Shown here: one piece after another, positions 1-64,000 of the stretch | Numbering within the stretch: position 1 is the stretch's first letter | How the letters are laid out: each line of letters begins with the position of its first letter | Assembly (NCBI GenBank): GCA_016213945.1 | Contig: JACQZF010000039.1 | Coordinates: forward strand, 1 to 64,000 | Direction: 5' to 3' | Source: Nitrospirota bacterium | GTDB lineage: Bacteria > Nitrospirota > Thermodesulfovibrionia > UBA6902 | Length of the DNA stretch: 64,000 nt | Notes under the pieces: generated by a model | The model's input: only the letters and a program-made list of their open reading frames with translations | Told to the model about the DNA's origin: nothing | Databases searched by the model: none | Translations under genes and position numbers: made by a program

Positions 1-1902
1 AATTATGCCGAGGAGCTCCTGAAAGACGCGGACAAACTCACTGGCTGGCCTGAGAAGGTCGTAACCATGCAGCGCAACTGGATCGGGCGAAGCGAAGGCG
101 TTGAGGTTGATTTTAAGATCGCGGGCATGGAAAGGAAGATCAGGATATTCACCACGAGGCAGGATACGCTTTATGGCGCTACGTTCATGAGCATTGCAAA
201 GAAACATCCGCTGGTAGCCGGGCTGGTGAAAGATGAAGAGACGCTGAAGGCGATAGCGTCGCTCTCAGACGACCCTGAGAAGAAAGAGGGCGTCTTCACC
301 GGTCATTACGCTGAGAATCCGCTGACCGGAGATAGGATACCGATCTGGGCTGCCAATTTTGTTTTAATGGAATACGGCACAGGCGCAGTCATGGCAGTGC
401 CCGCGCATGACCAGCGGGATTTTGATTTTGCGAAGAAATATGATTTGCCAGTAAAAGAGGTAATTGTAAAGGACAACAGTTCAGAAGAGCAAAAGAGCAA
501 AAGTGCGGAAGGAAGTGCCTTTGAAGACGATGGCGTCCTTATTAACTCCGCACAATTCTCCGGTCTTCCCTCCAAAGAGGCAAGGGAGAAGATTGCCGAT
601 CATATCGAACAAAAGGGTTTGGGCAAGAAGGTTGTCAATTATAAGCTGAGAGACTGGGGCATTTCCCGTCAGAGGTATTGGGGGACCCCAATACCGGTAA
701 TCTATTGCGATACCTGCGGCGCTGTGCCGGTGCCTGAAAGCGAATTGCCGGTGGTGCTTCCACAGGATGTTGTGTTTAAAGGCAAGGGCGCGTCTCCGCT
801 GTCTGAGTCGAAGGATTTTAAAAACACAAAATGCCCCCGGTGCGGTAAAGACGCAAGGAGAGAGACGGACACGATGGACACCTTCGTGGATTCATCGTGG
901 TATTTTATCGCATACTGTCTTGGAGGTAACGAGAAGATCGATTTGAATTTAGCGGTCAGCAGTCAGCAATCAGCCCTCAGCTACTGGATGCCGGTTGATC
1001 AGTATATCGGAGGGATTGAACACGCGGTCCTTCATCTGCTTTATTCACGCTTTTTCACAAAGGTAATAAGAGATATCGGCCTTATAAAAGTTAATGAACC
1101 CTTTACCCGCCTCCTGACGCAGGGGATGGTGATCAAGGACGGCGCAAAGATGTCTAAATCAAAGGGCAATGTCGTGGACCCGGATTTCCTGATCAACAAA
1201 TACGGCGCTGACACCGTGAGGGTCTTCTGCATGTTCGCGGCCCCGCCTGAGAGGGACCTCGAATGGTCGGACCAGGGAGTGGATGGGGCGTCAAGATTTT
1301 TGAACAGGATATGGGGGATTGTTTATAAAAATAGTGCAGAAGTGCAAGAGAGCAAAAGTGCAAAAGAAACCCCACCTTGCTCCTCCCCTTGCCAAGGGGA
1401 GGATGGGAGGGGTGCTTCTGCACTGCTTCGAAAGACCCATCAGACCATTAAGAGGGTTACAAACAGCATTGAACGCGATTATCATTTTAATACTGCTATC
1501 GCTGCGCTTATGGAGCTTATTAATGAGATCACTGCATTTAGTCCGGTAAGCAAAGAGGACCATGGGGTTGTGAAGTTCAGTATTGAGCAGATGGTCCTGC
1601 TTCTTTCTCCTTTTGCCCCGCATATTACAGAAGAGCTTTGGGAGCAGGCCGGCGGCAAGAAAAGCATCCAGAAAGAACCCTGGCCTGTGTGGGATGAAGA
1701 GATCGTGAAAGAAGAAGAGGTCGAGCTTGTGATACAGGTAAACGGGAAGGTGAGGGGCAAGATCCTGATACCTGCTGGTCTTGACGACGACGCTGTTAAG
1801 GAAAAGGCCTTTTCAGATCCGAAGGTCCAGGAACATATTAAGGGCAAGACCCTGAAGAAAGTTGTGGTCGTCAAAGGCAAGCTCGTCAATATAGTAGTTT
1901 AA
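1..1902 (+). CDS. leuS: leucyl-tRNA synthetase, 3' part (5' end outside window)
   Basis: Class I aminoacyl-tRNA synthetase that charges tRNA-Leu in the cytoplasm. The frame is open from base 1; the residues before the first ATG (67) already match LeuRS (the MQRNWIGRS block), so the gene is cut by the window edge, not started at 67. Visible parts are the CP1 editing domain with its MEYGTGAVMAVPAHDQRD-like block, a zinc-type CDTCG/CPRCG pair, the DTFVDSSWYF block and the signature KMSKSKGNVVDP. The C-terminal anticodon-binding region and the terminal beta-grasp-like tail are present. Three low-complexity stretches, at 478-512, 951-981 and 1333-1424, are encoded by genome repeats inserted in frame. 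It is followed at 41 nt by lptE. Confidence 0.97.
   Translation, partial: NYAEELLKDADKLTGWPEKVVTMQRNWIGRSEGVEVDFKIAGMERKIRIFTTRQDTLYGATFMSIAKKHPLVAGLVKDEETLKAIASLSDDPEKKEGVFTGHYAENPLTGDRIPIWAANFVLMEYGTGAVMAVPAHDQRDFDFAKKYDLPVKEVIVKDNSSEEQKSKSAEGSAFEDDGVLINSAQFSGLPSKEAREKIADHIEQKGLGKKVVNYKLRDWGISRQRYWGTPIPVIYCDTCGAVPVPESELPVVLPQDVVFKGKGASPLSESKDFKNTKCPRCGKDARRETDTMDTFVDSSWYFIAYCLGGNEKIDLNLAVSSQQSALSYWMPVDQYIGGIEHAVLHLLYSRFFTKVIRDIGLIKVNEPFTRLLTQGMVIKDGAKMSKSKGNVVDPDFLINKYGADTVRVFCMFAAPPERDLEWSDQGVDGASRFLNRIWGIVYKNSAEVQESKSAKETPPCSSPCQGEDGRGASALLRKTHQTIKRVTNSIERDYHFNTAIAALMELINEITAFSPVSKEDHGVVKFSIEQMVLLLSPFAPHITEELWEQAGGKKSIQKEPWPVWDEEIVKEEEVELVIQVNGKVRGKILIPAGLDDDAVKEKAFSDPKVQEHIKGKTLKKVVVVKGKLVNIVV
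478..512 (+). repeat. in-frame AGCAAAAGTGC repeat inside leuS
   Basis: GAGCAAAAGAGCAAAAGTGC occurs here and a shortened GAGCAAAAGTGC recurs at about 1349 in the same gene. It encodes a polar stretch (SEEQKSKSAEGS) in the CP1 region that is not typical of LeuRS. Confidence 0.6.
951..981 (+). repeat. in-frame TCAGC-type repeat inside leuS
   Basis: AGCGGTCAGCAGTCAGC followed by further TCAGC units belongs to the same family found at 7621-7692, 12581-12614, 15231-15312 and 56459-56491. It encodes AVSSQQSALS just before the conserved YWMPVDQYIGG block. Confidence 0.65.
1333..1424 (+). repeat. palindromic element inserted in frame in leuS
   Basis: A 92-bp segment is bounded by a perfect 10-bp inverted repeat (AGTGCAGAAG / CTTCTGCACT) and contains a CCCCTTGCCAAGGGG palindrome of the CCCC-rich family seen at 11353, 13622, 23665, 29539 and 54610. 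Translation stays open through it, giving a Ser/Lys/Pro/Gly-rich insert between two conserved LeuRS helices. Confidence 0.8.
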
Positions 1903-1904
1903 AA

Positions 1905-1938
1905 AAGTAAGAAGTTAGAAGTAGGAAATGGGAAGTTA
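1905..1938 (+). repeat. AAGTAAGAAGT repeat, upstream arm at lptE
   Basis: The purine-rich AAGTAAGAAGTTAGAAGTAG array supplies the GGAAG that precedes the lptE start. It is complementary to the pyrimidine-rich array at 1990-2023, so the pair can form a long imperfect hairpin spanning the lptE start codon. Confidence 0.7.
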
Positions 1939-1942
1939 GATA

Positions 1943-2476
1943 ATGAGAAAAATAAAAATAAATCATAGAGGCCTCTTGTCTATTGCTTTTTACTTCTTAC
2001 TTCTCACTTCTTACTTCTCACTTTCATCCTGCGGTTACCACATGATCGGCTCTAAGCTTCTGCCGTTTAACTCCATAACGATCAAACCCGTTCAGAATAA
2101 AACCTACGAGCCGAGGCTGGAGGAAAGGCTTCACAACGCCCTTTCAAAGGAGTTTATCAATGAAGGCATCGAGGTCAAAGGTGCGGGAGGAGATGCTGTG
2201 CTTGAGGCGACTGTGACGACTTTCGAGCTTGGCGCTATCGCGGCAGTCGATGACAAAATTAAGGAACAGGTCATAACAATGCGGGTCAACATCAAGCTCA
2301 ACGACAGGGGAAAGATCACCGAATTCAAGACAATGGAGTCGCAGATAAAGATCACCTTCCAGACCACCGGGACAGTCAGTGACAGTGTCGCGGAAAAGGA
2401 AAGGTCCACGGACAAGGCCTGCAGCGAGATAGCAAAAGAGATAGTAGGCAGGATCGTCATGACGTATGCTAAATAA
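1943..2476 (+). CDS. lptE: LPS-assembly lipoprotein LptE
   Basis: Outer-membrane lipoprotein that plugs the LptD barrel and helps place lipopolysaccharide on the cell surface. At 177 residues it is of usual length. A signal peptide ends in a lipobox (LSSC, Cys about residue 30) followed by the family-typical GYH. The mature part has the LptE pattern of a conserved 'I.I..v.N.t.ep.le' start (SITIKPVQNKTYEPRLEERL) and alternating strands. The hydrophobic core of the signal peptide (FYFLLLTSYFSLSS) is encoded by a genomic repeat of the AAGTAAGAAGT family in the opposite orientation. The start codon lies 4 nt beyond the matching upstream repeat. It overlaps holA by 11 nt, so the two are probably translationally coupled. 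Confidence 0.88.
   Translation: MRKIKINHRGLLSIAFYFLLLTSYFSLSSCGYHMIGSKLLPFNSITIKPVQNKTYEPRLEERLHNALSKEFINEGIEVKGAGGDAVLEATVTTFELGAIAAVDDKIKEQVITMRVNIKLNDRGKITEFKTMESQIKITFQTTGTVSDSVAEKERSTDKACSEIAKEIVGRIVMTYAK
1990..2023 (+). repeat. TTCTTACTTCTCACTTCTTAC repeat coding the LptE signal peptide
   Basis: Inverse-orientation copy of the AAGTAAGAAGT family, in frame in lptE. It encodes the Leu/Phe/Ser/Tyr-rich hydrophobic segment directly before the lipobox. Confidence 0.75.
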
Positions 2477-3419
2477 GACGCTCCAAAAAGAAGTTGAGAA
2501 CGGCCTTCCAGGACCCCTGTATTTTATCTGGAGCGAAGAGGGCTGTTTCCTTGAGGAGGCCCTTTCAAAGATCATCGAGGTAGTTATTGCCTCCGCCCCT
2601 GTAGACTTTAATTACAGCGCCTTTTATCCTTCCGCAGCGCCCCCCGAAATTTTAAATGCCGCACTGACCCTTCCATTTATGGCGTCAAGGAGGCTGGTGG
2701 TCATAAAAGACTTTCACCTGTTCCCTGCCTCGGCTGTTAAAGCTTTAACGCCGTATCTGAAAGGGCCTGCTGATACAACCTGCATGGTGGTCTTTTCACA
2801 AAAAGCCCCTGCCGCCTCTTTGGATGTCGGCTGGAAGGTTTATTCCCTGAATATCCAGGAAAGGGACATGCCCGCGTGGCTGAAGCACGCGGCAGCGCAG
2901 AAAGGCCTGAAGCTGTCTGACGACGCGGTTGATTATCTGATAGAGTATGTGGGATTTGACGCAGGGCTTTTATTGATGGAAATCGAAAAGCTAACATCCC
3001 TTGGGAACAAGACCATCAGCGGTAAGGACATCATCGACTCAACCAGCATGATGAGGGAATACACGACCTTCGATCTGGTCGATTCGTTGATAGCAAGGCA
3101 AAGCACAAAGGCCTTCAGGATTTTAAAGACCCTGTTTTCAGGCAGGAGCGGCGAACTGCCCGTTATCCTGGGGACCTTGAACTGGCACTACAAACAGTTT
3201 TACTCCCTGTGGTTAAACAAGGGCAGGAGACCCGCAAAAATGAGAGAAGGCACTTACCGGACGCTTTCAAAATATCTTCCCCATTTTAAGGAAGAAGATT
3301 TTTTAGGCATTTTCCAGGACCTTCATGAAGCTGATCTGGGAATTAAATCATCAGGAAGACCGGAGCTTGTGCTTGAAGTCCTGCTTGTCAGGCTGCTGCA
3401 GAAGGGGAAAGGGAATTGA
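2466..3419 (+). CDS. holA: DNA polymerase III subunit delta
   Basis: Delta subunit of the clamp loader, which opens the beta sliding clamp. The 317-residue length is close to the family norm. The N-terminal region (PLYFIWSEEGCFLEEALSKI) matches the AAA+-like but ATP-inactive start of HolA, followed by the PFMASRRLVVIKDFH block typical of the family and an all-helical C-terminal collar domain. It starts inside the end of lptE (11-nt overlap), the frequent bacterial lptE-holA arrangement. Its last 32 nt overlap rpsT, which is convergent. Confidence 0.9.
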   Translation: MLNKTLQKEVENGLPGPLYFIWSEEGCFLEEALSKIIEVVIASAPVDFNYSAFYPSAAPPEILNAALTLPFMASRRLVVIKDFHLFPASAVKALTPYLKGPADTTCMVVFSQKAPAASLDVGWKVYSLNIQERDMPAWLKHAAAQKGLKLSDDAVDYLIEYVGFDAGLLLMEIEKLTSLGNKTISGKDIIDSTSMMREYTTFDLVDSLIARQSTKAFRILKTLFSGRSGELPVILGTLNWHYKQFYSLWLNKGRRPAKMREGTYRTLSKYLPHFKEEDFLGIFQDLHEADLGIKSSGRPELVLEVLLVRLLQKGKGN

Positions 3420-3684
3420 CGAGCCTTGTGAGCTGGGAGACTTTCCGGGCAGCGGTATTTTCATGGATGATCCTTTTTCTGGCCGCGTTGTCAATGGCGG
3501 AAATCGCCTTCTTTAATATGACCTTTGCGCCGTCAGCGTTTTTATTGTCGACTGCTTCCCTGACATTTTTGGAAAGTGTTCTCAGCAGGTTCTTCACTGA
3601 TTTATTTTTCAGCGTCTTTACTTCTGTCTGCCGGGCCCTCTTGAGCACGGACTTGCTTCTTTTAGGTGCTGCTTTTGCTGGCAA
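3388..3684 (-). CDS. rpsT: 30S ribosomal protein S20
   Basis: Primary 16S rRNA-binding protein of the small subunit. The 98-residue product is Lys/Arg/Ala-rich with typical S20 pattern: N-terminal PAKAAPKRSKSVLKRARQ, then NKSVKNLLRTLSKNVREA and the AARKRIIHENTAARKVSQL block. The start codon is TTG (preceded by AAGGAGGGCAATCAA), matching the unusual UUG start known for S20 in E. coli, where initiation is autoregulated. The 3' end overlaps the convergent holA end by 32 nt. Confidence 0.95.
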   Translation of the reverse strand: MPAKAAPKRSKSVLKRARQTEVKTLKNKSVKNLLRTLSKNVREAVDNKNADGAKVILKKAISAIDNAARKRIIHENTAARKVSQLTRLVNSLSPSAAA

Positions 3685-3771
3685 TTGATTGCCCTCCTTG
3701 TTTATAGTAATTGGGTCGAAAAATAGTTGAGTAACTAAGATATTAGAAAATTAGCATGAAAGTCAAGGCTG

Positions 3772-5358
3772 ATGGATGAAAAGAAAAATATAACCAGGGC
3801 GGCCGGACTGATGTCGGCGGCGACTTTTATAAGCCGGATACTCGGGTTTATAAGGGACATGATCTTTGCGTTGTTCTTCGGCGCAACAGGGCTTTCAGAC
3901 ACCTTTTTCGCGGCGTTCAGGATCCCGAATCTGCTGAGGGAATTTTTTGCCGAAGGCTCAATGTCAGCCGCGTTCATTCCCGTATTGACGGAATACCGGC
4001 AGAAACATGGCGAGGAGGAAGCGAACCGGCTTATAAGAATAGCCTTCACCTTTATCATCATTGTTGTCGGATTAATATGCATTGCGGGCATTATCTTCTC
4101 CTCTGCTATCGTTACAGTCATTGCGCCGGGGTTTCTGAGTTCACCGGAAAAATTTTCATTGACAGTGCGTTTGACAAGGATCATGTTCCCGTTCCTTTTG
4201 TTCATAAGCCTTGCCGCGCTGGTGATGGGGGCGCTGAACACCAAAAAGATTTTTTTCATCCCCGCGCTTGCCCCCGCGATGCTGAACATAACCCTTATTG
4301 CCAGCATAGTGTTTTTTGAATCAAGGGCCAGTCAGCCTATAATGGCCGCGGCAATAGGTATAATGGTAGGGGGCTTTGTTCAGTTTGCATTTCAACTCCC
4401 CTCTTTCTTCAAAAACAAATACACGCTCGGTTTTGATACGACCTTCAGACACCCCGGTCTTAAAAGGATGTTCGTCCTGCTGATACCCGCCACATTTGCC
4501 TTATCAGTAAATCAGGTAAATATTGTTGTGAGCAATATCCTCGCTTCGTATCTCCCCGCCGGGAGCATTACATATCTTTTTTACTCGATGAGGCTGATAC
4601 AATTTCCCATAGGCATATTCGGCGTTGCAATGGGGATGGCCATTCTTCCGACCCTTTCAGCGCACGCGGCAAAAGGTGAGTTTGAAAATCTGAGGAGTGA
4701 TTTTTCATTTGCTTTGAGGCTGCTGTTTTTCATAACAGTACCTGCAATGGCGGGGTTGATTTTCCTGAGAGAGCCGATAGTGAATATTCTTTTTCAGAGA
4801 GGGATGTTTGATTATGCCGCTACAACCGGCACGGCGCAGGCGCTGCTTTTTTATTCTCTGGGGATATGGGCGATAGTCGGCATGAGGATCGCGGCGGCGG
4901 GCTTTTATTCCATGCAGAATACAAAAACCCCCGTGAAGATCGCGGCCATTGCAATGCTTACAAACGTGGTGCTGAGCCTTCTGCTCCTTAAGCCGATGAA
5001 ACACAACGGGCTCGCGCTTGCCAATGCCATTGCCTCGTCAGTGAATTTCATCATTCTCTTTATTATGCTGAGGAAGAAACTCGGCAGGATCGACGGCAAA
5101 AAGATAGCAGCGTCCTTTGTTAAAGTTACAACCGCTTCCGCCGTGACAGGGCTCATGAGCTGGTCCATTGTCAGGGGAGACATGTGGATGCAAAGCGGAA
5201 GGACAATTCAAAAAGCAGGCGTCCTGGCGGGAGTAATCGCGCTCTTTGTTTTAGTGTACCTTGCGATCATGCATTTTTTGGGAAGCGATGAGATGAAGTA
5301 TCTCGTGAAGATGTATAAGGAACGGAAGGCGAAAAAAGTAAACGCCGGTATTGAATAA
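3772..5358 (+). CDS. murJ: lipid II flippase MurJ
   Basis: Inner-membrane MOP-superfamily flippase that moves lipid II across the cytoplasmic membrane for peptidoglycan synthesis. The 528-residue product is strongly hydrophobic with about 14 membrane segments. Signature parts are the N-terminal AAGLMSAATFISRILGFIRD, the SDTFFAAFRIPNLLREFFAEGSM-like block with charged residues lining the cavity, and the NVALSLLLL-type segment. It is followed at 12 nt by the hydrolase gene with a strong AAGGAGG site, so the two may share a transcript. Confidence 0.95.
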   Translation: MDEKKNITRAAGLMSAATFISRILGFIRDMIFALFFGATGLSDTFFAAFRIPNLLREFFAEGSMSAAFIPVLTEYRQKHGEEEANRLIRIAFTFIIIVVGLICIAGIIFSSAIVTVIAPGFLSSPEKFSLTVRLTRIMFPFLLFISLAALVMGALNTKKIFFIPALAPAMLNITLIASIVFFESRASQPIMAAAIGIMVGGFVQFAFQLPSFFKNKYTLGFDTTFRHPGLKRMFVLLIPATFALSVNQVNIVVSNILASYLPAGSITYLFYSMRLIQFPIGIFGVAMGMAILPTLSAHAAKGEFENLRSDFSFALRLLFFITVPAMAGLIFLREPIVNILFQRGMFDYAATTGTAQALLFYSLGIWAIVGMRIAAAGFYSMQNTKTPVKIAAIAMLTNVVLSLLLLKPMKHNGLALANAIASSVNFIILFIMLRKKLGRIDGKKIAASFVKVTTASAVTGLMSWSIVRGDMWMQSGRTIQKAGVLAGVIALFVLVYLAIMHFLGSDEMKYLVKMYKERKAKKVNAGIE

Positions 5359-5370
5359 AGGAGGAAACTA

Positions 5371-5994
5371 ATGGTCATCAAAAAACTCGTTATCGGGCCG
5401 CTTCAGGAGAATTGTTATATAGTAGCAGACGAAATGTCGGACCAGTCAATTGTCATTGACCCCGGAGATGAGCCGGACAGGGTCATTGAACTGATAAAAG
5501 ACAGCGGCCTGCACGTCAGCTCGGTAATATTGACTCACGCGCACTTCGACCATATCGGCGCTGCAGGTGATATTAAAAAGGCCACGGGCGCGAAAATCTT
5601 AGTGCATGAGGGCGATATGGAATTGTATAAGGGCGTCAGGGACCAGGCGTCCTTCTGGGGCTATGATGTCGAAGACTTGCCTGAGCCGGACGGGTTTCTT
5701 AATGAAGGCGACGAAGTGCGGGTCGGGGACATGCTTTTTCAGGTCCTTCATACCCCGGGGCACAGTCCCGGCGGAATATGTCTTTATGGAGAAGGCGTAG
5801 TGTTCTCAGGCGACACAATATTTCAAGGTTCGGTAGGGAGGACCGACTTCTACGGCGGCGACATGATGCAGCTTAAGGAATCATTCAAAAGAATAATCAG
5901 TCTTCCCGATGACACTGTTATCCTTTCAGGTCATGGCCCGGAGACGACAGTTGGGAGAGAGAAGGAAGAGAATTTTTTCGTCGGGGAATTGTAA
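5371..5994 (+). CDS. metallo-beta-lactamase-fold hydrolase (glyoxalase II-like)
   Basis: A 207-residue MBL-fold enzyme with all metal ligands visible: THAHFDH (HxHxDH), HTPGHSPGG, FSGDTIF and the final SGHGPETT. The length and motifs fit the short bacterial GloB-like group that hydrolyses thioesters such as S-lactoylglutathione-like substrates; the substrate cannot be read from sequence. It has a clear GGAGG ribosome site and lies 12 nt after murJ. Confidence 0.88.
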   Translation: MVIKKLVIGPLQENCYIVADEMSDQSIVIDPGDEPDRVIELIKDSGLHVSSVILTHAHFDHIGAAGDIKKATGAKILVHEGDMELYKGVRDQASFWGYDVEDLPEPDGFLNEGDEVRVGDMLFQVLHTPGHSPGGICLYGEGVVFSGDTIFQGSVGRTDFYGGDMMQLKESFKRIISLPDDTVILSGHGPETTVGREKEENFFVGEL

Positions 5995-6044
5995 GAAACC
6001 TCTAACTCAAAAGATTTTTCGTATTGACCTGAAAACAGCATTTT

Positions 6045-6182
6045 AACCACAGAGTGCTCAGAGATAAAAGAATTCATATTCAGAAGCTTACTCACATTAT
6101 TTGCATTTCACCCAATAGGTGAAATGACTTTATGTCTTAATGTCCCGGCTTTCAGATTTTTCTCTGTGATCTCTGTGGTTCA
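6045..6182 (+). repeat. ACCACAGAG...CTCTGTGGT inverted repeat
   Basis: AACCACAGAGTGCTCAGAGA on the left is answered by TCTCTGTGATCTCTGTGGTT on the right. This is the commonest intergenic repeat here (also at 16068, 24459, 38058, 60416 and 63561). It overlaps the 3' end of the next minus-strand gene and supplies its last residues (PQRSQRKI). Confidence 0.8.
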
Positions 6183-6532
6183 ATTACTTTAAAGACCTTC
6201 CGCCAGATATACCACAGTAAAACAACCAACAACAAAAACGGCAGGACCCATAAAAGAAGGGCGCTGCCTTTTTGGGTTTGCCATCTCTGCATTATTGAAG
6301 GTAATGCTAAAACAACTGACAGGACAAACCAGATAGCGGTCACAAGTATGTGCTGCCAGAGACCATCACTTTTTGTTTCCTGTTTGCCGCAACCGGTTGC
6401 ACGGCAGCTGTCCTGAATATCCGGCTTTGATTTGTCTCTCGCATATTCACGCGACTTGCCGAGTGCGCGTAAAGAGGTTGTCACTGCCGTCAATGCACTT
6501 ATAACAGATGCGATCAAAGAGATATTTTCCAT
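6152..6532 (-). CDS. small two-segment membrane protein, unknown function
   Basis: Not recognised. The 126-residue frame has an N-terminal amphipathic stretch, a Cys-containing linker and two strong hydrophobic segments (about residues 63-82 and 91-110) with a basic C-terminus. The C-terminal tail is read from a genomic repeat, so the ancestral end may have been lost. It runs divergently from nifH, sharing the 235-bp control region. No clear homologue comes to mind and it may be a non-conserved gene. Confidence 0.5.
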   Translation of the reverse strand: MENISLIASVISALTAVTTSLRALGKSREYARDKSKPDIQDSCRATGCGKQETKSDGLWQHILVTAIWFVLSVVLALPSIMQRWQTQKGSALLLWVLPFLLLVVLLWYIWRKVFKVIEPQRSQRKI

Positions 6533-6631
6533 AATTGAGACAGAGAAAAATTAACTCCTGAAAGTTTATCAGAAGGCAGCCGAAAATTAAATCTCTCCGG
6601 TTCTGTGGTTGAGGATAGTGCGAAAAACAGA

Positions 6632-6641
6632 ACATAATTGT
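6632..6641 (+). promoter_or_regulatory. ACA-N4-TGT upstream element of nifH
   Basis: ACATAATTGT inside the 12-mer AACATAATTGTA, which is repeated exactly upstream of nifB and of the NifA-HTH gene. It lies about 67 bp upstream of the -24 box. A TGT-N10-ACA match to the classical NifA site (6639-6654) overlaps it. Confidence 0.7.
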
Positions 6642-6707
6642 AACAGGCGCAACAATAATGAAATGGAACTATAAATCTGTCTCATGTTAAATCAGGAAGT
6701 TATGTCC

Positions 6708-6723
6708 TGGCACGATTTTGGCA
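6708..6723 (+). promoter_or_regulatory. sigma54 promoter of nifH
   Basis: TGGCACGATTTTGGCA: GG and GC separated by 10 bases, matching the -24/-12 consensus. It is followed 44 nt later by the nifH start with a GAAAGGAG ribosome site. Confidence 0.9.
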
Positions 6724-6767
6724 ATACTCCACCAAACAATAAAACAAACCCTGAAAGGAGATATTGA

Positions 6768-7610
<843 letters not shown>

Positions 7611-7620
7611 ATAAGAAGCG

Positions 7621-7692
7621 TTCAGCGGTCAGCATTCAGCTTTCAGCAAAGGAATAAACTGCTCTTAGCTGATAGCTGACGGCTGATAGCTA
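7621..7692 (+). repeat. TCAGC/GCTGA repeat between nifH and nifD
   Basis: TCAGCGGTCAGCATTCAGC units are followed by GCTGATAGCTGACGGCTGAT, forming an imperfect hairpin. The same family occurs at 15231-15312. It could act as a 3' stabilising structure for nifH mRNA, a role often seen after nifH; that role is inferred. Confidence 0.75.
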
Positions 7693-7707
7693 TAAAGGAG
7701 GAATGAA

Positions 7708-9135
7708 ATGAGCACAGCGATTAAAGAGACTCAGAAGATGATAGAGGAAGTTCTGGATGCGTATCCTGAGAAGGCGAAGAAGGACAGGGCCAAACATTTA
7801 GCAGCCAATGACCCGACGGGGCAGTGCAGCACCTGCCAGGTTAAGTCCAATATAAAATCCCGTCCCGGTGTAATGACGGTCAGGGGATGCGCGTACGCAG
7901 GAGCAAAGGGTGTTGTCTGGGGGCCGGTCAAGGACCAGATCACTATCAGTCACGGCCCTGTAGGCTGCGGCCAGTATAGCTGGTGGTCGCGCCGGAATTA
8001 TTACAACGGCCAGACGGGTATCGATACATTTGGAACAATGCACATTACAACGGACTTTCAGGAGAAAGATATTGTTTACGGCGGCGACAAGAATCTTGAT
8101 GCGGCGCTGCACGAATTAAAAGGACTGTTTCCGCTTGCAAAAAGCATGGGCATACTCTCGGAATGCCCGGTCGGTCTTATAGGAGACGACATTGAAGCGG
8201 TGTCTAAAAAAGCTGAAAAGGAATTTGCCATGCCCATCGTGCCGGTGAGGTGCGAGGGATTCAGGGGTGTGAGCCAGTCGCTCGGTCATCACATCGCCAA
8301 CGATACCATAAGGGACCACATCCTCGGCAAGGGGCTGCTTGAAAAATCTACTCCCTATGACGTCGCGCTCATCGGAGATTACAACATCGGCGGAGACGCA
8401 TGGGCTTCGAGAAAGATGCTTGAGGAACTCGGTCTCAGGGTCATTGCACAATGGACCGGTGACGCCTCGATAAATGAGATGGGCATTGCTCACAAGGCAA
8501 AGGTGAACCTTGTTCACTGCTACCGCTCAATGAACTACATATGCAGGCACATGGAAGAGCAGTACGGCATCCCGTGGACGGAGTTTAACTTCTTCGGCCC
8601 GACAAAGATATACCAGAGCCTCAGAAAGATCGCCTCGTACTTTGATGACAGTATCAAAGAGAAGGCTGAGAAGATGATTGAAAAATACAAGCCGGCGATG
8701 GACGCGGTCATCGAAGAGTTTAAACCGGGACTTGAAGGCAAGAGGGTAATGCTTTATGTGGGAGGCTTGAGGCCAAGGCATACTATCGGAGCATATGAAG
8801 ACCTCGGTATGGAGGTCGTTGCTTCAGGATATGAATTCGGCCACAGCGACGATTATAAAAGGACCTATCCTGAGATGAAAGAAGGCGCTGTGATCATGGA
8901 CGACGCCACGCTTTACGAGCTTGAAGAGTTCACCAGAAGGCTCAGCCCTGATATGGTCGGCTCAGGGATAAAGGAGAAATACTCCTATCACAAGCTTGGC
9001 GTGCCTTTCAGGCAGATGCACTCGTGGGATTATTCGGGCCCGTATCACGGTTTTGACGGTTTTCCTGTTTTTGCAAGAGACATGGACATGACGGTAAACA
9101 GCCCCACGTGGGGGTTAATACGGAGGAAGAAATGA
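7708..9135 (+). CDS. nifD: nitrogenase molybdenum-iron protein alpha chain
   Basis: Alpha subunit of dinitrogenase, holding the FeMo cofactor and half of the P-cluster. The 475 residues show the P-cluster cysteines (QCSTCQVKS region, [18 protein letters not shown] and [11 protein letters not shown] blocks), the cofactor Cys in [13 protein letters not shown] and the cofactor His in [16 protein letters not shown]. There is no large internal insertion of the clostridial kind. A GGAGG site precedes the ATG. The stop overlaps the nifK start (ATGA). Confidence 0.98.
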
Positions 9136-10637
9136 AGATAAAAGATCACAATGAACTATTTCAGGAGCAGGAATATATCGACCAGTTTGAGAGGAAGAAG
9201 GAGTTTGAAAACTGTCCCACGGCTGAGGAAGTGCAGCGCATTGCGGAATGGACCAGGACAGCGGAGTACAGGGAATTAAATTTCAAAAGGCAGAACATAA
9301 AGATCAATCCTGCAAAGGCATGTCAGCCTCTGGGCGCGGTATTCTGCGCCTCGGGTTTTGAAGGGACACTGCCCTTTGTGCAGGGAGCGCAGGGGTGTGT
9401 AGCTTATTTCAGGAGCCATCTGAGCAGGCACTTTAAAGAGCCGATGACAGCCGTATCCACTTCCATGACTGAAGACGCCGCGGTATTCGGAGGATTGAAC
9501 AACATGCTCGAAGGATTAGAAAACGCCTACACTCTTTATCATCCGAAGATGCTTGCGGTCTGCACCACATGTATGGCAGAGGTGATCGGCGATGACCTGA
9601 ATGCATACATACGGACGGCGCGGGAAAAAGGGGTTATCCCTCAGGAATTGCCGGTCCCCTTTGCGCACACTCCGAGTTTTGTCGGCTCGAATATCACGGG
9701 ATACGACAATATGATGAAGGGCATACTCACTGCTGTTACAGCAGGCAGGAAAGGCGAGCCGAACGGAAAGATAAATATCATCCCCGGCTTTGATACATAT
9801 ACGGGAAACTACCGGGAAATGAAAAGGCTTCTCGACATAATGGAAGTTAAGCATACGATACTTGCAGACGTGAGCGATATTTACGATTCTCCCAATTCCG
9901 GGGAATATAAATTGTATCCGGGCGGCACGCCGCTTGCGGATGCGGCGGATTCGATCAATGCTTTGGCAACCATTGCGCTCCAGAAATATTCGACTTCAAA
10001 GACCATGGACTACATCGGTAAAGAGTGGAGTCAGAGTGCAGTAGCGCTTCCACCAATAGGCATAAAGAATACGGACAGGTTTTTTGAAGAGTTAAGCAAA
10101 ATTACAGGCAAGCCGGTCCCGCAGGAAATTGAGAACGAAAGGGGACGCGCAGTGGATGCGATGATAGACTCGCATCCATACGTTCACGGGAAGAGATTTG
10201 CCCTTGTAGGCGACCCTGACCTGCTTCTTGGCTTGATAAGTTTCTTATTGGAGATGGGCGGGATACCTGTTCATGTCGTCTGCACAAACGGTGATAAAAA
10301 ATTCCTGGAAGACGCCGAAGCCATCCTGAGTGAAAGCCCGTTTGGTCGGGAAGGCAAAGTTTATACCGGCAAAGATATGTGGCATCTGCGGTCATTGATG
10401 TTTACGGAGCCTGTGGATTTTCTCATCGGCAATTCATATGCGAAGTTTCTCTGGCGTGATACCGGGATCCCTCTTATCAGGCTTGGGTTCCCGCTGTTTG
10501 ACAGGCACCACCTCCACAGATATCCGATCATCGGCTATCAGGGAGCGCTGAATCTGGTGGGCCTGATTGTCAATACGGTGCTTGATGAAATGGACAGAAA
10601 GACGATGAACACAACGAGCTTTGATGTGATACGGTAA
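9132..10637 (+). CDS. nifK: nitrogenase molybdenum-iron protein beta chain
   Basis: Beta subunit of dinitrogenase, completing the P-cluster. The three P-cluster cysteines are visible ([17 protein letters not shown] and [11 protein letters not shown]). The start is placed at the ATG that overlaps the nifD stop, because GGAGGAAG lies just before it; an earlier in-frame start at 9108 would lie deep in nifD and lacks such a site. The product is 501 residues. Confidence 0.98.
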
Positions 10638-10647
10638 GAGGAAATTA

Positions 10648-10804
10648 TCTGCAGATTACACAGATTGAGCAGATTTATTTGTCATACCCGCGAAGGCGGG
10701 TATCCAGAAGTTTAAGGACTGTATTCCCGATCAGGTCGGGAATGACGCCATGCAGTGTACCCAGTAAATCTATTTTAAATCTGTGTCATCTGCGAAATCT
10801 GCGG
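10648..10804 (+). repeat. nested repeats between nifK and nifEN
   Basis: An outer inverted repeat (CTGCAGATTACACAGATT... / AATCTGTGTCATCTGCGAAATCTGCGG) encloses a second palindromic element at 10681-10746 (GTCATACCCGCG...GGGAATGAC). This looks like one mobile repeat inserted into another. Confidence 0.75.
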
Positions 10805-10829
10805 AAAAAGAAAAATTAGAGGTTGTGTG

Positions 10830-13682
10830 ATGTTGACCAACATAGACAAATTAACACATAGTGGATGTGAGCGGGAGCAGAAGGACAAGGTCTGCCGCTT
10901 GCGCGGAGGAGAGTCCTGCGCCTTTGACGGCGCGATGATCGTGCTCCAGCCCATTGCGGATGCGGCGCACATCGTTCACGGCCCGATTGCATGCTGCGGG
11001 AATTCATGGGAAGGACGGGGAACGTTGTCCTCGACCGGCAATTTGCACAGAATGGGTTTTACAACAGACATAAACGAAATGGACATTGTCTATGGCTCTG
11101 AGAAAAAGCTGCACAAGGCCATCGTTCAGACTTATGAAAAGGTAAGGCCGAAAGCGATATTTGTCTATGCAACATGCGTAAGCGGATTGATCGGCGAGGA
11201 CATTGAATCCGTATGTAAAAAGGCTGAGAGTGAATTGGGCGTCCGCGTCATTCCGGTGAACGCGCCCGGCTTTGTCGGACCGAAGAATCTTGGAAACAGA
11301 ATAGCAGGCGAGGTATTGCTTGATCATGTGATAGGGGCGGGGGAAATGCCTAAAAATCCCCCCGTACCCCCCTTTGTTAAAGGGGGGACCTCTCACATTT
11401 CCCCTTTGAAAAAGGGGGATGAAGGGGGATTTATAAATTTAATTGGTGAATACAATATTGCCGGCGACCTGTGGCTTGTCGAACCGGTCTTGAAGGCTGC
11501 CGGGATACGGATCCTCTCAAGGATCACAGGCGATTCGACTTTTGAAGAAATAACATACGCACACCGGGCAAAGCTGAATGTAGTTGTTTGCAGCCGTGCG
11601 CTGATCAATGTCGCAAAAGAAATGGAGAAGCGATACGGCATTCCTTATATTGAAGTTTCGTTTTTCGGAAAGACGGAGATGTCAAAGGCGTTGAGGCGAA
11701 TAGCCCAAAAAGTGCAGAAGTCAGAAGTCAGAAGTCAGAAGTCGGAAGCAGCCCCAGGCTTCAGCCTGCAAGACAGCGTTGAGGCTATTATTATAAGAGA
11801 AGAAAAACAGCTTGCTAAAAAGCTTAAAGCATATTCTCACCTGAAAGGTAAAAAGGCGGTGCTCTACACCGGTGGGGTGAAGAGCTGGTCATTTATCTCC
11901 GCGCTTCTTGACTTGGGGATTGAGATAGTTGCTGTCGGAACAAAGAAGAGCACGTTTGAAGATGAGGAGAAGATGAAAGATATCCTTGGCGAGGATGCGC
12001 TGCTTGTTGAAGATGTGACGCCGAAAAATCTGTTGAAGCTGATGAAGGAGAAGAATGCCGACATTCTTGTGGCAGGCGGAAGAAATCAGTATCTCGCTAT
12101 AAAGGAAGGTTTCCCGTTTATAGACATAAATCAGGAAAGGCATACAGCGTATGCTGGCTATGAAGGGCTGGTTAATTTAGCGGAGCAGATAAGCAACAGC
12201 GTCCGGTTTTATGAAGAGCATGAGTCATATGTGTCTTATAAGACTTATGCCGCACAACGCCCGGAAAAGAGTGTGGTTATTAACCCCCTCAAACATTCCC
12301 AGGCCATCGGCGCTGCGATTGCGTTTCAGGGGATCAATAATTCAATCCCGGTCATTCATGGGGCGCAGGGCTGCACGTTTTTGGGAAAAGTGCTTTTGAC
12401 AAAACATTTCAGGGAACCGATTGCGCTGCAAAGCACAAAGCTGTTTACTGAAGACGTGGTGATGGGCAGTGATGAAAATCTTGCTAAGACCATAGAGGGA
12501 ATTATAGAGAAAAACAACTCCGATGTTATCGGAGTTCTGACTTCAGGACTTTCGGAGGTAAAGGGAGATGACGTGAAGAAAGCTGTCAGCAGTCAGCGAT
12601 CAGCAGTCAGCGATCAAAACAAAGAATGTTTCATGGTCCATGTCTCAACTCCTGATTATGAAGGCGGACTTGAGACCGGGTATGCGAATGCAGTGGAGGC
12701 AGTCATTGAGTCAATAATTTCTAATAGGGAAGCCACAAAATTTATCATTCCCGCTTGTCGGGAATCTTCTTTTAAGAATGATCCCGGACAAGCCGGGATG
12801 ACAGAACAGAAATGTTCATATGTCCGCACTAATCGCCTTATCAACGTCCTTGCCGGCTCACATCTTACACCTGCTGATTTTACCGAGCTAAGGGAAATTA
12901 TTGAAGCATTCGGGCTCAGGCCGGTGATACTTCCCGACCTCTCCGCGCTTGACGGCAGCAGGCAGGGGCTTTCCGCGCTTGCAATCGGCGGCACAAAAGT
13001 AGACGATATAAGGTGGATGTCACAGTCTGCATTCACCTTTGCCATTGGCGCAAGCATGGGGTCTTCTGCAAAGCTTTTGCATGAAAAGTTCGGCATTGAA
13101 TATTCGGTAATTGAAAGCTTGTCGGGGTTGAATGATACGGACACCTTTATACAGACACTTTCATTTCTTAGCGGCGCTCCGGTCCCTGCCAGATATGAAC
13201 GGCAGAGGAGAATCCTGATTGACGGGATGAGGGATGCGCATTTTTATTTCGGAAGCAAAAAGATTTGTCTTGCCATTGAGCCTGATATGGCGGTCCAGAC
13301 TTCAAGATGGATCAGTGAGATGGGCGCGGAGATAACGCTTGCGGTCATTCCTCAGAACGCAGAGAGCGCAGGGAATATTCTTGCAAAAGAAGTGGTTGTC
13401 TCCGACCTGTTCTCGATAGATGGTGAGTTTGACCTGCTCATTTCAAACTCTCATGCGGAAGACACGGCAAAGAGACTGGGTATTCCGCTTTATCAGATGG
13501 GGTTTCCTGTTTATAAGATCATAGGGAACAGTTCAAAGATCACTATTGGATACAGAGGGACACTTGCGATGATAAATGAAGCGGCTAATCTGCTTTTACT
13601 TGAAAAACATGTATCTGTTTCAAAATCCCCCTTCACCCCCCTTTTACAAAGTGGGGACAAAAAAAGGAGAGTAACGAGATGA
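10830..13682 (+). CDS. nifEN: nitrogenase cofactor scaffold, NifE-NifN fusion
   Basis: Scaffold on which the NifB cofactor is converted to FeMo-co. One 950-residue chain covers NifE (about 1-470) and NifN (about 480-925). NifE signatures are CRLRGGESCAFDG, GPIACCGNSWEGRG, YATCVSGLIGEDIE, the NLIGEYNIAGDLW block, VVVCSRALINVAKEM and LYTGGVKSWS...GTKKST. NifN shows INPLKHSQAIGAA and IHGAQGCTFLGKVLL. Start chosen at ATG 10830 (GTG 10827 is also possible). Four stretches are encoded by genomic repeats (about residues 174-201, 293-307, 584-595, 638-658) and a fifth forms the C-terminal tail. The stop overlaps the next gene (ATGA). NifE and NifN are normally separate genes. Confidence 0.95.
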   Translation: MLTNIDKLTHSGCEREQKDKVCRLRGGESCAFDGAMIVLQPIADAAHIVHGPIACCGNSWEGRGTLSSTGNLHRMGFTTDINEMDIVYGSEKKLHKAIVQTYEKVRPKAIFVYATCVSGLIGEDIESVCKKAESELGVRVIPVNAPGFVGPKNLGNRIAGEVLLDHVIGAGEMPKNPPVPPFVKGGTSHISPLKKGDEGGFINLIGEYNIAGDLWLVEPVLKAAGIRILSRITGDSTFEEITYAHRAKLNVVVCSRALINVAKEMEKRYGIPYIEVSFFGKTEMSKALRRIAQKVQKSEVRSQKSEAAPGFSLQDSVEAIIIREEKQLAKKLKAYSHLKGKKAVLYTGGVKSWSFISALLDLGIEIVAVGTKKSTFEDEEKMKDILGEDALLVEDVTPKNLLKLMKEKNADILVAGGRNQYLAIKEGFPFIDINQERHTAYAGYEGLVNLAEQISNSVRFYEEHESYVSYKTYAAQRPEKSVVINPLKHSQAIGAAIAFQGINNSIPVIHGAQGCTFLGKVLLTKHFREPIALQSTKLFTEDVVMGSDENLAKTIEGIIEKNNSDVIGVLTSGLSEVKGDDVKKAVSSQRSAVSDQNKECFMVHVSTPDYEGGLETGYANAVEAVIESIISNREATKFIIPACRESSFKNDPGQAGMTEQKCSYVRTNRLINVLAGSHLTPADFTELREIIEAFGLRPVILPDLSALDGSRQGLSALAIGGTKVDDIRWMSQSAFTFAIGASMGSSAKLLHEKFGIEYSVIESLSGLNDTDTFIQTLSFLSGAPVPARYERQRRILIDGMRDAHFYFGSKKICLAIEPDMAVQTSRWISEMGAEITLAVIPQNAESAGNILAKEVVVSDLFSIDGEFDLLISNSHAEDTAKRLGIPLYQMGFPVYKIIGNSSKITIGYRGTLAMINEAANLLLLEKHVSVSKSPFTPLLQSGDKKRRVTR
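11353..11432 (+). repeat. CCCC-rich palindromic element in frame in nifEN
   Basis: CCCCCCTTTGTTAAAGGGGGG and CCCCTTTGAAAAAGGGG lie side by side. They encode a Pro/Gly/Lys-rich insert just before the conserved NLIGEYNIAGD block of NifE. Confidence 0.85.
11710..11750 (+). repeat. AGAAGTC tandem repeat in frame in nifEN
   Basis: About five AGAAGTC units encode [10 protein letters not shown] in the variable helix after the conserved LRRIAQ segment of NifE. The same family flanks lptE and lies in thiE. Confidence 0.8.
12581..12614 (+). repeat. TCAGC repeat in frame in nifEN
   Basis: CTGTCAGCAGTCAGCGATCAG units encode AVSSQRSAVSD after the KGDDV motif in the NifN half. Confidence 0.75.
12745..12802 (+). 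repeat. TCATTCCCGCTTGTCGGGA palindrome in frame in nifEN
   Basis: A full copy of the TCATTCCCG...GGGATGAC element. The reading frame gives PACRESSFKNDPGQAGMT in NifN, before TNRLINVLAGSHLTP. Confidence 0.85.
13622..13660 (+). repeat. CCCC-rich element forming the NifEN C-terminus
   Basis: AATCCCCCTTCACCCCCC followed by CTTTTACAAAGTGGGG. It encodes the last non-conserved residues (SKSPFTPLLQSGDK) of NifEN. Confidence 0.7.
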
Positions 13683-14812
13683 AAAATTATAAAGAGAATC
13701 TGAAACAGTTGATGTGGGACACGTCAGGGGCATTCGGCGACATAGGTGTCCTGCTCCCGATAGCCATTGTATTGATCGGCAAGAACGGGTTTAACCCGAC
13801 CGCGTTGTTTCTTGCCGCTGGATTGTTCTATATCCTGTCCGCCTACTACTTCAGGATCACCATGCCTGTTCAACCGCTGAAGGCGATGTCTGCCATAGCG
13901 ATCACCGCCGGGCTTGGTCCTGATGTTATAAATACAGCGGGCGTGATCATCGGGTTTATTTTTCTTGCGCTGACATTTACCGGGCTCAGTGTGAAGATCG
14001 GAAAATTATTTCCTGTTTCAGTAATAAGGGGCATTCAGCTCGGCCTGGGAGTCATGCTGGTGAAGGCCTCAATTACTCTTCTATCGGCAGATCCTGTCAC
14101 GGCAGCAGTCTCCGGCGCTGTCCTCATGGGAGGCATTTACTTCATAAGAATCGTACCGCCTCTTATCCTGCTTATGTTATTCGGGATTGTTATATCCATA
14201 AGCAGGGTACATGGCTTATCAATCGGCCCGGTTGCATTGAGCCCGGTGTTGCCGGGGATGGACAACCTTTGGGTTGCGTTCACGGCGCTGGTCCTTCCGC
14301 AAATAGCGTTATCAATCGGCAACGCGATTGTGGCTGCCGAGGCAACAGGAAAAATGCTCTACGGTAAAAAAGCCGACAGGCTAACTCTTAAGAGTATCCC
14401 CATGAGCATGGGTATGGCAAACATACTGTCCGGCATCATAGGCGGTGTTCCAATGTGCCACGGCTCAGGAGGCATGACCGCGCACGCCAAATTCGGCGCT
14501 ACGAGGGCGATGTCAGGATACATTGTCGGCGGCTTACTGATAACCCTTGCGCTTGTGCTTGGCAAATCAGGGCTTGCCGTAATATCCGCATTCCCCGGCG
14601 GAATATTAGGTGTTTTGCTTTGCTATGTCGGGATACAGCATGCGATGTTTATACGGGACATAATAAATGATAAAGCCGACGTTTTTATTGCGGCATCTAT
14701 TGCTGTGATCAGTTTGATTACCAATAACCTGACTATCGGTTTTCTTGCAGGCATCGGAATTCATTATACCGCCGGGCTTTTTAAAGAGTGCTCGGACTAC
14801 CCGGTATGTTGA
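13679..14812 (+). CDS. MOT1-family molybdate transporter
   Basis: Integral membrane protein of 377 residues with about 10-12 hydrophobic segments. The N-terminal SGAFGDIGVLLPI and the later PMCHGSGGMTAHAKFGA blocks are the two signature regions of MOT1-type high-affinity molybdate transporters, a SulP-related family best known from plants and algae. It starts inside the stop of nifEN (ATGA), so it is co-translated with the Mo-cofactor scaffold, which strongly supports molybdate rather than sulfate as substrate. It replaces the ABC-type ModABC importer usually seen beside nif genes. Confidence 0.85.
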   Translation: MKNYKENLKQLMWDTSGAFGDIGVLLPIAIVLIGKNGFNPTALFLAAGLFYILSAYYFRITMPVQPLKAMSAIAITAGLGPDVINTAGVIIGFIFLALTFTGLSVKIGKLFPVSVIRGIQLGLGVMLVKASITLLSADPVTAAVSGAVLMGGIYFIRIVPPLILLMLFGIVISISRVHGLSIGPVALSPVLPGMDNLWVAFTALVLPQIALSIGNAIVAAEATGKMLYGKKADRLTLKSIPMSMGMANILSGIIGGVPMCHGSGGMTAHAKFGATRAMSGYIVGGLLITLALVLGKSGLAVISAFPGGILGVLLCYVGIQHAMFIRDIINDKADVFIAASIAVISLITNNLTIGFLAGIGIHYTAGLFKECSDYPVC

Positions 14813-14837
14813 AAATACTTTAAAAGGAGGTGGAATC

Positions 14838-15233
14838 ATGAAGGTAGCATTTGCAACAACAGATGGAACAAATGTGGATGAACATTTCGGCAGGGCCGGG
14901 AAGTTTGTAATCTACGAGTTAATGAAGGACGGCTATAAATTTTTAGAGACAAGGAAGTTCGCTGACGGCAGGGATGCGGAGATTGAAGGAACAAAAGATA
15001 TGGGACAGGTCCATGACGACAGGGTGCAGGCCAAAGTGGACAAGCTTGCGGATTGCAAGATTATCTACCTTACGGAAATCGGCGGGCCTTCAGCAGCAAG
15101 ACTTGTGAAAAAAGGGATAATGCCAATAAAGATAAAAGAGACAGCATCCATAGAGGAATCAATGAACGTGCTTCTTGAGACAATAAAGAAATCTCCGCCG
15201 CCGTGGCTGAGAAAGGCGATGAATAGCAATTAG
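14838..15233 (+). CDS. nifX: NifX-family FeMo-cofactor carrier
   Basis: A 131-residue protein of the NifX/NafY/NifB-C-terminal fold that binds and shuttles cofactor precursors (NifB-co or VK-cluster) between NifB, NifEN and NifDK. The N-terminal MKVAFATTDGTNVDEHFGRAGKFVIYE block with its DEHFG motif is diagnostic. The start is set at 14838 because AAAGGAGGTGGAATC precedes it; the frame is open further upstream but that part overlaps the transporter. Since NifB here lacks its own NifX-like domain, this protein is the likely separate partner. Confidence 0.9.
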   Translation: MKVAFATTDGTNVDEHFGRAGKFVIYELMKDGYKFLETRKFADGRDAEIEGTKDMGQVHDDRVQAKVDKLADCKIIYLTEIGGPSAARLVKKGIMPIKIKETASIEESMNVLLETIKKSPPPWLRKAMNSN

Positions 15234-15312
15234 CTGTCAGCGATCAGCGTTCAGCAAGAGACACTTCAAATCATATTTTTACTGAAAGCTATTAGCTGAA
15301 TGCTGATAGCTA
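15231..15312 (+). repeat. TCAGC/GCTGA repeat between nifX and nifI1
   Basis: GCTGTCAGCGATCAGCGTTCAGC on the left is answered by GCTATTAGCTGAATGCTGATAGC on the right. It is the same family as 7621-7692 and covers the nifX stop codon. Confidence 0.75.
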
Positions 15313-15328
15313 AAAAGGAGGAACACAC

Positions 15329-15646
15329 ATGAAAATGATCAGGGCATTTATAAGGCCGGAAAAAGAGCAGGAGGTAGTTTTGGCGTTGGAGGGGGCCGGG
15401 TTTCCGTCGCTCACAAAGATGCCGGTATTCGGAAGAGGAAAACAAAAGGGTCTTCAGGTGGGCCCTGTGCATTATGATGAGCTTCCAAAGACACTCATCA
15501 TGACGGTTGTTGATACTGAGGATGTTGAAAAGGTAGTCAGCATAATTCATGACAAGGCAAAGACAGGTTTCATCGGTGACGGGAAAATATTCGTCAGCCC
15601 TGTCGATGCTGCTTATACAGTAAGGACGGGGGAGGCGGTTTTATGA
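15329..15646 (+). CDS. nifI1: nitrogenase PII-like regulator NifI1
   Basis: A 105-residue PII-superfamily protein of the NifI1 group (GlnB-like 1). Together with NifI2 such proteins bind dinitrogenase and reversibly inhibit it when ammonium is present, in response to 2-oxoglutarate and ATP (known from methanogens). The T-loop region (FGRGKQKGLQVGPVHYDELPK) differs from GlnB/GlnK and lacks the uridylylated YRGxxY arrangement; the C-terminal block [25 protein letters not shown] is typical. It overlaps nifI2 by 4 nt. It lies after nifX, not between nifH and nifD. Confidence 0.9.
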   Translation: MKMIRAFIRPEKEQEVVLALEGAGFPSLTKMPVFGRGKQKGLQVGPVHYDELPKTLIMTVVDTEDVEKVVSIIHDKAKTGFIGDGKIFVSPVDAAYTVRTGEAVL

Positions 15647-16059
15647 AAGAAATTACTGCGATCATAAGGAGAGACAAGCTGCCTGAAACCAAGAAGGCCC
15701 TTGATGAACTGGGATATTCCTCGCTGACGATCCAGAGTGTGGACGGAAGAGGCAAACAAAAGGGCGCGATGTGCGCGGAGATGGATTCTGAAATGCCTGG
15801 GAGTTTCTGCACGACAGTCAAATTAAAACCTACGCCGTCCGCTTACGCGCTTGAGCATACTTTGCCGAAGGTCGCCCTTTATGTGCCGAAGAGGATGCTC
15901 ACGCTGATTGTCCCGGATGATGTTGTGAGCAAGCTTGTGAAATCAATTGTCAAGGTCAACCAGTCAGGAAAGCGCGGAGACGGGAAGATATTTGTCTCAC
16001 CTGTCGAAGGAGCAGTGAGGGTAAGGACGGGTGAGATGGATGGAGAAGCAATTTCGTGA
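15643..16059 (+). CDS. nifI2: nitrogenase PII-like regulator NifI2
   Basis: The 138-residue partner of NifI1, with the longer T-loop and extra segment typical of NifI2 (GRGKQKGAMCAEMDSEMPGS then a YALEHTLPKVALYVPKRML stretch) and the ending KRGDGKIFVSPVEGAVRVRTGE. NifI1 and NifI2 form hetero-oligomers that switch nitrogenase off after ammonium addition. It begins inside the last codons of nifI1. Confidence 0.92.
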   Translation: MKEITAIIRRDKLPETKKALDELGYSSLTIQSVDGRGKQKGAMCAEMDSEMPGSFCTTVKLKPTPSAYALEHTLPKVALYVPKRMLTLIVPDDVVSKLVKSIVKVNQSGKRGDGKIFVSPVEGAVRVRTGEMDGEAIS

Positions 16060-16067
16060 AGAAATGG

Positions 16068-16216
16068 ACCACAGAGGACACAGAGGCACGAAAAATAAAA
16101 ACCGATCTAATCCGCAGATTACGCAGATTCAACAGATTTCATTTAGAGTTAATTTATTAGTCTGTGTAATTTGTGAAATCTGTGGATGATTTTTTCCTAA
16201 GTGTTCTCTGTGGTCA
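16068..16216 (+). repeat. ACCACAGAG repeat upstream of the nif ferredoxin
   Basis: GGACCACAGAGGACACAGAGGCACG at the left end and GTGTTCTCTGTGGTC at the right end enclose an inner inverted pair (AATCCGCAGATTACGCAGATT / AATTTGTGAAATCTGTGGAT). Confidence 0.8.
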
Positions 16217-16237
16217 ATCTTTTATCTGGGAGGAATT

Positions 16238-16513
16238 ATGTCAATTATCGGATACACGCGCGGCGGACAGACATGGACGCCGAGATTTATTGAATCAATC
16301 GATGTGAACAAGTGCATCGGCTGCGGGCGGTGTTACAAAGTTTGCAGCAGGGAGGTGCTTGAGCTGATTGAGAAACCCTTTGAAGGTGAAGACGAATACG
16401 GAGATGATATGGGCAATAAGGTAATGTCCATTGCCCATCCTGAAAACTGCATCGGCTGCGAGGCGTGCTCAAAGATCTGCACAAAGAGATGCCATGTGCA
16501 TGTGGAGTTGTGA
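16238..16513 (+). CDS. fdxB: nif-specific ferredoxin III (FdxB type)
   Basis: A 91-residue 2[4Fe-4S] ferredoxin of the nif-associated FdxB group. The N-terminal TRGGQTWTPRFIESID is specific to the group, followed by cluster motif one (CIGCGRCYKVC) and motif two (CIGCEACSKICTKRC), with the extended spacing of this family. It probably supplies electrons for nitrogenase or for NifB-dependent cofactor synthesis. It has its own GGGAGGA ribosome site after a repeat-filled gap. Confidence 0.92.
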   Translation: MSIIGYTRGGQTWTPRFIESIDVNKCIGCGRCYKVCSREVLELIEKPFEGEDEYGDDMGNKVMSIAHPENCIGCEACSKICTKRCHVHVEL

Positions 16514-16546
16514 TCAAATAACTCGCCATGCAAATATTTGAGTTCC

Positions 16547-16570
16547 GTCATTCCGGCTTGTCCGGAATCT
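16547..16570 (+). repeat. half copy of the GTCATTCCGGCTTGTCCGGAATC element
   Basis: Only one arm of the palindromic element is present, in the nifB upstream region. Confidence 0.6.
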
Positions 16571-16602
16571 TTCCGCACAAGCTTCCCCGCTAAAATGAAA
16601 CT

Positions 16603-16632
16603 ACAAGATTGAACCATCAGAAACATAATTGT
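16603..16632 (+). promoter_or_regulatory. ACA-N4-TGT upstream elements of nifB
   Basis: A perfect ACATAATTGT at 16623-16632 within AACATAATTGTA, and a weaker ACAAGATTGA 20 bp upstream. The perfect site begins 67 bp upstream of the -24 box. Confidence 0.65.
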
Positions 16633-16689
16633 AATAGTTTCACGCCTTATTAATTTCCCCAAACAAACATTATCAACAAGTTAACGGAT

Positions 16690-16705
16690 TGGCATGTCTA
16701 TTGCT
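16690..16705 (+). promoter_or_regulatory. sigma54 promoter of nifB
   Basis: TGGCATGTCTATTGCT: GG-N10-GC spacing fits the -24/-12 consensus. Confidence 0.85.
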
Positions 16706-16743
16706 CAATAATTGAAAAGACTTTAATGAAAGTGAGGTCCGCA

Positions 16744-17640
16744 ATGAAAACAATTCTTAAGCACAGAGACAAAAGCCATATCATAAACACTCACCCGTGT
16801 TTCTCTCATGAGGCGCACAACAGGTTCGGCAGGATACATCTGCCTGTTGCGCCTGCCTGCAACATTCAGTGCAAATACTGCGTCAGGAAATATGACTGCG
16901 CCAATGAATCAAGGCCCGGTATTACGAGCAGGGTGTTGACTCCTTATGAAGCGCTGGAAAGGGTCCGGTCACTTGTTGAAAGGAATGAACGGCTGACTGT
17001 CATAGGTATAGCAGGGCCTGGAGATCCTCTAACAAATGAGGCGACATTTGAGACATTCAGCGCGGTCCATATGGAATATCCCGAACTGACTCTCTGTGTC
17101 TCAACAAACGGGCTTCTGCTTAAGGACAGGCTTGATGATCTTCTCGATGCAGGCGTAAGCAGTCTGACCGTCACTATAAACGCAGTGACCCCCGTGATGG
17201 CTGAAAAGATATATTCATGGGTGTCGTACAAAGGCAGGCTTTACAAAGGAAGGGAAGCTGCCGAATGTTTATTGCACAATCAGTGGGAAGGACTCGGAGC
17301 GGCTGTTGAGGCAGGGCTCCTTGTAAAGGTCAACACTGTTTTCATTCCGGGAATTAATGACGACGAGGTCCCCTTTGCCGCATGGTTTGCCGCGCACAGG
17401 AAAGCGGACCTGATGAATATCATGCCGTTGATACCGAAGGCTGAATTTGAATATTTACACAGGCCGTCTCATGACGCTTTAAACACAATGCGAAGCAAAT
17501 GCAAAAAGCACATTCCCCAGATGACCCATTGCAGGCAATGCAGGGCGGACGCCTGCGGCGAACTTGGAGAGGACAAGGACATGGAACTTGAGGTGCTGAA
17601 TTCGAGGATCGGAGAAGAATATTGTGAAACTGTTAACTGA
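16744..17640 (+). CDS. nifB: FeMo-cofactor biosynthesis protein NifB (short form)
   Basis: Radical SAM enzyme that makes NifB-co, the [8Fe-9S-C] core of the nitrogenase cofactor. The CxxxCxxC motif is in CNIQCKYCVRKYDC; further NifB blocks are HPCFSHEAHNRFGRIHLPVAP, GIAGPGDPL and VNTVFIPGIND. At 298 residues it consists of the SAM domain only, without the C-terminal NifX-like domain of many proteobacterial NifB proteins. Start 16744 is chosen because GTGAGGT precedes it; an in-frame ATG at 16726 has no ribosome site. Confidence 0.95.
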   Translation: MKTILKHRDKSHIINTHPCFSHEAHNRFGRIHLPVAPACNIQCKYCVRKYDCANESRPGITSRVLTPYEALERVRSLVERNERLTVIGIAGPGDPLTNEATFETFSAVHMEYPELTLCVSTNGLLLKDRLDDLLDAGVSSLTVTINAVTPVMAEKIYSWVSYKGRLYKGREAAECLLHNQWEGLGAAVEAGLLVKVNTVFIPGINDDEVPFAAWFAAHRKADLMNIMPLIPKAEFEYLHRPSHDALNTMRSKCKKHIPQMTHCRQCRADACGELGEDKDMELEVLNSRIGEEYCETVN

Positions 17641-18394
17641 AAAAAACGGTCAGCTTTCTGAAACGGAAATGGAGCGTTACCGCAGGCAATTGATGCTTCA
17701 GGGATTCACCGGGGAACATCAGTGGAGGCTGAAAGAGTCAACCGCGCTGATCGCGGGCATTGGCGGCCTCGGAGGGACTGCGGCAATTTATCTTGCTGTT
17801 GCAGGAATAGGGAAAATGGTCTTTGCCCACAGTGGAAATCTGACCCTGTCGAATATGAACAGACAGATATTGATGAAGCATGACTGGATAGGCAGGAGCA
17901 GGGTTGTGCAGGCCAGGAAGACAATTGAAGAGATAAATCCCGATGTGGAGGTTGAGGTATTCGATGAAAGGATATCAGCAGACAACATAGGAAATTTACT
18001 GGATGGCGTGCAGATCGCACTTTCCGCCCGCCCCAATTTTAATGAAAGAAGGTTGCTGAACGCAGCCTGTATCAGTAGAAATATTCCGATGGTTGAAGCT
18101 GCCATGAACGGCATGGAGGGCTACCTTTTCAATGTCGTCCCTCATGTAACCCCCTGCCTTAATTGCCTGTATCCCGAAGACAATCCTGAATGGGAGGAGA
18201 TGGGGTTCCCTGTGCTTGGCGCAGTATCGGGGATTCTCGGCTGCATGATGAGCATTGAGGCGGTAAAGCTGCTGACAGGATACGGGGAGCCATTGCTTTC
18301 TAAAATGCTGGTATTCAATGCCATGAATATGGATTTCAGAAAACTGAATATACGCAGAGAGCAAAATTGCAAAGTTTGCGCCGGTAAAAATTAA
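17624..18394 (+). CDS. hesA: HesA/MoeB/ThiF-family E1-like protein, nif-associated
   Basis: A 256-residue E1-like fold protein. It keeps the nucleotide-binding glycine loop (AGIGGLGG) with YLAVAGIG, the SNMNRQ motif and two zinc CxxC pairs (CLNC and CKVC). It starts at GTG 17624, 17 nt before the nifB stop, with GGAGAAG in front. HesA proteins accompany many nif clusters, with a suggested but unproven role in metal or sulfur delivery. Two acidic positions normally needed for adenylation look replaced: HSGN stands where MoeB/ThiF have the DxD stretch before SNLNRQ, and SARP stands where they have DCTD. It may therefore bind rather than activate a carrier protein. Confidence 0.8.
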   Translation: MKLLTEKNGQLSETEMERYRRQLMLQGFTGEHQWRLKESTALIAGIGGLGGTAAIYLAVAGIGKMVFAHSGNLTLSNMNRQILMKHDWIGRSRVVQARKTIEEINPDVEVEVFDERISADNIGNLLDGVQIALSARPNFNERRLLNAACISRNIPMVEAAMNGMEGYLFNVVPHVTPCLNCLYPEDNPEWEEMGFPVLGAVSGILGCMMSIEAVKLLTGYGEPLLSKMLVFNAMNMDFRKLNIRREQNCKVCAGKN

Positions 18395-18399
18395 AGCCT

Positions 18400-18442
18400 A
18401 CAAAATTGTTCCTACAATATTGTCCCTAAGTAACATAATTGT
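18400..18442 (+). promoter_or_regulatory. triple ACA-N4-TGT upstream array
   Basis: Three sites: ACAAAATTGT (18400), ACAATATTGT (18414, a perfect palindrome) and ACATAATTGT (18433). They are spaced 14 and 19 bp apart and end 46 bp before the -24 box. Confidence 0.75.
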
Positions 18443-18488
18443 AGCATCACCTCACTTTGGAACTCAAAAGATTCAAGAGGTTTCGCCC

Positions 18489-18504
18489 TGGCATAATTCT
18501 GGCA
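18489..18504 (+). promoter_or_regulatory. sigma54 promoter of the NifA-HTH gene
   Basis: TGGCATAATTCTGGCA, GG-N10-GC. It is very close to the nifH promoter sequence. Confidence 0.88.
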
Positions 18505-18526
18505 ATACGCAAGAACAAAGGACGCA

Positions 18527-18715
18527 ATGATGAATTCATTGAAGGAACAGATCAGGGAAATGGAAAAGGAAGAAATAATCAGGGCGCTGAAAGAATGCGA
18601 CTGGGTAATGGCAAAGGCCGCAAGACAGCTCGGCATTACAGAGAGGATGATAGGATACAAGATAAAAAAATACGGGATAAGGAGGGCGGGAATAGAGTTA
18701 CGAGATAAGAGTTAG
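18527..18715 (+). CDS. stand-alone NifA-type (Fis-family) DNA-binding domain protein
   Basis: A 62-residue protein consisting almost only of a Fis-type helix-turn-helix. The block ALKECDWVMAKAARQLGI and TERMIGYKIKKYGI closely follow the C-terminal DNA-binding domain of NifA (pattern A...gWVqaKAARlLGmTpRqv.Y.i.kygI). No AAA+ or GAF domain precedes it; the frame begins at 18527 after AAGGAC, 23 nt downstream of its own sigma54 promoter. It is the first gene before the porin-amtB-glnK set. It may act as an accessory binder or competitor at activator sites. A remnant of a broken nifA is less likely, given its own promoter and ribosome site. Confidence 0.8.
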   Translation: MMNSLKEQIREMEKEEIIRALKECDWVMAKAARQLGITERMIGYKIKKYGIRRAGIELRDKS

Positions 18716-18718
18716 TGA

Positions 18719-18751
18719 CGCAGGGGCGTATTTCAATGCGCCCATTAAGAA
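18719..18751 (+). repeat. GGGGCG(T/G)...CGCCC short repeat
   Basis: CAGGGGCGTATTTCAATGCGCCCATTAAG is closely matched at 44399-44425 and relates to the GGGGCGGGTTTCAAACCCGCCCC family at 21283, 56222 and 57813. Confidence 0.55.
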
Positions 18752-18797
18752 ATAATCGCGGGCGTTGGTCTGCGGAACAAAGATTTGGAGGTGTACG

Positions 18798-19904
18798 GTG
18801 AAGGGTTTAAAGGCAGCTTTTTGGGTGATAGTATTAATGTTGAGCGGCTTTGCAGGTAACTTGAAAGCCGAAGAAACGAAAATGGGAAGTATGACTTTGG
18901 ATGAATTCAGGAAGGCCCTTGGCATGAGCATTTATCTGCAGGGCGGCTACACTTATAACTTCAAGAACAGCAATTCTCAGGAAAATGAGTTAAGGGTTTT
19001 TGACCACAAGGCAAACAGCTTTATGTTAGACCTTACCCAGTTGGTATTCGTCAAGGACGCGCCGGTTGACGGCGTGGGTTTTAAATTCAAACTCTCGGCA
19101 GGCGAGACCGCAAAGTGGATACATTCAAGGGGCCTCGGCGCAAGCGATGATTCCATTGACATTACCGAGGCGTATGTTGGATATCTTGCGCCTTTGGGCA
19201 AGGGGCTGAAATTCGATTTCGGTAAGTTTGCAACTTATCACGGGGCTGAGGTAATTGAGGCAAAGGACAATCCCAATTACTCACGTTCGTTCCTCTTTAA
19301 TTATGCGATACCTTTTACCCATACAGGGCTGAAGGTCAGCTACCCGTTCACGGAGACTTTTAATGCAGGAATTCACATAGTCAACGGCTGGGACAATACG
19401 GACGACAACAACAAGAGCAAGACAATCGGACTGAGCGCGGGCGTTGTACCTGTCGAGCAGCTCTCGATGTTCTTTAATCTTATGTACGGGCCTGAGAAGG
19501 ACAATAACACTGCCGACAACAGGTTCCTCTTTGACTGGGTCGGGATTGTAAAACCGGCAAAGAATTTATCCATCATCCTCAATGCGGATTATGCCACTGA
19601 AGAGAAATCCGCTCCGGACGGTGATACCGCAAAATGGTACGGCGTTGCCGGAATAGCAAAATATGACTTCAACGATCTTGTCAGCATGTCGGCAAGGGCC
19701 GAATACTTCAGGGACAAAGATGGAGTAAGGACCGGAACGGAGCAGGCCCTGAAAGAGATAACCATCACCCCTGAATTCAGGGTGGCGCAGGCGGTCATCG
19801 TAAGGCCTGAGTACAGGCATGACTGGTCTGATAAAGAGGTGTTTGATTCGGGTAAGGCAAAGAAGCAGGATACAATTGCGGTTGCGGTGATGTATACCTG
19901 GTAA
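18798..19904 (+). CDS. outer-membrane beta-barrel porin
   Basis: Secreted outer-membrane protein of about 368 residues. The start is GTG 18798 behind GGAGGTG; it gives a clean signal peptide (VKGLKAAFWVIVLMLSGFAG...LKA). The mature part is rich in alternating aromatic/polar strands (YLQGGYTYNF, GLKFDFGKFATYHGAEV, RPEYRHDW) and ends in YTW, a C-terminal aromatic suited to BAM recognition. The pattern fits the BBP2-like porin family. Its place between a sigma54-driven regulator and amtB suggests it admits nitrogenous solutes; this is inference. Confidence 0.8.
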   Translation: MKGLKAAFWVIVLMLSGFAGNLKAEETKMGSMTLDEFRKALGMSIYLQGGYTYNFKNSNSQENELRVFDHKANSFMLDLTQLVFVKDAPVDGVGFKFKLSAGETAKWIHSRGLGASDDSIDITEAYVGYLAPLGKGLKFDFGKFATYHGAEVIEAKDNPNYSRSFLFNYAIPFTHTGLKVSYPFTETFNAGIHIVNGWDNTDDNNKSKTIGLSAGVVPVEQLSMFFNLMYGPEKDNNTADNRFLFDWVGIVKPAKNLSIILNADYATEEKSAPDGDTAKWYGVAGIAKYDFNDLVSMSARAEYFRDKDGVRTGTEQALKEITITPEFRVAQAVIVRPEYRHDWSDKEVFDSGKAKKQDTIAVAVMYTW

Positions 19905-19929
19905 TTTAAAAATGAAATCAGGAGGAAAC

Positions 19930-21279
19930 ATGAAAAGGTTATTAAGTATTTTGATGATGATTTGTTTGCTGGGTCTTGCAGTGCCCAGCTTTGCAGAGGA
20001 GGCACAGGTTGATACTTTAGCTCCGGCAGCGGTTGAACAGACTGCGCCTGCTCCAAAAGTTGATACGGGAGACACCGCGTGGGTTTTGATCTCCACCGCG
20101 CTTGTCATGCTGATGACCCCGGGGCTCGCGCTCTTTTACGGTGGAATGGTCAGGCGCAAAAATGTCCTTGGGACCATAATGCAGAGTTTCATAGCGCTCG
20201 GAGTCATGACTATTCTCTGGGTGCTTTACGGGTACAGCCTGTCATTCGGGCCGGACGTGGGGCACATCATCGGCAATCTCGACTGGGCAGGATTAAAGGG
20301 TGTGGGTCTTGAACCGAATACAGACTACGCGGCAACGGTCCCGCACCAGGCGTTCATGATATTCCAGATGATGTTCGCCGTTATCACCCCGGCGCTCATA
20401 ACAGGGGCGATTGCCGAACGGTTTAAATTCAGCACGTATCTCGTGTTCCTTGTGTTATGGGCCACGTTTGTTTATTTCCCTCTCGCGCACTGGGTATGGG
20501 GCGTCGGAGGCTGGATAAGAAACCTTGGAGCGCTTGATTTCGCGGGCGGCCTTGTAGTGCATATCAGCTCAGGTGTTTCAGCCCTTGCCGCTGTACTTGT
20601 TGTCGGCAAAAGAAAGGGATACGGCAGGGAACCGATGATGCCGCATAACATTACCATGACTTTAATAGGCGCGGCATTGCTGTGGTTCGGCTGGTTCGGG
20701 TTTAACGGAGGCAGCGCGGTCGCATCAGGCGCTCTTGCAACATCGGCCTTTGTTGTTACGCATATCGCAACGGCAGCAGCGGCGTTGTCCTGGATGTTCG
20801 CGGAATGGAAGCACAGGGGGAAACCGACTGCTCTCGGCGCTGCATCAGGCGCGGTTGCAGGGCTTGTGGCAATTACCCCTGCATCAGGTTTTGTCGGGCC
20901 CATGTCATCAGTCATTATCGGGCTTGCAGCAGGTGTGATCTGCTACCTGGCAATTAATCTCAAATCGAAATTCGGCTACGATGACTCCCTCGACGTAGTT
21001 GGCGTTCACGGCGTAGGCGGAACATGGGGCGCGATTGCAACAGGCCTCTTTGCGTCAAAGGCGATTAATTCAGCAGGAAATGACGGCCTGTTCTTCGGCA
21101 ACCCGTCTCTCCTGGTGAACCAGTTGATAAGCGTGGGCGCGGCATGGGTTTATTCATTCGTAATCACGATCATCATCTTGAAAGTGCTTGATGCGGTAAT
21201 GGGACTTAGAGTTGACGATCAGGCAGAGTTCGTAGGACTGGACCACGCGCAGCATGGTGAAAGCGGGTATTCACTTTAA
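19930..21279 (+). CDS. amtB: ammonium transporter AmtB (first copy)
   Basis: A 449-residue ammonium channel of the Amt/MEP/Rh family. A signal-like N-terminus is followed by 11 membrane segments. Key blocks are DTAWVLISTALVMLMTPGLALFYGG, the twin-His pore (VVHISSG and VVGVHGVGGTWG) and WFGFNGGSA. Start 19930 follows AGGAGGAAAC. It is paired with glnK, which plugs the channel when ammonium is plentiful. Confidence 0.97.
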   Translation: MKRLLSILMMICLLGLAVPSFAEEAQVDTLAPAAVEQTAPAPKVDTGDTAWVLISTALVMLMTPGLALFYGGMVRRKNVLGTIMQSFIALGVMTILWVLYGYSLSFGPDVGHIIGNLDWAGLKGVGLEPNTDYAATVPHQAFMIFQMMFAVITPALITGAIAERFKFSTYLVFLVLWATFVYFPLAHWVWGVGGWIRNLGALDFAGGLVVHISSGVSALAAVLVVGKRKGYGREPMMPHNITMTLIGAALLWFGWFGFNGGSAVASGALATSAFVVTHIATAAAALSWMFAEWKHRGKPTALGAASGAVAGLVAITPASGFVGPMSSVIIGLAAGVICYLAINLKSKFGYDDSLDVVGVHGVGGTWGAIATGLFASKAINSAGNDGLFFGNPSLLVNQLISVGAAWVYSFVITIIILKVLDAVMGLRVDDQAEFVGLDHAQHGESGYSL

Positions 21280-21282
21280 ATA

Positions 21283-21318
21283 AATCTGTAGGGGCGGGTT
21301 TCAAACCCGCCCCTGCGT
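21283..21318 (+). repeat. GGGGCGGGTTTCAAACCCGCCCC palindrome
   Basis: GTAGGGGCGGGTTTC answered by AAACCCGCCCCTGCG between amtB and glnK. Further copies lie at 56222-56250 and 57813-57838. Confidence 0.8.
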
Positions 21319-21330
21319 TACGGAGGATAA

Positions 21331-21669
<339 letters not shown>

Positions 21670-21699
21670 ACTACAGGGCCGCGGCACGCCGTGTCCCAT

Positions 21700-21797
21700 A
21701 CAAAAATGTCGCTCCTACAATTTTGTAGGCTTTATCTGCATCTCATTGTATTTTCAAATAAAATCAGGAGGAAAGCTGTAAAGTCCTACATTTTTGT
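21700..21797 (+). promoter_or_regulatory. ACA-N4-TGT elements upstream of amtB2
   Basis: Three sites: ACAAAAATGT (21700), ACAATTTTGT within the palindrome CCTACAATTTTGTAGG (21714-21729), and ACATTTTTGT within CCTACATTTTTGTAGG (21785-21800). Confidence 0.7.
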
Positions 21798-21842
21798 AGG
21801 AAAGCGGTGATTTAGATTCCCATTAAATTAGCAAGTTAGGCG

Positions 21843-21858
21843 AGGCACAGCTTTTGCA
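21843..21858 (+). promoter_or_regulatory. sigma54 promoter of amtB2-glnK2
   Basis: AGGCACAGCTTTTGCA, GG-N10-GC, 35 nt before the amtB2 start. Confidence 0.85.
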
Positions 21859-21892
21859 AAACTCCCTGCAAAATATCTTCAATGGAGGGAGT

Positions 21893-23188
21893 ATGAAATT
21901 TAAATTCATTATGATTACGGCAATGCTTTTATTGCTGCCGTGTCTAAGTTACGCGGGAGACCCAAACGGAATAAACAGCGGTGATACCGCGTGGATGCTC
22001 ATCTCAACCGCGCTTGTAACGCTGATGACGCCGGGGCTTGCGCTCTTTTACGGCGGGATGGTCAGGAGAAAAAATGTACTTGGAACTATCATGCACAGTT
22101 TTATAATGCTTTTTATGGTGAGCGTGATCTGGGTGTTGTGGGGATACACGCTTGCGTTCGGTCCTGATAAAGGAGGCATTATCGGCGGGCCTGAGTGGTT
22201 CGGTCTGAGTGGGGTCGGACAGGAGAGCTCGCCTTTTGCGCCAACAGTCCCTCATCTGCTGTTCATGATGTTTCAGGGGACTTTTGCAGTGATAACCCCT
22301 GCCTTGATCACAGGCGCATTTGCCGAAAGGATGAAATTCTCCGCTTTAATATTTTTCACAATACTCTGGGTAACATTTGTCTATTCGCCGTTATGTCACT
22401 GGGTGTGGGGCGGAGGATGGATGGCGAAGACCCTTGGCACGCTGGATTTTGCCGGCGGTGTCGTTGTTCATATAAGCTCGGCTGTGGCCGCTTTAGTGGC
22501 GATAATGATGATCGGAAAGCGCAGGGGATATGGCAGGGAGCCGATGCTGCCGCATGACCTTCCGATGACGGTTTTAGGCCTGGCGCTTTTGTGGTTTGGC
22601 TGGTTTGGTTTTAATGCGGGCAGCGCATTGACATCAGGCGGGCTGGCCTCTGTCGCTTTTGTAACAACAAATACCTCCGCAGGCGCTGCGGCAATGAGCT
22701 GGATGTTTATTGAATGGCTGCAGAGAGGAAAACCTACCGCTCTCGGGGCAATGAGCGGTGCAGTCGCAGGACTTGCCGGGATCACGCCCGCTGCCGGTTT
22801 TGTCAGCCCGTTGTCGTCAATAGTAATTGGAATAATAGCAGGGTTGTTATGCTATGTAGGCGTTAATATGAAATCGAAATTCGGATACGACGACTCCCTC
22901 GATGTGATCGGAATTCACGGCGTCAGCGGCACGTGGGGAACTCTGGCAGTAGGACTTTTTGCATCAGCCGCTATAAATCCCGCGGGCAAAGACGGATTGT
23001 TCCACGGCAATTCTTCCCTGTTTGTAACGCAGGGTATTTCCGTGATAGTATCTTTTGTATTTGTCTTTGTCGCAACATTTATTATCCTTAAGCTCGTTGA
23101 CTGGATAGTTGGATTAAGGGTAAAAGACGGAGAAGAGTTTATCGGCCTGGACCAGGCTCTGCATGGAGAAAGCGCGTATACGCAATAA
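21893..23188 (+). CDS. amtB: ammonium transporter AmtB (second copy)
   Basis: A second 431-residue Amt channel, clearly paralogous to the first (shared DTAWMLISTALVTLMTPG, MVRRKNVLGTIMHSF, VVVHISSAVAAL and GIHGVSGTWGTLAVG blocks). A cleavable signal peptide is followed by 11 membrane segments. The start is set at 21893 (after GGAGGGAGT); an upstream in-frame ATG at 21854 lies inside the sigma54 promoter and cannot be used. It is separated from its glnK by a palindromic element. Confidence 0.96.
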   Translation: MKFKFIMITAMLLLLPCLSYAGDPNGINSGDTAWMLISTALVTLMTPGLALFYGGMVRRKNVLGTIMHSFIMLFMVSVIWVLWGYTLAFGPDKGGIIGGPEWFGLSGVGQESSPFAPTVPHLLFMMFQGTFAVITPALITGAFAERMKFSALIFFTILWVTFVYSPLCHWVWGGGWMAKTLGTLDFAGGVVVHISSAVAALVAIMMIGKRRGYGREPMLPHDLPMTVLGLALLWFGWFGFNAGSALTSGGLASVAFVTTNTSAGAAAMSWMFIEWLQRGKPTALGAMSGAVAGLAGITPAAGFVSPLSSIVIGIIAGLLCYVGVNMKSKFGYDDSLDVIGIHGVSGTWGTLAVGLFASAAINPAGKDGLFHGNSSLFVTQGISVIVSFVFVFVATFIILKLVDWIVGLRVKDGEEFIGLDQALHGESAYTQ

Positions 23189-23202
23189 AAGACACATTGA
23201 TT

Positions 23203-23655
<453 letters not shown>

Positions 23656-23664
23656 GCTGTTTGA

Positions 23665-23741
23665 AAATCTCCCCTAACCCCTCTTTGCCAAAGAGGGGAA
23701 TGTATTTCCCCCTTTGTAAAAGGGGGATGAAGGGGGATTTT
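23665..23741 (+). repeat. CCCC-rich palindromic element
   Basis: CCCCTCTTTGCCAAAGAGGGG beside CCCCCTTTGTAAAAGGGGG, followed by GAAGGGGGATTTT. It is the same composite as the 11353-11432 insertion in nifEN. Confidence 0.8.
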
Positions 23742-23753
23742 AAGGAACTAACC

Positions 23754-24458
23754 ATGTCAGTTTTAATTTGTAAAAACGTCGAAAGCGAAGGGCCGGGGAC
23801 AATTGAGGATTTTTTGATTGACAAAAAAATCCCGTATACGACAGTTGATCTGTCAAAAGGGGAGGGCATCCCCGGAACTGAAGATTTCAACACGCTTATA
23901 ATGATGGGCGGGCCGATGAGTGTGAACGATGATATTCCTTACATACGGGAAGAGGAACAGCTCGTCAGGGATTTTATTTCAAGGGGTAAAAAGGTCTTTG
24001 GCGTATGTCTCGGCGCTCAGATAATGGCAAAGGCTCTGGGGGCCAGGGTCTATGCCGGGACGCAAAAAGAGATCGGATGGTACGGCATCGAGTTGACGGG
24101 AGACGGTTTGATGGACCCTCTTATGAGGAGCCTTGCCGTGCATCCCTTTGTGAAGGACTTCTGGAGGAAGTTCAGGGTCTTTCACTGGCACGGCGAGACA
24201 TTCGACGTCCCTGAAGGAGCGGTAAGGCTGGCGTCTTCAGCGCTTTATCCGAACCAGGCGTTCAGATACGGGAGCAAAGCGTATGCGTTTCAGTTCCATA
24301 TTGAAGTCAGAAAAGAAATGATATATGATTGGCTCAGCAGCGGACCAATAGATTTCGATAAACTTAAAGAAGAGACGGAAAGGCTCTACGCCGAATACAG
24401 CGGCAGGGCCATGAACTTTTATAAAGGCTTTTTCACGGACAAAGAACCAATAAGGTAA
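23754..24458 (+). CDS. class I glutamine amidotransferase-like protein
   Basis: A 234-residue stand-alone GATase1 domain. The nucleophile Cys lies in FGVCLGAQIMAKALGA and the His-x-Glu pair in AFQFHIEV, so a full triad appears present. It resembles GuaA-type amidotransferase domains without a synthetase partner. The start is set at 23754; the open frame further upstream is repeat sequence. Its place between glnK2 and glnA suggests a role in glutamine turnover, but the acceptor substrate is unknown. Confidence 0.8.
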   Translation: MSVLICKNVESEGPGTIEDFLIDKKIPYTTVDLSKGEGIPGTEDFNTLIMMGGPMSVNDDIPYIREEEQLVRDFISRGKKVFGVCLGAQIMAKALGARVYAGTQKEIGWYGIELTGDGLMDPLMRSLAVHPFVKDFWRKFRVFHWHGETFDVPEGAVRLASSALYPNQAFRYGSKAYAFQFHIEVRKEMIYDWLSSGPIDFDKLKEETERLYAEYSGRAMNFYKGFFTDKEPIR

Positions 24459-24574
24459 ACCACAGAGGCACAGAGACGCGGAGAAAAATGAAACACAGGA
24501 TATCAAAAACAAAAGATTGGAAATTTTGACTTCTTGTTTTTAATTTATTTCTCTGTGGCTCCGTGTCTCTGTGG
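24459..24574 (+). repeat. ACCACAGAGGCACAGAGA inverted repeat
   Basis: AACCACAGAGGCACAGAGAC is answered by CTCTGTGGCTCCGTGTCTCTGTGGTT, between the amidotransferase and glnA. Confidence 0.8.
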
Positions 24575-24605
24575 TTGATATTGATAATCATTAAAAGGAG
24601 GAAAC

Positions 24606-26018
24606 ATGACACCAAAAGAAGTAATCAAGATGGCGCAGGAAAACAAGGCAGTGATGGCCAACTTCAAGTTCCTTGATTTCCCCGGCATCTGGCAGCACTT
24701 TGCAGTGCCTGTAGCAGAATTAAAAGAGGAGATATTTGAGGAAGGCCTCGGGTTTGACGGCTCTTCCATCAGGGGATGGCAGGCGATAAACACATCGGAC
24801 ATGCTGATAATCCCCGATCCTAAGACAGCCTTTATGGACCCGTTTATGGAGTATCCGACGATCAGCTTAATATGTAATATCGTTGACCCTATCACAAAGG
24901 AATTTTACTCAAGAGACCCCCGCTACATAGCGCAGAAGGCTGAGGCGTATCTCAAATCAACAGGCGTTGGCGACACCGCGTATTTCGGGCCGGAGGCTGA
25001 ATTCTTTATCTTTGACGGGGTCAGATTCGACCAGAATTCCCACAGCGGATATTATTTCATTGACTCCATTGAAGGCATCTGGAATTCAGGCAGGGAGGAA
25101 AACCCCAACCTTGGCTACAAGCCGAGGCACAAAGAGGGATATTTCCCTGTGCCGCCGACAGACAGCCAGGTGAATCTCAGGACAGAAATGGTAATGGAGA
25201 TGCTGAAGTGCGGCATTTACGTTGAGAGAGAACATCACGAGGTTGCAACTGCGGGGCAGGCCGAGATTGACATGAGGTTTGATTCCCTGGTCAGCATGGC
25301 TGATAAAAACATGCTCTTCAAATATATAATCAAGAATGTTGCGAGGCGGCACAACAAGACAGCGACATTTATGCCGAAGCCTCTATTCGGCGACAACGGT
25401 TCAGGTATGCACGTTCACCAGAGCATATGGAAAGGCGGCAAGCCCCTGTTCGCAGGCAACGGCTATGCAGGTTTGAGCGAGATGGCCCTCTACTACATCG
25501 GCGGAGTGCTGAAACATGCGAAGTCGCTTGCAGCTCTTACCAATCCGACTACAAACTCCTACAAGAGGTTGACTCCGGGATTTGAGGCCCCTGTTAATCT
25601 CGCATACTCAGCGAGAAACCGCTCCGCATCCGTAAGGATACCGACTTATTCGGCAAGTCCGAAGGCGAAGAGGGTTGAGGTGAGATTCCCTGATCCTTCA
25701 TGCAATACCTATCTCGCATTCTCTGCTATGTTGATGGCCGGACTGGACGGCATTGAAAATAAGATCCATCCGGGAGAGCCTCTTGATAAGGACATTTACG
25801 ATCTCGGACCTGAGGAACTGGCAAATGTGCCGACAATGCCCGGTAGCCTCGATGAAGCCCTTGATCATCTGGAAAAGGACCATGAGTACCTGTTGAAGGG
25901 CAATGTCTTCACAAAGGACGCCATTGAAAAATGGATAAGCTACAAGAGGACAAATGAGGTTGACGCGCTGAGGTTAAGGCCGCATCCGTACGAGTTTTTC
26001 CTGTACTATGATATTTAA
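24606..26018 (+). CDS. glnA: glutamine synthetase, type I (beta-type)
   Basis: Dodecameric GS that condenses ammonium and glutamate. The 470 residues are the length of the adenylylated proteobacterial GSI-beta group. Active-site blocks are [36 protein letters not shown] and [10 protein letters not shown]. The adenylylation Tyr is in [10 protein letters not shown], which matches the presence of glnE 1.5 kb downstream. AAGGAGGAAAC precedes the ATG. It is the last gene of the amtB2-glnK2-amidotransferase row and ends at a strong terminator. Confidence 0.97.
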
Positions 26019-26025
26019 GAATCAG

Positions 26026-26053
26026 AAGGGGGGCGCTGCCCCCCTTTTTTTAT
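26026..26053 (+). terminator. rho-independent terminator of glnA
   Basis: AAGGGGGGC-GCT-GCCCCCCTT stem followed by a run of T. It also marks the convergence point with the minus-strand small gene. Confidence 0.9.
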
Positions 26054-26211
26054 TGGGTAAGGGTCCCGATCACTACCTGATCATCGGTCAAAGGAGTGAA
26101 TCTGTTATTCTCAATACATTTTTTCAGGATATTTCCCGTGCAGCAAGGGTCGCATTCTATGCATTTGACGCATATTTTTTTGATTTCTTCTTTGAGTTCT
26201 TCCAAGTTCAT
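26050..26211 (-). CDS. small cysteine-rich protein under sigma54 control, unknown
   Basis: A 53-residue protein not recognised as any named family. A charged helix (MNLEELKEEIKKI) is followed by a cysteine cluster CVKCIECDPCC and a further Cys seven residues on (after TGNILKK), then a polar tail. The spacing CxxCxxCxxCC could bind an Fe-S cluster or zinc; this is inference. Start 26211 is chosen because AGGAGA lies 8 nt upstream; a longer frame to 26253 has none. It has its own sigma54 promoter and upstream element, paralogous to those of the response regulator gene just upstream. Confidence 0.72.
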   Translation of the reverse strand: MNLEELKEEIKKICVKCIECDPCCTGNILKKCIENNRFTPLTDDQVVIGTLTQ

Positions 26212-26283
26212 AGCCGATTCTCCTGTTAAGATTGCCTGAAGGTCCGGGGGCACCCGGAATATCAGAAATAATGTTTATAAAAG

Positions 26284-26299
26284 GGCAACTATTATGCCA
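26284..26299 (-). promoter_or_regulatory. sigma54 promoter of the small Cys-rich gene
   Basis: On the minus strand TGGCATAATAGTTGCC, GG-N10-GC. It differs at few positions from the promoter at 26896-26911. Confidence 0.85.
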
Positions 26300-26375
26300 A
26301 TGACAGCGCGCCTCATAACCCTTTGAAATTGAACAATCAATGAACTGACAGTGCAATTGCTTTATATAAAAACTG

Positions 26376-26385
26376 ACAAAGGTGT
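26376..26385 (-). promoter_or_regulatory. ACA-N4-TGT element upstream of the Cys-rich gene
   Basis: Minus strand ACACCTTTGT within CATACACCTTTGTC, which is repeated exactly at 26990-26999. It lies 77 bp upstream of the -24 box. Confidence 0.65.
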
Positions 26386-26445
26386 ATGTGCTTTCCTGCA
26401 TATCACGGGGAAAAATTCCTGATTTTTTCCGCCCGGACTTTCATG

Positions 26446-26814
26446 TTAATTGCAGGCAATGGAGTTAAGCATTGTCCGTAATTCATTGAAGTTCAACGGC
26501 TTAACAAAATAACCGACAGGATTAGCCAGTCTTGCGGCTTCTCTTGTTTCATTGTCTGAATACGCAGTCGTGAAAATTATTGGAATGCCAAAACGCACTC
26601 TTATCTTGGTGGCCGCCTCGATGCCGTCTATCTCCCCGTCCAGATTTATGTCTATTAATACAATATCCGGTTTTTCTTTTTCAGCTTTTGCAATCGCTTC
26701 CTCTCCTGAGGTTACCTGTTCGCAGATTTCATAACCCCAGAGTTCCAGTAATTGCCGAAATACCAAAGCAGTAAAAAAATCGTCTTCAACTATTAAAATC
26801 TTTGCGCTTGCCAT
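26446..26814 (-). CDS. single-domain response regulator
   Basis: A 122-residue receiver domain without an output domain. Acidic pocket VEDD, phospho-acceptor Asp in IVLIDINLDGEIDGIEAA, Thr in FTTAYSD and Lys in YFVKPLNF are all present. The IDINLxGxxxGIEAA pattern is typical of receivers linked to PAS histidine kinases. It has its own sigma54 promoter directly behind glnB, so it belongs to the nitrogen regulon; partner kinase not in the window. GAGGAGGATCT precedes the ATG. Confidence 0.88.
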   Translation of the reverse strand: MASAKILIVEDDFFTALVFRQLLELWGYEICEQVTSGEEAIAKAEKEKPDIVLIDINLDGEIDGIEAATKIRVRFGIPIIFTTAYSDNETREAARLANPVGYFVKPLNFNELRTMLNSIACN

Positions 26815-26895
26815 TGCAGTAGATCCTCCTCTCAGACATCCCGTGTAGTTTCTTCAAGGGAATTTATTGTGAGTAAATGCACTGCTCTACTGAAT

Positions 26896-26911
26896 TGCAA
26901 CTAATATGCCA
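26896..26911 (-). promoter_or_regulatory. sigma54 promoter of the response regulator gene
   Basis: Minus strand TGGCATATTAGTTGCA, GG-N10-GC. Confidence 0.87.
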
Positions 26912-26989
26912 ACGAAGGCAATCTTAATAACTCTTTGAAATTGAATGCTTGTTAATAAGGGGGATGCTGATTACTGCATTTAAAAGCAG

Positions 26990-26999
26990 ACAAAGGTGT
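26990..26999 (-). promoter_or_regulatory. ACA-N4-TGT element upstream of the response regulator gene
   Basis: Minus strand ACACCTTTGT, 79 bp upstream of the -24 box. A second shared block, TTCAATTTCAAAG, lies between element and promoter in both this and the Cys-rich gene promoter. Confidence 0.65.
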
Positions 27000-27030
27000 A
27001 TGGATTAACCTGCAAAATAGTCAGGAAATA

Positions 27031-27384
<354 letters not shown>

Positions 27385-27422
27385 TTAAAATTAATTAAGA
27401 CAGCAACCTTAACTCCGCTTCT

Positions 27423-27482
27423 GTCATTGCGGCTTGTCCGCAATCCTTCTTTTAAGAAAGATTCCCGACAAGCGGGAATGAC
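27423..27482 (+). repeat. GTCATTGCGGC...GGGAATGAC element between glnB and glnE
   Basis: Complete palindromic copy (ATCCTTCTTTTAAGAAAGAT centre) in the divergent control region. Confidence 0.85.
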
Positions 27483-27529
27483 AATCAGAAAGTCCTTTTA
27501 TTATTGGTTAACCTCGTTGTATATTCTAT

Positions 27530-30370
27530 ATGATGCCTTCCAATAAGGAAATATTTCAACATATAGCGGAGACTTCCCGCTCTTCCTCCTATCCCAAAAG
27601 GGCCGAGACAAACCTGCACAGGTTTATGGAAGATCCATCCGGGAAGGAACGCTTTCTGCCTTATCTGAAAGATGTGGCGAAACTCTTTGCCGCAAGCCAG
27701 TTCCTTTCGAATTACTGCATATCAAACCCTGATGAACTTTTTACCGCGTTAAAAGAGCTGAAGACGCCTGTCACAAAAAAGTTTCTCAGCGTAAAGGCCA
27801 AGACCGGACTCGCATTTGCTGAAGGGCAGGATTTAAGCGATATATTGAAGAGGCTCAGGCTGTTTAAGAAAAGTCATCTCCTTAGAATCACCCTGAGAGA
27901 TATCACAGGCGAGACGGATACGCTTTCCTCTATGGATGAGCTTACCTGCCTTGCCGAGTTTGTAATTGATTTCGCGCTTGACTGTTCTATGAAAATTAAT
28001 TCCCGGCATTTCGGAGAGCCTTCAGGCGAGGGGCTTACGCTTATTGCCCTCGGCAAGCTTGGAGGCGAGGAGCTTAATTACAGCTCCGACGTTGATCTTA
28101 TCGCTGTCTATGACGGAGAAGAAGGGCAGACTTCAGGGACAGTGAGTCCTTCAGGCGTTCTGATGAACAGGATAGGCAGCAGCGAATTTTATTTTAAGGT
28201 CATGGAACTTTTCAATAAGATGCTCTCAAGGAATACCGGGGACGGGATCGTTTACAGGGTTGATCTGAGGCTGAGGCCCCAGGGGGAAAAGGGCGAGGTG
28301 GCGCTCCCTCTCAGTTCATACAAAGCATATTATGAAACATGGGGGCGCACGTGGGAGCGCATGGCGCTTATAAGGGCGCGTCCCGTGGCAGGAAATATGC
28401 GGCTCGGCAAGGCGTTCATGGAAACAATCGGACCTTTTGTCTGGGAGAAGACTATGGATTATTCCGGGATAGAAGAGATAAAGGCGCTTAAGAAAAAGAT
28501 AGATTCCTCCTTTTCAAAGGATGACATAAAGCGGGGATACGGGGGGATAAGAGAGGCGGAATTTTTTATTCAGACCTTTCAGCTTATATACGGCCCTGAA
28601 CACAGCGGCCTCAGGACGCACAGGTTCTTAAACGCGATACAATCACTGAGATGGCTTGGGATGGTGCCTGAAGACGAACTTGTCACGCTCCGGGAAAACT
28701 ATCTGCACCTCAGGCGCGTTGAGCATCTCCTTCAGATGAAAGACGACCTGCAAACGCATTCCCTTCCGTCATCAGAAGACGATTTAAAATCCCTTGCGGT
28801 AAAATCAGGTTTCCCGTCCACTGACAAATTTCTTTCTGACTTGCGCCTGAGGAGAATGAAGATAAGAAACATGTACAACTCCCTGCTTGGCACGGAGGAA
28901 GACGTTCATGCCGAGGCGCTTACATTGCTTGAAGGCGAACTCAGCGATGATGAGCTTTCGGAATATCTCTCTTTCAGAGGCATGAAAAACCCTCCGGCAG
29001 GTTTAATGAATCTCAAGGGAATGCGGGAGCAGTTTGAATTCTTTAAGACACAGCGTGAACGCACGGTGATGAGAAAGGTAATTCCCATGCTCATTGAAAA
29101 GGCGCTGAATGCGGAAAGTCCGGACAGGGCGCTGAAAGGGCTTGTGAGCTTTTTTACTGTAATGGGCGTCAAAGAAACATATCTTACAGGCTTTACCGAG
29201 AGAAAGGAATTGCAGGACGGCATCATTGAAATATTTTCCCTGAGCACGAACCTCACGCGAATTTTTCTAAGCAACACCCGCTACCTTGATCTGCTCCTTG
29301 AGGGGAACATCATAAGAAAGACGCTCAGCAGGACAAGGGAGGAACTGAAACGAAGCATACCCGGCGAGAATTTCGAGACAGGAATTGCCGAATATAAAAA
29401 TGTCGAAGAGATCCGCCTCGGAAGTTTTTTTCTCATGCACGTCATAAAGGTAAATCATCTAATAAGATGCCTCTCGCATCTTGCGGAGGCGGTAATCGGG
29501 ATGATTATGGAGAATTGTAGGGACAGTTCGCGGACAGCTACCCCCCTTATTCCCCCCTTGCCAAGGGGGGACAAAAGGGGGGTAGGTTTCGCAGTGCTCG
29601 GCATGGGAAAGCTCGGCAGCAGGGAGATGACGTTCGGTTCCGACCTCGATATCATTTTCCTCGCTGAAAGCCCCGATGAATTAAAAACTGCAGAAAAGAT
29701 ATTGAAGACATTAACCGCGTACACGGACAAGGGCATAATCTACAACGTGGACATGAGGCTGAGGCCGGACGGCATCAAAGGCGCGCTTATAAACAACCTG
29801 GAAGGTTACAGGAACTACTATCTCAAGAGCGCGCACCCGTGGGAGATCCAGGCGCTTCTGAAAGTGAGGCCGATAGCCGGAGACATGGACCTTGCAAGGT
29901 CGTTTGCTGAAATGGCGAGGGAAGTTATTTTAAAAAGAGGCAGGGAACTGAAGAGAGAAGATATAAAGGCGATGCGCGAGAGGATAATGAAAGAGCTGTC
30001 TCACGAGCCGCAGGGAGTGGATGTAAAACTCGGGCCGGGCGGAATAGAGGAGATAGAATTTTTCGTCCAGTGGCTTCAGTTACACCACGCAAACGCGTCC
30101 CCTGAGATACTTGTGCAGGACACGGCATCCGCAATACGGCGTCTCATGAAGAAGGGAATCCTTCGTCCTGAAAACGGGAAGACCCTTTTAAATGCCTATG
30201 AATACCTGAGGACGCTTGAGACCCTTATGCGATTGAATGAAGAACACGTGATCGTTGAAGATTCGGATTTCACAGAGTTGGCTGGAATTTTCATGGGACA
30301 TAAAAATAAGGAAGAGTTTTTGAAACATCTGAAGGCGATAAGAAGAAATGTTTTGGAAGTGTTGTTGTAG
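27530..30370 (+). CDS. glnE: bifunctional glutamine synthetase adenylyltransferase GlnE
   Basis: Adds and removes AMP on the GS tyrosine in response to PII state. The 946 residues contain two nucleotidyltransferase domains: the deadenylylase half (GKLGGEELNYSSDVDLIAVYD) and the adenylylase half (LGMGKLGSREMTFGSDLDIIF), each with its GxG...DxD core, joined by the regulatory linker. A repeat-encoded segment (29539-29585) lies just before the second active site. The start at ATG 27530 or 27533 has no strong ribosome site. Confidence 0.96.
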   Translation: MMPSNKEIFQHIAETSRSSSYPKRAETNLHRFMEDPSGKERFLPYLKDVAKLFAASQFLSNYCISNPDELFTALKELKTPVTKKFLSVKAKTGLAFAEGQDLSDILKRLRLFKKSHLLRITLRDITGETDTLSSMDELTCLAEFVIDFALDCSMKINSRHFGEPSGEGLTLIALGKLGGEELNYSSDVDLIAVYDGEEGQTSGTVSPSGVLMNRIGSSEFYFKVMELFNKMLSRNTGDGIVYRVDLRLRPQGEKGEVALPLSSYKAYYETWGRTWERMALIRARPVAGNMRLGKAFMETIGPFVWEKTMDYSGIEEIKALKKKIDSSFSKDDIKRGYGGIREAEFFIQTFQLIYGPEHSGLRTHRFLNAIQSLRWLGMVPEDELVTLRENYLHLRRVEHLLQMKDDLQTHSLPSSEDDLKSLAVKSGFPSTDKFLSDLRLRRMKIRNMYNSLLGTEEDVHAEALTLLEGELSDDELSEYLSFRGMKNPPAGLMNLKGMREQFEFFKTQRERTVMRKVIPMLIEKALNAESPDRALKGLVSFFTVMGVKETYLTGFTERKELQDGIIEIFSLSTNLTRIFLSNTRYLDLLLEGNIIRKTLSRTREELKRSIPGENFETGIAEYKNVEEIRLGSFFLMHVIKVNHLIRCLSHLAEAVIGMIMENCRDSSRTATPLIPPLPRGDKRGVGFAVLGMGKLGSREMTFGSDLDIIFLAESPDELKTAEKILKTLTAYTDKGIIYNVDMRLRPDGIKGALINNLEGYRNYYLKSAHPWEIQALLKVRPIAGDMDLARSFAEMAREVILKRGRELKREDIKAMRERIMKELSHEPQGVDVKLGPGGIEEIEFFVQWLQLHHANASPEILVQDTASAIRRLMKKGILRPENGKTLLNAYEYLRTLETLMRLNEEHVIVEDSDFTELAGIFMGHKNKEEFLKHLKAIRRNVLEVLL
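29539..29585 (+). repeat. CCCC-rich palindrome in frame in glnE
   Basis: ACCCCCCTTATTCCCCCC followed by TTGCCAAGGGGGG and AAAGGGGGGT. It encodes TPLIPPLPRGDKRGV immediately ahead of the conserved FAVLGMGKLGSREM motif. Confidence 0.85.
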
Positions 30371-30433
30371 TTAACAATTCATGAATCGTTTCTAACGAAT
30401 GACAGTGTAAAATAAATATAAAGGAGTGACACG

Positions 30434-30775
30434 ATGAACTTTGTCCGGCTTTTACCAGTGATATTAAGCTTGCTTCTCCTTGGAGCACACTTCTTCAGGG
30501 CGCAGATCATCATTCTGATTTTGCTCGTCCTGGCGCTTCTTTTGATTTTGCTTATACGCCGCTCATGGGTCCCGAAATTGGTACAGACAGCGCTTGCCCT
30601 CGGTGGCATCGAGTGGGTCAGGACCCTTATCGCTTTCGTAAAGATGCGTCAGGCAGAGGGCGTGCCGTGGATGCGACTCGCGCTCATTCTCGGGGGTGTG
30701 GCGGCATTTACAGTCTGTTCAGGGCTTGTGTTCAGATTCAGGTCCTTGCGTGAGCGCTATCAAAATCACAGATAG
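30434..30775 (+). CDS. small membrane protein, unknown function
   Basis: Not recognised. The 113 residues have two or three hydrophobic segments (about 5-20, 24-41, 79-98), a central linker with WVRTLIAFVKMRQAEG, and a basic C-terminal end. AAAGGAGTGAC precedes the ATG, and coding-like composition supports a real gene. Confidence 0.65.
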   Translation: MNFVRLLPVILSLLLLGAHFFRAQIIILILLVLALLLILLIRRSWVPKLVQTALALGGIEWVRTLIAFVKMRQAEGVPWMRLALILGGVAAFTVCSGLVFRFRSLRERYQNHR

Positions 30776-30857
30776 AGACTGATGCTCTTTAGAGGTTGCC
30801 CTTTTGCTTTACCGTGACGTATTATATTTTAAATTTTGATATAAAAAGGATGATGAT

Positions 30858-32033
30858 ATGTTACACCTAAGACGACAACTGCCTTACAGGCCCACGGAAA
30901 GAATGAATGTAGTAAGCTACCCCATAAGAGACATAGTTATGGAGGCCAAGCGCGAGGAGGCAAAGGGCAAGAAGATGATTTACCTCAACATCGGAGATCC
31001 TCCTCAGTACGGCTTCCAGCCGTTCAAAGTGATAGCTGACCGTGTGAAAAGCGCGTTAGACGAAGACTGGAAAGGCTACGCGCCTTCTGAAGGCGACGAG
31101 CAGTTCAGAAAGACAGTGGCTAAGATTGAGAAATGCAGGCCGGAGGATGTGTTTGCTGTAGCAGGCCTCACCGAGGGCATTGACTTCTTTTTCCATTCGT
31201 TCATAGGGTTTGGGGAGAAGGTGCTCCTGCCAAACCCTGTATACCCGCTCTACTTAAGCAAGGCAAAACAGTTCGAGGGCGACAGCGTCTTCTACAGGCA
31301 CGACGCGGACGGCCAGATAGATGTGGGAAACCTCGCAAAGAAGATCGAGGGCGCAAAGGCCATGGTGATTATCAACCCGAATAATCCGCTGGGATCTGTC
31401 TATTCCGAGAAGAACCTTGCGGAGGTTGTGAAGCTTTGCGCAGAGTACGACGTCCCGATATTTTATGACGGCTCCTACGACCAGCTCATTTTGGAGGGCA
31501 AACAGATAGACTTCAGGAATATAGCGAGGGACAAGATACCGTTTATATACGGAAGCTCGCTCTCCAAGGACTTCAGCTATACCGGAGCAAGAATAGGATG
31601 GGTAGCATTTCACGGCGATAAGTGGTCAGAGGTCAAAAATGCTTTTTTCCTGTTGTGCAACCAGCGCCTCTCCGTGAATTGGGAATATCAGAAGGCTGCT
31701 GCCGCTGCAATAGTGGACCCCTCATACCCTCAGTATATTGCTGACATAAAGAAGAAACTCCATGAAAGAAGAGACACGTTCGTGAAGATGGCAGGGAAAC
31801 TGCCGCTCTCATTCCCTGTTCCAAAAGGCGCGTTCTACGCGTTCATAAAAATAGAAACGAAGAAATGGAAGAAAGACATAGATTTCGTGCGCGCCGCGCT
31901 TAAGGAAGGAGTCGTCTTCGTCCCCGGTTCAGGCTTCGGCAGGCAGGAGGATGGAGTATACTTCAGGACCACGTTCCTGCCCGAACCGGAGATCATAGAA
32001 AAGGCCTTCGCCAGGATCAAACGGATACTGTGA
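30858..32033 (+). CDS. class I/II PLP-dependent aminotransferase (AlaA-like)
   Basis: A 391-residue fold-type I aminotransferase. The PLP Lys is in GSSLSKDFSYTGARIGW, with NPNNPLGSVY and the C-terminal Arg in YFRTTFLPE. The N-terminal RMNVVSYPIRDIV start fits the alanine/glutamate-pyruvate AlaA-like subgroup. Its position among GS genes suggests transfer of newly fixed amino nitrogen; exact amino acid not determinable. Confidence 0.85.
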   Translation: MLHLRRQLPYRPTERMNVVSYPIRDIVMEAKREEAKGKKMIYLNIGDPPQYGFQPFKVIADRVKSALDEDWKGYAPSEGDEQFRKTVAKIEKCRPEDVFAVAGLTEGIDFFFHSFIGFGEKVLLPNPVYPLYLSKAKQFEGDSVFYRHDADGQIDVGNLAKKIEGAKAMVIINPNNPLGSVYSEKNLAEVVKLCAEYDVPIFYDGSYDQLILEGKQIDFRNIARDKIPFIYGSSLSKDFSYTGARIGWVAFHGDKWSEVKNAFFLLCNQRLSVNWEYQKAAAAAIVDPSYPQYIADIKKKLHERRDTFVKMAGKLPLSFPVPKGAFYAFIKIETKKWKKDIDFVRAALKEGVVFVPGSGFGRQEDGVYFRTTFLPEPEIIEKAFARIKRIL

Positions 32034-32095
32034 ACGTTTGAGTTGGTTGAGCTGTTTTTTATTACAGCTCATCACAAACCCGCATGTAAAACTTA

Positions 32096-32124
32096 TTGAG
32101 GCATCATGTCTTATGATGTATAAT
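32096..32124 (+). promoter_or_regulatory. sigma70-type promoter of glnA2
   Basis: TTGAGG, 17-bp spacer, TATAAT, about 58 nt before the glnA2 start. This contrasts with the sigma54 promoters of the nitrogen genes. Confidence 0.6.
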
Positions 32125-32182
32125 TACCAACTACAGGGAATGCATAACATCTAATTTTATTAATCAACCAAAGGAGCCAAAC

Positions 32183-33514
32183 ATGGACAAGCCCAGGGAC
32201 AAAAAAGATGTGCTGGATCTGGTGGAGAAGAATGATGTCAAATTTATCAGGCTGTGGTTTACGGACATTCTCGGACAACTGAAGAGTTTTGCCATCACCA
32301 GCGAGGAGCTGGAAGGGGCGTTTGATGAGGGGATGGGTTTTGACGGCTCATCAATCAAGGGTTATGCAAGGATCGACGAAAGCGATATGATCGCAAAGCC
32401 GGACCCTTCCACTTTTCAGATCGTCCCGTGGAGGCCGAAGGAACAGGCTGTGGCAAGGATGTTCTGCGATATCCTCAATCCAGATGGAACTCCATATGAC
32501 GGAGATCCGCGGTACGCGTTAAAGAGAAACCTTGAAAGATTGAATGAAAACGGTTACACGCTTTACCTCGGGCCGGAGCTTGAGTTCTTCTATTTTAAAA
32601 ATGATAAAGGCACGGAGGTGCTGGACAACGGCGGGTATTTCGACCTTACAACACTTGACGCGGGAAGCGATCTGAGGAGAGAGACGGTCCTCACACTTGA
32701 GGCAATGGGGATAAAGGTCGAGTACTCTCATCATGAGGTGGCCCCTTCCCAGCATGAGATCGACCTTAAATACACGGACGCCCTGACAATGGCGGACAAT
32801 GTGATGACCTACCGGGTAGTGGTAAAGGAAGTGGCGTCGAAATACGGCTGCTACGCTTCATTCATGCCCAAGCCGATCTTCGGGCAGAACGGCAGCGGGA
32901 TGCACACGCACCAGTCTCTTTTTAAAGGAGACAAGAACGCGTTCTTTGACGCCAAGGACAAGTATTACCTCTCCGACATTGCCAAAAAATATATTGCTGG
33001 ACTGTTAAAACACGCGCCTGAGATCACGGCGGTTGCCAACCAGTGGGTCAATTCGTACAAGAGGCTCGTCCCCGGATATGAAGCGCCTGTTTATATCGCG
33101 TGGGCCAGGAGAAACCGTTCATCGCTTGTTAGAGTGCCCCTGTATAAACCCGGCAAGGAAAAGGCGACAAGGATAGAGCTTCGCTCGCCGGACCCAGCGT
33201 GCAATCCGTATCTCGCCTTCTCGGTAATGCTTGCCTCCGGCCTTGAAGGGATTGAGAAAGGCTATGAACTTCCGGAGCCGGTTGAAAAAGATATTTATCA
33301 TTTAAGCGTGGAGGAAAAACTTGAATTGGGAATCAACTCGCTGCCGGGAAGTTTGATCGAGGCGATTGAGATAGTTGAAAAGAGCGAGGTGGTGCGCAAG
33401 GCCCTCGGCGATCATATATTCAATAATTTCATTGAGAGCAAAAAAATAGAGTGGGACGACTACCGCACAAGGATCCATCCTTACGAATTAGAGCGGTACC
33501 TGCCGATACTCTAA
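32183..33514 (+). CDS. glnA: glutamine synthetase, type I (alpha-type)
   Basis: A second GS of 443 residues, the length of the GSI-alpha group typical of Firmicutes, Thermotogae and archaea, which is feedback-inhibited and not adenylylated. Active-site blocks are MGFDGSSIKGYARI, LGPELEFFYF, HHEVAPSQHEIDL, GSGMHTHQS and NSYKRLVPGYEAP. It differs clearly from the 470-residue enzyme, so the two are not recent duplicates. AAAGGAGCC precedes the ATG. Confidence 0.96.
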   Translation: MDKPRDKKDVLDLVEKNDVKFIRLWFTDILGQLKSFAITSEELEGAFDEGMGFDGSSIKGYARIDESDMIAKPDPSTFQIVPWRPKEQAVARMFCDILNPDGTPYDGDPRYALKRNLERLNENGYTLYLGPELEFFYFKNDKGTEVLDNGGYFDLTTLDAGSDLRRETVLTLEAMGIKVEYSHHEVAPSQHEIDLKYTDALTMADNVMTYRVVVKEVASKYGCYASFMPKPIFGQNGSGMHTHQSLFKGDKNAFFDAKDKYYLSDIAKKYIAGLLKHAPEITAVANQWVNSYKRLVPGYEAPVYIAWARRNRSSLVRVPLYKPGKEKATRIELRSPDPACNPYLAFSVMLASGLEGIEKGYELPEPVEKDIYHLSVEEKLELGINSLPGSLIEAIEIVEKSEVVRKALGDHIFNNFIESKKIEWDDYRTRIHPYELERYLPIL

Positions 33515-33568
33515 TCGAAATCCCCCGCAGCTTTCTTCGGGGTTTAAACAGTTTGTTGTTTTTTTGTT

Positions 33569-33626
33569 GTCATTGCCGCTTGCCGGCAATCCTTCTTCAG
33601 AAAGATTCCGGACAAGCCGGAATGAC
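33569..33626 (+). repeat. GTCATTGCCGC...CGGAATGAC element after glnA2
   Basis: Complete copy; central ATCCTTCTTCAGAAAGAT hairpin. Confidence 0.85.
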
Positions 33627-33678
33627 AATGTTCATAGTCAGTCGGTCTTTATACCTTGCATTTCAGATAGGAAGAGTT

Positions 33679-34536
33679 ATGATGAGAATTTTTGCTTCAT
33701 TACTGATAAGCCTGTTTTTATTTTCCAGCCTCTACGCCGCCCAGTCCGTCATCATTGAAGTTGAGGGTAATGCCTGCATGGGCAGGAAGAAGTCCTCGAA
33801 GCTGACCAAAAGGGAGGCGCTTGCGGACGCGAAGAAGAAGGCTGTGGAGCAGGCGGCTTCATATATCAGCGAGGGGTTAAAGATAAAATATCTGGATTAT
33901 AAAAAAGATATCACCGGGGCTTTCTCACACTCTGATGTAAATGTTTTGGGCTCAAAAGAAATCGGCTGGTATAAGGAAGGGCGGTCTGGCAAGTGCTTTA
34001 AGGTTTTGATGAAGGCCGAAGTAATTCCCGACATGAGGGCAATGATGAATATCGGCAGAGACAGGCTATTTGCGGAAGACCCTTCGGCGCCCCTTCAAGT
34101 TGAGGCCTGGACAGACAAACATGATTATAAAAGCGGTGAGAAGATTAAGGTGTTCTTCAAAGGCAATAAACCTTTTTACGCGCGGATTCATTATAGAGAC
34201 GTCAAAGGCGGATTGGTGCAATTACTGACCAATCCATTCAGGGAAAACAATTATTTCAGCGGCGCCGTGGTATATGAAATACCCTCCGGCAGTGACAGTT
34301 ACCAGATTGAGATAACACCTCCGTTAGGCGAAGAAAATATAATCGTGTACGCGAGCACGTTTCCGCTTGGTGAGATTGACGTTACAGCACGCGGAGCTTT
34401 TTACCTGATAAAGACAAAGCCATATGAGATAGGAACTAAGACAAGAGGGGTCAAATTGAAGACAATGTCCGGTGGGGATGGGGTTTCAGCGGCGGAATTT
34501 TTTGAAGACAGGGTGGCTGTAACTACCCGGCAATGA
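33679..34536 (+). CDS. exported DUF4384-like protein
   Basis: A secreted protein of about 285 residues with signal peptide MRIFASLLISLFLFSSLYA. An N-terminal region (REALADAKKKAVEQAASYISEG) resembles the LPP20/FlgT-N-like fold; the C-terminal half (DYKSGEKIKVFFKGNKPFYARI, LVQLLTNPF) matches the DUF4384 pattern of envelope proteins. The start is at ATG 33679 or 33682 behind AGGAAGAG; the frame upstream is repeat sequence. Function unknown. Confidence 0.75.
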   Translation: MMRIFASLLISLFLFSSLYAAQSVIIEVEGNACMGRKKSSKLTKREALADAKKKAVEQAASYISEGLKIKYLDYKKDITGAFSHSDVNVLGSKEIGWYKEGRSGKCFKVLMKAEVIPDMRAMMNIGRDRLFAEDPSAPLQVEAWTDKHDYKSGEKIKVFFKGNKPFYARIHYRDVKGGLVQLLTNPFRENNYFSGAVVYEIPSGSDSYQIEITPPLGEENIIVYASTFPLGEIDVTARGAFYLIKTKPYEIGTKTRGVKLKTMSGGDGVSAAEFFEDRVAVTTRQ

Positions 34537-34665
34537 AGAAGATACCCTCTTGCATCCGTTTGAGTGAAACTTGAGGAAAAAGGTGATACAATACTCTCAA
34601 AGAATCTGAACATGACACGAGAGTTTCTTTAGGACAAAAGGGGAGACTGGATAAGAAACAAGAAT

Positions 34666-34821
34666 ATGAAGGCTTTATTAATAATAGCGTCAAAGGAAAA
34701 AGTCGATTTTCTCTCCGCGAATATTCAGGAGCCCATGATCACCGATCTGATGAAAGAACTTTCTGGAATCGTTCCTTCTTCATGGACAGAGAAGACAATT
34801 GGATACGAGGCAAGGAAATGA
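34666..34821 (+). CDS. possible 51-residue small protein
   Basis: Frame MKALLIIASKEKVDFLSANI... to EARK, ending in TGA that overlaps an ATG (ATGA) in another frame. The start lacks a close ribosome site (AGGGGAG is about 20 nt upstream). The N-terminal strand-like MKALLIIAS could be the remnant of a truncated alpha/beta protein. Low certainty. Confidence 0.3.
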   Translation: MKALLIIASKEKVDFLSANIQEPMITDLMKELSGIVPSSWTEKTIGYEARK

Positions 34822-34856
34822 AAATTTATTTAATTTCTAAAAAGGAGAAACATTGT

Positions 34857-35651
34857 ATGAAACGGGCCGCCGCAGTTATCGTTTTTTTGATTTTAGCAGC
34901 AGCATATCATAGCGTTTTGCTTCCACCTGCAGCCTCTGCAGAGAATGAATATGATGTTTATTTAAAGGGTGAAAGTTTTACATGGAAGGAATTTGATAAC
35001 GGCGGGGACCAGCTTTTAAAAGAATCAGGCCCGATCTATGGCGTTGGCGGTCTGGCCAAGCTGGATATTAAATCATTGACTTTGAAGATAAGGGGAGAAC
35101 TGTTTGGAGGGAGAATTGATTATGACGGGCAGACACAGGAAGGAACTCCTGTTCAAACCGATGTGGATTATTTAGGCGTCAAGATAGAAGGGAATATAGG
35201 TTATAAATTTAACTTAACCGAAAGATTTTCAGTTGAACCTTTTGCCGGCCCCGGTTATCGCTACTGGGAGAGGGACATCAAGAGCACGTCTTTGGCAACA
35301 GGGTATCTTGAGAAATGGAGCAGTGTGTACGTTCAAGCCGGGATACACAGCGATATAGCTTTTTACGGCCTCGGGAAAGTCTTTGTTGAGGGCGGCATAA
35401 AATTTCCGGTGCATAATGAAAACGAGGCGGACCTGAGCGTGCTCGGCAGCGGGACAGTTACGCTTGAGCCCGGCAAGAAAGAGTCTTTCTTTGCTGAGGC
35501 CGGAGTTAAATGGAAGATGCTCAGGACAGCGGTATTTTATGAAGGCCTGAGATTTTCAAAATCCGAGGTAGTCAGAGGCGGGCATCAACTCTGGTATCAA
35601 CCGGAATCAAAGGGCGATATATACGGAGTGAACATCGGACTGACTTTTTGA
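34857..35651 (+). CDS. outer-membrane beta-barrel protein
   Basis: Secreted protein of 264 residues, start at 34857 behind AAAGGAGAAAC. The signal peptide ends near PAASAENEYD. Alternating amphipathic strands (YDVYLKGESFTWKEF, FSVEPFAGPGYRYWERD, FFAEAGVKWKM) and the final VNIGLTF with C-terminal Phe are typical of barrels assembled by BAM. Family not identified more closely. Confidence 0.75.
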   Translation: MKRAAAVIVFLILAAAYHSVLLPPAASAENEYDVYLKGESFTWKEFDNGGDQLLKESGPIYGVGGLAKLDIKSLTLKIRGELFGGRIDYDGQTQEGTPVQTDVDYLGVKIEGNIGYKFNLTERFSVEPFAGPGYRYWERDIKSTSLATGYLEKWSSVYVQAGIHSDIAFYGLGKVFVEGGIKFPVHNENEADLSVLGSGTVTLEPGKKESFFAEAGVKWKMLRTAVFYEGLRFSKSEVVRGGHQLWYQPESKGDIYGVNIGLTF

Positions 35652-35718
35652 TCTTGATAAGGCAGCCACTGATCTGCGCAGACTGACGCGGATTTCTTGA
35701 ACCTGGAATTCTCATTCT

Positions 35719-35745
35719 GTCATTCTGGCTTGTCCAGAATCTTTG
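35719..35745 (+). repeat. half copy of the GTCATTCTGGCTTGTCCAGAATC element
   Basis: One arm only, between the barrel gene and the convergent oxidoreductase pair. Confidence 0.6.
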
Positions 35746-35797
35746 TTGTGATTCTCAAAAAGTCAGAAAGCGTTCTCCAGCTTTACGGATTGATGGA

Positions 35798-37198
35798 TTA
35801 TTGGGTCAGGACCGGTTCGGTGGGTTGTGACTGGGTTTTAGAACGTCCCATGATGAAGTTGTCTATTGAACGCGCGGCCCTTTTGCCCGCGCCCATTGCG
35901 CTGATGACAGTTGCGGCTCCTGTTGTGATATCGCCTCCGGCGAAAATTCCCGGTATATTCGTCCTGCCGTCGTGGTCGGCTTTAATGTAACCTTCCCCCC
36001 ATAGATCCAGACCGTCAATCGAGCGGATGAGTATGGGGTTTGATGTCTGCCCGATCGCCATAATTACCTGATCAACATCGAGAATGAATTCCTCACCGGA
36101 ACATTCAGGCCTTCTCCTGCCTGAGGCATCAGGTTCGCATAATACCATCCTGTCGCACCTGATGGCCTTAACATAACCTCTTTCGTCACCGAGTATCTCT
36201 TTGGGGTTGGACAAATAGAAAAACTCTATGCCTTCTTCAGTTGCGTTTTCAACCTCTTCATGCCTGCACGGCATTTCATGCTCGGTCCTTCTGTAAACGA
36301 TAGATACCTTCTCCGCGCCGAGACGTAACGCGGTCCTTGCCGAATCCATTGCAACGTTGCCGCCGCCTACAACTGCTACGCGGCGGGCCCTTTTTACCGG
36401 CGTATCGTACGCCGGGAATTTATATGCCTTCATAAGGTTGACCCTTGTCAGGAATTCCGATGCGAAATACACGTTATTCAGATTTTCACCGGGGATGCCG
36501 AGATATTTCGGGGAGCCGGCACCCACGCCTATGAATATCGCCTTGAACCCGTCTTCAAAAAGCTCATTAACGGTCTGCGTCCTTCCGACAACCCAGTTGA
36601 GTATGATCTTTACGCCGAGGCTTTTTACAAACTCGATCTCCCGCTGAATGATCTTCTTTGGAAGCCTGAATTCGGGAATGCCGTAAGTGAGCACTCCCCC
36701 GGGTTCGTGAAGCGCTTCAAAGACAGTGATGTCGTAGCCTGATTTCGCCAGGTCTGCCGCCACTGTCAGGCCCGCAGGCCCTGAGCCGACCACCGCGACC
36801 CTGTGCCCGTTGAGCGGATTTATTTCCGGCAGTTCCATCTGTTCCGACGATAACTCATAATCGGCAACAAAACGCTCCAGCGCTCCGATTGAAACCGAGC
36901 GTTTCTTTTTTCCGAGAATGCAACTGCCCTGGCACTGGTGTTCCTGCGGGCAGACCCTTCCGCATATGGCAGGCAGCATATTGAATTCCCTTATCTTCCT
37001 GAGTCCGCCAAGATAATCTTTTTCTTTGACAAATGAAATAAATTTAGGAATATCAATCTCAACAGGACATCCTGCAACGCAGTGGGGCTTTTTGCACTGA
37101 AGGCACCTGTTTGCCTCGGCTACCGCCTGTCTTTCAGTCAGGCCGAGGGCGACTTCCTTAAAATCATTTTTTCTTTTGTCAGGATTTCTGAATCTCAT
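35798..37198 (-). CDS. gltA: NADPH-binding flavoprotein, NfnB/GltA-like
   Basis: A 466-residue FAD/NAD(P)-binding Fe-S flavoprotein of the glutamate-synthase small-subunit type. Two N-terminal cysteine motifs (CLQCKKPHCVAGCP and CGRVCPQEHQCQGSC) bind [4Fe-4S] clusters; GSGPAGLTVAADLAKSG and VVGGGNVAMDSAR are the FAD and NAD(P) loops; AGGDITTGAATVI is typical. No large glutamate-synthase subunit is present. It starts inside the stop of the next gene, so the pair probably forms an NfnAB-like transhydrogenase that couples NADH, NADPH and ferredoxin. Confidence 0.88.
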   Translation of the reverse strand: MRFRNPDKRKNDFKEVALGLTERQAVAEANRCLQCKKPHCVAGCPVEIDIPKFISFVKEKDYLGGLRKIREFNMLPAICGRVCPQEHQCQGSCILGKKKRSVSIGALERFVADYELSSEQMELPEINPLNGHRVAVVGSGPAGLTVAADLAKSGYDITVFEALHEPGGVLTYGIPEFRLPKKIIQREIEFVKSLGVKIILNWVVGRTQTVNELFEDGFKAIFIGVGAGSPKYLGIPGENLNNVYFASEFLTRVNLMKAYKFPAYDTPVKRARRVAVVGGGNVAMDSARTALRLGAEKVSIVYRRTEHEMPCRHEEVENATEEGIEFFYLSNPKEILGDERGYVKAIRCDRMVLCEPDASGRRRPECSGEEFILDVDQVIMAIGQTSNPILIRSIDGLDLWGEGYIKADHDGRTNIPGIFAGGDITTGAATVISAMGAGKRAARSIDNFIMGRSKTQSQPTEPVLTQ

Positions 37199-38043
37199 GC
37201 TAATTTCATCCCTTTGCGTTTTGTCTTTCTAATAAACAGATGCAGCGCCTGTCCTTCTTCATCTTTATAAAAATTCAGACGGTTTTCAAGCTCGTGAAAA
37301 TCCACTTCATGCCCGTCAAACTCAGGCCCGTCAGCGCATGCAAACCTTGTTTTACCGGCAATGTTCACCCTGCACGCTCCGCACATGCCCGTGCCTTCAA
37401 CCATTACGGGATTAAGACTTACGATGGTTTTTATCTTATAAGGCCTCGTCAGTTCCGAGACCGCTTTCATCATCCTTATAGGCCCGACCGCAATTACAAG
37501 GTCAACCTGTTCTCTCTCAATTACTTCTTTCAACACTTCAGTGACCAGGCCTTTCCTGCCTGAACTCCCGTCATCGGTAGTAGGCAGCATCTCATTGGAG
37601 TGCTCTCTGAATTTATCTTCCCACACAAGTAGTTCTTTTGTGCGGGCACCGAGGATCACGGTAGTTTTATTCTCCGCATCTTTCAACGCTTTCAAAATAG
37701 GATACAGAGTGGCTGATCCTATTCCTCCGCCGACAAGAACACAATGGCCGTATTTAGTGACCGGTGTCGCATGTCCCAATGGCCCGGCGATATCTTTGAT
37801 GGGGTCCCCGGGTTTAAGCATTCCCAGCTCCACTGTTGTCTTTCCGATCTTCTGGAAAAGAAGGGTAATGGTGCCCTGCTGCCTGTCAGCGTCGGCAATG
37901 GTCAGGGGGATCCGTTCGCCCTTTTCATGGATCCTCAGCACGACAAAATTCCCGGCCTTCGCGTGTCCGGCAATGTACGGCGCGCTGATCGTCAGCTCGT
38001 CGACCAGCGGGGCAATTTTCTTCTTTTGCAATATTTCAAACAT
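37195..38043 (-). CDS. FAD/[2Fe-2S] oxidoreductase subunit, NfnA/SudB-like
   Basis: A 282-residue protein with an N-terminal FAD-binding barrel (ERIPLTIADAD), an NAD-binding domain (VLVGGGIGSATLYPILKAL) and a C-terminal [2Fe-2S] site (GTGMCGACRVNIAGKTRFAC). This is the ferredoxin-NADP reductase-like subunit of NfnAB and of sulfide dehydrogenase. Its gene precedes the large subunit with a 4-nt overlap. NfnAB-type complexes can reduce ferredoxin, a possible electron source for nitrogenase (inference). Confidence 0.87.
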   Translation of the reverse strand: MFEILQKKKIAPLVDELTISAPYIAGHAKAGNFVVLRIHEKGERIPLTIADADRQQGTITLLFQKIGKTTVELGMLKPGDPIKDIAGPLGHATPVTKYGHCVLVGGGIGSATLYPILKALKDAENKTTVILGARTKELLVWEDKFREHSNEMLPTTDDGSSGRKGLVTEVLKEVIEREQVDLVIAVGPIRMMKAVSELTRPYKIKTIVSLNPVMVEGTGMCGACRVNIAGKTRFACADGPEFDGHEVDFHELENRLNFYKDEEGQALHLFIRKTKRKGMKLA

Positions 38044-38057
38044 AGATCATTTCATTT

Positions 38058-38177
38058 TTTAACCACAGAGGGCACAGAGACACAGAGAAAGAAAATGATT
38101 TCTATAAACTCTGCGTAATCAGTGAAATCTGTGGATGGTTTTAACTTTTTATTCCGTGTCTCCGTGTTCTCTGTGGT
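38058..38177 (+). repeat. ACCACAGAGGGCACAGAGA inverted repeat
   Basis: AACCACAGAGGGCACAGAGA and CCGTGTTCTCTGTGGTT, with an inner pair around AATCAGTGAAATCTGTGGAT. Confidence 0.8.
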
Positions 38178-38185
38178 TGTCTGCC

Positions 38186-38884
38186 TTAATCCATCACTCC
38201 GTGCGCGAGCGTGATGGCATAAATATTTTTCGCGCCTGCTTTCTTTAAAACCTTCGAACACTCACGCACGGTGGCGCCTGTTGTGACCACGTCATCCACG
38301 AGCATGATATTTTTCCCGTTGATGAGTTCTCTCTGTTTTATGTCAAAAGCCTTTCTCAGGTTCTTTCTTCTTTCCTGCGAACTGAGTCCCACTTGAGGCC
38401 TCGTGTCCCTTATCTTGACAAGGCAGTTGACTACCACATCTGTTCCCAAACTTTCTGCCAGATATTTTGCAAGGAGGGCGGACTGATTGAACTCCCTCTG
38501 CCTCAGGCGTTTTTCATGAAGCGGGACCGGGACCACCGCGTCAACTTGCGGCAATTTAATTTGCGTTATTATATCAGATAGAGGTTTTGAAAGTCTTTTT
38601 ATGCCGTAGAATTTCAGGAAGTTGATCGCCTTCTTCAAAGCGCCTTCGTAAAGCCCGAAACTCCTCGCATAAACAAACGCCGGTTCATCCTGAATACATT
38701 CTCCGCAGGTAGCCGATTCTTCGGAGACAAGCGGCTTCCCGCATCTCCTGCAAAGCGGGCCTTTGTACGGAGACACTTCCTGCCAGCAAGCAGAACATAT
38801 AGGCGCTGTTTCATGGTCTCTTGCCCGATTCTTACAGACCGGGCAGGTCTCCGGGAAAAGGGTATTTAGAAAGCCATTAAGCAT
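38186..38884 (-). CDS. comF: ComF family phosphoribosyltransferase-like protein
   Basis: A 232-residue ComF/GntX protein. An N-terminal zinc ribbon (CPVCKNRA, CSACW, CRRCGKP, CGEC) is followed by a type I PRTase fold with the PRPP loop IMLVDDVVTTGATVREC. The family has roles in DNA uptake and purine salvage in different bacteria. A repeat follows the gene. Confidence 0.9.
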   Translation of the reverse strand: MLNGFLNTLFPETCPVCKNRARDHETAPICSACWQEVSPYKGPLCRRCGKPLVSEESATCGECIQDEPAFVYARSFGLYEGALKKAINFLKFYGIKRLSKPLSDIITQIKLPQVDAVVPVPLHEKRLRQREFNQSALLAKYLAESLGTDVVVNCLVKIRDTRPQVGLSSQERRKNLRKAFDIKQRELINGKNIMLVDDVVTTGATVRECSKVLKKAGAKNIYAITLAHGVMD

Positions 38885-38944
38885 ATCGCTTGCTTCATCT
38901 CCTCTATATCTATGTTCGCAATATTCGATTTTATAAGTTAGTTT

Positions 38945-39439
38945 TTATTGCCCTTGCCTGAATCTATTTCTCCAAATTTCAATAAGTGGATGCCAATTAA
39001 ACATATCAGCTTCGGAAAGCGCTTTCAGATATTCTGCTTTGTCTTTATCTTCAGGGACTAATGAGACAGGTGGAAGATTCAATCTGTAAAGTAATGCAAA
39101 GAGGAGCATTCTTGCTATACGACCGTTAAGGTCAAGAAATGGATGTATGCTTAATAATCTCCCCTCTGCAAAAGCAAGGGCTTCTAAAAGAACATCAGTT
39201 ATAGCAGGATTCGGGCCAATAAAGGACAAGCGTGACTCAACGTCTTCACAATACTGTCGCATCAGGACTGGAACTTTAAAAGAAGGCGGCGGCTTATGTT
39301 TTCCAACAGTAACATTCCTGTCACGGTAGCGTCCTGCCCAATCGGGAAAGAGTTCTCCAAATGCATCTTTATGGAGTTTGCAGATAAACTCGGAAGTCGT
39401 CTTTATATCAGCAGGGTTGTAATTCAGCAATGAGGCCAT
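38945..39439 (-). CDS. Fic-family AMP-transferase toxin (start uncertain)
   Basis: Fic domain with HPFLDLNGRIARML, close to the canonical HPFx(D/E)GNGRxxR but with Leu in place of Gly; the catalytic His, Asp and both Arg are kept. Such proteins AMPylate target proteins. The first ATG beyond the antitoxin is 39439, but homologous-looking sequence (SSLGIKSYKELAPYLAKGVERV) continues in frame to about 39540, with no usual start codon there. Either a non-ATG start, coupling or a frameshift joins it to the antitoxin gene at 39508-39711. The frame is open up to 39799 but that part is out of phase with the antitoxin. Confidence 0.75.
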   Translation of the reverse strand: MASLLNYNPADIKTTSEFICKLHKDAFGELFPDWAGRYRDRNVTVGKHKPPPSFKVPVLMRQYCEDVESRLSFIGPNPAITDVLLEALAFAEGRLLSIHPFLDLNGRIARMLLFALLYRLNLPPVSLVPEDKDKAEYLKALSEADMFNWHPLIEIWRNRFRQGQ

Positions 39440-39507
39440 CACCCGTTCCACACCCTTTGCAAGATATGGAGCAAGCTCTTTGTATGATTTAATGCCGAGG
39501 CTGGATT

Positions 39508-39711
39508 CTATGTAACGTGTGGCTGAAGAGTATTCTTCAGACTCTTCAGATACTCTTTCAGCATCTTGAGGCTTACCGGCTCGCCCTCGAACGCCATGGA
39601 GGCGCTTACCTGTTCGGGAATGCTTTTCAGATACAGTTTCTTTCGCTCCTCTGGTGTCAACTCTGTCCGCCAGTGGTCCACGATGTTTTTTTGAGGCTTT
39701 TTTCTTTTCAT
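39508..39711 (-). CDS. Fic antitoxin (VbhA/YhfG-like)
   Basis: A 67-residue protein whose SMAFEGEPVSL segment holds the (S/T)xxxE(G/N) inhibitory motif of Fic antitoxins, followed by a helix as in VbhA and YhfG. The Glu of this motif blocks ATP gamma-phosphate placement in the Fic pocket. The gene stops just where the Fic frame becomes recognisable. The junction contains tandem CTGAAGAGT units that could slip. Confidence 0.65.
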   Translation of the reverse strand: MKRKKPQKNIVDHWRTELTPEERKKLYLKSIPEQVSASMAFEGEPVSLKMLKEYLKSLKNTLQPHVT

Positions 39712-39799
39712 CTGATTTTCTCTGTGAGTTTGTCTTGCTTAACTTTACCATATAATTTTCAAACAGGGCAATTTCATCCCTTCCCCTCTGCAATCGCAA

Positions 39800-40041
39800 T
39801 GCCGGTTATATCTTTCATCTTACTTCCGTTTCTTCTTTTTTCTTTGTGTTGTGGTTTAGGCTCTGTGAAAGCCGGGAATTCGTTGTCTTAAATTCAACAA
39901 ACGAGTGCGGTCTTCTAATGTCTTTGGGATATCCATATCAACCCTCAGTTTTTTGTGATGTACTATTATACATAATCGTTATAAAGGTGGGACTGAAAAG
40001 TGTGGAAGGCCATCTCTTACGGCGTGAGGATTTGCGGCAAT
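39800..40041 (-). other. 242-bp gap with no convincing gene
   Basis: On the minus strand a short frame MDIPKTLEDRTRLLNLRQRI ends after 26 codons, preceded by a GAGGG site and a TATAAT-like box. It may be a gene remnant. Nothing else recognised. Confidence 0.3.
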
Positions 40042-40299
40042 TTAGAGCCGCTTGTAAATTTCCTTGCGGTGACCGACTCTCAATATAACAATATCTTTGC
40101 CTTCAATATCAATAATTACTCTGTAATCACCGATGCGAAAACGGTAGGCCCCAATTTTAGGATCTGTCAGTTTTTCGGAGTGTTCAAAAGGATTGTTCTG
40201 CAATTTCAGGAGGGCTTTGCCTATCTGGTGTTTTATGGAAGGACCAAGTTTCTTGATGTCTTTTTCCGCCCTGCGGGTATAGACAAGTTTGTAACTCAT
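40042..40299 (-). CDS. RelE/ParE-family toxin
   Basis: An 85-residue RelE-type toxin: YKLVYTRRAEKDIKKL at the start, then GAYRFRIGDYRVIIDI and VGHRKEIYKRL. The conserved Arg and final Tyr/Arg residues fit ribosome-dependent mRNA interferases. It begins inside the antitoxin stop (ATGA). Confidence 0.88.
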   Translation of the reverse strand: MSYKLVYTRRAEKDIKKLGPSIKHQIGKALLKLQNNPFEHSEKLTDPKIGAYRFRIGDYRVIIDIEGKDIVILRVGHRKEIYKRL

Positions 40300-40493
40300 T
40301 CTCCGAAAATCTCTTTATGCGACTTTGTCCTGCCTGCTTTATACTCGGCCCGTGCTTCCTTGACGCTTTTGAGATAATCAGGAGAAGTCATAGCAAGTAA
40401 GTCTTCGATAAAAGATTCTCTTTCATGCTTTTTCATCTTTTTAACGGCTTCAATGATTTCATCAGATGATATGGGGACTTTTACTTCTATCAT
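40296..40493 (-). CDS. antitoxin of the RelE-type pair
   Basis: A 65-residue protein with N-terminal MIEVKVPISSDEIIEAVKKM and helical, charged C-terminal tail. Start 40493 is preferred since AGGAGGTGC sits 7 nt upstream; a GTG at 40502 lies inside that site. It probably neutralises the toxin and represses the operon. Confidence 0.75.
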   Translation of the reverse strand: MIEVKVPISSDEIIEAVKKMKKHERESFIEDLLAMTSPDYLKSVKEARAEYKAGRTKSHKEIFGE

Positions 40494-40566
40494 TTTTTGC
40501 ACCTCCTCATGATTTCTATTCTAACATTCGTTTCTTCCCCTCCACAATCGCAATCTCAGAAGATGA

Positions 40567-42090
40567 TCAATTCTCTATCAAACTCTTCCCCGTCATTTCT
40601 TCCGGTTGTTTGATCCCCATCAGTTCGAGGAGGGTGGGCGCGACATCTGCAAGGATTCCCCTGTCACGCAGTTTGACGCCTTTTTTCAGAAGAATAAAGG
40701 GGACAAGATTTGTTGTGTGGGCTGTGAAGGGGCTGTTGTCTTCAAACATCAATTCGCAGTTGCCGTGGTCCGCGGTGATGAGCAGGAGGCCTCCGGCTTT
40801 ATCAATCTCTTCTGAAATTCTCTTCAGGCATTTATCAATGGCTTCGCAAGCCTTGACTGCGGCCTCCATTATCCCGGTGTGGCCTACCATATCGGGATTG
40901 GCAAAGTTCAGCAGGATGAAATCATAACGCTGCTGCTGGATTTTTTTCACGACCTCGTCGGTGACGAGATACGCGCTCATTTCTGGTTTTAGATCATAAG
41001 TCGCCACATCGCGGGGCGACGGGACAAGGCTCCGGTCTTCGCCGTCAAAAGATTTCTCTTCCCCGCCGTTAAAGAAATAAGTTACATGCGCGTATTTTTC
41101 CGTCTCGGCGATCCGCAACTGTTTCAGATTGTGTCCGCTTAACACCTCGGCTAATATATTGTTCAATTGCGTAGGCGGGAACGCGACCGGGAATGAAAAG
41201 GTCTCATCATAAAGCGTCATTGTCATGTATGAACTCAGCGCAGGGGGATTGCCTCTTTCAAAAAAGGGGAACTCTTTATCGGTCAAGGCCCTTGTCAGCT
41301 CACGCGCCCTGTCCGCCCTGAAATTAAAAAATATGACAGAGTCTCCGTCATGTATCTTCCCGACCGGCTCAGAACCGTTACACATTAAAGAGGGCTTTAT
41401 AAATTCGTCATTCTCATGGAGCTTGTAACTTTGTTCAACGGCTTCTTCCGCTGAACGGACCTTTTTCCCCTTGCCGAGCACAAGGGCATTGTACGCCTGT
41501 TCCACCCTGTCCCATCGTTTGTCCCTGTCCATGGCCCAGTATCTGCCGGTCACGGTGGCGATTTTTACTGAAGGCTTGTCCTTTATGTATGCCTCAAGTT
41601 CCCTGATGTAATTAATGCCTGAGGCGGGTGGCGTGTCCCTTCCGTCCATAAACGCGTGGATGAATACCTTTTTCACTCCCTGGAGCAACGCCATATCAAT
41701 CAACGCGTAGAGATGCCTGATGTGGCTGTGCACCCCGCCGTCCGATAAAAGTCCGGGTAAATGGACCGCGCTGTTATTTGTGACAGCGGCATTCATTGCG
41801 TCAATCAGGGCAGGGTTCTTTTGAAAGTCGCCGTCGCGGATGGCTTTATTTATCTTCGCGTAATCCTGATATACAATTCTTCCCGCGCCCAGGTTCAGAT
41901 GCCCAACTTCGGAATTTCCCATCTGTCCTTCAGGCAGGCCGACGGCCTCGCCTGAGCACTCAAGGGCGGTATGCGGATATTCTTTTATGATGCTTTTATA
42001 AAAAGGGATGTTAGACTTTTCAGTGGCATCGAATTCGGGATTGTTCCCGAGCCCCCAGCCGTCAAGGACAATGAGCATGACCGGTTCCAT
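40567..42090 (-). CDS. gpmI: 2,3-bisphosphoglycerate-independent phosphoglycerate mutase
   Basis: A 507-residue, Mn-dependent glycolytic enzyme of the alkaline-phosphatase superfamily. The N-terminal VLDGWG, the catalytic Ser block MGNSEVGHLNLGAGR and the metal site ITADHGNCE are present. It is the last of an argD-argF-gpmI row; the gap to argF is zero bases. Confidence 0.96.
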   Translation of the reverse strand: MEPVMLIVLDGWGLGNNPEFDATEKSNIPFYKSIIKEYPHTALECSGEAVGLPEGQMGNSEVGHLNLGAGRIVYQDYAKINKAIRDGDFQKNPALIDAMNAAVTNNSAVHLPGLLSDGGVHSHIRHLYALIDMALLQGVKKVFIHAFMDGRDTPPASGINYIRELEAYIKDKPSVKIATVTGRYWAMDRDKRWDRVEQAYNALVLGKGKKVRSAEEAVEQSYKLHENDEFIKPSLMCNGSEPVGKIHDGDSVIFFNFRADRARELTRALTDKEFPFFERGNPPALSSYMTMTLYDETFSFPVAFPPTQLNNILAEVLSGHNLKQLRIAETEKYAHVTYFFNGGEEKSFDGEDRSLVPSPRDVATYDLKPEMSAYLVTDEVVKKIQQQRYDFILLNFANPDMVGHTGIMEAAVKACEAIDKCLKRISEEIDKAGGLLLITADHGNCELMFEDNSPFTAHTTNLVPFILLKKGVKLRDRGILADVAPTLLELMGIKQPEEMTGKSLIEN

Positions 42091-42993
42091 TTACTTCACC
42101 AGCATCTCAAGAAGCGCCTTTTGAGTATGCAGCCTGTTTTCCGCCTGGTCAATGACAACGCTCTGCGGAGAATCAATGACCTCATCTGTTATCTCCTCGC
42201 CCCTGTGAGCGGGCAGGCAGTGCATTACGATCGCGTCCGGTTTTGCAAGAGACAATAACTTTCTGTTTATCTGATAACCCTCGAACTTCTTTTTCTTCCT
42301 CTCGACTTCCTTCTCCTGCCCCATGCTTATCCATACATCCGTGTAAAGCACGTCAGCGCCCTTTGCGGCTTCCCCGGGATTTGCCAGGATTGTTACCTTT
42401 GCGCCTTTAGAGCGCGCATTTTCAGTAATCGCCCTATCAGGCTCATAACCGTGCGGGCACGCGATCACAAGGTCTATCCCCGTCAGCAAGGCGGCTTCTA
42501 TCAATGAATTTGCAACGTTGTTGCCGTCCCCGACGTACACCATGCGCACATCTTTTAATCGTCCCTTTTTTTCCTGAATGGTCAGCGCGTCAGCAAGGGC
42601 CTGACAGGGATGGTGCAGGTCGGTCAGGCCGTTGATTATGGGGATCGTGGAATTCTTTGCAAGGGTTTCAATAGTGTCGTGCTCATAGGTCCTGATCACG
42701 ATCCCGTGCAAATATCTCGAAAGGACCTTTGCGGTGTCCTCGATTGTCTCTCCCCTGCCAAGCTGCAGGTCATTTGTGTTTATGTAGATTGCCTGAGCGC
42801 CAAGCTGGTATATACCCGTCTGAAATGATATCCGTGTGCGGGTTGAGGTTTTATTAAACAGAAGCCCGATGCTCTTGCCTGTGAGGGGACAGGATGAAAT
42901 GTCTTTCCCCGATTTAAATTCAACGGCCCTTTTCAATAGAGACTGTAAATCTTCCGGCGTCAAATCCAGTAATGTAAGAAGGTCTTTTTTCAT
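42091..42993 (-). CDS. argF: ornithine carbamoyltransferase
   Basis: Makes citrulline from ornithine and carbamoyl phosphate in arginine synthesis. The 300 residues show the carbamoyl-phosphate site STRTRISFQ, HPCQALADALT, and the ornithine-binding MHCLPAHRGEEI. It sits between argD and gpmI in one transcript. Confidence 0.96.
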   Translation of the reverse strand: MKKDLLTLLDLTPEDLQSLLKRAVEFKSGKDISSCPLTGKSIGLLFNKTSTRTRISFQTGIYQLGAQAIYINTNDLQLGRGETIEDTAKVLSRYLHGIVIRTYEHDTIETLAKNSTIPIINGLTDLHHPCQALADALTIQEKKGRLKDVRMVYVGDGNNVANSLIEAALLTGIDLVIACPHGYEPDRAITENARSKGAKVTILANPGEAAKGADVLYTDVWISMGQEKEVERKKKKFEGYQINRKLLSLAKPDAIVMHCLPAHRGEEITDEVIDSPQSVVIDQAENRLHTQKALLEMLVK

Positions 42994-43014
42994 GTTCCAT
43001 GCTCCCTTAATTAA

Positions 43015-44208
43015 TTATTGTCTTGCAAAGATATCTTCAAGGGTATCAATCAGGTGGTCGATTTCCTTTTCATTGACAATGAGCGGAGGTGTAAAACGCA
43101 GGACATTGCCGCTTGTGCAGTTTATGAGCAATCCTCTTCCCATGCAGGTGTCGACAATAGGCCCTCCGGCCCTTGTCATTTCCATTCCGATCAAAAGTCC
43201 CAACCCCCTGATTTCAGCTATGTATGAAGGGAAGTCTTTTTTTAATCTTTCGAGGCTGTCCTTGAAATATTTCCCGATCCGCCTGCAGTGGTCGAACATA
43301 AAACCGTCCTCAAGCAGAGTTTCCATTGTGACCACGGCTGCCGCGCAGGCCAGAGGATTTCCGCCGAAGGTCGAGGCATGAGTGCCCGGCTGAAACGCAG
43401 CGGCGACATTTTCTTTTGCAAGGATGGCGCCTATAGCGACTCCTCCGCCGAGCCCTTTTGCAAGCGTCATAATATCAGGTTGTATGCCATAGTGCTCGTA
43501 CGCGAAGAGTTTCCCTGTCCTTCCCATCCCGGTTTGAATTTCATCGAGGACCAGCAGCAACCTGTTTTCATCGCATATCTGCCGGACCTCTTTTAAATAA
43601 TCTTCCGAAGGGAATCTTACGCCGCCTTCGCCCTGCACCGGTTCGAGGAGAACGGCGCACGTGTTTGCCGATATCGCATTTTTCAGGGCGTCAACATCAT
43701 TGAACGGCACATGCTTAAAGCCCGGCAGTAAAGGTTCAAATCCCTTCTGGAATTTTTCCTGCCCGGTCGCGCTAAGCGCCGCGAGCGTCCGCCCGTGAAA
43801 TGAACCGAGCGCGGCTATGATTTCATATTTACTGCCTGCAACAGGGTCTTTTGAATATTTTCTTGCAAGCTTGATCGCGCCTTCAATCGCCTCCGCTCCT
43901 GAATTGCAGAAGAAGACTTTATCGGCAAACGAGTTGTCAACTAATAATTTGGCAAGCCTGATCTGCGGTTCAATGTGGTACAGGTTTGAAACGTGAATGA
44001 GCCTCTGCGCCTGTTTTTGTATCGCGATTACAACCTTTGGATGGCAGTGCCCGAGACAGTTGACCGCGACACCTCCGACAAAGTCGATGTATTCCTTTCC
44101 CGTAGAGTCCCACACCTTCATGCCCCTGCCTTTTCTCAGGACGATAGGGGCGCGGTTATAAGTGTTCATTAAATATTTCTTTGATTCATCAATAAGCTTC
44201 TTGTCCAT
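43015..44208 (-). CDS. argD: acetylornithine aminotransferase
   Basis: PLP enzyme of arginine synthesis, 397 residues, class III aminotransferase. Features: FVGGVAVNCLGHCHP, FFCNSGAEAIEGAIKLAR, LDEIQTGMGRTGKLFA and the PLP Lys in MTLAKGLGGG. First gene of the argD-argF-gpmI row. Confidence 0.95.
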   Translation of the reverse strand: MDKKLIDESKKYLMNTYNRAPIVLRKGRGMKVWDSTGKEYIDFVGGVAVNCLGHCHPKVVIAIQKQAQRLIHVSNLYHIEPQIRLAKLLVDNSFADKVFFCNSGAEAIEGAIKLARKYSKDPVAGSKYEIIAALGSFHGRTLAALSATGQEKFQKGFEPLLPGFKHVPFNDVDALKNAISANTCAVLLEPVQGEGGVRFPSEDYLKEVRQICDENRLLLVLDEIQTGMGRTGKLFAYEHYGIQPDIMTLAKGLGGGVAIGAILAKENVAAAFQPGTHASTFGGNPLACAAAVVTMETLLEDGFMFDHCRRIGKYFKDSLERLKKDFPSYIAEIRGLGLLIGMEMTRAGGPIVDTCMGRGLLINCTSGNVLRFTPPLIVNEKEIDHLIDTLEDIFARQ

Positions 44209-44398
44209 TGCCCTAAAAATATAACATAAATCATTGGAGATACAAAAGGGACGCGCGGGACAAAATATGAGGGATGAGAGACGGGGAAAATAGTTTGCAT
44301 AAAAAAGGGCGGGCGGAAACTGTAAAGTAGTGGTTATTAAAGCTGGTGATTGTGGTAATATTTAACAACTAAAAATTTTGGAAATCAAGGTAGATGTT

Positions 44399-44425
44399 GC
44401 AGGGCGGATGGCAATGCGCCCTTAT
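44399..44425 (+). repeat. AGGGCGGATGGCAATGCGCCC short repeat
   Basis: Related to 18719-18751; both lie shortly before a GGAGGT ribosome site. Confidence 0.5.
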
Positions 44426-44454
44426 TAAATCATTTTTATAACAGGAGGTCAGTG

Positions 44455-44655
44455 ATGGCTGTGATTGAGTTAAAGATAGAAGGGATGAGTTGTCAGCATT
44501 GCGTTATGGCAGTGAAAAAGGCTGTTAGCGGCATCAAAGGGGTAACCTCGGCTGATGTATCTGTCGGCGCTGCGAAAATTGTATACGATGAGATAAAAAC
44601 AAATAAAGACGAGATCGCAAAAGCCATTGTGAATGCCGGATATAAAGTTAAGTGA
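44455..44655 (+). CDS. HMA-domain heavy-metal-binding protein (CopZ-like)
   Basis: A 66-residue ferredoxin-like HMA domain with the metal-binding GMSCQHC motif, as in copper chaperones. GGAGGTC precedes the ATG at 44455. No copper ATPase is adjacent, so the metal and partner are open. Confidence 0.9.
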   Translation: MAVIELKIEGMSCQHCVMAVKKAVSGIKGVTSADVSVGAAKIVYDEIKTNKDEIAKAIVNAGYKVK

Positions 44656-44767
44656 TAAATGTTAAGAAAGAAGATGGGAAGTTAAGAAGCCGAGAGGTTG
44701 TTCAAGAAAAATGTAAAAGAACCGTTATAATACTTTAAACAAGAAATCATCAAAGGAGAGAAGATCC

Positions 44768-46408
44768 ATGAGCATTGTATATTCAGTAAGCCCTGACGGC
44801 GAGAAGTTCCCGTTACCTTCGCAGGACGAATACAAAAAAGAATTTAATCGCCTGAAAAAGGAAGTGGAAAAGCAGAAAAAGCTGGACCGGGAGATTGTCG
44901 TGGTTATGGGGGTCGGCTTTGTAGGAGTCGCAATGGCCGCTGTTATCGCAGATACCGTAAATAAAAAAGGCCAGCCCGGCAAGTTTGTCATCGGGATGCA
45001 GAGGCCGAGCCCGAGAAGCTACTGGAAAATCCCGGTGCTTAATAAAGGGACCTCTCCGGTAGTATCAGAGGACCAGGAGCTTGAGCCGATGATCAGGAGA
45101 TGCATCCTGGACAAAAAAACCCTTACCGCCACATTTGTGTACGATGTGCTCTCTTTGGCTGATGTAGTTGTGCTTGATATACAATGCGACTATATTAAAG
45201 ACGCCGTCGGAAACGTCCGCGAAGGCCGCGCCGACATGTCGCCTCTTGAAGAGTCTCTCGCAATCGTGGCTGAGCACATTTCCCCTGAAGCCCTTGTCAT
45301 CATTGAAACCACTGTAGCGCCAGGCACAACGGAGCAGATCGCATATCCGATAATGAAGAAGGTTTTTCAGAAGCGCGGGATAAAAAAAGACCCATTGCTT
45401 GCCCACAGCTTTGAAAGGGTAATGCCGGGAAGGAATTATGTATCGAGCATCCGCGATTTCTGGCGCGTGTGCAGCGGCATAAATAAACCGGCGAGGGAGA
45501 AGGTCGTAAAATTTCTTAATGAGATACTTAATACCAAAGATTATCCTCTCACCGTTCTCGATAAGCCCATTGAATCAGAGACGGCAAAGATAATTGAAAA
45601 CAGCTACCGCGCAACGATCCTCGCATTTCTGGATGAGTGGAGCCTTTTTGCTGAGCGCAACGGAGTAGATCTCGTGAAAGTCATCAAAGCAATAAAGGTC
45701 CGGCCAACGCACAACAATATTATATTTCCGGGGCCGGGGATAGGCGGTTACTGTCTGCCGAAGGACGGAGGCCTCGGGGTCTGGGCCTACAAACATATAC
45801 ACGGATTTGAAGACGATATTTTTAAAATAACCCCCATTGCCATCAATATCAACGATACGCGTTCTCTCCATGTAGCACAGCTTACAAGAGACGCTTTGAG
45901 GAACATGAGCAGGCCCATCGCGGCTGCGGACATACTCGTGCTTGGTGCATCATATAGAGAAGACGTCGGCGATACCAGATACAGCGGCTCTGAACTTATG
46001 GTAAGAAGGTTGACGGAGATGGGCGCTGAACTGAAGGTCCATGATCCGTATCTGTCTCACTGGTGGGAATTTGAAAGCCAGGACACCTATCCCGGGAAAG
46101 GACACAGCCTCGCAAGGTTTTTCCGCAACCAGGAAAAACTCAAGAACATGAAAATGGAAAAAGATATGAAGGACGCCTTAAAAGGCGCGGACGCGGTGAT
46201 CTTTGCGGTCCGTCACAAACAGTACCTGGACCTTGATCCCGACAAAGTAGTAAAAATGATCGGCGGTCCCGCAGCGATCATAGACTGTTTCGGCATCCTT
46301 GACGACGATAAAATACGCAGGTATTTTGAATTAGGCTGCGAGGTAAAAGGTCTGGGAAGAGGCCATGTCAAACGGATCAAGGATGAAGTGAGGGCGCAGA
46401 AGAAATAA
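44768..46408 (+). CDS. nucleotide-sugar dehydrogenase (UDP-glucose/GDP-mannose family)
   Basis: A 546-residue NAD-dependent dehydrogenase that oxidises a nucleotide sugar to its uronic acid. The N-terminal NAD loop is VVVMGVGFVGVAMA, the catalytic Cys lies in GPGIGGYCLPKDGG, and the C-terminal domain has GASYREDVGDTRYSGS. It is longer than the usual 430-450 residues because of an N-terminal charged extension (about 40 residues) and insertions. Likely used for surface polysaccharide. Confidence 0.88.
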   Translation: MSIVYSVSPDGEKFPLPSQDEYKKEFNRLKKEVEKQKKLDREIVVVMGVGFVGVAMAAVIADTVNKKGQPGKFVIGMQRPSPRSYWKIPVLNKGTSPVVSEDQELEPMIRRCILDKKTLTATFVYDVLSLADVVVLDIQCDYIKDAVGNVREGRADMSPLEESLAIVAEHISPEALVIIETTVAPGTTEQIAYPIMKKVFQKRGIKKDPLLAHSFERVMPGRNYVSSIRDFWRVCSGINKPAREKVVKFLNEILNTKDYPLTVLDKPIESETAKIIENSYRATILAFLDEWSLFAERNGVDLVKVIKAIKVRPTHNNIIFPGPGIGGYCLPKDGGLGVWAYKHIHGFEDDIFKITPIAININDTRSLHVAQLTRDALRNMSRPIAAADILVLGASYREDVGDTRYSGSELMVRRLTEMGAELKVHDPYLSHWWEFESQDTYPGKGHSLARFFRNQEKLKNMKMEKDMKDALKGADAVIFAVRHKQYLDLDPDKVVKMIGGPAAIIDCFGILDDDKIRRYFELGCEVKGLGRGHVKRIKDEVRAQKK

Positions 46409-46491
46409 TAAACTTCCTGATTGTTGTTTAAGATATTTTCCCCCTGTTATTGAAAGTTGTAAGTCTAATGTCCTATGCAGACTATGGTCTT

Positions 46492-46550
46492 GTCATTCCG
46501 TCTTGTCCGGAATCTTTCTTACGGAAGGACACCCGACAATCGGGAATGAC
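46492..46550 (+). repeat. GTCATTCCGTC...GGGAATGAC element
   Basis: Complete copy upstream of uvrC. Confidence 0.8.
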
Positions 46551-46636
46551 AGCTCTGGGGACATTTGTTATGCAGGGGTCAATTCAATCATTCTCCATAC
46601 TCATTCCTCATTATTCATTTAAGTTATAATTTCACT

Positions 46637-48351
46637 ATGGATATTAAAAAGAAATTGGAGCAGGTCCCCATCTCGCCCGGAATTTATATCATGAAGGGCG
46701 CTAAGGAGAAGACCCTTTACATAGGCAAGGCGAAGAACCTTCGTAACAGGGTGAGGTCGTATTTCCAGAATTCCGCCGCGCTTGATGACCGCAAGACAAA
46801 GATGATGCAGGATGTCAGGGACTTTGATTATATCGTGGCGAACAATGAACTTGAGGCGCTTGTGCTTGAGGCGAATTTTATAAAGAGGGTGAAACCTCCA
46901 TACAACATAATTCTCAGAGACGACAAAAACTACCCGTACCTGAAGCTGACTATCAACGAAGAGTGGCCGAGGCTCGAAGTGTTGCGCAGGATTGAAAAGG
47001 ACGGCGCGCTCTACTTCGGACCCTATGTCCCTGCAGGGGCCATGTGGGAGATGCTGAAATTCATACGGCGCAATTTCCCCATAAGGATTTGCAGGTACAA
47101 CCTTGAAAAGCCGTTCCGCCCCTGTGTTCAATATCAAATGGGAAGATGTATCGCAGGATGCAAAGGCTTTCGGATGCGCTTGAGTTTGAAGAGGCGGCGA
47201 AGATCAGGGACAGGCTTAACTCGATTGAGAAGGCATGGGAAGCGCAGAGCGCTGTTGCGCCGGAGCTTGGTGATATCGACGTCATCGGACTGTATAGGGA
47301 AGGGGAGGAAGCTTCCATGTTTTTGCTCTTTATAAGAAACGACATGGTCATCGGGCAGAAAGATTTCTTCCTGAAAAAAACCGGCGGTATTGAAAATGAG
47401 GAGCTTGTCGCGAGTTTTGTCGAACAGTTTTATTCAAAAGAGATGCTGCTGCCTCCACGGATAATTATTCCTTTGAAATTGCAATTAGCGACACAGCAGA
47501 GATGGCTGAGCGAAAAGAGAGAGAAGCCCGTCAGGCTTTCTTACGCAGTGAATGGGCCTGAAGAAAAGGTGCTTAAGATGGCTGATGATAACGCGCTTTA
47601 TTCATTTAACGTCCATAAGGAAACAAAGGTGGACGAAACGCTTTTGAAAATAAAAGAGCTGCTCAATCTGAAGGTCGTGCCAAGGCGTATCGGCGCTATT
47701 GACGTATCGAATATTTCAGGATCGGAGGCTGTCGGCGCATTGATCGTCTACGAAGACGGGAAGTTTGTGAAGGACGGCTACAGGCTTTTTAAAATTAAAA
47801 CAGTTGAGGGCATTGATGATTTCGCAATGATAGGCGAAGTGGCGGGCAGGTATCTGAAGAATGTTTCAGGCGATGAGGGCAGGCTGCCTCAGTTGATAAT
47901 AATCGACGGGGGCAGGGGGCAGCTCGAATCAGCGCTGAAAGCGATGAAACCTTTCGATCTGCCGGTTGAAGCAGCCGCGATGGCAAAGGCGAAATATGAC
48001 GGCAGAGAACAAAAGCTGTCGGGTGTCCGCACAGAGTTTGAAAGGGTCTATCTCCCCGGCAGGCGGCAGCCGGTTTATCTTGGGCCGCTTGAGGCCTCAA
48101 CGCACCTGCTTCAGAAGATACGCGACGAGGTCCACCGCTTTGCCGTCAGCTATCACAAAAAACTCCGCGCTAAGAGGACGTTCGAATCCCCTCTTGAAAA
48201 GATCCAGGGCATTGCCAAAACAAGAAGGCTTGCGCTGCTGAAGCATTTCGGCAGCATTGACGCGATCAGAAAGGGCACTGTTGACGAAATAGCGTCTGTG
48301 AAAGGCATGAACAAGAAGATAGCGGGGGTTTTAAAGCGCTCTTTATCTTGA
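46637..48351 (+). pseudogene. uvrC: excinuclease ABC subunit C, disrupted by a deletion
   Basis: The N-terminal GIY-YIG nuclease part (PGIYIMKGAKEKTLYIGKAKNL) runs in one frame to RCIAGCKG (about 47163), after which that frame is nonsense to a stop at 47335. The rest of UvrC (RMQRLSDALEFEEAAKIRD, RNase H-like nuclease domain, C-terminal HhH to 48351) is in another frame. Compared with E. coli UvrC about 30 residues between the zinc-like Cys region and the UVR motif are absent. The junction GGATGCAAAGG can be read as native sequence in both frames, so a deletion between two copies of this 11-mer is likely. A TATAAT sits 7 nt before the ATG. Confidence 0.85.
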
Positions 48352-48483
48352 AAGATAAGCTCTTTATTAACTCAAAGATGAAACCTGACATTTTTACTTT
48401 AGCCTGGATAAGCGATAGAGTAATTGAAAAAAAATTTCCATGCAGATAAAATCTGTATAATCTTTTTTATATCAGGAGGCATG

Positions 48484-48873
48484 ATGGCTGAAATAAAAAG
48501 CCGTGAGGACAAGCCCCTACCGGGGATAGAATATTCAGAGATCCGGATACCCGATGAAGACAATCTCGGAAACGGTATTTTCACAACTGTTCTTGAGCCC
48601 AAGGCATTGGCAAAGATCAACCCGCTCTTGAGCTCTATAAGTAATGAACCCGTATTTCAGCTGCTTGTCAGTATAAACGCGGCAGAGCATGAGATCACCG
48701 TTCTGCTTGGCAAGGCGGACAAAAGTCCCGCGACTTCAAGAGAGGTATTTGTGCTGCCCAAAAAACTTGATGATTCAAAGACGCACCAGGTTAATGTGGT
48801 TTTTAAAGACTGGAAGATAACAGGTTTAAAGATGGACGGTGATGACCTGGAGCGGGTGACAGCCTGTCAATAA
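48484..48873 (+). CDS. conserved-looking hypothetical protein
   Basis: Not recognised. A 129-residue soluble protein, start at 48484 (or 48481) after AGGAGG, preceded by TATAAT at 48455. It has beta-rich segments (VFQLLVSINAAEHEITVLLGKAD, HQVNVVFKDWKITGLKMDGD) suggesting a small sandwich fold. Converges with the next gene. Confidence 0.6.
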   Translation: MAEIKSREDKPLPGIEYSEIRIPDEDNLGNGIFTTVLEPKALAKINPLLSSISNEPVFQLLVSINAAEHEITVLLGKADKSPATSREVFVLPKKLDDSKTHQVNVVFKDWKITGLKMDGDDLERVTACQ

Positions 48874-48879
48874 GTTCCG

Positions 48880-49422
48880 CTATTCCTTTTTTGATCCTAT
48901 GAACCAGTCCTTCTTGTCGCTGAATAACACATTGAATGTCGTAAGCGAGCCGTAACACCTGGTGATATACTGCTGAAGATTTACCTTTTCACCTTCGGTG
49001 AATTTTTCAGAGGCGTTGATATTCTGCTCAAGCACGCGCAGTTGATTGCGGACCATTACTATCTTGTGGAAGAAGACTTCTATCGGGACGCTCTTTTCCT
49101 GCATCCCCGGTTTGCCGGGTTTCATGATCATCTCCCCGCCGTTCCATTTTTCAGCAAGCGGGGTTATTCCAACGAGACCTTCTTCAAATAAAATGTCCCG
49201 AATAGTTTCTTTCAGCGCATTGAAATCCATAGTCTGCTCCTGTACGCCCTGCTCTTGCGGGGTTGGCGGGTCGGACAATTCCGTCTCCGCTTCAGCCTCA
49301 GTAAAATACTTTACCCCGGCGGCAATAAAGTTGATCACAAGGCGCTCTTTTTCAACATGCACTACCTTGCCGGTCCCGAAAGCTTTATGATAAACAACCT
49401 TCCCTGTGTAGAACTCTTCCAT
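48880..49422 (-). CDS. hypothetical protein with N-terminal tudor-like segment
   Basis: A 180-residue protein, start set at 49422 after GAGGTGATATC. The N-terminal GKVVYHKAFGTGKVVHVEKERLVINF block resembles the small HxxFGxGxV SH3/tudor-like domains found in UvrD and RapA-type proteins. The remainder is helical. No further identification. Confidence 0.6.
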   Translation of the reverse strand: MEEFYTGKVVYHKAFGTGKVVHVEKERLVINFIAAGVKYFTEAEAETELSDPPTPQEQGVQEQTMDFNALKETIRDILFEEGLVGITPLAEKWNGGEMIMKPGKPGMQEKSVPIEVFFHKIVMVRNQLRVLEQNINASEKFTEGEKVNLQQYITRCYGSLTTFNVLFSDKKDWFIGSKKE

Positions 49423-49508
49423 GATATCACCTCGCAACTGTAAAAGACTTACAGTTGATATGATACAAAAACAGATGAGAAAACTCTATTTATAACCATA
49501 AGGAGAAC

Positions 49509-49532
49509 CGGGAGGGACAAGCGTCCCTCCCG
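49509..49532 (-). terminator. GC-rich hairpin after the DUF3373 gene
   Basis: Perfect 10-bp stem CGGGAGGGAC/GTCCCTCCCG with a 4-base loop, without a clear T run. A terminator or mRNA-end structure. Confidence 0.5.
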
Positions 49533-49555
49533 TCTAACCATAAAAGGAGGGGAGG

Positions 49556-51193
49556 TTAGAACTGCACGTCTATTGTTGCGTAGATGTCCTGTGCCTTTTC
49601 GAGCGGCATGAACATCTGGGCATTTCCTGCTGCGAAATCACTTGCTGATGCCTTCAGGTCAGAAATGCTCTTGGGCTCTCCGACCCATGAGTTGCTCCCT
49701 GTGTAATCAAATTTGTAGTACTGGTAACCAAGCCTGAAAAACACCTTTCCTCTTTTAGCGACAGGCTTTTTATTCAGCTCCTGAATGATATAGACCTCAT
49801 AGACGTCGCCCCTTGTGCCGAGCTTGCTCGTCCACATGTCGTCTCCTGCCGGGACCATTCCGATCCAGTATTTTGAGCCGTAGTTATATTCAGCGCCGAT
49901 CTTTGTACCTGTGGATTCGATGTCATATCTTGCGCCTACATAAACGGCAGAGCCGGTGTGGTTTTCCGCGTCACTGCCTGCTGTCATCGGATTGTCATCA
50001 TAAAGCAGCCCTGCTCCTGTTCCAGGATTATCAAAGGTGCCTACGTCAGTGATATCTCCGTCTCCGTTGCCGTCAACGGCAAAGGTGAACATATCTTTCC
50101 CGGCATCAGTTCTGCTCAGGGCTGCCGAGGCAAAGAGATTGAGAGTGCCCGGCCCTAATTTATCCAGTTTGCCCATCGCCAGCGCGCCAAACCATGTGAT
50201 GTCGCCGAGATTCGCCCTTACGCCTGAATCAGGCATGTTATCAAAGATGTCGTATCCCTTGTTTGCCTGAAGTTCGAGGTGAAGATCATCCGTGCTGTAA
50301 GGGACCACGGCGAGGCCTGCAAAATTAACATCCTTCAGAGTCGCGGTGTCTGTCTTATAACCGCTGTCAAATCCTTTGCCGTAACAGAACTTTGTAAAGG
50401 CCCCGGGCAGTGGAGCAATGTCAGGCGCATAGCCGATTGTCAAGCCGTCAAATGCATAATCCACCAGAAGTCCCTGAACTCCTGCCGTTGTGCTGAGTCT
50501 TTCGGAATTCTGCCTTATGTAGGTTGGAGGGCCGCCTGTTGAAGGCCTTCTGCCGATAGAGAGCCATGCCGGTACATCGCCGATATTGGACCATGTGGCA
50601 TAGGCATAATCAACCCTCAATGTGTTGTCCTGCGGGACATGGGTTACCGAACCGTCGAAGGGGCCATTGGCTCTGTCTGCAAAATACGAGCCCTGGACAG
50701 GCCCCATGCTTTCATGCCCCCATACTTTATACATTGCCAGCCGCGCCCTGACCCAGACATCTTCCACTGGATTGGCTATCACGTTCAGCCCGAAGCGGTT
50801 AAGTAGCAGTGATTCGTTTTTCACTTTCTGCCCGCCTATAATATTGCTGGCTGTTCCGCCCACAAAGACAGGCAGCGAGGTTCCGTATGTGCTTAATGAT
50901 GTCCTTCCAAAAGCTGAACCCGGAATGAGCAGATAATGATCATGAATATCACCTCTTAACGAATCAAACCTGAACCTGTAATCCCCTTCAATCCTCAGCC
51001 ATGACGGCCATACTGCTTTGCTGTCCGTGTCCTCTACCTTTGCGGATTGTGTGTCCTGCATCTGCTGCTTCAGTTGCTGCAATTCCTGGGTGAGGGAGTC
51101 AAGCCTGATCTTCAACTCCTCGTCAGAAGCTGCAAAAGATGCAGCCGGAAGCAACAGGGTCAGCACTGCAAAAACCAATAATGCTTTCCTCAT
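49556..51193 (-). CDS. outer-membrane DUF3373-like porin
   Basis: Secreted 545-residue barrel. The signal peptide (MRKALLVFAVLTLLLPAASFA) is followed by a coiled-coil start (EELKIRLDSLTQELQQLKQQM), then WPSWLRIEGDYRFRFDSLRG and many amphipathic strands, ending in YATIDVQF with a C-terminal Phe. The family is common in dissimilatory metal- and sulfur-metabolising anaerobes. The gene lies downstream of a sigma54 activator on the same strand, with a sigma54-like promoter between. Confidence 0.8.
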   Translation of the reverse strand: MRKALLVFAVLTLLLPAASFAASDEELKIRLDSLTQELQQLKQQMQDTQSAKVEDTDSKAVWPSWLRIEGDYRFRFDSLRGDIHDHYLLIPGSAFGRTSLSTYGTSLPVFVGGTASNIIGGQKVKNESLLLNRFGLNVIANPVEDVWVRARLAMYKVWGHESMGPVQGSYFADRANGPFDGSVTHVPQDNTLRVDYAYATWSNIGDVPAWLSIGRRPSTGGPPTYIRQNSERLSTTAGVQGLLVDYAFDGLTIGYAPDIAPLPGAFTKFCYGKGFDSGYKTDTATLKDVNFAGLAVVPYSTDDLHLELQANKGYDIFDNMPDSGVRANLGDITWFGALAMGKLDKLGPGTLNLFASAALSRTDAGKDMFTFAVDGNGDGDITDVGTFDNPGTGAGLLYDDNPMTAGSDAENHTGSAVYVGARYDIESTGTKIGAEYNYGSKYWIGMVPAGDDMWTSKLGTRGDVYEVYIIQELNKKPVAKRGKVFFRLGYQYYKFDYTGSNSWVGEPKSISDLKASASDFAAGNAQMFMPLEKAQDIYATIDVQF

Positions 51194-51262
51194 TTTTTTC
51201 CTCCTCCTAAGTTTTAGAAATTTTGAAACTTTTGCAAAAGTATCAAGAAAACCGGTTTTGAC

Positions 51263-51343
51263 GTCATACCCGCGAAGGCGGGTATCCAGAAGTCTTTGGT
51301 CTTAAAGAATACTGGATTCCCGATAAAAGACCTCGGGAATGAC
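51263..51343 (+). repeat. GTCATACCCGCG...GGGAATGAC element
   Basis: Complete copy in the 334-bp gap between the activator and the DUF3373 gene, very close to 10681-10746. Confidence 0.8.
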
Positions 51344-51389
51344 GAACAAAAACTTTTGCAAGAGTCTCGTTTATTACAAAAAATAAAAC

Positions 51390-51404
51390 GCAACATTCGT
51401 GCTA
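51390..51404 (-). promoter_or_regulatory. sigma54-like promoter for the DUF3373 gene
   Basis: Minus strand TAGCACGAATGTTGC: AG instead of GG at -24 but correct N10 spacing to GC. Confidence 0.45.
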
Positions 51405-51512
51405 ATGGAGTGGAACGTTTTAGGAATTACTGAACATATGGATAATATGAAATAAATCAGGTGAGACTGTTGCGGGATGAAATCCCCTGATGTTTAGAGG
51501 TGAAACATTATT

Positions 51513-51532
51513 GCTGAAACGTTTGTTTCAGC
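51513..51532 (-). promoter_or_regulatory. palindromic operator candidate GCTGAAAC-N4-GTTTCAGC
   Basis: Perfect 8-bp arms overlapping the end of the activator gene, about 110 bp upstream of the sigma54-like promoter. A second half-site GTGAAAC lies next to it. It may be the activator binding site. Confidence 0.5.
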
Positions 51533-53279
51533 TTGTTACAGGCAGGTTATATTTTTTGATCTTTCTCCAGAGGGTGGTCCGGCTGATGCCGAGGCCTTTT
51601 GCGGTCTTTGACAGGTTGCCTTTATTCTTTAGCAGCCCGTTTTGGATAACCAGCTTTTCCATCTCAGCTACCCCTCCGGGTTTGTCGTCAGTTTCATTTT
51701 CCGGCCGGCCCTGTTTACAAATTGCGGCTATATGCCGGGGAAGGGAATTGAGGTCGATCACATTACCCAGGGCGCGAATATAGGCATGTTCTATAATGTT
51801 CTCAAGCTCTCTCACATTGCCGGGCCATTCATACTCCATGAAAGCCAGCATGGCCTCCTGCGAGACATCCGTGATCTTTTTTCTGTGAGGGAATTTCAGG
51901 GCGCATTTTTCGAGGAAATGATTGACAAGCAGGGGAATGTCTTCCTTTCTCTCTCTGAGATGAGGCACTTTTACCGGGACAACGCATAACCTGTAAAAGA
52001 GGTCCTCCCGGAATTTTTTGGTCTTTATTGCTTCTCTTAAATCAATATTTGTGGCGGCAATGACCCTTACATCCACTTTCTTTGTTTTTACATCGCCGAC
52101 CCTTTCAAATTCCCCGTCCTGCAGCACGCGCAGGAGTTTCGGCTGTGACGAAATCGGCATGTCTCCTATCTCGTCAAGGAATATCGTGCCCCCGTCCGCC
52201 AGTTCAAATTTCCCTATCTTGTCCCTGATGGCGCCTGTAAAGGCCCCTTTAACGTGGCCGAACAATTCGCTTTCAAAGAGACCCTCAACTATCGCAGCGC
52301 AGTTGACCTTTATAAAAGGCTTGTCTCTCCTTGGGCTGTGATGATGAACGGCCCTTGCGATAAGCTCCTTGCCCGTGCCGCTTTCTCCCTGGATCAGGAC
52401 CACGCAGTCTGTATCACTCATGGCCTCTATCGAGTCAAATATCTCCTGCATCTCCCTGCTGCTGCCAATGATGTTGGAGAACCTGTATCTCTCATTCAAC
52501 TCCCTCTTCAGCCTTTCGGTCTCTGTAGCGTCTTTTATTGTGGCTACAAGCCCGACGTTCCTTCCGGCGTGGTCCTTCAAAATTGCGGTCGAGAGATAAA
52601 CCGGGATCGTGGCCCCGTATTTTCCGACTATCCTTTCCTTACAATTAGCCAATCCGTATCCATTTCTCACGGCAAATGAAAGGGGGCATTCCCTGTCGCA
52701 ATTGTCAGCCATCAACACCTCGCTGCATTTACGTCCGATGGCTTCCTTCGCCTTTAAGCCCGTAAGCTGTTCAAGCCCCTCATTAAAGCTCGTGATCCTC
52801 ATCTCCGCGTCTGTTGTGAAGACGCCGTCAGCGAGACTGTTGATGATGGAGTCTATCCGGCTTTTTTCCTGTGAAAGAAGGACGTTGTTTTTTTCCAGCG
52901 AGTCTATTATCTCAACAATGTCCCTCATCGGCCTGAAATTCTCAATGACGCCGATGGTTTTTCCGTTAGCGTCCTTCAGCGGCGAGACATTCAGGCACAG
53001 GGGGATTGGAAGGCTGTTGTGCTTATGCAGATTAATATTGATAAAGTGGGAAGCGCAACTGTTGCTGACGATTGTGTGGAGAGGGCAACTGGTCAGGCAG
53101 AGATCGGTATTCATTACTTCTTTGCAGGAAAGCCCTTCGGGGACTTTGTCCGGCAGCCCTATAAAATTCTTTGCCGTATCGTTAATAAACATGATCTTGC
53201 CATCGAGGCCTATAACAACAATCCCTTCCCCGATGTTCTGAAGAATAAGCCGGCAATTGTTATCCAATTTTTCTTTCAT
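51528..53279 (-). CDS. sigma54-dependent transcriptional activator with two PAS domains
   Basis: A 583-residue enhancer-binding protein: PAS (about 8-115), PAS (about 138-255), AAA+ (GESGTGKELIARAVH Walker A, GAFTGA loop, LFYRLCVVPV), and a C-terminal Fis HTH (NLSKTAKGLGISRTTLWRKIKKY). Each PAS carries the same cysteine pattern C-x8-C-x3-C-P-L (CKEV...CPL and CSEV...CPL). It starts 4 nt after the thiC stop, so it may be read with the thiamin operon. The likely target is the outer-membrane gene downstream. Confidence 0.92.
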   Translation of the reverse strand: MKEKLDNNCRLILQNIGEGIVVIGLDGKIMFINDTAKNFIGLPDKVPEGLSCKEVMNTDLCLTSCPLHTIVSNSCASHFININLHKHNSLPIPLCLNVSPLKDANGKTIGVIENFRPMRDIVEIIDSLEKNNVLLSQEKSRIDSIINSLADGVFTTDAEMRITSFNEGLEQLTGLKAKEAIGRKCSEVLMADNCDRECPLSFAVRNGYGLANCKERIVGKYGATIPVYLSTAILKDHAGRNVGLVATIKDATETERLKRELNERYRFSNIIGSSREMQEIFDSIEAMSDTDCVVLIQGESGTGKELIARAVHHHSPRRDKPFIKVNCAAIVEGLFESELFGHVKGAFTGAIRDKIGKFELADGGTIFLDEIGDMPISSQPKLLRVLQDGEFERVGDVKTKKVDVRVIAATNIDLREAIKTKKFREDLFYRLCVVPVKVPHLRERKEDIPLLVNHFLEKCALKFPHRKKITDVSQEAMLAFMEYEWPGNVRELENIIEHAYIRALGNVIDLNSLPRHIAAICKQGRPENETDDKPGGVAEMEKLVIQNGLLKNKGNLSKTAKGLGISRTTLWRKIKKYNLPVTS

Positions 53280-53283
53280 AGAC

Positions 53284-54585
53284 TCAGCGTTTCCTTAATG
53301 CCTCTTCAACGGTTTTAATGGCGCAGAAATCTCCGCACATGCTGCACACGTGCGACTCTGTCGGCGGGACTTCAGCGCGCCACTGCCTGACCTTGTCGGG
53401 ATTTAATGACAAAGCTATCTGGCCGTTCCAGTCAAGCGCCTTTCTCCTCTTTGCTATTTCAATGTCGAGGTCAATCGCGCCCTTTACGCCCTTTGCTATA
53501 TCAGCGGCGTGCGCCGCGATCCTTAATGCGATAACGCCTTCTTTTACGTCTTCAATATTCGGCAGCCTGATGTGCTCGGCAGGCGTAACATAGCAGAGGA
53601 AATCAGCGCCTGCCGCTCCTGCGATGGCCCCGCCGATAGCAGCGGCAATATGGTCATAGCCCATCGCGATGTCTGTCACAAGGGGGCCGAGGACATAAAA
53701 TGGGGCGCCCTTGCAGATCTCTTTCTGTATCTTGATATTAAGCTCAACCTGGTTTAGCGGCACATGGCCGGGGCCTTCAATGATGACCTGCACACCGGCT
53801 TCAAGCGCCCTGTCTCTTAATGCGCCAAGGGTCAGAAGCTCATCCATCTGTGTCCTGTCAGTTGCGTCGGCAAGACACCCGGGACGGGCGGCATCGCCGA
53901 GGCTCAATGTAAGATCATACTTTCGCGCTATATCGAGAAGGCGGTCATATTTTTCATAAAGCGGATTTTCCCTGTCATTGTAGATCATCCATTCAACGAG
54001 GAACGCGCCGCCCCGGCTTACGATGTCGAGTATCCTCCCATCTTCTCTCAGTGTTTGAATGGTTTTTCTTGTCAGCCCGCAGTGGACGGTCACGAAATCA
54101 ACGCCCTGTTCAGCGTGCTCCTCAATGATGTTGAAAAGGTCATCAGCGCTCATCCTTGAGATCGAGCCTTTGTCCCCGGCAGCCTTTGCGACAGCTTCAT
54201 AAATTGGGACTGTGCCGACTGCAACGGGTGATTTTCTGAGGAGCAGTTTTCTGATGTCCTTTATCGGGCCGCCTGTTGAAAGGTCCATGACGGCGTCAGC
54301 TCCGTATTTCACCAGGACATCAAGCTTCTCCATCTCCTCATCAAGCGAGATCTTGTCCTTTGATGTCCCGATATTGGCATTTACCTTTGTCCTCAAACCC
54401 CTGCCAATGCCGAGAGGCTTTATATCGTGGAATGCGTTTCTCGATATAACACTGACGCCTGACGCGATGTCCTGAGAAAGTCTTTCAGGCTCGACACCTT
54501 CATCAATGGCAACCTGTTTCACCTCATCGGTGATGATGCCCTTCTTTGCAAGCTCGATTCTCGTATACTGTAATGCTTTAGTCAT
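53284..54585 (-). CDS. thiC: phosphomethylpyrimidine synthase ThiC
   Basis: Radical SAM enzyme converting AIR to HMP-P in thiamin synthesis. The 433-residue form lacks the long N-terminal domain of E. coli ThiC. The cluster motif CSMCGDFCAIK lies at the C-terminus; VNANIGTS, GADAVMDLSTGG and EGPGHVPL are family blocks. Last biosynthetic gene of the TPP-controlled operon. Confidence 0.97.
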   Translation of the reverse strand: MTKALQYTRIELAKKGIITDEVKQVAIDEGVEPERLSQDIASGVSVISRNAFHDIKPLGIGRGLRTKVNANIGTSKDKISLDEEMEKLDVLVKYGADAVMDLSTGGPIKDIRKLLLRKSPVAVGTVPIYEAVAKAAGDKGSISRMSADDLFNIIEEHAEQGVDFVTVHCGLTRKTIQTLREDGRILDIVSRGGAFLVEWMIYNDRENPLYEKYDRLLDIARKYDLTLSLGDAARPGCLADATDRTQMDELLTLGALRDRALEAGVQVIIEGPGHVPLNQVELNIKIQKEICKGAPFYVLGPLVTDIAMGYDHIAAAIGGAIAGAAGADFLCYVTPAEHIRLPNIEDVKEGVIALRIAAHAADIAKGVKGAIDLDIEIAKRRKALDWNGQIALSLNPDKVRQWRAEVPPTESHVCSMCGDFCAIKTVEEALRKR

Positions 54586-54609
54586 GATTTTCTCCTATTC
54601 TGATTTTGA

Positions 54610-54705
54610 AAAATCCCCCTTGTTCCCCCTTTTTCAAAGGGGGATTTGATACCCCTCTTTGGCAAAGACCAACAGTAGGTGCCTTAAGCAGGGGCGAGGG
54701 GAGAT
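54610..54705 (+). repeat. CCCC-rich repeat between thiC and thiE
   Basis: AATCCCCCTTGTTCCCCC with CTTTTTCAAAGGGGGATT, then a second diverged unit ending GGGGCGAGGGGAGATTT. Confidence 0.75.
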
Positions 54706-54708
54706 TTT

Positions 54709-55443
54709 TTATTTATCTTTTACTCTTTCAATTATCTCTTTTGCTTTTCTCCGAATATCATCCGCTCCCAAAATCTCTGATATCATCGCTACTCCGTAAG
54801 CCCCTGCGTTTTCAGCTTCCTTCACCCTGTGACTTTTTATCCCTCCTATTGCGAATACAGGGACCTTTATCTTTCTGCTGACTTCTTTCAGGGTGTCAAG
54901 CCCCAGAGGTTGTCCGTATTTTAATTTCGACGGCGTTTTATAAACAGGTCCCAATGTTATAAAGTCGGCCCCGGCCCTCTCAGCCTCTTTTGCCTCTTTC
55001 AAAGAATGTGTTGAGACGCCGATCAAAAAATGTGACGAGTGACGAGTGACGAGTGACGAGTAAACGGCCTTTCTCACCGCGTCCGCGGGAATGCTGTTTT
55101 GCGTAAGGTGGACCCCGTCAGCGCCAACGGCCAGCGCAATATCGAACCTGTCGTTAATGAAAAGCTTTGCATTATATTTTTCAGTCAGTTCTCTCATCTT
55201 GTATGCCATTTTTAATAATTCGCGTGTCTCCAAATCTTTCTCTCTCAATTGTATCGCCTTCACCCCGCTTTTTAATGACTGCCTGACGGCGGTCAATAAG
55301 TGAGAAGTGGGAAGTGAGAAGTTAGAAGTTTCTCTGAGCTGTTTTCTATCAGTAATCAGATAAAGTCTAAAGCCCAAAGCCGGGAGTCTGTGTTTTGTTT
55401 TTTTACTTCTGACTTCTGACTTCTGACTTCTCACTTGCTTCAC
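54709..55443 (-). CDS. thiE: thiamin-phosphate synthase ThiE with repeat-encoded inserts
   Basis: Joins HMP-PP and thiazole phosphate. Core blocks: [67 protein letters not shown] and FAIGGI. The start is taken as the GTG that overlaps the thiG stop (GTGA), giving 244 residues; the longer open frame overlaps thiG. Three segments come from genomic repeats: residues about 3-14, 37-48 and 127-137. The native enzyme is about 210 residues, so the excess matches these inserts. Confidence 0.88.
55031..55063 (-). repeat. GTGACGA tandem repeat in frame in thiE
   Basis: About four GTGACGA units; encodes [10 protein letters not shown] before FLIGVSTHS. Confidence 0.75.
55299..55331 (-). repeat. AGAAGTGAGAAGT repeat in frame in thiE
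   Basis: Minus-strand copy encodes [12 protein letters not shown] between LYLITDRKQ and the AIQLREKD block. Confidence 0.75.
55402..55437 (-). repeat. AGAAGTC repeat at the start of thiE
   Basis: Encodes the first residues ([11 protein letters not shown]) of the frame, straight after the thiG stop. Confidence 0.75.
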
Positions 55444-56210
55444 AGCATTCCCTCTATCGGGCTGCTTGCCGTGGCATATAGTTTCCTCGGCATCCTGCCT
55501 GCCTTGTACGCGAGGCGTCCTGCGATCACTCCGTGCTTCATGGCCTCTGCCATCGCGATCGGGTCTTTTGCCCCGGCTATGGCGGTATTCAACAATACGG
55601 CATCGCATCCGAGTTCCATTGCAAGCGCGGCATCTGAGGCAGTTCCCACCCCGGCGTCAACTATGATCGGGACCTTTGCCTGTTCAAGTATTATTTTTAT
55701 GTTGTAAGGATTTCTTATCCCAAGCCCGGAGCCGATCGGCGCGGCAAGCGGCATTACAGCGGCAGCACCGGCGTCCACGAGCCTCAACGCCATAACAGGA
55801 TCGTCGTTTATGTAGGGCAGAACAATGAAGCCCTCTTTCGCTAATATCTCCGTCGCCTTCAGTGTGGCGCAGTTGTCGGGGAAGAGGGTTTTTTCATCGC
55901 CGATGACCTCAAGCTTGATGAGGTCTGAAACCCCTGCCTCCCTCGCAAGCCGCGCGTATCTCAACGCGTCTTCCATCGTGTAGCAGCCTGCGGTGTTCGG
56001 CAGGATCCTGTATTTCTTCGGATCAATGTAGTCAAAAAGGTTTTCCGACTTCCTGTCGAAGATATTCACCCTTCTCACTGCTACCGTAACAACGTCAGCG
56101 CCTGACGCCTCAATGGCCTTTCTCGTCTCTTCAAAGTCTTTATACTTTCCTGTCCCGACCCAGAGACGGGATTTGAATTCAATGCCTTTGATGATCAATT
56201 TATCGTCCAT
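55440..56210 (-). CDS. thiG: thiazole synthase ThiG
   Basis: Forms the thiazole phosphate of thiamin from DXP, dehydroglycine and ThiS thiocarboxylate. The 256 residues show the Schiff-base Lys block ([17 protein letters not shown]) and [16 protein letters not shown]. The start is 56210, behind GGAGGAACGT; the frame upstream is repeat sequence. It overlaps thiE by 4 nt. Confidence 0.96.
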
Positions 56211-56221
56211 ACGTTCCTCCT

Positions 56222-56250
56222 GTAGGGCGGGTTTCAAACCCGCCCCTACG
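56222..56250 (+). repeat. GTAGGGGCGGGTTTGAAACCCGCCC palindrome
   Basis: Lies between thiS and thiG. Read in frame it would extend ThiG with VGAGLKPAL, the same peptide frame as before thiH. Confidence 0.8.
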
Positions 56251-56253
56251 ACC

Positions 56254-56454
56254 TTACCCGCCTCCGACAAAGTTTACAACCTCTACGGCATCGCCGTCTT
56301 TAAGTACATAATTTTGAAAATCGCATTTCTTTACGATCTGCAGGTTGACCTCAACAGCGACCCTTGCCGGTTCAATCCGCAGAGTCTCAAGAAGTCCAGC
56401 GACTGTGAGATTGTCATTTAAATCAGTTTCGTTTCCGTTTAATTTTATTTTCAT
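56254..56454 (-). CDS. thiS: sulfur carrier protein ThiS
   Basis: A 66-residue ubiquitin-like carrier ending in the required Gly-Gly (VNFVGGG). The GG carboxylate is thiocarboxylated to supply thiazole sulfur. Its adenylating partner ThiF is not in this operon; the HesA-like protein at 17624 is an unlikely substitute. Confidence 0.93.
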
Positions 56455-56458
56455 TCTT

Positions 56459-56491
56459 AGCTGTCAGCCAATAGCTGTAAGCTATCAGCTA
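56459..56491 (+). repeat. AGCTGTCAGC/GCTATCAGCT repeat
   Basis: TCAGC-family copy between thiH and thiS. Confidence 0.65.
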
Positions 56492-57796
56492 AATATGAAT
56501 ATCTCTCTTCCCTTTTTCTATTAATTTAAATCTCTCAGCGAGGCCGTTTGCGCTTTTTGTAAACTCTGCGTCCAGCAGCTTTCGCAATTGTTCCTTCACT
56601 TCATCTGAAGCGCAGTCTTCCATATATTCTTTGAGCGAGAGGACAGCATTCTCATGGCAGAAGTTTTTAATTGTTTCCCCCTCTGCAAGATGCCTGAAAG
56701 TCTCACCGCTTCTTCCCTCCCTGTAGCAAGCCGTGCAGAGGCTCGGCATAAGACCGAGACTTACGATCCTGCCGATAATTTCTTCAAGCCCTCTTGTGTC
56801 TCCTATCTCAAATTGCTCGGTATCGCCGTCATGCAGATATCCCGAAGGGCTGGTCTTTGATCCCGCTGATATCTGGGATGCGCCGATGGACAGCAATTCG
56901 TCCCTCAAACCGGCAGGCTCCCGTGTGGAGATGACAACTCCGACATAAGGAAGTGCAAGCCTGTAAATGGCGACTATCTTTTTGAAATCATCGTCCGAAA
57001 CCATGTAACGTGAATTAGTTATCTGCGAACCCTGCGCGGGCTGAAGCCGTGGGACAGAGAGGGTATGAGGCCCGAAACCGTATTTGCTTATCAGTCTTTT
57101 GCTGTGCGCGATCAAGGCCCCGACTTCCCAGCGCCAGTCATAAAGGCCAAGCAGCACGCCCATCCCGACATCTTCAAACCCCGCCTCAATCGCCCTGTCC
57201 ATTGCATTGAGCCTCCAGGCATAATCTGATTTCGGTCCTGTGGGATGCATATGCCTGTACGTCGGGATGTGATAGGTTTCCTGAAAACACTGATACACGC
57301 CGATACCGGAACCCTTTAATCTCTTAAAATCCTCCACGCTCATCGGCGCAGCGTTTGCATGTAAAATGCGGATGTCCGTGTTCTCATAGATCGCGCGGAC
57401 AACCTTTTCAATATAATCAATGCCTGCAAGTTTTGTGTGTTCGCTTGCGACAAGAAGGAGTCTTTTATATCCCCTGCCGGACAAAAGTTTTGCTTCCTGC
57501 ACTGCTTCATCCACACTCAATGTCTTTCTTCGCGCATCCCTGTTGCCTGTCCTGAAACCGCAGTAGAGGCAGTCATTCGTGCATTCGTTGGAAAGATAAA
57601 GTGGCGCAAAGAGGACGATCCTTTTACCATAAACTTTTTCCTTTACCCTGCGTGACGTATCAAGCGTTTCCATCCAGAGGTCTTTGTCCTCAAGCGCCAA
57701 AAGCGCAGACACTTCAGTGAGATTTAAGACCTGCATCTCAAGAGACTTGGCGAGGACCTCTTTGATTCGTGAGGGGTCTGTGTTTATGTGTTTCAT
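56489..57796 (-). CDS. thiH: ThiH/HydG-like radical SAM tyrosine lyase
   Basis: Radical SAM enzyme that splits tyrosine to p-cresol and dehydroglycine. The SAM cluster motif is CTNDCLYCGF. The body follows HydG (QETYHIPTYRHMHPTGPK, GLYDWRWEV, PHTLSVPRLQPA), and the C-terminus has CTAC and a third Cys 22 residues later (CX2CX22C), the auxiliary-cluster motif that marks HydG rather than E. coli-type ThiH. Position behind a TPP riboswitch and beside thiS-thiG argues for a thiamin role. Start at 57796; the upstream frame is repeat. Confidence 0.88.
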   Translation of the reverse strand: MKHINTDPSRIKEVLAKSLEMQVLNLTEVSALLALEDKDLWMETLDTSRRVKEKVYGKRIVLFAPLYLSNECTNDCLYCGFRTGNRDARRKTLSVDEAVQEAKLLSGRGYKRLLLVASEHTKLAGIDYIEKVVRAIYENTDIRILHANAAPMSVEDFKRLKGSGIGVYQCFQETYHIPTYRHMHPTGPKSDYAWRLNAMDRAIEAGFEDVGMGVLLGLYDWRWEVGALIAHSKRLISKYGFGPHTLSVPRLQPAQGSQITNSRYMVSDDDFKKIVAIYRLALPYVGVVISTREPAGLRDELLSIGASQISAGSKTSPSGYLHDGDTEQFEIGDTRGLEEIIGRIVSLGLMPSLCTACYREGRSGETFRHLAEGETIKNFCHENAVLSLKEYMEDCASDEVKEQLRKLLDAEFTKSANGLAERFKLIEKGKRDIHI

Positions 57797-57812
57797 AATT
57801 AATGCCTTTGTA

Positions 57813-57838
57813 AGGGCGGGTTTAAAACCCGCCCCTAC
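57813..57838 (+). repeat. GGGCGGGTTTAAAACCCGCCC palindrome
   Basis: Between the TPP riboswitch and thiH; could fold as a hairpin in the leader. Confidence 0.8.
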
Positions 57839-57902
57839 CATAAATCAAAAAACCGCATTCCCTATGGCTGCATATCTAAGGGAATACGGCATCACGTTCT
57901 GC

Positions 57903-57992
57903 TCGTCCCTTTCCTTCGCTGGTATTACCCGGTTCAGGTTCAGAGGGTCTTCCCGGCACTGCGGAAACTCTCAGGCTGTAATGCCTCCCCTA
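57903..57992 (-). ncRNA. TPP riboswitch (THI element)
   Basis: On the minus strand: AGGGGAGGC, CTGAGAG, then GACCCTCTGAACCTGAACC and GGGTAATACCAGCGAAGG, the conserved pyrimidine- and pyrophosphate-sensing parts of the thi-box in order. It lies in the thiH leader and should switch off the operon at high TPP. Confidence 0.96.
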
Positions 57993-58070
57993 GGGTATTT
58001 AAAGTATACTGCTATCAAAGAAATGGTGTCAAGCGCAACCAAAGCCACGGCATCAAATCCGGTCGGGACA

Positions 58071-58934
58071 TTATCTGCTCAAAACGATCAGCAGAAAACC
58101 GATGAACATCATTACTCCGCCGATGGCCCTTTCAGCGATCTTTGCTTCTTTGAATAATAGATGTCCGTAAAGGATGCTGAAGAGCAGGCTCATGCGTTTT
58201 ACCGAGATCATATACGCGACCTTTGTAAGGCCCATTGCAGTCATGTGAAATACTATCATCAGGGCATAAGTAATGCCGATCGCCGCAAGAGGCAGAATGT
58301 CTTTTCCTGTTATGGCGATCTTGTCCCTGCTTTTACTCAAGGCTATTGGAGTAAACAGTATGGTCAGAAGTATAAAGTAAAAACTGCCGAAGAAGACAGG
58401 GGACGAATTCGTAATCGCCATCTTGCCGAGAGAAGATGTAATGCTGAATATGCAGGCGACAATTATCATCATGACAGAGCCTTTTTCCCTGAAGACTGCT
58501 TTTACAGGTTCCATCAGAGAGTGTCGCACCTTATGGATATGAAGCGTGTAGCTGCCTGACGCAATGAAGAGGATCCCGATGCCGCCGGTCAGAGAAACCT
58601 TTTCACCAAGAATGAAATAAGACATAAGGATCAACAACAGCGGGGTCAGGGAGAGAAAAGGAGCAGTAAGGCTGATGGGTGAAACCTTTAAGGCCTTTGT
58701 GTACAAGATCATGGCGATTATCTCAAACGGCAGGGCGGCTGCAGTTGCAAGCCAGAAAGTTTTATTCAGGGGTGGTATCTCGATGAACAGCAGACAGGCC
58801 AGAAACACCGGGAGGGAGAACAGCAGCCTTGCCCACGCGACAAAGTATTCGTCCCGCGACGCAAGGGCACGCTTTGTTAAGGCATCGCTTGTGGCAAGCA
58901 GGATTGCTGTTAAGAGGGAATAGATGATCCACAT
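58071..58934 (-). CDS. EamA-family drug/metabolite transporter
   Basis: A 287-residue DMT-family permease with ten hydrophobic segments and two EamA repeats (PISLTAPFLSLTPLLLIL and VAYMISVKRMSLLFSILYG). Its 3' end is about 80 nt before the TPP riboswitch of the same strand. Substrate unknown; a thiamin-related role is possible but unsupported. Confidence 0.85.
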   Translation of the reverse strand: MWIIYSLLTAILLATSDALTKRALASRDEYFVAWARLLFSLPVFLACLLFIEIPPLNKTFWLATAAALPFEIIAMILYTKALKVSPISLTAPFLSLTPLLLILMSYFILGEKVSLTGGIGILFIASGSYTLHIHKVRHSLMEPVKAVFREKGSVMMIIVACIFSITSSLGKMAITNSSPVFFGSFYFILLTILFTPIALSKSRDKIAITGKDILPLAAIGITYALMIVFHMTAMGLTKVAYMISVKRMSLLFSILYGHLLFKEAKIAERAIGGVMMFIGFLLIVLSR

Positions 58935-58940
58935 GACATC

Positions 58941-59031
58941 TAAGTAGGAAGTAAGAAATAAGAAGTTGGAAGTCCCTGTCTGTGGTTGTTTATCTTCACT
59001 TCTTAGTTCTCACTTCTTACTTCCCACTTTT
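58941..59031 (+). repeat. AAGTAGGAAGTAAGAA inverted pair
   Basis: AAGTAGGAAGTAAGAAATAAGAAG and its inverse (CTTCTTAGTTCTCACTTCTTAC) flank a 22-bp spacer and abut the stop of the NtrC-type gene. Same family as at lptE. Confidence 0.75.
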
Positions 59032-60400
59032 ATTTTTCGAGATTGTAGTCCTTAATTTTAGTCAGCAGTGTTTTGTAACTCACCTTCAGCGTCTCCGCTG
59101 CCCTGGTTTTATTGCCGTGCGTGTCTTCAAGGGCCTTCCTGATCCTCCGAGATTCGGCAATCCTGAGGGCGGTCTTAGCAACTTCATCAAGCGTGCCGTC
59201 GAGAGATATATCTTCAAGTTTCCCTCCGGGAGCATCCAGCGGAGTAAGCCTGAGCTCCTTTTGAGTTATTAGATCTCCATCGCAAAGTATCATTGCCCTT
59301 TCTATGACGTTTTCAAGTTCACGCACATTGCCTTTCCACGAATAGTCTTTCAGAACATCCATCGCTTCCCGGCTTATATTTTTATGCGGTATGTTCATCT
59401 CGGCAGATAATTTTGCAATAAAGTGTTCGGCCAGCGCGGGGACATCTTCTTTTCTCTCTCTAAGGGGAGGAATAGTGATCGGGAAGACACTCAGCCTGTA
59501 GTAAAGGTCCTGCCTGAATGAATTTCCCGCCACAGCCGCCTCAAGGTCTTTATTGCTTGCGGCAATTATCCTGATATCGATCTTGATGGAATTTGTGCCG
59601 CCGACCCTGTCGATCTCGCCTTCCTGCAAGGCACGCAGCACCTTTGTTTGCAGAGTGATATCCATCTCGCCGATCTCATCAAGAAATATAGTGCCCTTGT
59701 TTGCAAGCTCAAACTTGCCAAGCTTTTTCTCGCCGGCCCCTGTGAAAGCGCCCTTTTCATAGCCGAAGAGTTCGGACTCAAGCAGCTCCCCTGGAATGGC
59801 AGCGCAGTTTATCGGCACAAAAGGGAGTTCTTTTCTCGGGCTCAGTTCGTGGATCGCCCTTGCGAAAAGCTCCTTCCCCGTGCCTGATTCTCCAAGCAGT
59901 AAGACAGTGGACTTTGTCGGGGACACCTTCTGAATGTTCTCCGCCACAGCGAGCATCTTCGGGCTTTTGCCGATGATGTCCGGCATCCCTATGTGCTGTG
60001 ACAAGGCGTCTTTTAAAAGCAGGTTTTCAGTTGCGAGCCTCCGGTTTTTAAGGGACCTCTCTATGAGCAGATGCAGGTGGTCGGTATCAAGAGGCTTTGT
60101 GATGAAATCATACGCGCCGAGCTTCATGGCGTTGACGGCGGTCTCAACAGAGCCGAACGCGGTCATGACAATCACGGGGACCAAAGGGTTTTCATCCTTC
60201 GATGCCTTCAAGACCTCGATGCCGTCTTTCCTCGGTAATTTCAGATCGGTAAGGACAAGGTCTACCTTATTCTCCCTGATGATCTTTATCCCCTCGGCCC
60301 CGTCTTTTGCAGTGACAACCTCATACGCGAAAAGCTCAAGGGTCTCCCTGAGCATCCGGGCCATGGACTCTTTGTCTTCGACGATGAGAATTTTTTCCAT
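59030..60400 (-). CDS. NtrC-family response regulator, sigma54 activator
   Basis: A 456-residue regulator: receiver domain (phospho-Asp in DLVLTDLKLPRKDGIEV), AAA+ domain with GESGTGKELFARAIH and GAFTGA, and Fis-type HTH (NKTRAAETLKVSYKTLLTKIKDYNL). Its kinase is not in the window. It is one of two full sigma54 activators here and a candidate for the ACA-N4-TGT sites. Confidence 0.93.
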   Translation of the reverse strand: MEKILIVEDKESMARMLRETLELFAYEVVTAKDGAEGIKIIRENKVDLVLTDLKLPRKDGIEVLKASKDENPLVPVIVMTAFGSVETAVNAMKLGAYDFITKPLDTDHLHLLIERSLKNRRLATENLLLKDALSQHIGMPDIIGKSPKMLAVAENIQKVSPTKSTVLLLGESGTGKELFARAIHELSPRKELPFVPINCAAIPGELLESELFGYEKGAFTGAGEKKLGKFELANKGTIFLDEIGEMDITLQTKVLRALQEGEIDRVGGTNSIKIDIRIIAASNKDLEAAVAGNSFRQDLYYRLSVFPITIPPLRERKEDVPALAEHFIAKLSAEMNIPHKNISREAMDVLKDYSWKGNVRELENVIERAMILCDGDLITQKELRLTPLDAPGGKLEDISLDGTLDEVAKTALRIAESRRIRKALEDTHGNKTRAAETLKVSYKTLLTKIKDYNLEK

Positions 60401-60415
60401 ATTTAATAACCTCTG

Positions 60416-60552
60416 AAACCACAGAGGTCACAGAGGCAATTACTAATAATAAACAGGTCTTCTGTTGTCATTCCCGTTTGTCGGGGATCTTTCCCTGATT
60501 TGTAGGGAAAAGGATTCCGGACAAGCCGGAATGACAAGTGTCCTCTGTGGTT
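60416..60552 (+). repeat. nested repeats between the NtrC-type gene and gatB
   Basis: An AACCACAGAGGTCACAGAGG / TGTCCTCTGTGGTTA pair encloses a full GTCATTCCCGTTTG...GGAATGAC element at 60467-60535. Confidence 0.8.
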
Positions 60553-61987
60553 AATTTTCAAGCTTTTTCCTCAATAGCTCATTTACGATCTTCGGATTGG
60601 CCTTGCCTTTTGTTGCCTTCATTATCTGTCCCGCGAAGAAACCGAGGAGTTTTTCTTCGCCTGCCTTGAAACGTTCAACCTCTTTAGGATTGTTTGCGAT
60701 GACCTCATCTATTACTTTCTCAATCTCGGATTCGTCGCTTACCTGAACAAGGCCCTTTTCCTTCACTATAACTTCCGCATCCCTGCCGGTTTTATATATT
60801 TCCTCAAAGACGGTCTTCGCGATCTTGCCGCTGATTATATTTTTATCAATTAGCTTCAAAAGGCCGACAAGCTGTCCGGGCTTAAGCGCGGATTCCTCGA
60901 TCTGTTTGCCTTCTTCATTGAGCAGTTTCATCAGCTCGCCCATCATCCAGTTGCTTACGGCCTTCGGTTCGCCGCCGAGTTTTACGGCCTGCTCAAACCA
61001 CTCAGAGATTGGCCTTTCAGATGTAAGCAGGTCAGCATCTTGTTCGGGAAGGCCGTGTTGACTGATAAATCTCTGCTGTCTTGAATCAGGCAGTTCGACA
61101 AGCTGTGACTTTATCTGCTCGATCCATTTACCGTCAACCTCAACAGGCACGAGGTCTGGGTCGGGGAAGTAGCGGTAGTCATGCGCCTCTTCCTTTGAAC
61201 GCATGGATTCAGTTATCCCCTTTGCCGTGTTCCAGAGGCGTGTTTCCTGGATGATCCGGCCTCCGTCATTCAAAACCTTTATCTGCCTCTTTATCTCATA
61301 ATCAAGCGCCTTCTCAATGTACTTGAAGGAGTTCATATTCTTGATCTCCGTCTTTGTCCCGAATTCATTCTGGCCCTCCGGCCTGACGGAAACATTCGCG
61401 TCGCATCTCAGAGAACCCTGTTCCATATTCCCGTCGCACACGCCAAGGTAACGGACGATCGCCCTTAACTTTTTCACGAACTCAGCGGCTTCCTGCGGAG
61501 TGCGGATGTCAGGCTCCGAGACAATCTCCATCAGAGGCGTGCCCGCCCGGTTCAAATCAACATAACTGTAATTACCGGCCCCTTCATGAATGTTCTTTCC
61601 CGCATCTTCCTCAAGATGTATCCTTGTGAGGCCGATTTTTCTTGTGCCGCCATTGACAGTGATCTCCACAGAACCGTGCTCGCATATGGGAAGCTCGTAC
61701 TGGCTTATCTGGTATCCTTTGGGAAGGTCGGGATAGAAATAATTCTTCCTGGCAAACCTGCTGTAAGGGGCGATCTTGCAATTTACGGCAAGCCCGGTCT
61801 TTATCACGTACTCAATGGCCTTCCTGTTTGCAACAGGCAGGACGCCCGGCATCCCGATACAGACCGGACATGTCTGCGAGTTCGGCTCAGAGCCGAATTT
61901 TACGGAACACCCGCAGAACATCTTCGACTCCGTCAACAACTGCGCGTGTATCTCAAGCCCTATGACCGTTTCGTATTGCATGTTCAT
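60551..61987 (-). CDS. gatB: Asp-tRNA(Asn)/Glu-tRNA(Gln) amidotransferase subunit B
   Basis: Kinase-like subunit that activates the mischarged tRNA. The 478 residues show [13 protein letters not shown], the Cys-rich CGCS...[13 protein letters not shown] zinc site, HLEEDAGKN and the C-terminal tail domain ([17 protein letters not shown]). It lies 6 nt after gatA. Confidence 0.96.
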
Positions 61988-61993
61988 CTTCCT

Positions 61994-63433
61994 TTACAAC
62001 TTCGGCTTCCTCTTGTGCCAATCGGTTGATTGTTCATAAGCGTATGAAATCTTCAATATCGTTTCTTCATCGAAGTGCTTCCCGATAATCTGCAAACCCA
62101 TCGGCAGGTTTTGGGAGGTGAAACCGCAGGGGATTGAAATGCCCGGTGCCCCCGCAAGGTTTACCGAGATGGTGAAAATATCGGCAAGGTACATCTGAAG
62201 CGGGTCGTCTGCCTTCTCCCCAACTTTAAATGCGGGGTTTGGGGCTGTCGGCGTTACTATCGCGTCGACTTTTTCAAACGCCTTCCCGAAGTCATTCATT
62301 ATTAATGTTCTGACCTGCTGGGCCTTTTTGTAATAAGCGTCATAATATCCCGATGACAGGGCGTATGTTCCGAGGATTATCCTCCTCTTCACCTCAGCTC
62401 CGAATCCCGCTTCTCTCGTATTCATGTACATGTCGATAAGGTCTTTCCCCTCGACACGCAGGCCGTACTTCACTCCGTCATAGCGCGCAAGGTTTGACGA
62501 GGCCTCGGAAGTGGCGAGGATGTAATACGCTGCAACCGCGTATTCAGTATGCGGGAGGGATATTTCAACAGGGATGGCGCCGAGAGATTCGAGTTTACTG
62601 ATCGCCTGTTTCACCGATTCCTCAACTTCCTTGTCCATTCCAGCGATGAAATATTCTTTCGGCACACCAAGCCTCATCCCTTTTATGTCTTGACCGAGGA
62701 CGGATGTAAAATCAGGGACTGGCAGATCGGCTGACGTTGAATCACAGGCGTCATGTCCGCTGATGACGTTGAGCAGGATTGCGGAATCCTTCACGGTCTT
62801 TGTGATCGGGCCTATTTGATCGAGTGATGATGCAAAGGCCACAAGCCCGTAACGCGAGACACGTCCATAAGTCGGCTTTAATCCGACAACTCCGCAGAAT
62901 GAGGCAGGCTGGCGTATCGAGCCACCGGTATCAGAGCCGAGCGCAGCTAAACACATATCAGCGGCAACCGCCGCGGCTGAGCCCCCGCTTGACCCGCCGG
63001 GCACGCGTGTAATGTCCCACGGATTTCTTGTTGTTACGAATGCCGAATTCTCCGTTGATGAACCCATAGCGAATTCATCGAGATTGGTTTTTCCTATTAA
63101 AATATAGCCCTGCTCTTTTAGCTTACTCGTGGCTGTGCCTTCATAAGGCGGGACAAAGTTTTCAAGTATCTTTGACGAACAGGTGGTCCTTACGCCCTTT
63201 GTGCACATGTTGTCTTTTATCGCAAGAGGAATTCCAGAAAGCGGATGCCTGTTGTTTCCCGCCGCCTTTGCCTGAAGCAGCGCGTTTTCTTTGTTGATAG
63301 TGACGAAGGATTGAATTATATCTTCAACAGTCTCTATCCTTTTGAATATCGCCTCAGTCAATTCCGCGGGAGTTATCTCGCCTTTATCGATAGCTGTCCG
63401 GGCCTCCTGAATATTCAGGCTGTAAAGTTCCAC
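61994..63433 (-). CDS. gatA: Asp-tRNA(Asn)/Glu-tRNA(Gln) amidotransferase subunit A
   Basis: Amidase-signature glutaminase that feeds ammonia to GatB. The 479 residues hold the catalytic Lys (PLAIKDNM), the [13 protein letters not shown] loop and the nucleophile Ser in [12 protein letters not shown]. gatC is not adjacent. Confidence 0.97.
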
Positions 63434-63560
63434 ACATCCTCCATGAAAAAACTCAAGACAGTAAATTTAAATTATTAGTATTGAATTTCGAATCTATTCT
63501 ACAATTTTATCATTTCAACTCACAACCTGTTCCAGGAGGATTTGTCCTAAAAAAAGCAGT

Positions 63561-63691
63561 TAACCACAGAGACACAGAGGCACCGAGTTGAAAAATAAGA
63601 GAAAGAACCAAGACGCATCCTTCACTGTGGTGGTGACAAAAGTTTTTCCGGATTGCTTTTATTTTCTCAGTGGCTCCGTGCCTCAGTGGTA
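63561..63691 (+). repeat. ACCACAGAGACACAGAGGC inverted repeat
   Basis: AACCACAGAGACACAGAGGC and GCTCCGTGCCTCAGTGGTAA in the 387-bp gap before glgB. The rest of the gap shows only a TATAAT box at 63737. Confidence 0.8.
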
Positions 63692-63820
63692 AATGAACTG
63701 CCGTTTTTAGGTTTATTGCTTTAAGTGGTTTTTTTGTATAATCTTATAATTGCCTGGAATTGCCTTAGTTCATTTTTCAGCAAGTGGAAACATAGATAAT
63801 TTCTAACTGAAGGAGAACAG

Positions 63821-64000
63821 ATGGTAAGACACGATGTAAGCCTCTTTACCGATCACGATATTTACCTTTTTAAAGAGGGAAACCATTTTAAACTTTACGA
63901 AAAACTCGGCTCTCACCTGATGACAGTCAACGGGCAGGAAGGCGCTTATTTCGCTGTGTGGGCGCCCAATGCAAAGCAGATCACGGTCATGGGGGACTTC
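63821..64000 (+). CDS. glgB: 1,4-alpha-glucan branching enzyme, N-terminal part
   Basis: Frame open to the window end (60 residues seen): MVRHDVSLFTDHDIYLFKEG, then YEKLGSH and YFAVWAPNAKQITVMGDF, the N-terminal GlgB/isoamylase carbohydrate-binding region. GAAGGAGAACAG precedes the ATG. The catalytic domain is outside the window. Confidence 0.9.
   Translation, partial: MVRHDVSLFTDHDIYLFKEGNHFKLYEKLGSHLMTVNGQEGAYFAVWAPNAKQITVMGDF

Follow-up and report, generated by a model that had tools for sequence, protein, structure and literature searches.

Different short repeats occupy the same loops of NifEN in a Nitrospirota bacterium and its relatives

We found that the fused nifEN gene of a Nitrospirota bacterium carries five segments derived from short repeats of four families, each in frame, and that dozens of related species have different repeats in the same loops of the protein. 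The gene lies in the window, that is, the whole 64,000-nucleotide stretch of contig JACQZF010000039.1 (assembly GCA_016213945.1) that was analysed, and its features are collected in Table 1. In what follows, G000 is the host genome of the window, other G and L numbers are genomes or loci of relatives, and C numbers are contigs. We consider it probable that promiscuous short repeats insert widely, that they persist within genes only in permissive loops, and that some segments then move between species. The high load of nifEN is best explained by such permissive loops, and not by a peculiarity of nifEN in G000.

Table 1. Repeat-related features of nifEN and the adjacent nif genes (positions in the window)
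Feature	Position	Strand	Residues	Description
nifD	7708..9135	+		adjacent structural paralogue
nifK	9108..10637	+		adjacent structural paralogue
nifEN fusion gene	10830..13682	+		950 aa; NifE residues ~1-458, linker, NifN ~479-925
S1, CCCC-rich palindromic element	11353..11432	+	175-201	NPPVPPFVKGG...PLKKGDEGGF; nhmmer family
S2, tandem AGAAGTC heptads	11710..11748	+	294-307	TRF period 7, 5.4 copies
Small palindrome GCAGCCCCAGGCTTCAGCCTGC	11748..11769	+		in the second segment, abutting the S2 heptads; direct reading
E-N linker	12207..12263	+		many relatives have heptads or palindromes here; repeat origin not clear in G000
S3, tandem TCAGCAG (TCAGC) heptads	12581..12616	+	585-596	VSSQRSAVSDQ; TRF
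S4, TCATTCC palindrome (TCATTCCCG palindrome)	12744..12804	+	639-659	IIPACRESSFKNDPGQAGMT; nhmmer family
CT, half CCCC element forming the C-terminal tail	13622..13659	+	932-944	SPFTPLLQSGD; nhmmer

The reading frame is uninterrupted over its whole length, and both halves were recognised by their own models, with 589.9 bits for NCBIfam nifE (cut-off 505.1) and 455.2 bits for nifN (cut-off 326.8). Two fused domains, each above its equivalog cut-off, identify the product as NifEN, the bifunctional FeMo-co scaffold; the model of the fused protein, PRK14477, gave 984.5, below its cut-off of 1229. Positions of the cluster ligands of A. vinelandii NifEN, named in PMC13031127, were carried over by alignment. 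The O- and L-cluster ligands C30, C55, C116, C254, Q435 and C515 are invariant in 34 NifEN sequences, and C13 is likewise invariant among the known cluster ligands. The NifEN core of near relatives differs at 35-51% of fourfold sites and at 14-17% of residues, and the gene is therefore under purifying selection. With its ligands invariant and the amino-acid divergence of its core low against this fourfold change, nifEN looks functional, which bears out what an earlier sequence-only reading had claimed of the gene and of its retained cofactor and cluster residues. That reading had also described five repeat-derived segments from four families; all were found where it placed them, and the families are multicopy in the host genome.

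In NifE, S1 occupies the loop that joins helix 152-167 to strand 201-205, and S4 the equivalent loop of NifN. S2 falls between NifE helices 281-302 and 313-338, while S3 is found at the end of NifN helix 582-595, ahead of strand 601-607. Two features had escaped the earlier description: the small palindrome next to S2, which occurs also in L007, L008 and L046, and the E-N linker, where relatives have a sixth hot spot of repeats. Structure prediction had been proposed as a check on the segments. AlphaFold2, run on 34 sequences, gave a model of moderate confidence (mean pLDDT 73, pTM 0.52) which, in the PDB, is most similar to GmNifEN, a natural fusion (9i0g, E 1.2e-78). In this model S1, S4, the linker and the tail have pLDDT below 50 (35-39 in S1), residues 639-666 around S4 are disordered, and S2 and S3 sit at helix ends. 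The predicted placement in disordered linkers or loops, or at helix ends, suggests that the inserts are surface-exposed.

About 674 kb of the host genome was sampled, part of it biased toward contigs with insert matches. In a 402-kb sample, nhmmer detected 20 CCCC and 28 TCATTCC copies. Period 7 dominates the tandem arrays of G000; such arrays reach 9.7 per 100 kb in the biased sample and 4.4 in the less biased one, against 0 in shuffled DNA. All the families are rarer in coding than in non-coding DNA: TCATTCC drops from 43.5 to 0.9 per 100 kb (about 48-fold), the heptads from 20.6 to 8.0 and CCCC from 8.0 to 2.4. A search of Rfam returned no match at E 0.1.

The sequence-only reading had regarded so many elements in one essential cofactor gene as extraordinary. 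In the 674-kb sample, 40 of the 473 ORFs of at least 150 aa hold at least one element, and nifEN, with five, is the most loaded (1 of 473); a MurD-like ligase (513 aa, G000:C35:19012-20550) has four heptad (period-7) hits and several further ORFs have three elements, counts that are approximate because genes were called simply as longest ORFs. An internal element was found in 2.7% of ORFs of this size on the less biased contigs versus 9.3% in the biased set; on the former, 5 of 183 ORFs contain a strictly internal element, one apiece. nifEN is an outlier, though with company: its load is the highest sampled, as the claim implied, but the presence of several elements is unique neither to this gene nor to this genome, as is seen in chorismate synthase (AroC), MurD, CobD/CbiB, TolC-type and other ORFs, and the nifEN of relatives.

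Elsewhere in the window, a CCCC element lies in a glnE-like gene (29542-29575), a TCATTCC palindrome in the gene of a DUF4384 protein (33568-33627), and two heptad segments within the domain of a ThiE-like gene (54712-55608, minus strand). The N-terminus of the ThiE ORF had suggested a gene fusion, an idea that was abandoned since its initial ~60 residues resemble an out-of-frame reading of the upstream sequence, and an open frame of 24,059 aa on C79 was rejected as masked N. On contig C18 of G000 (28-30 kb and 70-78 kb; L079, L081), many of a series of neighbouring genes (TolC-type, aminotransferase, CobD/CbiB and others) have two or three elements.

Many genomes from the genus, family and order of G000 encode NifEN, as do named Nitrospirae/Thermodesulfovibrionia MAGs. 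The alignment of these proteins, a comparison that had also been suggested beforehand, has a nearly gapless core, and variation falls in four internal loops, the E-N linker and the C-terminus. The S1 loop has 13 residues in outgroups and from 16 to 43 elsewhere, many of these loops being built of differing repeats; G000, G001 and G004 cluster on the core tree, yet have three different S1 sequences. At S3, relatives have heptads with other units. S4 is occupied by the TCATTCC palindrome in G000 and G007, by a related palindrome with a different reading in G037, by CCCC palindromes in L037 and L060, and by heptads in other relatives. The half-element of the C-terminus was seen in only one other NifEN, that of G004. 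On a core-only tree, the minimum numbers of element-state changes are 9 for S1, 19 for S2, 19 for the linker, 18 for S3 and 11 for S4, hence at least 76 for the five loops together in 45 Thermodesulfovibrionia/Nitrospirota orthologues; these counts are indicative, since similarity thresholds decided the element types and some nodes of the tree are weak. We counted 91 strong repeat-like windows in 49 sequences, and 88 of them fall within six sites that make up 10.3% of residues, a concentration test that is not fully independent because the sites were partly defined from the same data, related sequences also not being independent trials. In L071 (9070-9310), an in-frame stop lies inside the S3 segment with the frame open on either side, and such insertions can thus also interrupt the gene, unless the stop records an error. 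In the S1 loop of L040, the insert ends GGGGACATTCCC...GGGACAGTCCCC resemble the GGGGACACATCCC ends around a Y1 transposase gene on contig C9 of G000 (L124).

The same window thresholds were applied to NifEN and to comparison genes from the same loci. In 34 NifEN orthologues there are 52 heptad and 16 palindrome windows, versus one heptad and one palindrome window in 23 orthologues of NifD and none in 25 of NifK. An equivalent inter-domain loop exists in both of these structural paralogues, and S1 of NifE and S4 of NifN align to it. The NifB-like gene has no heptad and one palindrome window, and the same holds for two GlnB-like genes combined. In chorismate synthase (AroC) from 30 genomes, all 36 windows fall inside three loops. 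This enzyme shows the same pattern, and therefore the phenomenon is not specific to nitrogen fixation; nifEN is one instance of a way in which loops evolve across the clade. The G000 chorismate synthase (G000:C18:20442-21692; L079:442-1689) has heptads and a CCCC element in the three loops, and the type of repeat varies among relatives.

These observations are in line with a model in which several short-repeat families, two of them palindromic and MITE/REP-like, plus the tandem heptads, would insert or arise genome-wide. Within genes, a copy would survive only when it can be read in frame and when the loop that receives it is structurally permissive. If only such copies survive, NifEN, chorismate synthase and other conserved enzymes with several loops would for that reason gather, at any one loop, elements that differ from species to species. 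The inserts would most likely be tolerated, neutral, unstructured surface segments, much like genomic parasites sifted by the structure of the protein, and the elements in the loops probably turn over fast. As to how the elements would have been mobilised, no transposase tied to any of the families was identified, and neither a target-site duplication nor a same-species empty site was seen.

Short-tract recombination also seems to carry some loop segments from one species to another. The S4 element is nearly identical in G000 and G007 despite a core fourfold divergence of 51%; the sequence to its left has diverged to the same degree as the core, and the element is missing from G001 and G004, which are nearer to G000 than G007 is. 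Additionally, L055 and L064 have a 171-nt S2 segment in common with 94% identity, their cores being 29% diverged. These shared S4 and S2 tracts are most simply read as short-tract exchange between species. A further-reaching possibility, which we find rather unlikely, is that the loops behave as exchangeable cassettes, refilled from the repeat pool of the genome and exchanged across species through short conversion tracts for which the repeats supply the homology; if true, this would be a clade-wide mechanism of loop diversification.

Overall, shared elements changed at 9 of 91 fourfold sites and the cores of the same species pairs at 893 of 1720, a comparison in which only little-changed elements, either young or constrained, are recognisable as shared. 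Constraint on the RNA or the peptide could alternatively account for this low divergence. In this sense, the inserts may have been domesticated, the loops having gained a function (partner docking, flexibility, or regulation of translation by mRNA hairpins) and being kept by selection, and the persistence of the S2 heptads in G000, G001 and G004 would agree with it. Nevertheless, unrelated elements fill the same loop in sister species, the outgroup loops are short and the sequence content of the inserts is not conserved, and we judge domestication to be improbable. Replication slippage in hypervariable low-complexity loops, by which the segments would have arisen in place and not by insertion of genomic repeats, could expand heptad arrays and would suit the predominance of period 7; however, it would not be expected to produce palindromic elements of 60-80 nt that match dispersed families, and the heptad units of one site differ among relatives while those of G000 match units found genome-wide, which makes it likewise an improbable origin. 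An assembly or binning artefact is hardly credible, even though most of the genomes are metagenome-assembled and repeats are prone to misassembly, because each of the five segments recurs at the same place in the independently assembled nifEN of at least one other species and therefore none of them is an assembly error.

Insertion into permissive loops, which we favour, would turn these genomes into an experiment, set up and repeated by nature, that tells in NifEN and in chorismate synthase where the loops of an essential enzyme tolerate insertion; NifEN is a target of nitrogenase engineering. In the literature searched, most subscription papers lying outside its reach, there is no report of repeats of this kind in Nitrospirota. 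The cyanobacterial STRR are tandem heptanucleotide (7-bp) repeats dispersed through the genome, to which our heptads can be likened by description, both being dispersed tandem 7-bp units; here, however, they occur in another phylum and many are in coding frames. REP elements are moved by RAYT/Y1 transposases. G000 and most relatives have Y1_Tnp genes; no link between a Y1 transposase and the nifEN families was found, the Y1 gene on C9 not being immediately flanked by them. REP elements are short palindromes too (PMC3733652). The enterobacterial ERIC/RU MITEs and the Neisseria Correia elements are likewise small non-autonomous repeats that are sometimes fused in frame to ORFs, but they are longer and mainly intergenic, and the portion available of PMC2229807 does not mention recurrence at one loop across species.

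By analogy, the closest known kind appears to be the Rickettsia palindromic elements (RPE), palindromes of 105-146 bp (Ogata et al., 2000, as reviewed in PMC2229807). According to this review, RPE and the protein-coding palindromes of Wolbachia are multicopy short palindromes lying in frame within conserved genes whose function is kept, and an RPE-bearing guanylate kinase is translated and active (PMC2229807). The CCCC and TCATTCC families are likewise multicopy short palindromes in frame in conserved genes, while the heptads are not palindromic. The Nitrospirota elements, of about 35-80 nt, are shorter than the RPE range given there (PMC2229807); moreover, they belong to several families including the non-palindromic heptads, occur in another phylum and recur independently at the same loops. 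In this way, the known range of protein-coding repeats reaches beyond Rickettsiales into an unrelated phylum. Because several element families are involved and recur at identical loops, one can test whether insertions of this kind are neutral or have been recruited.
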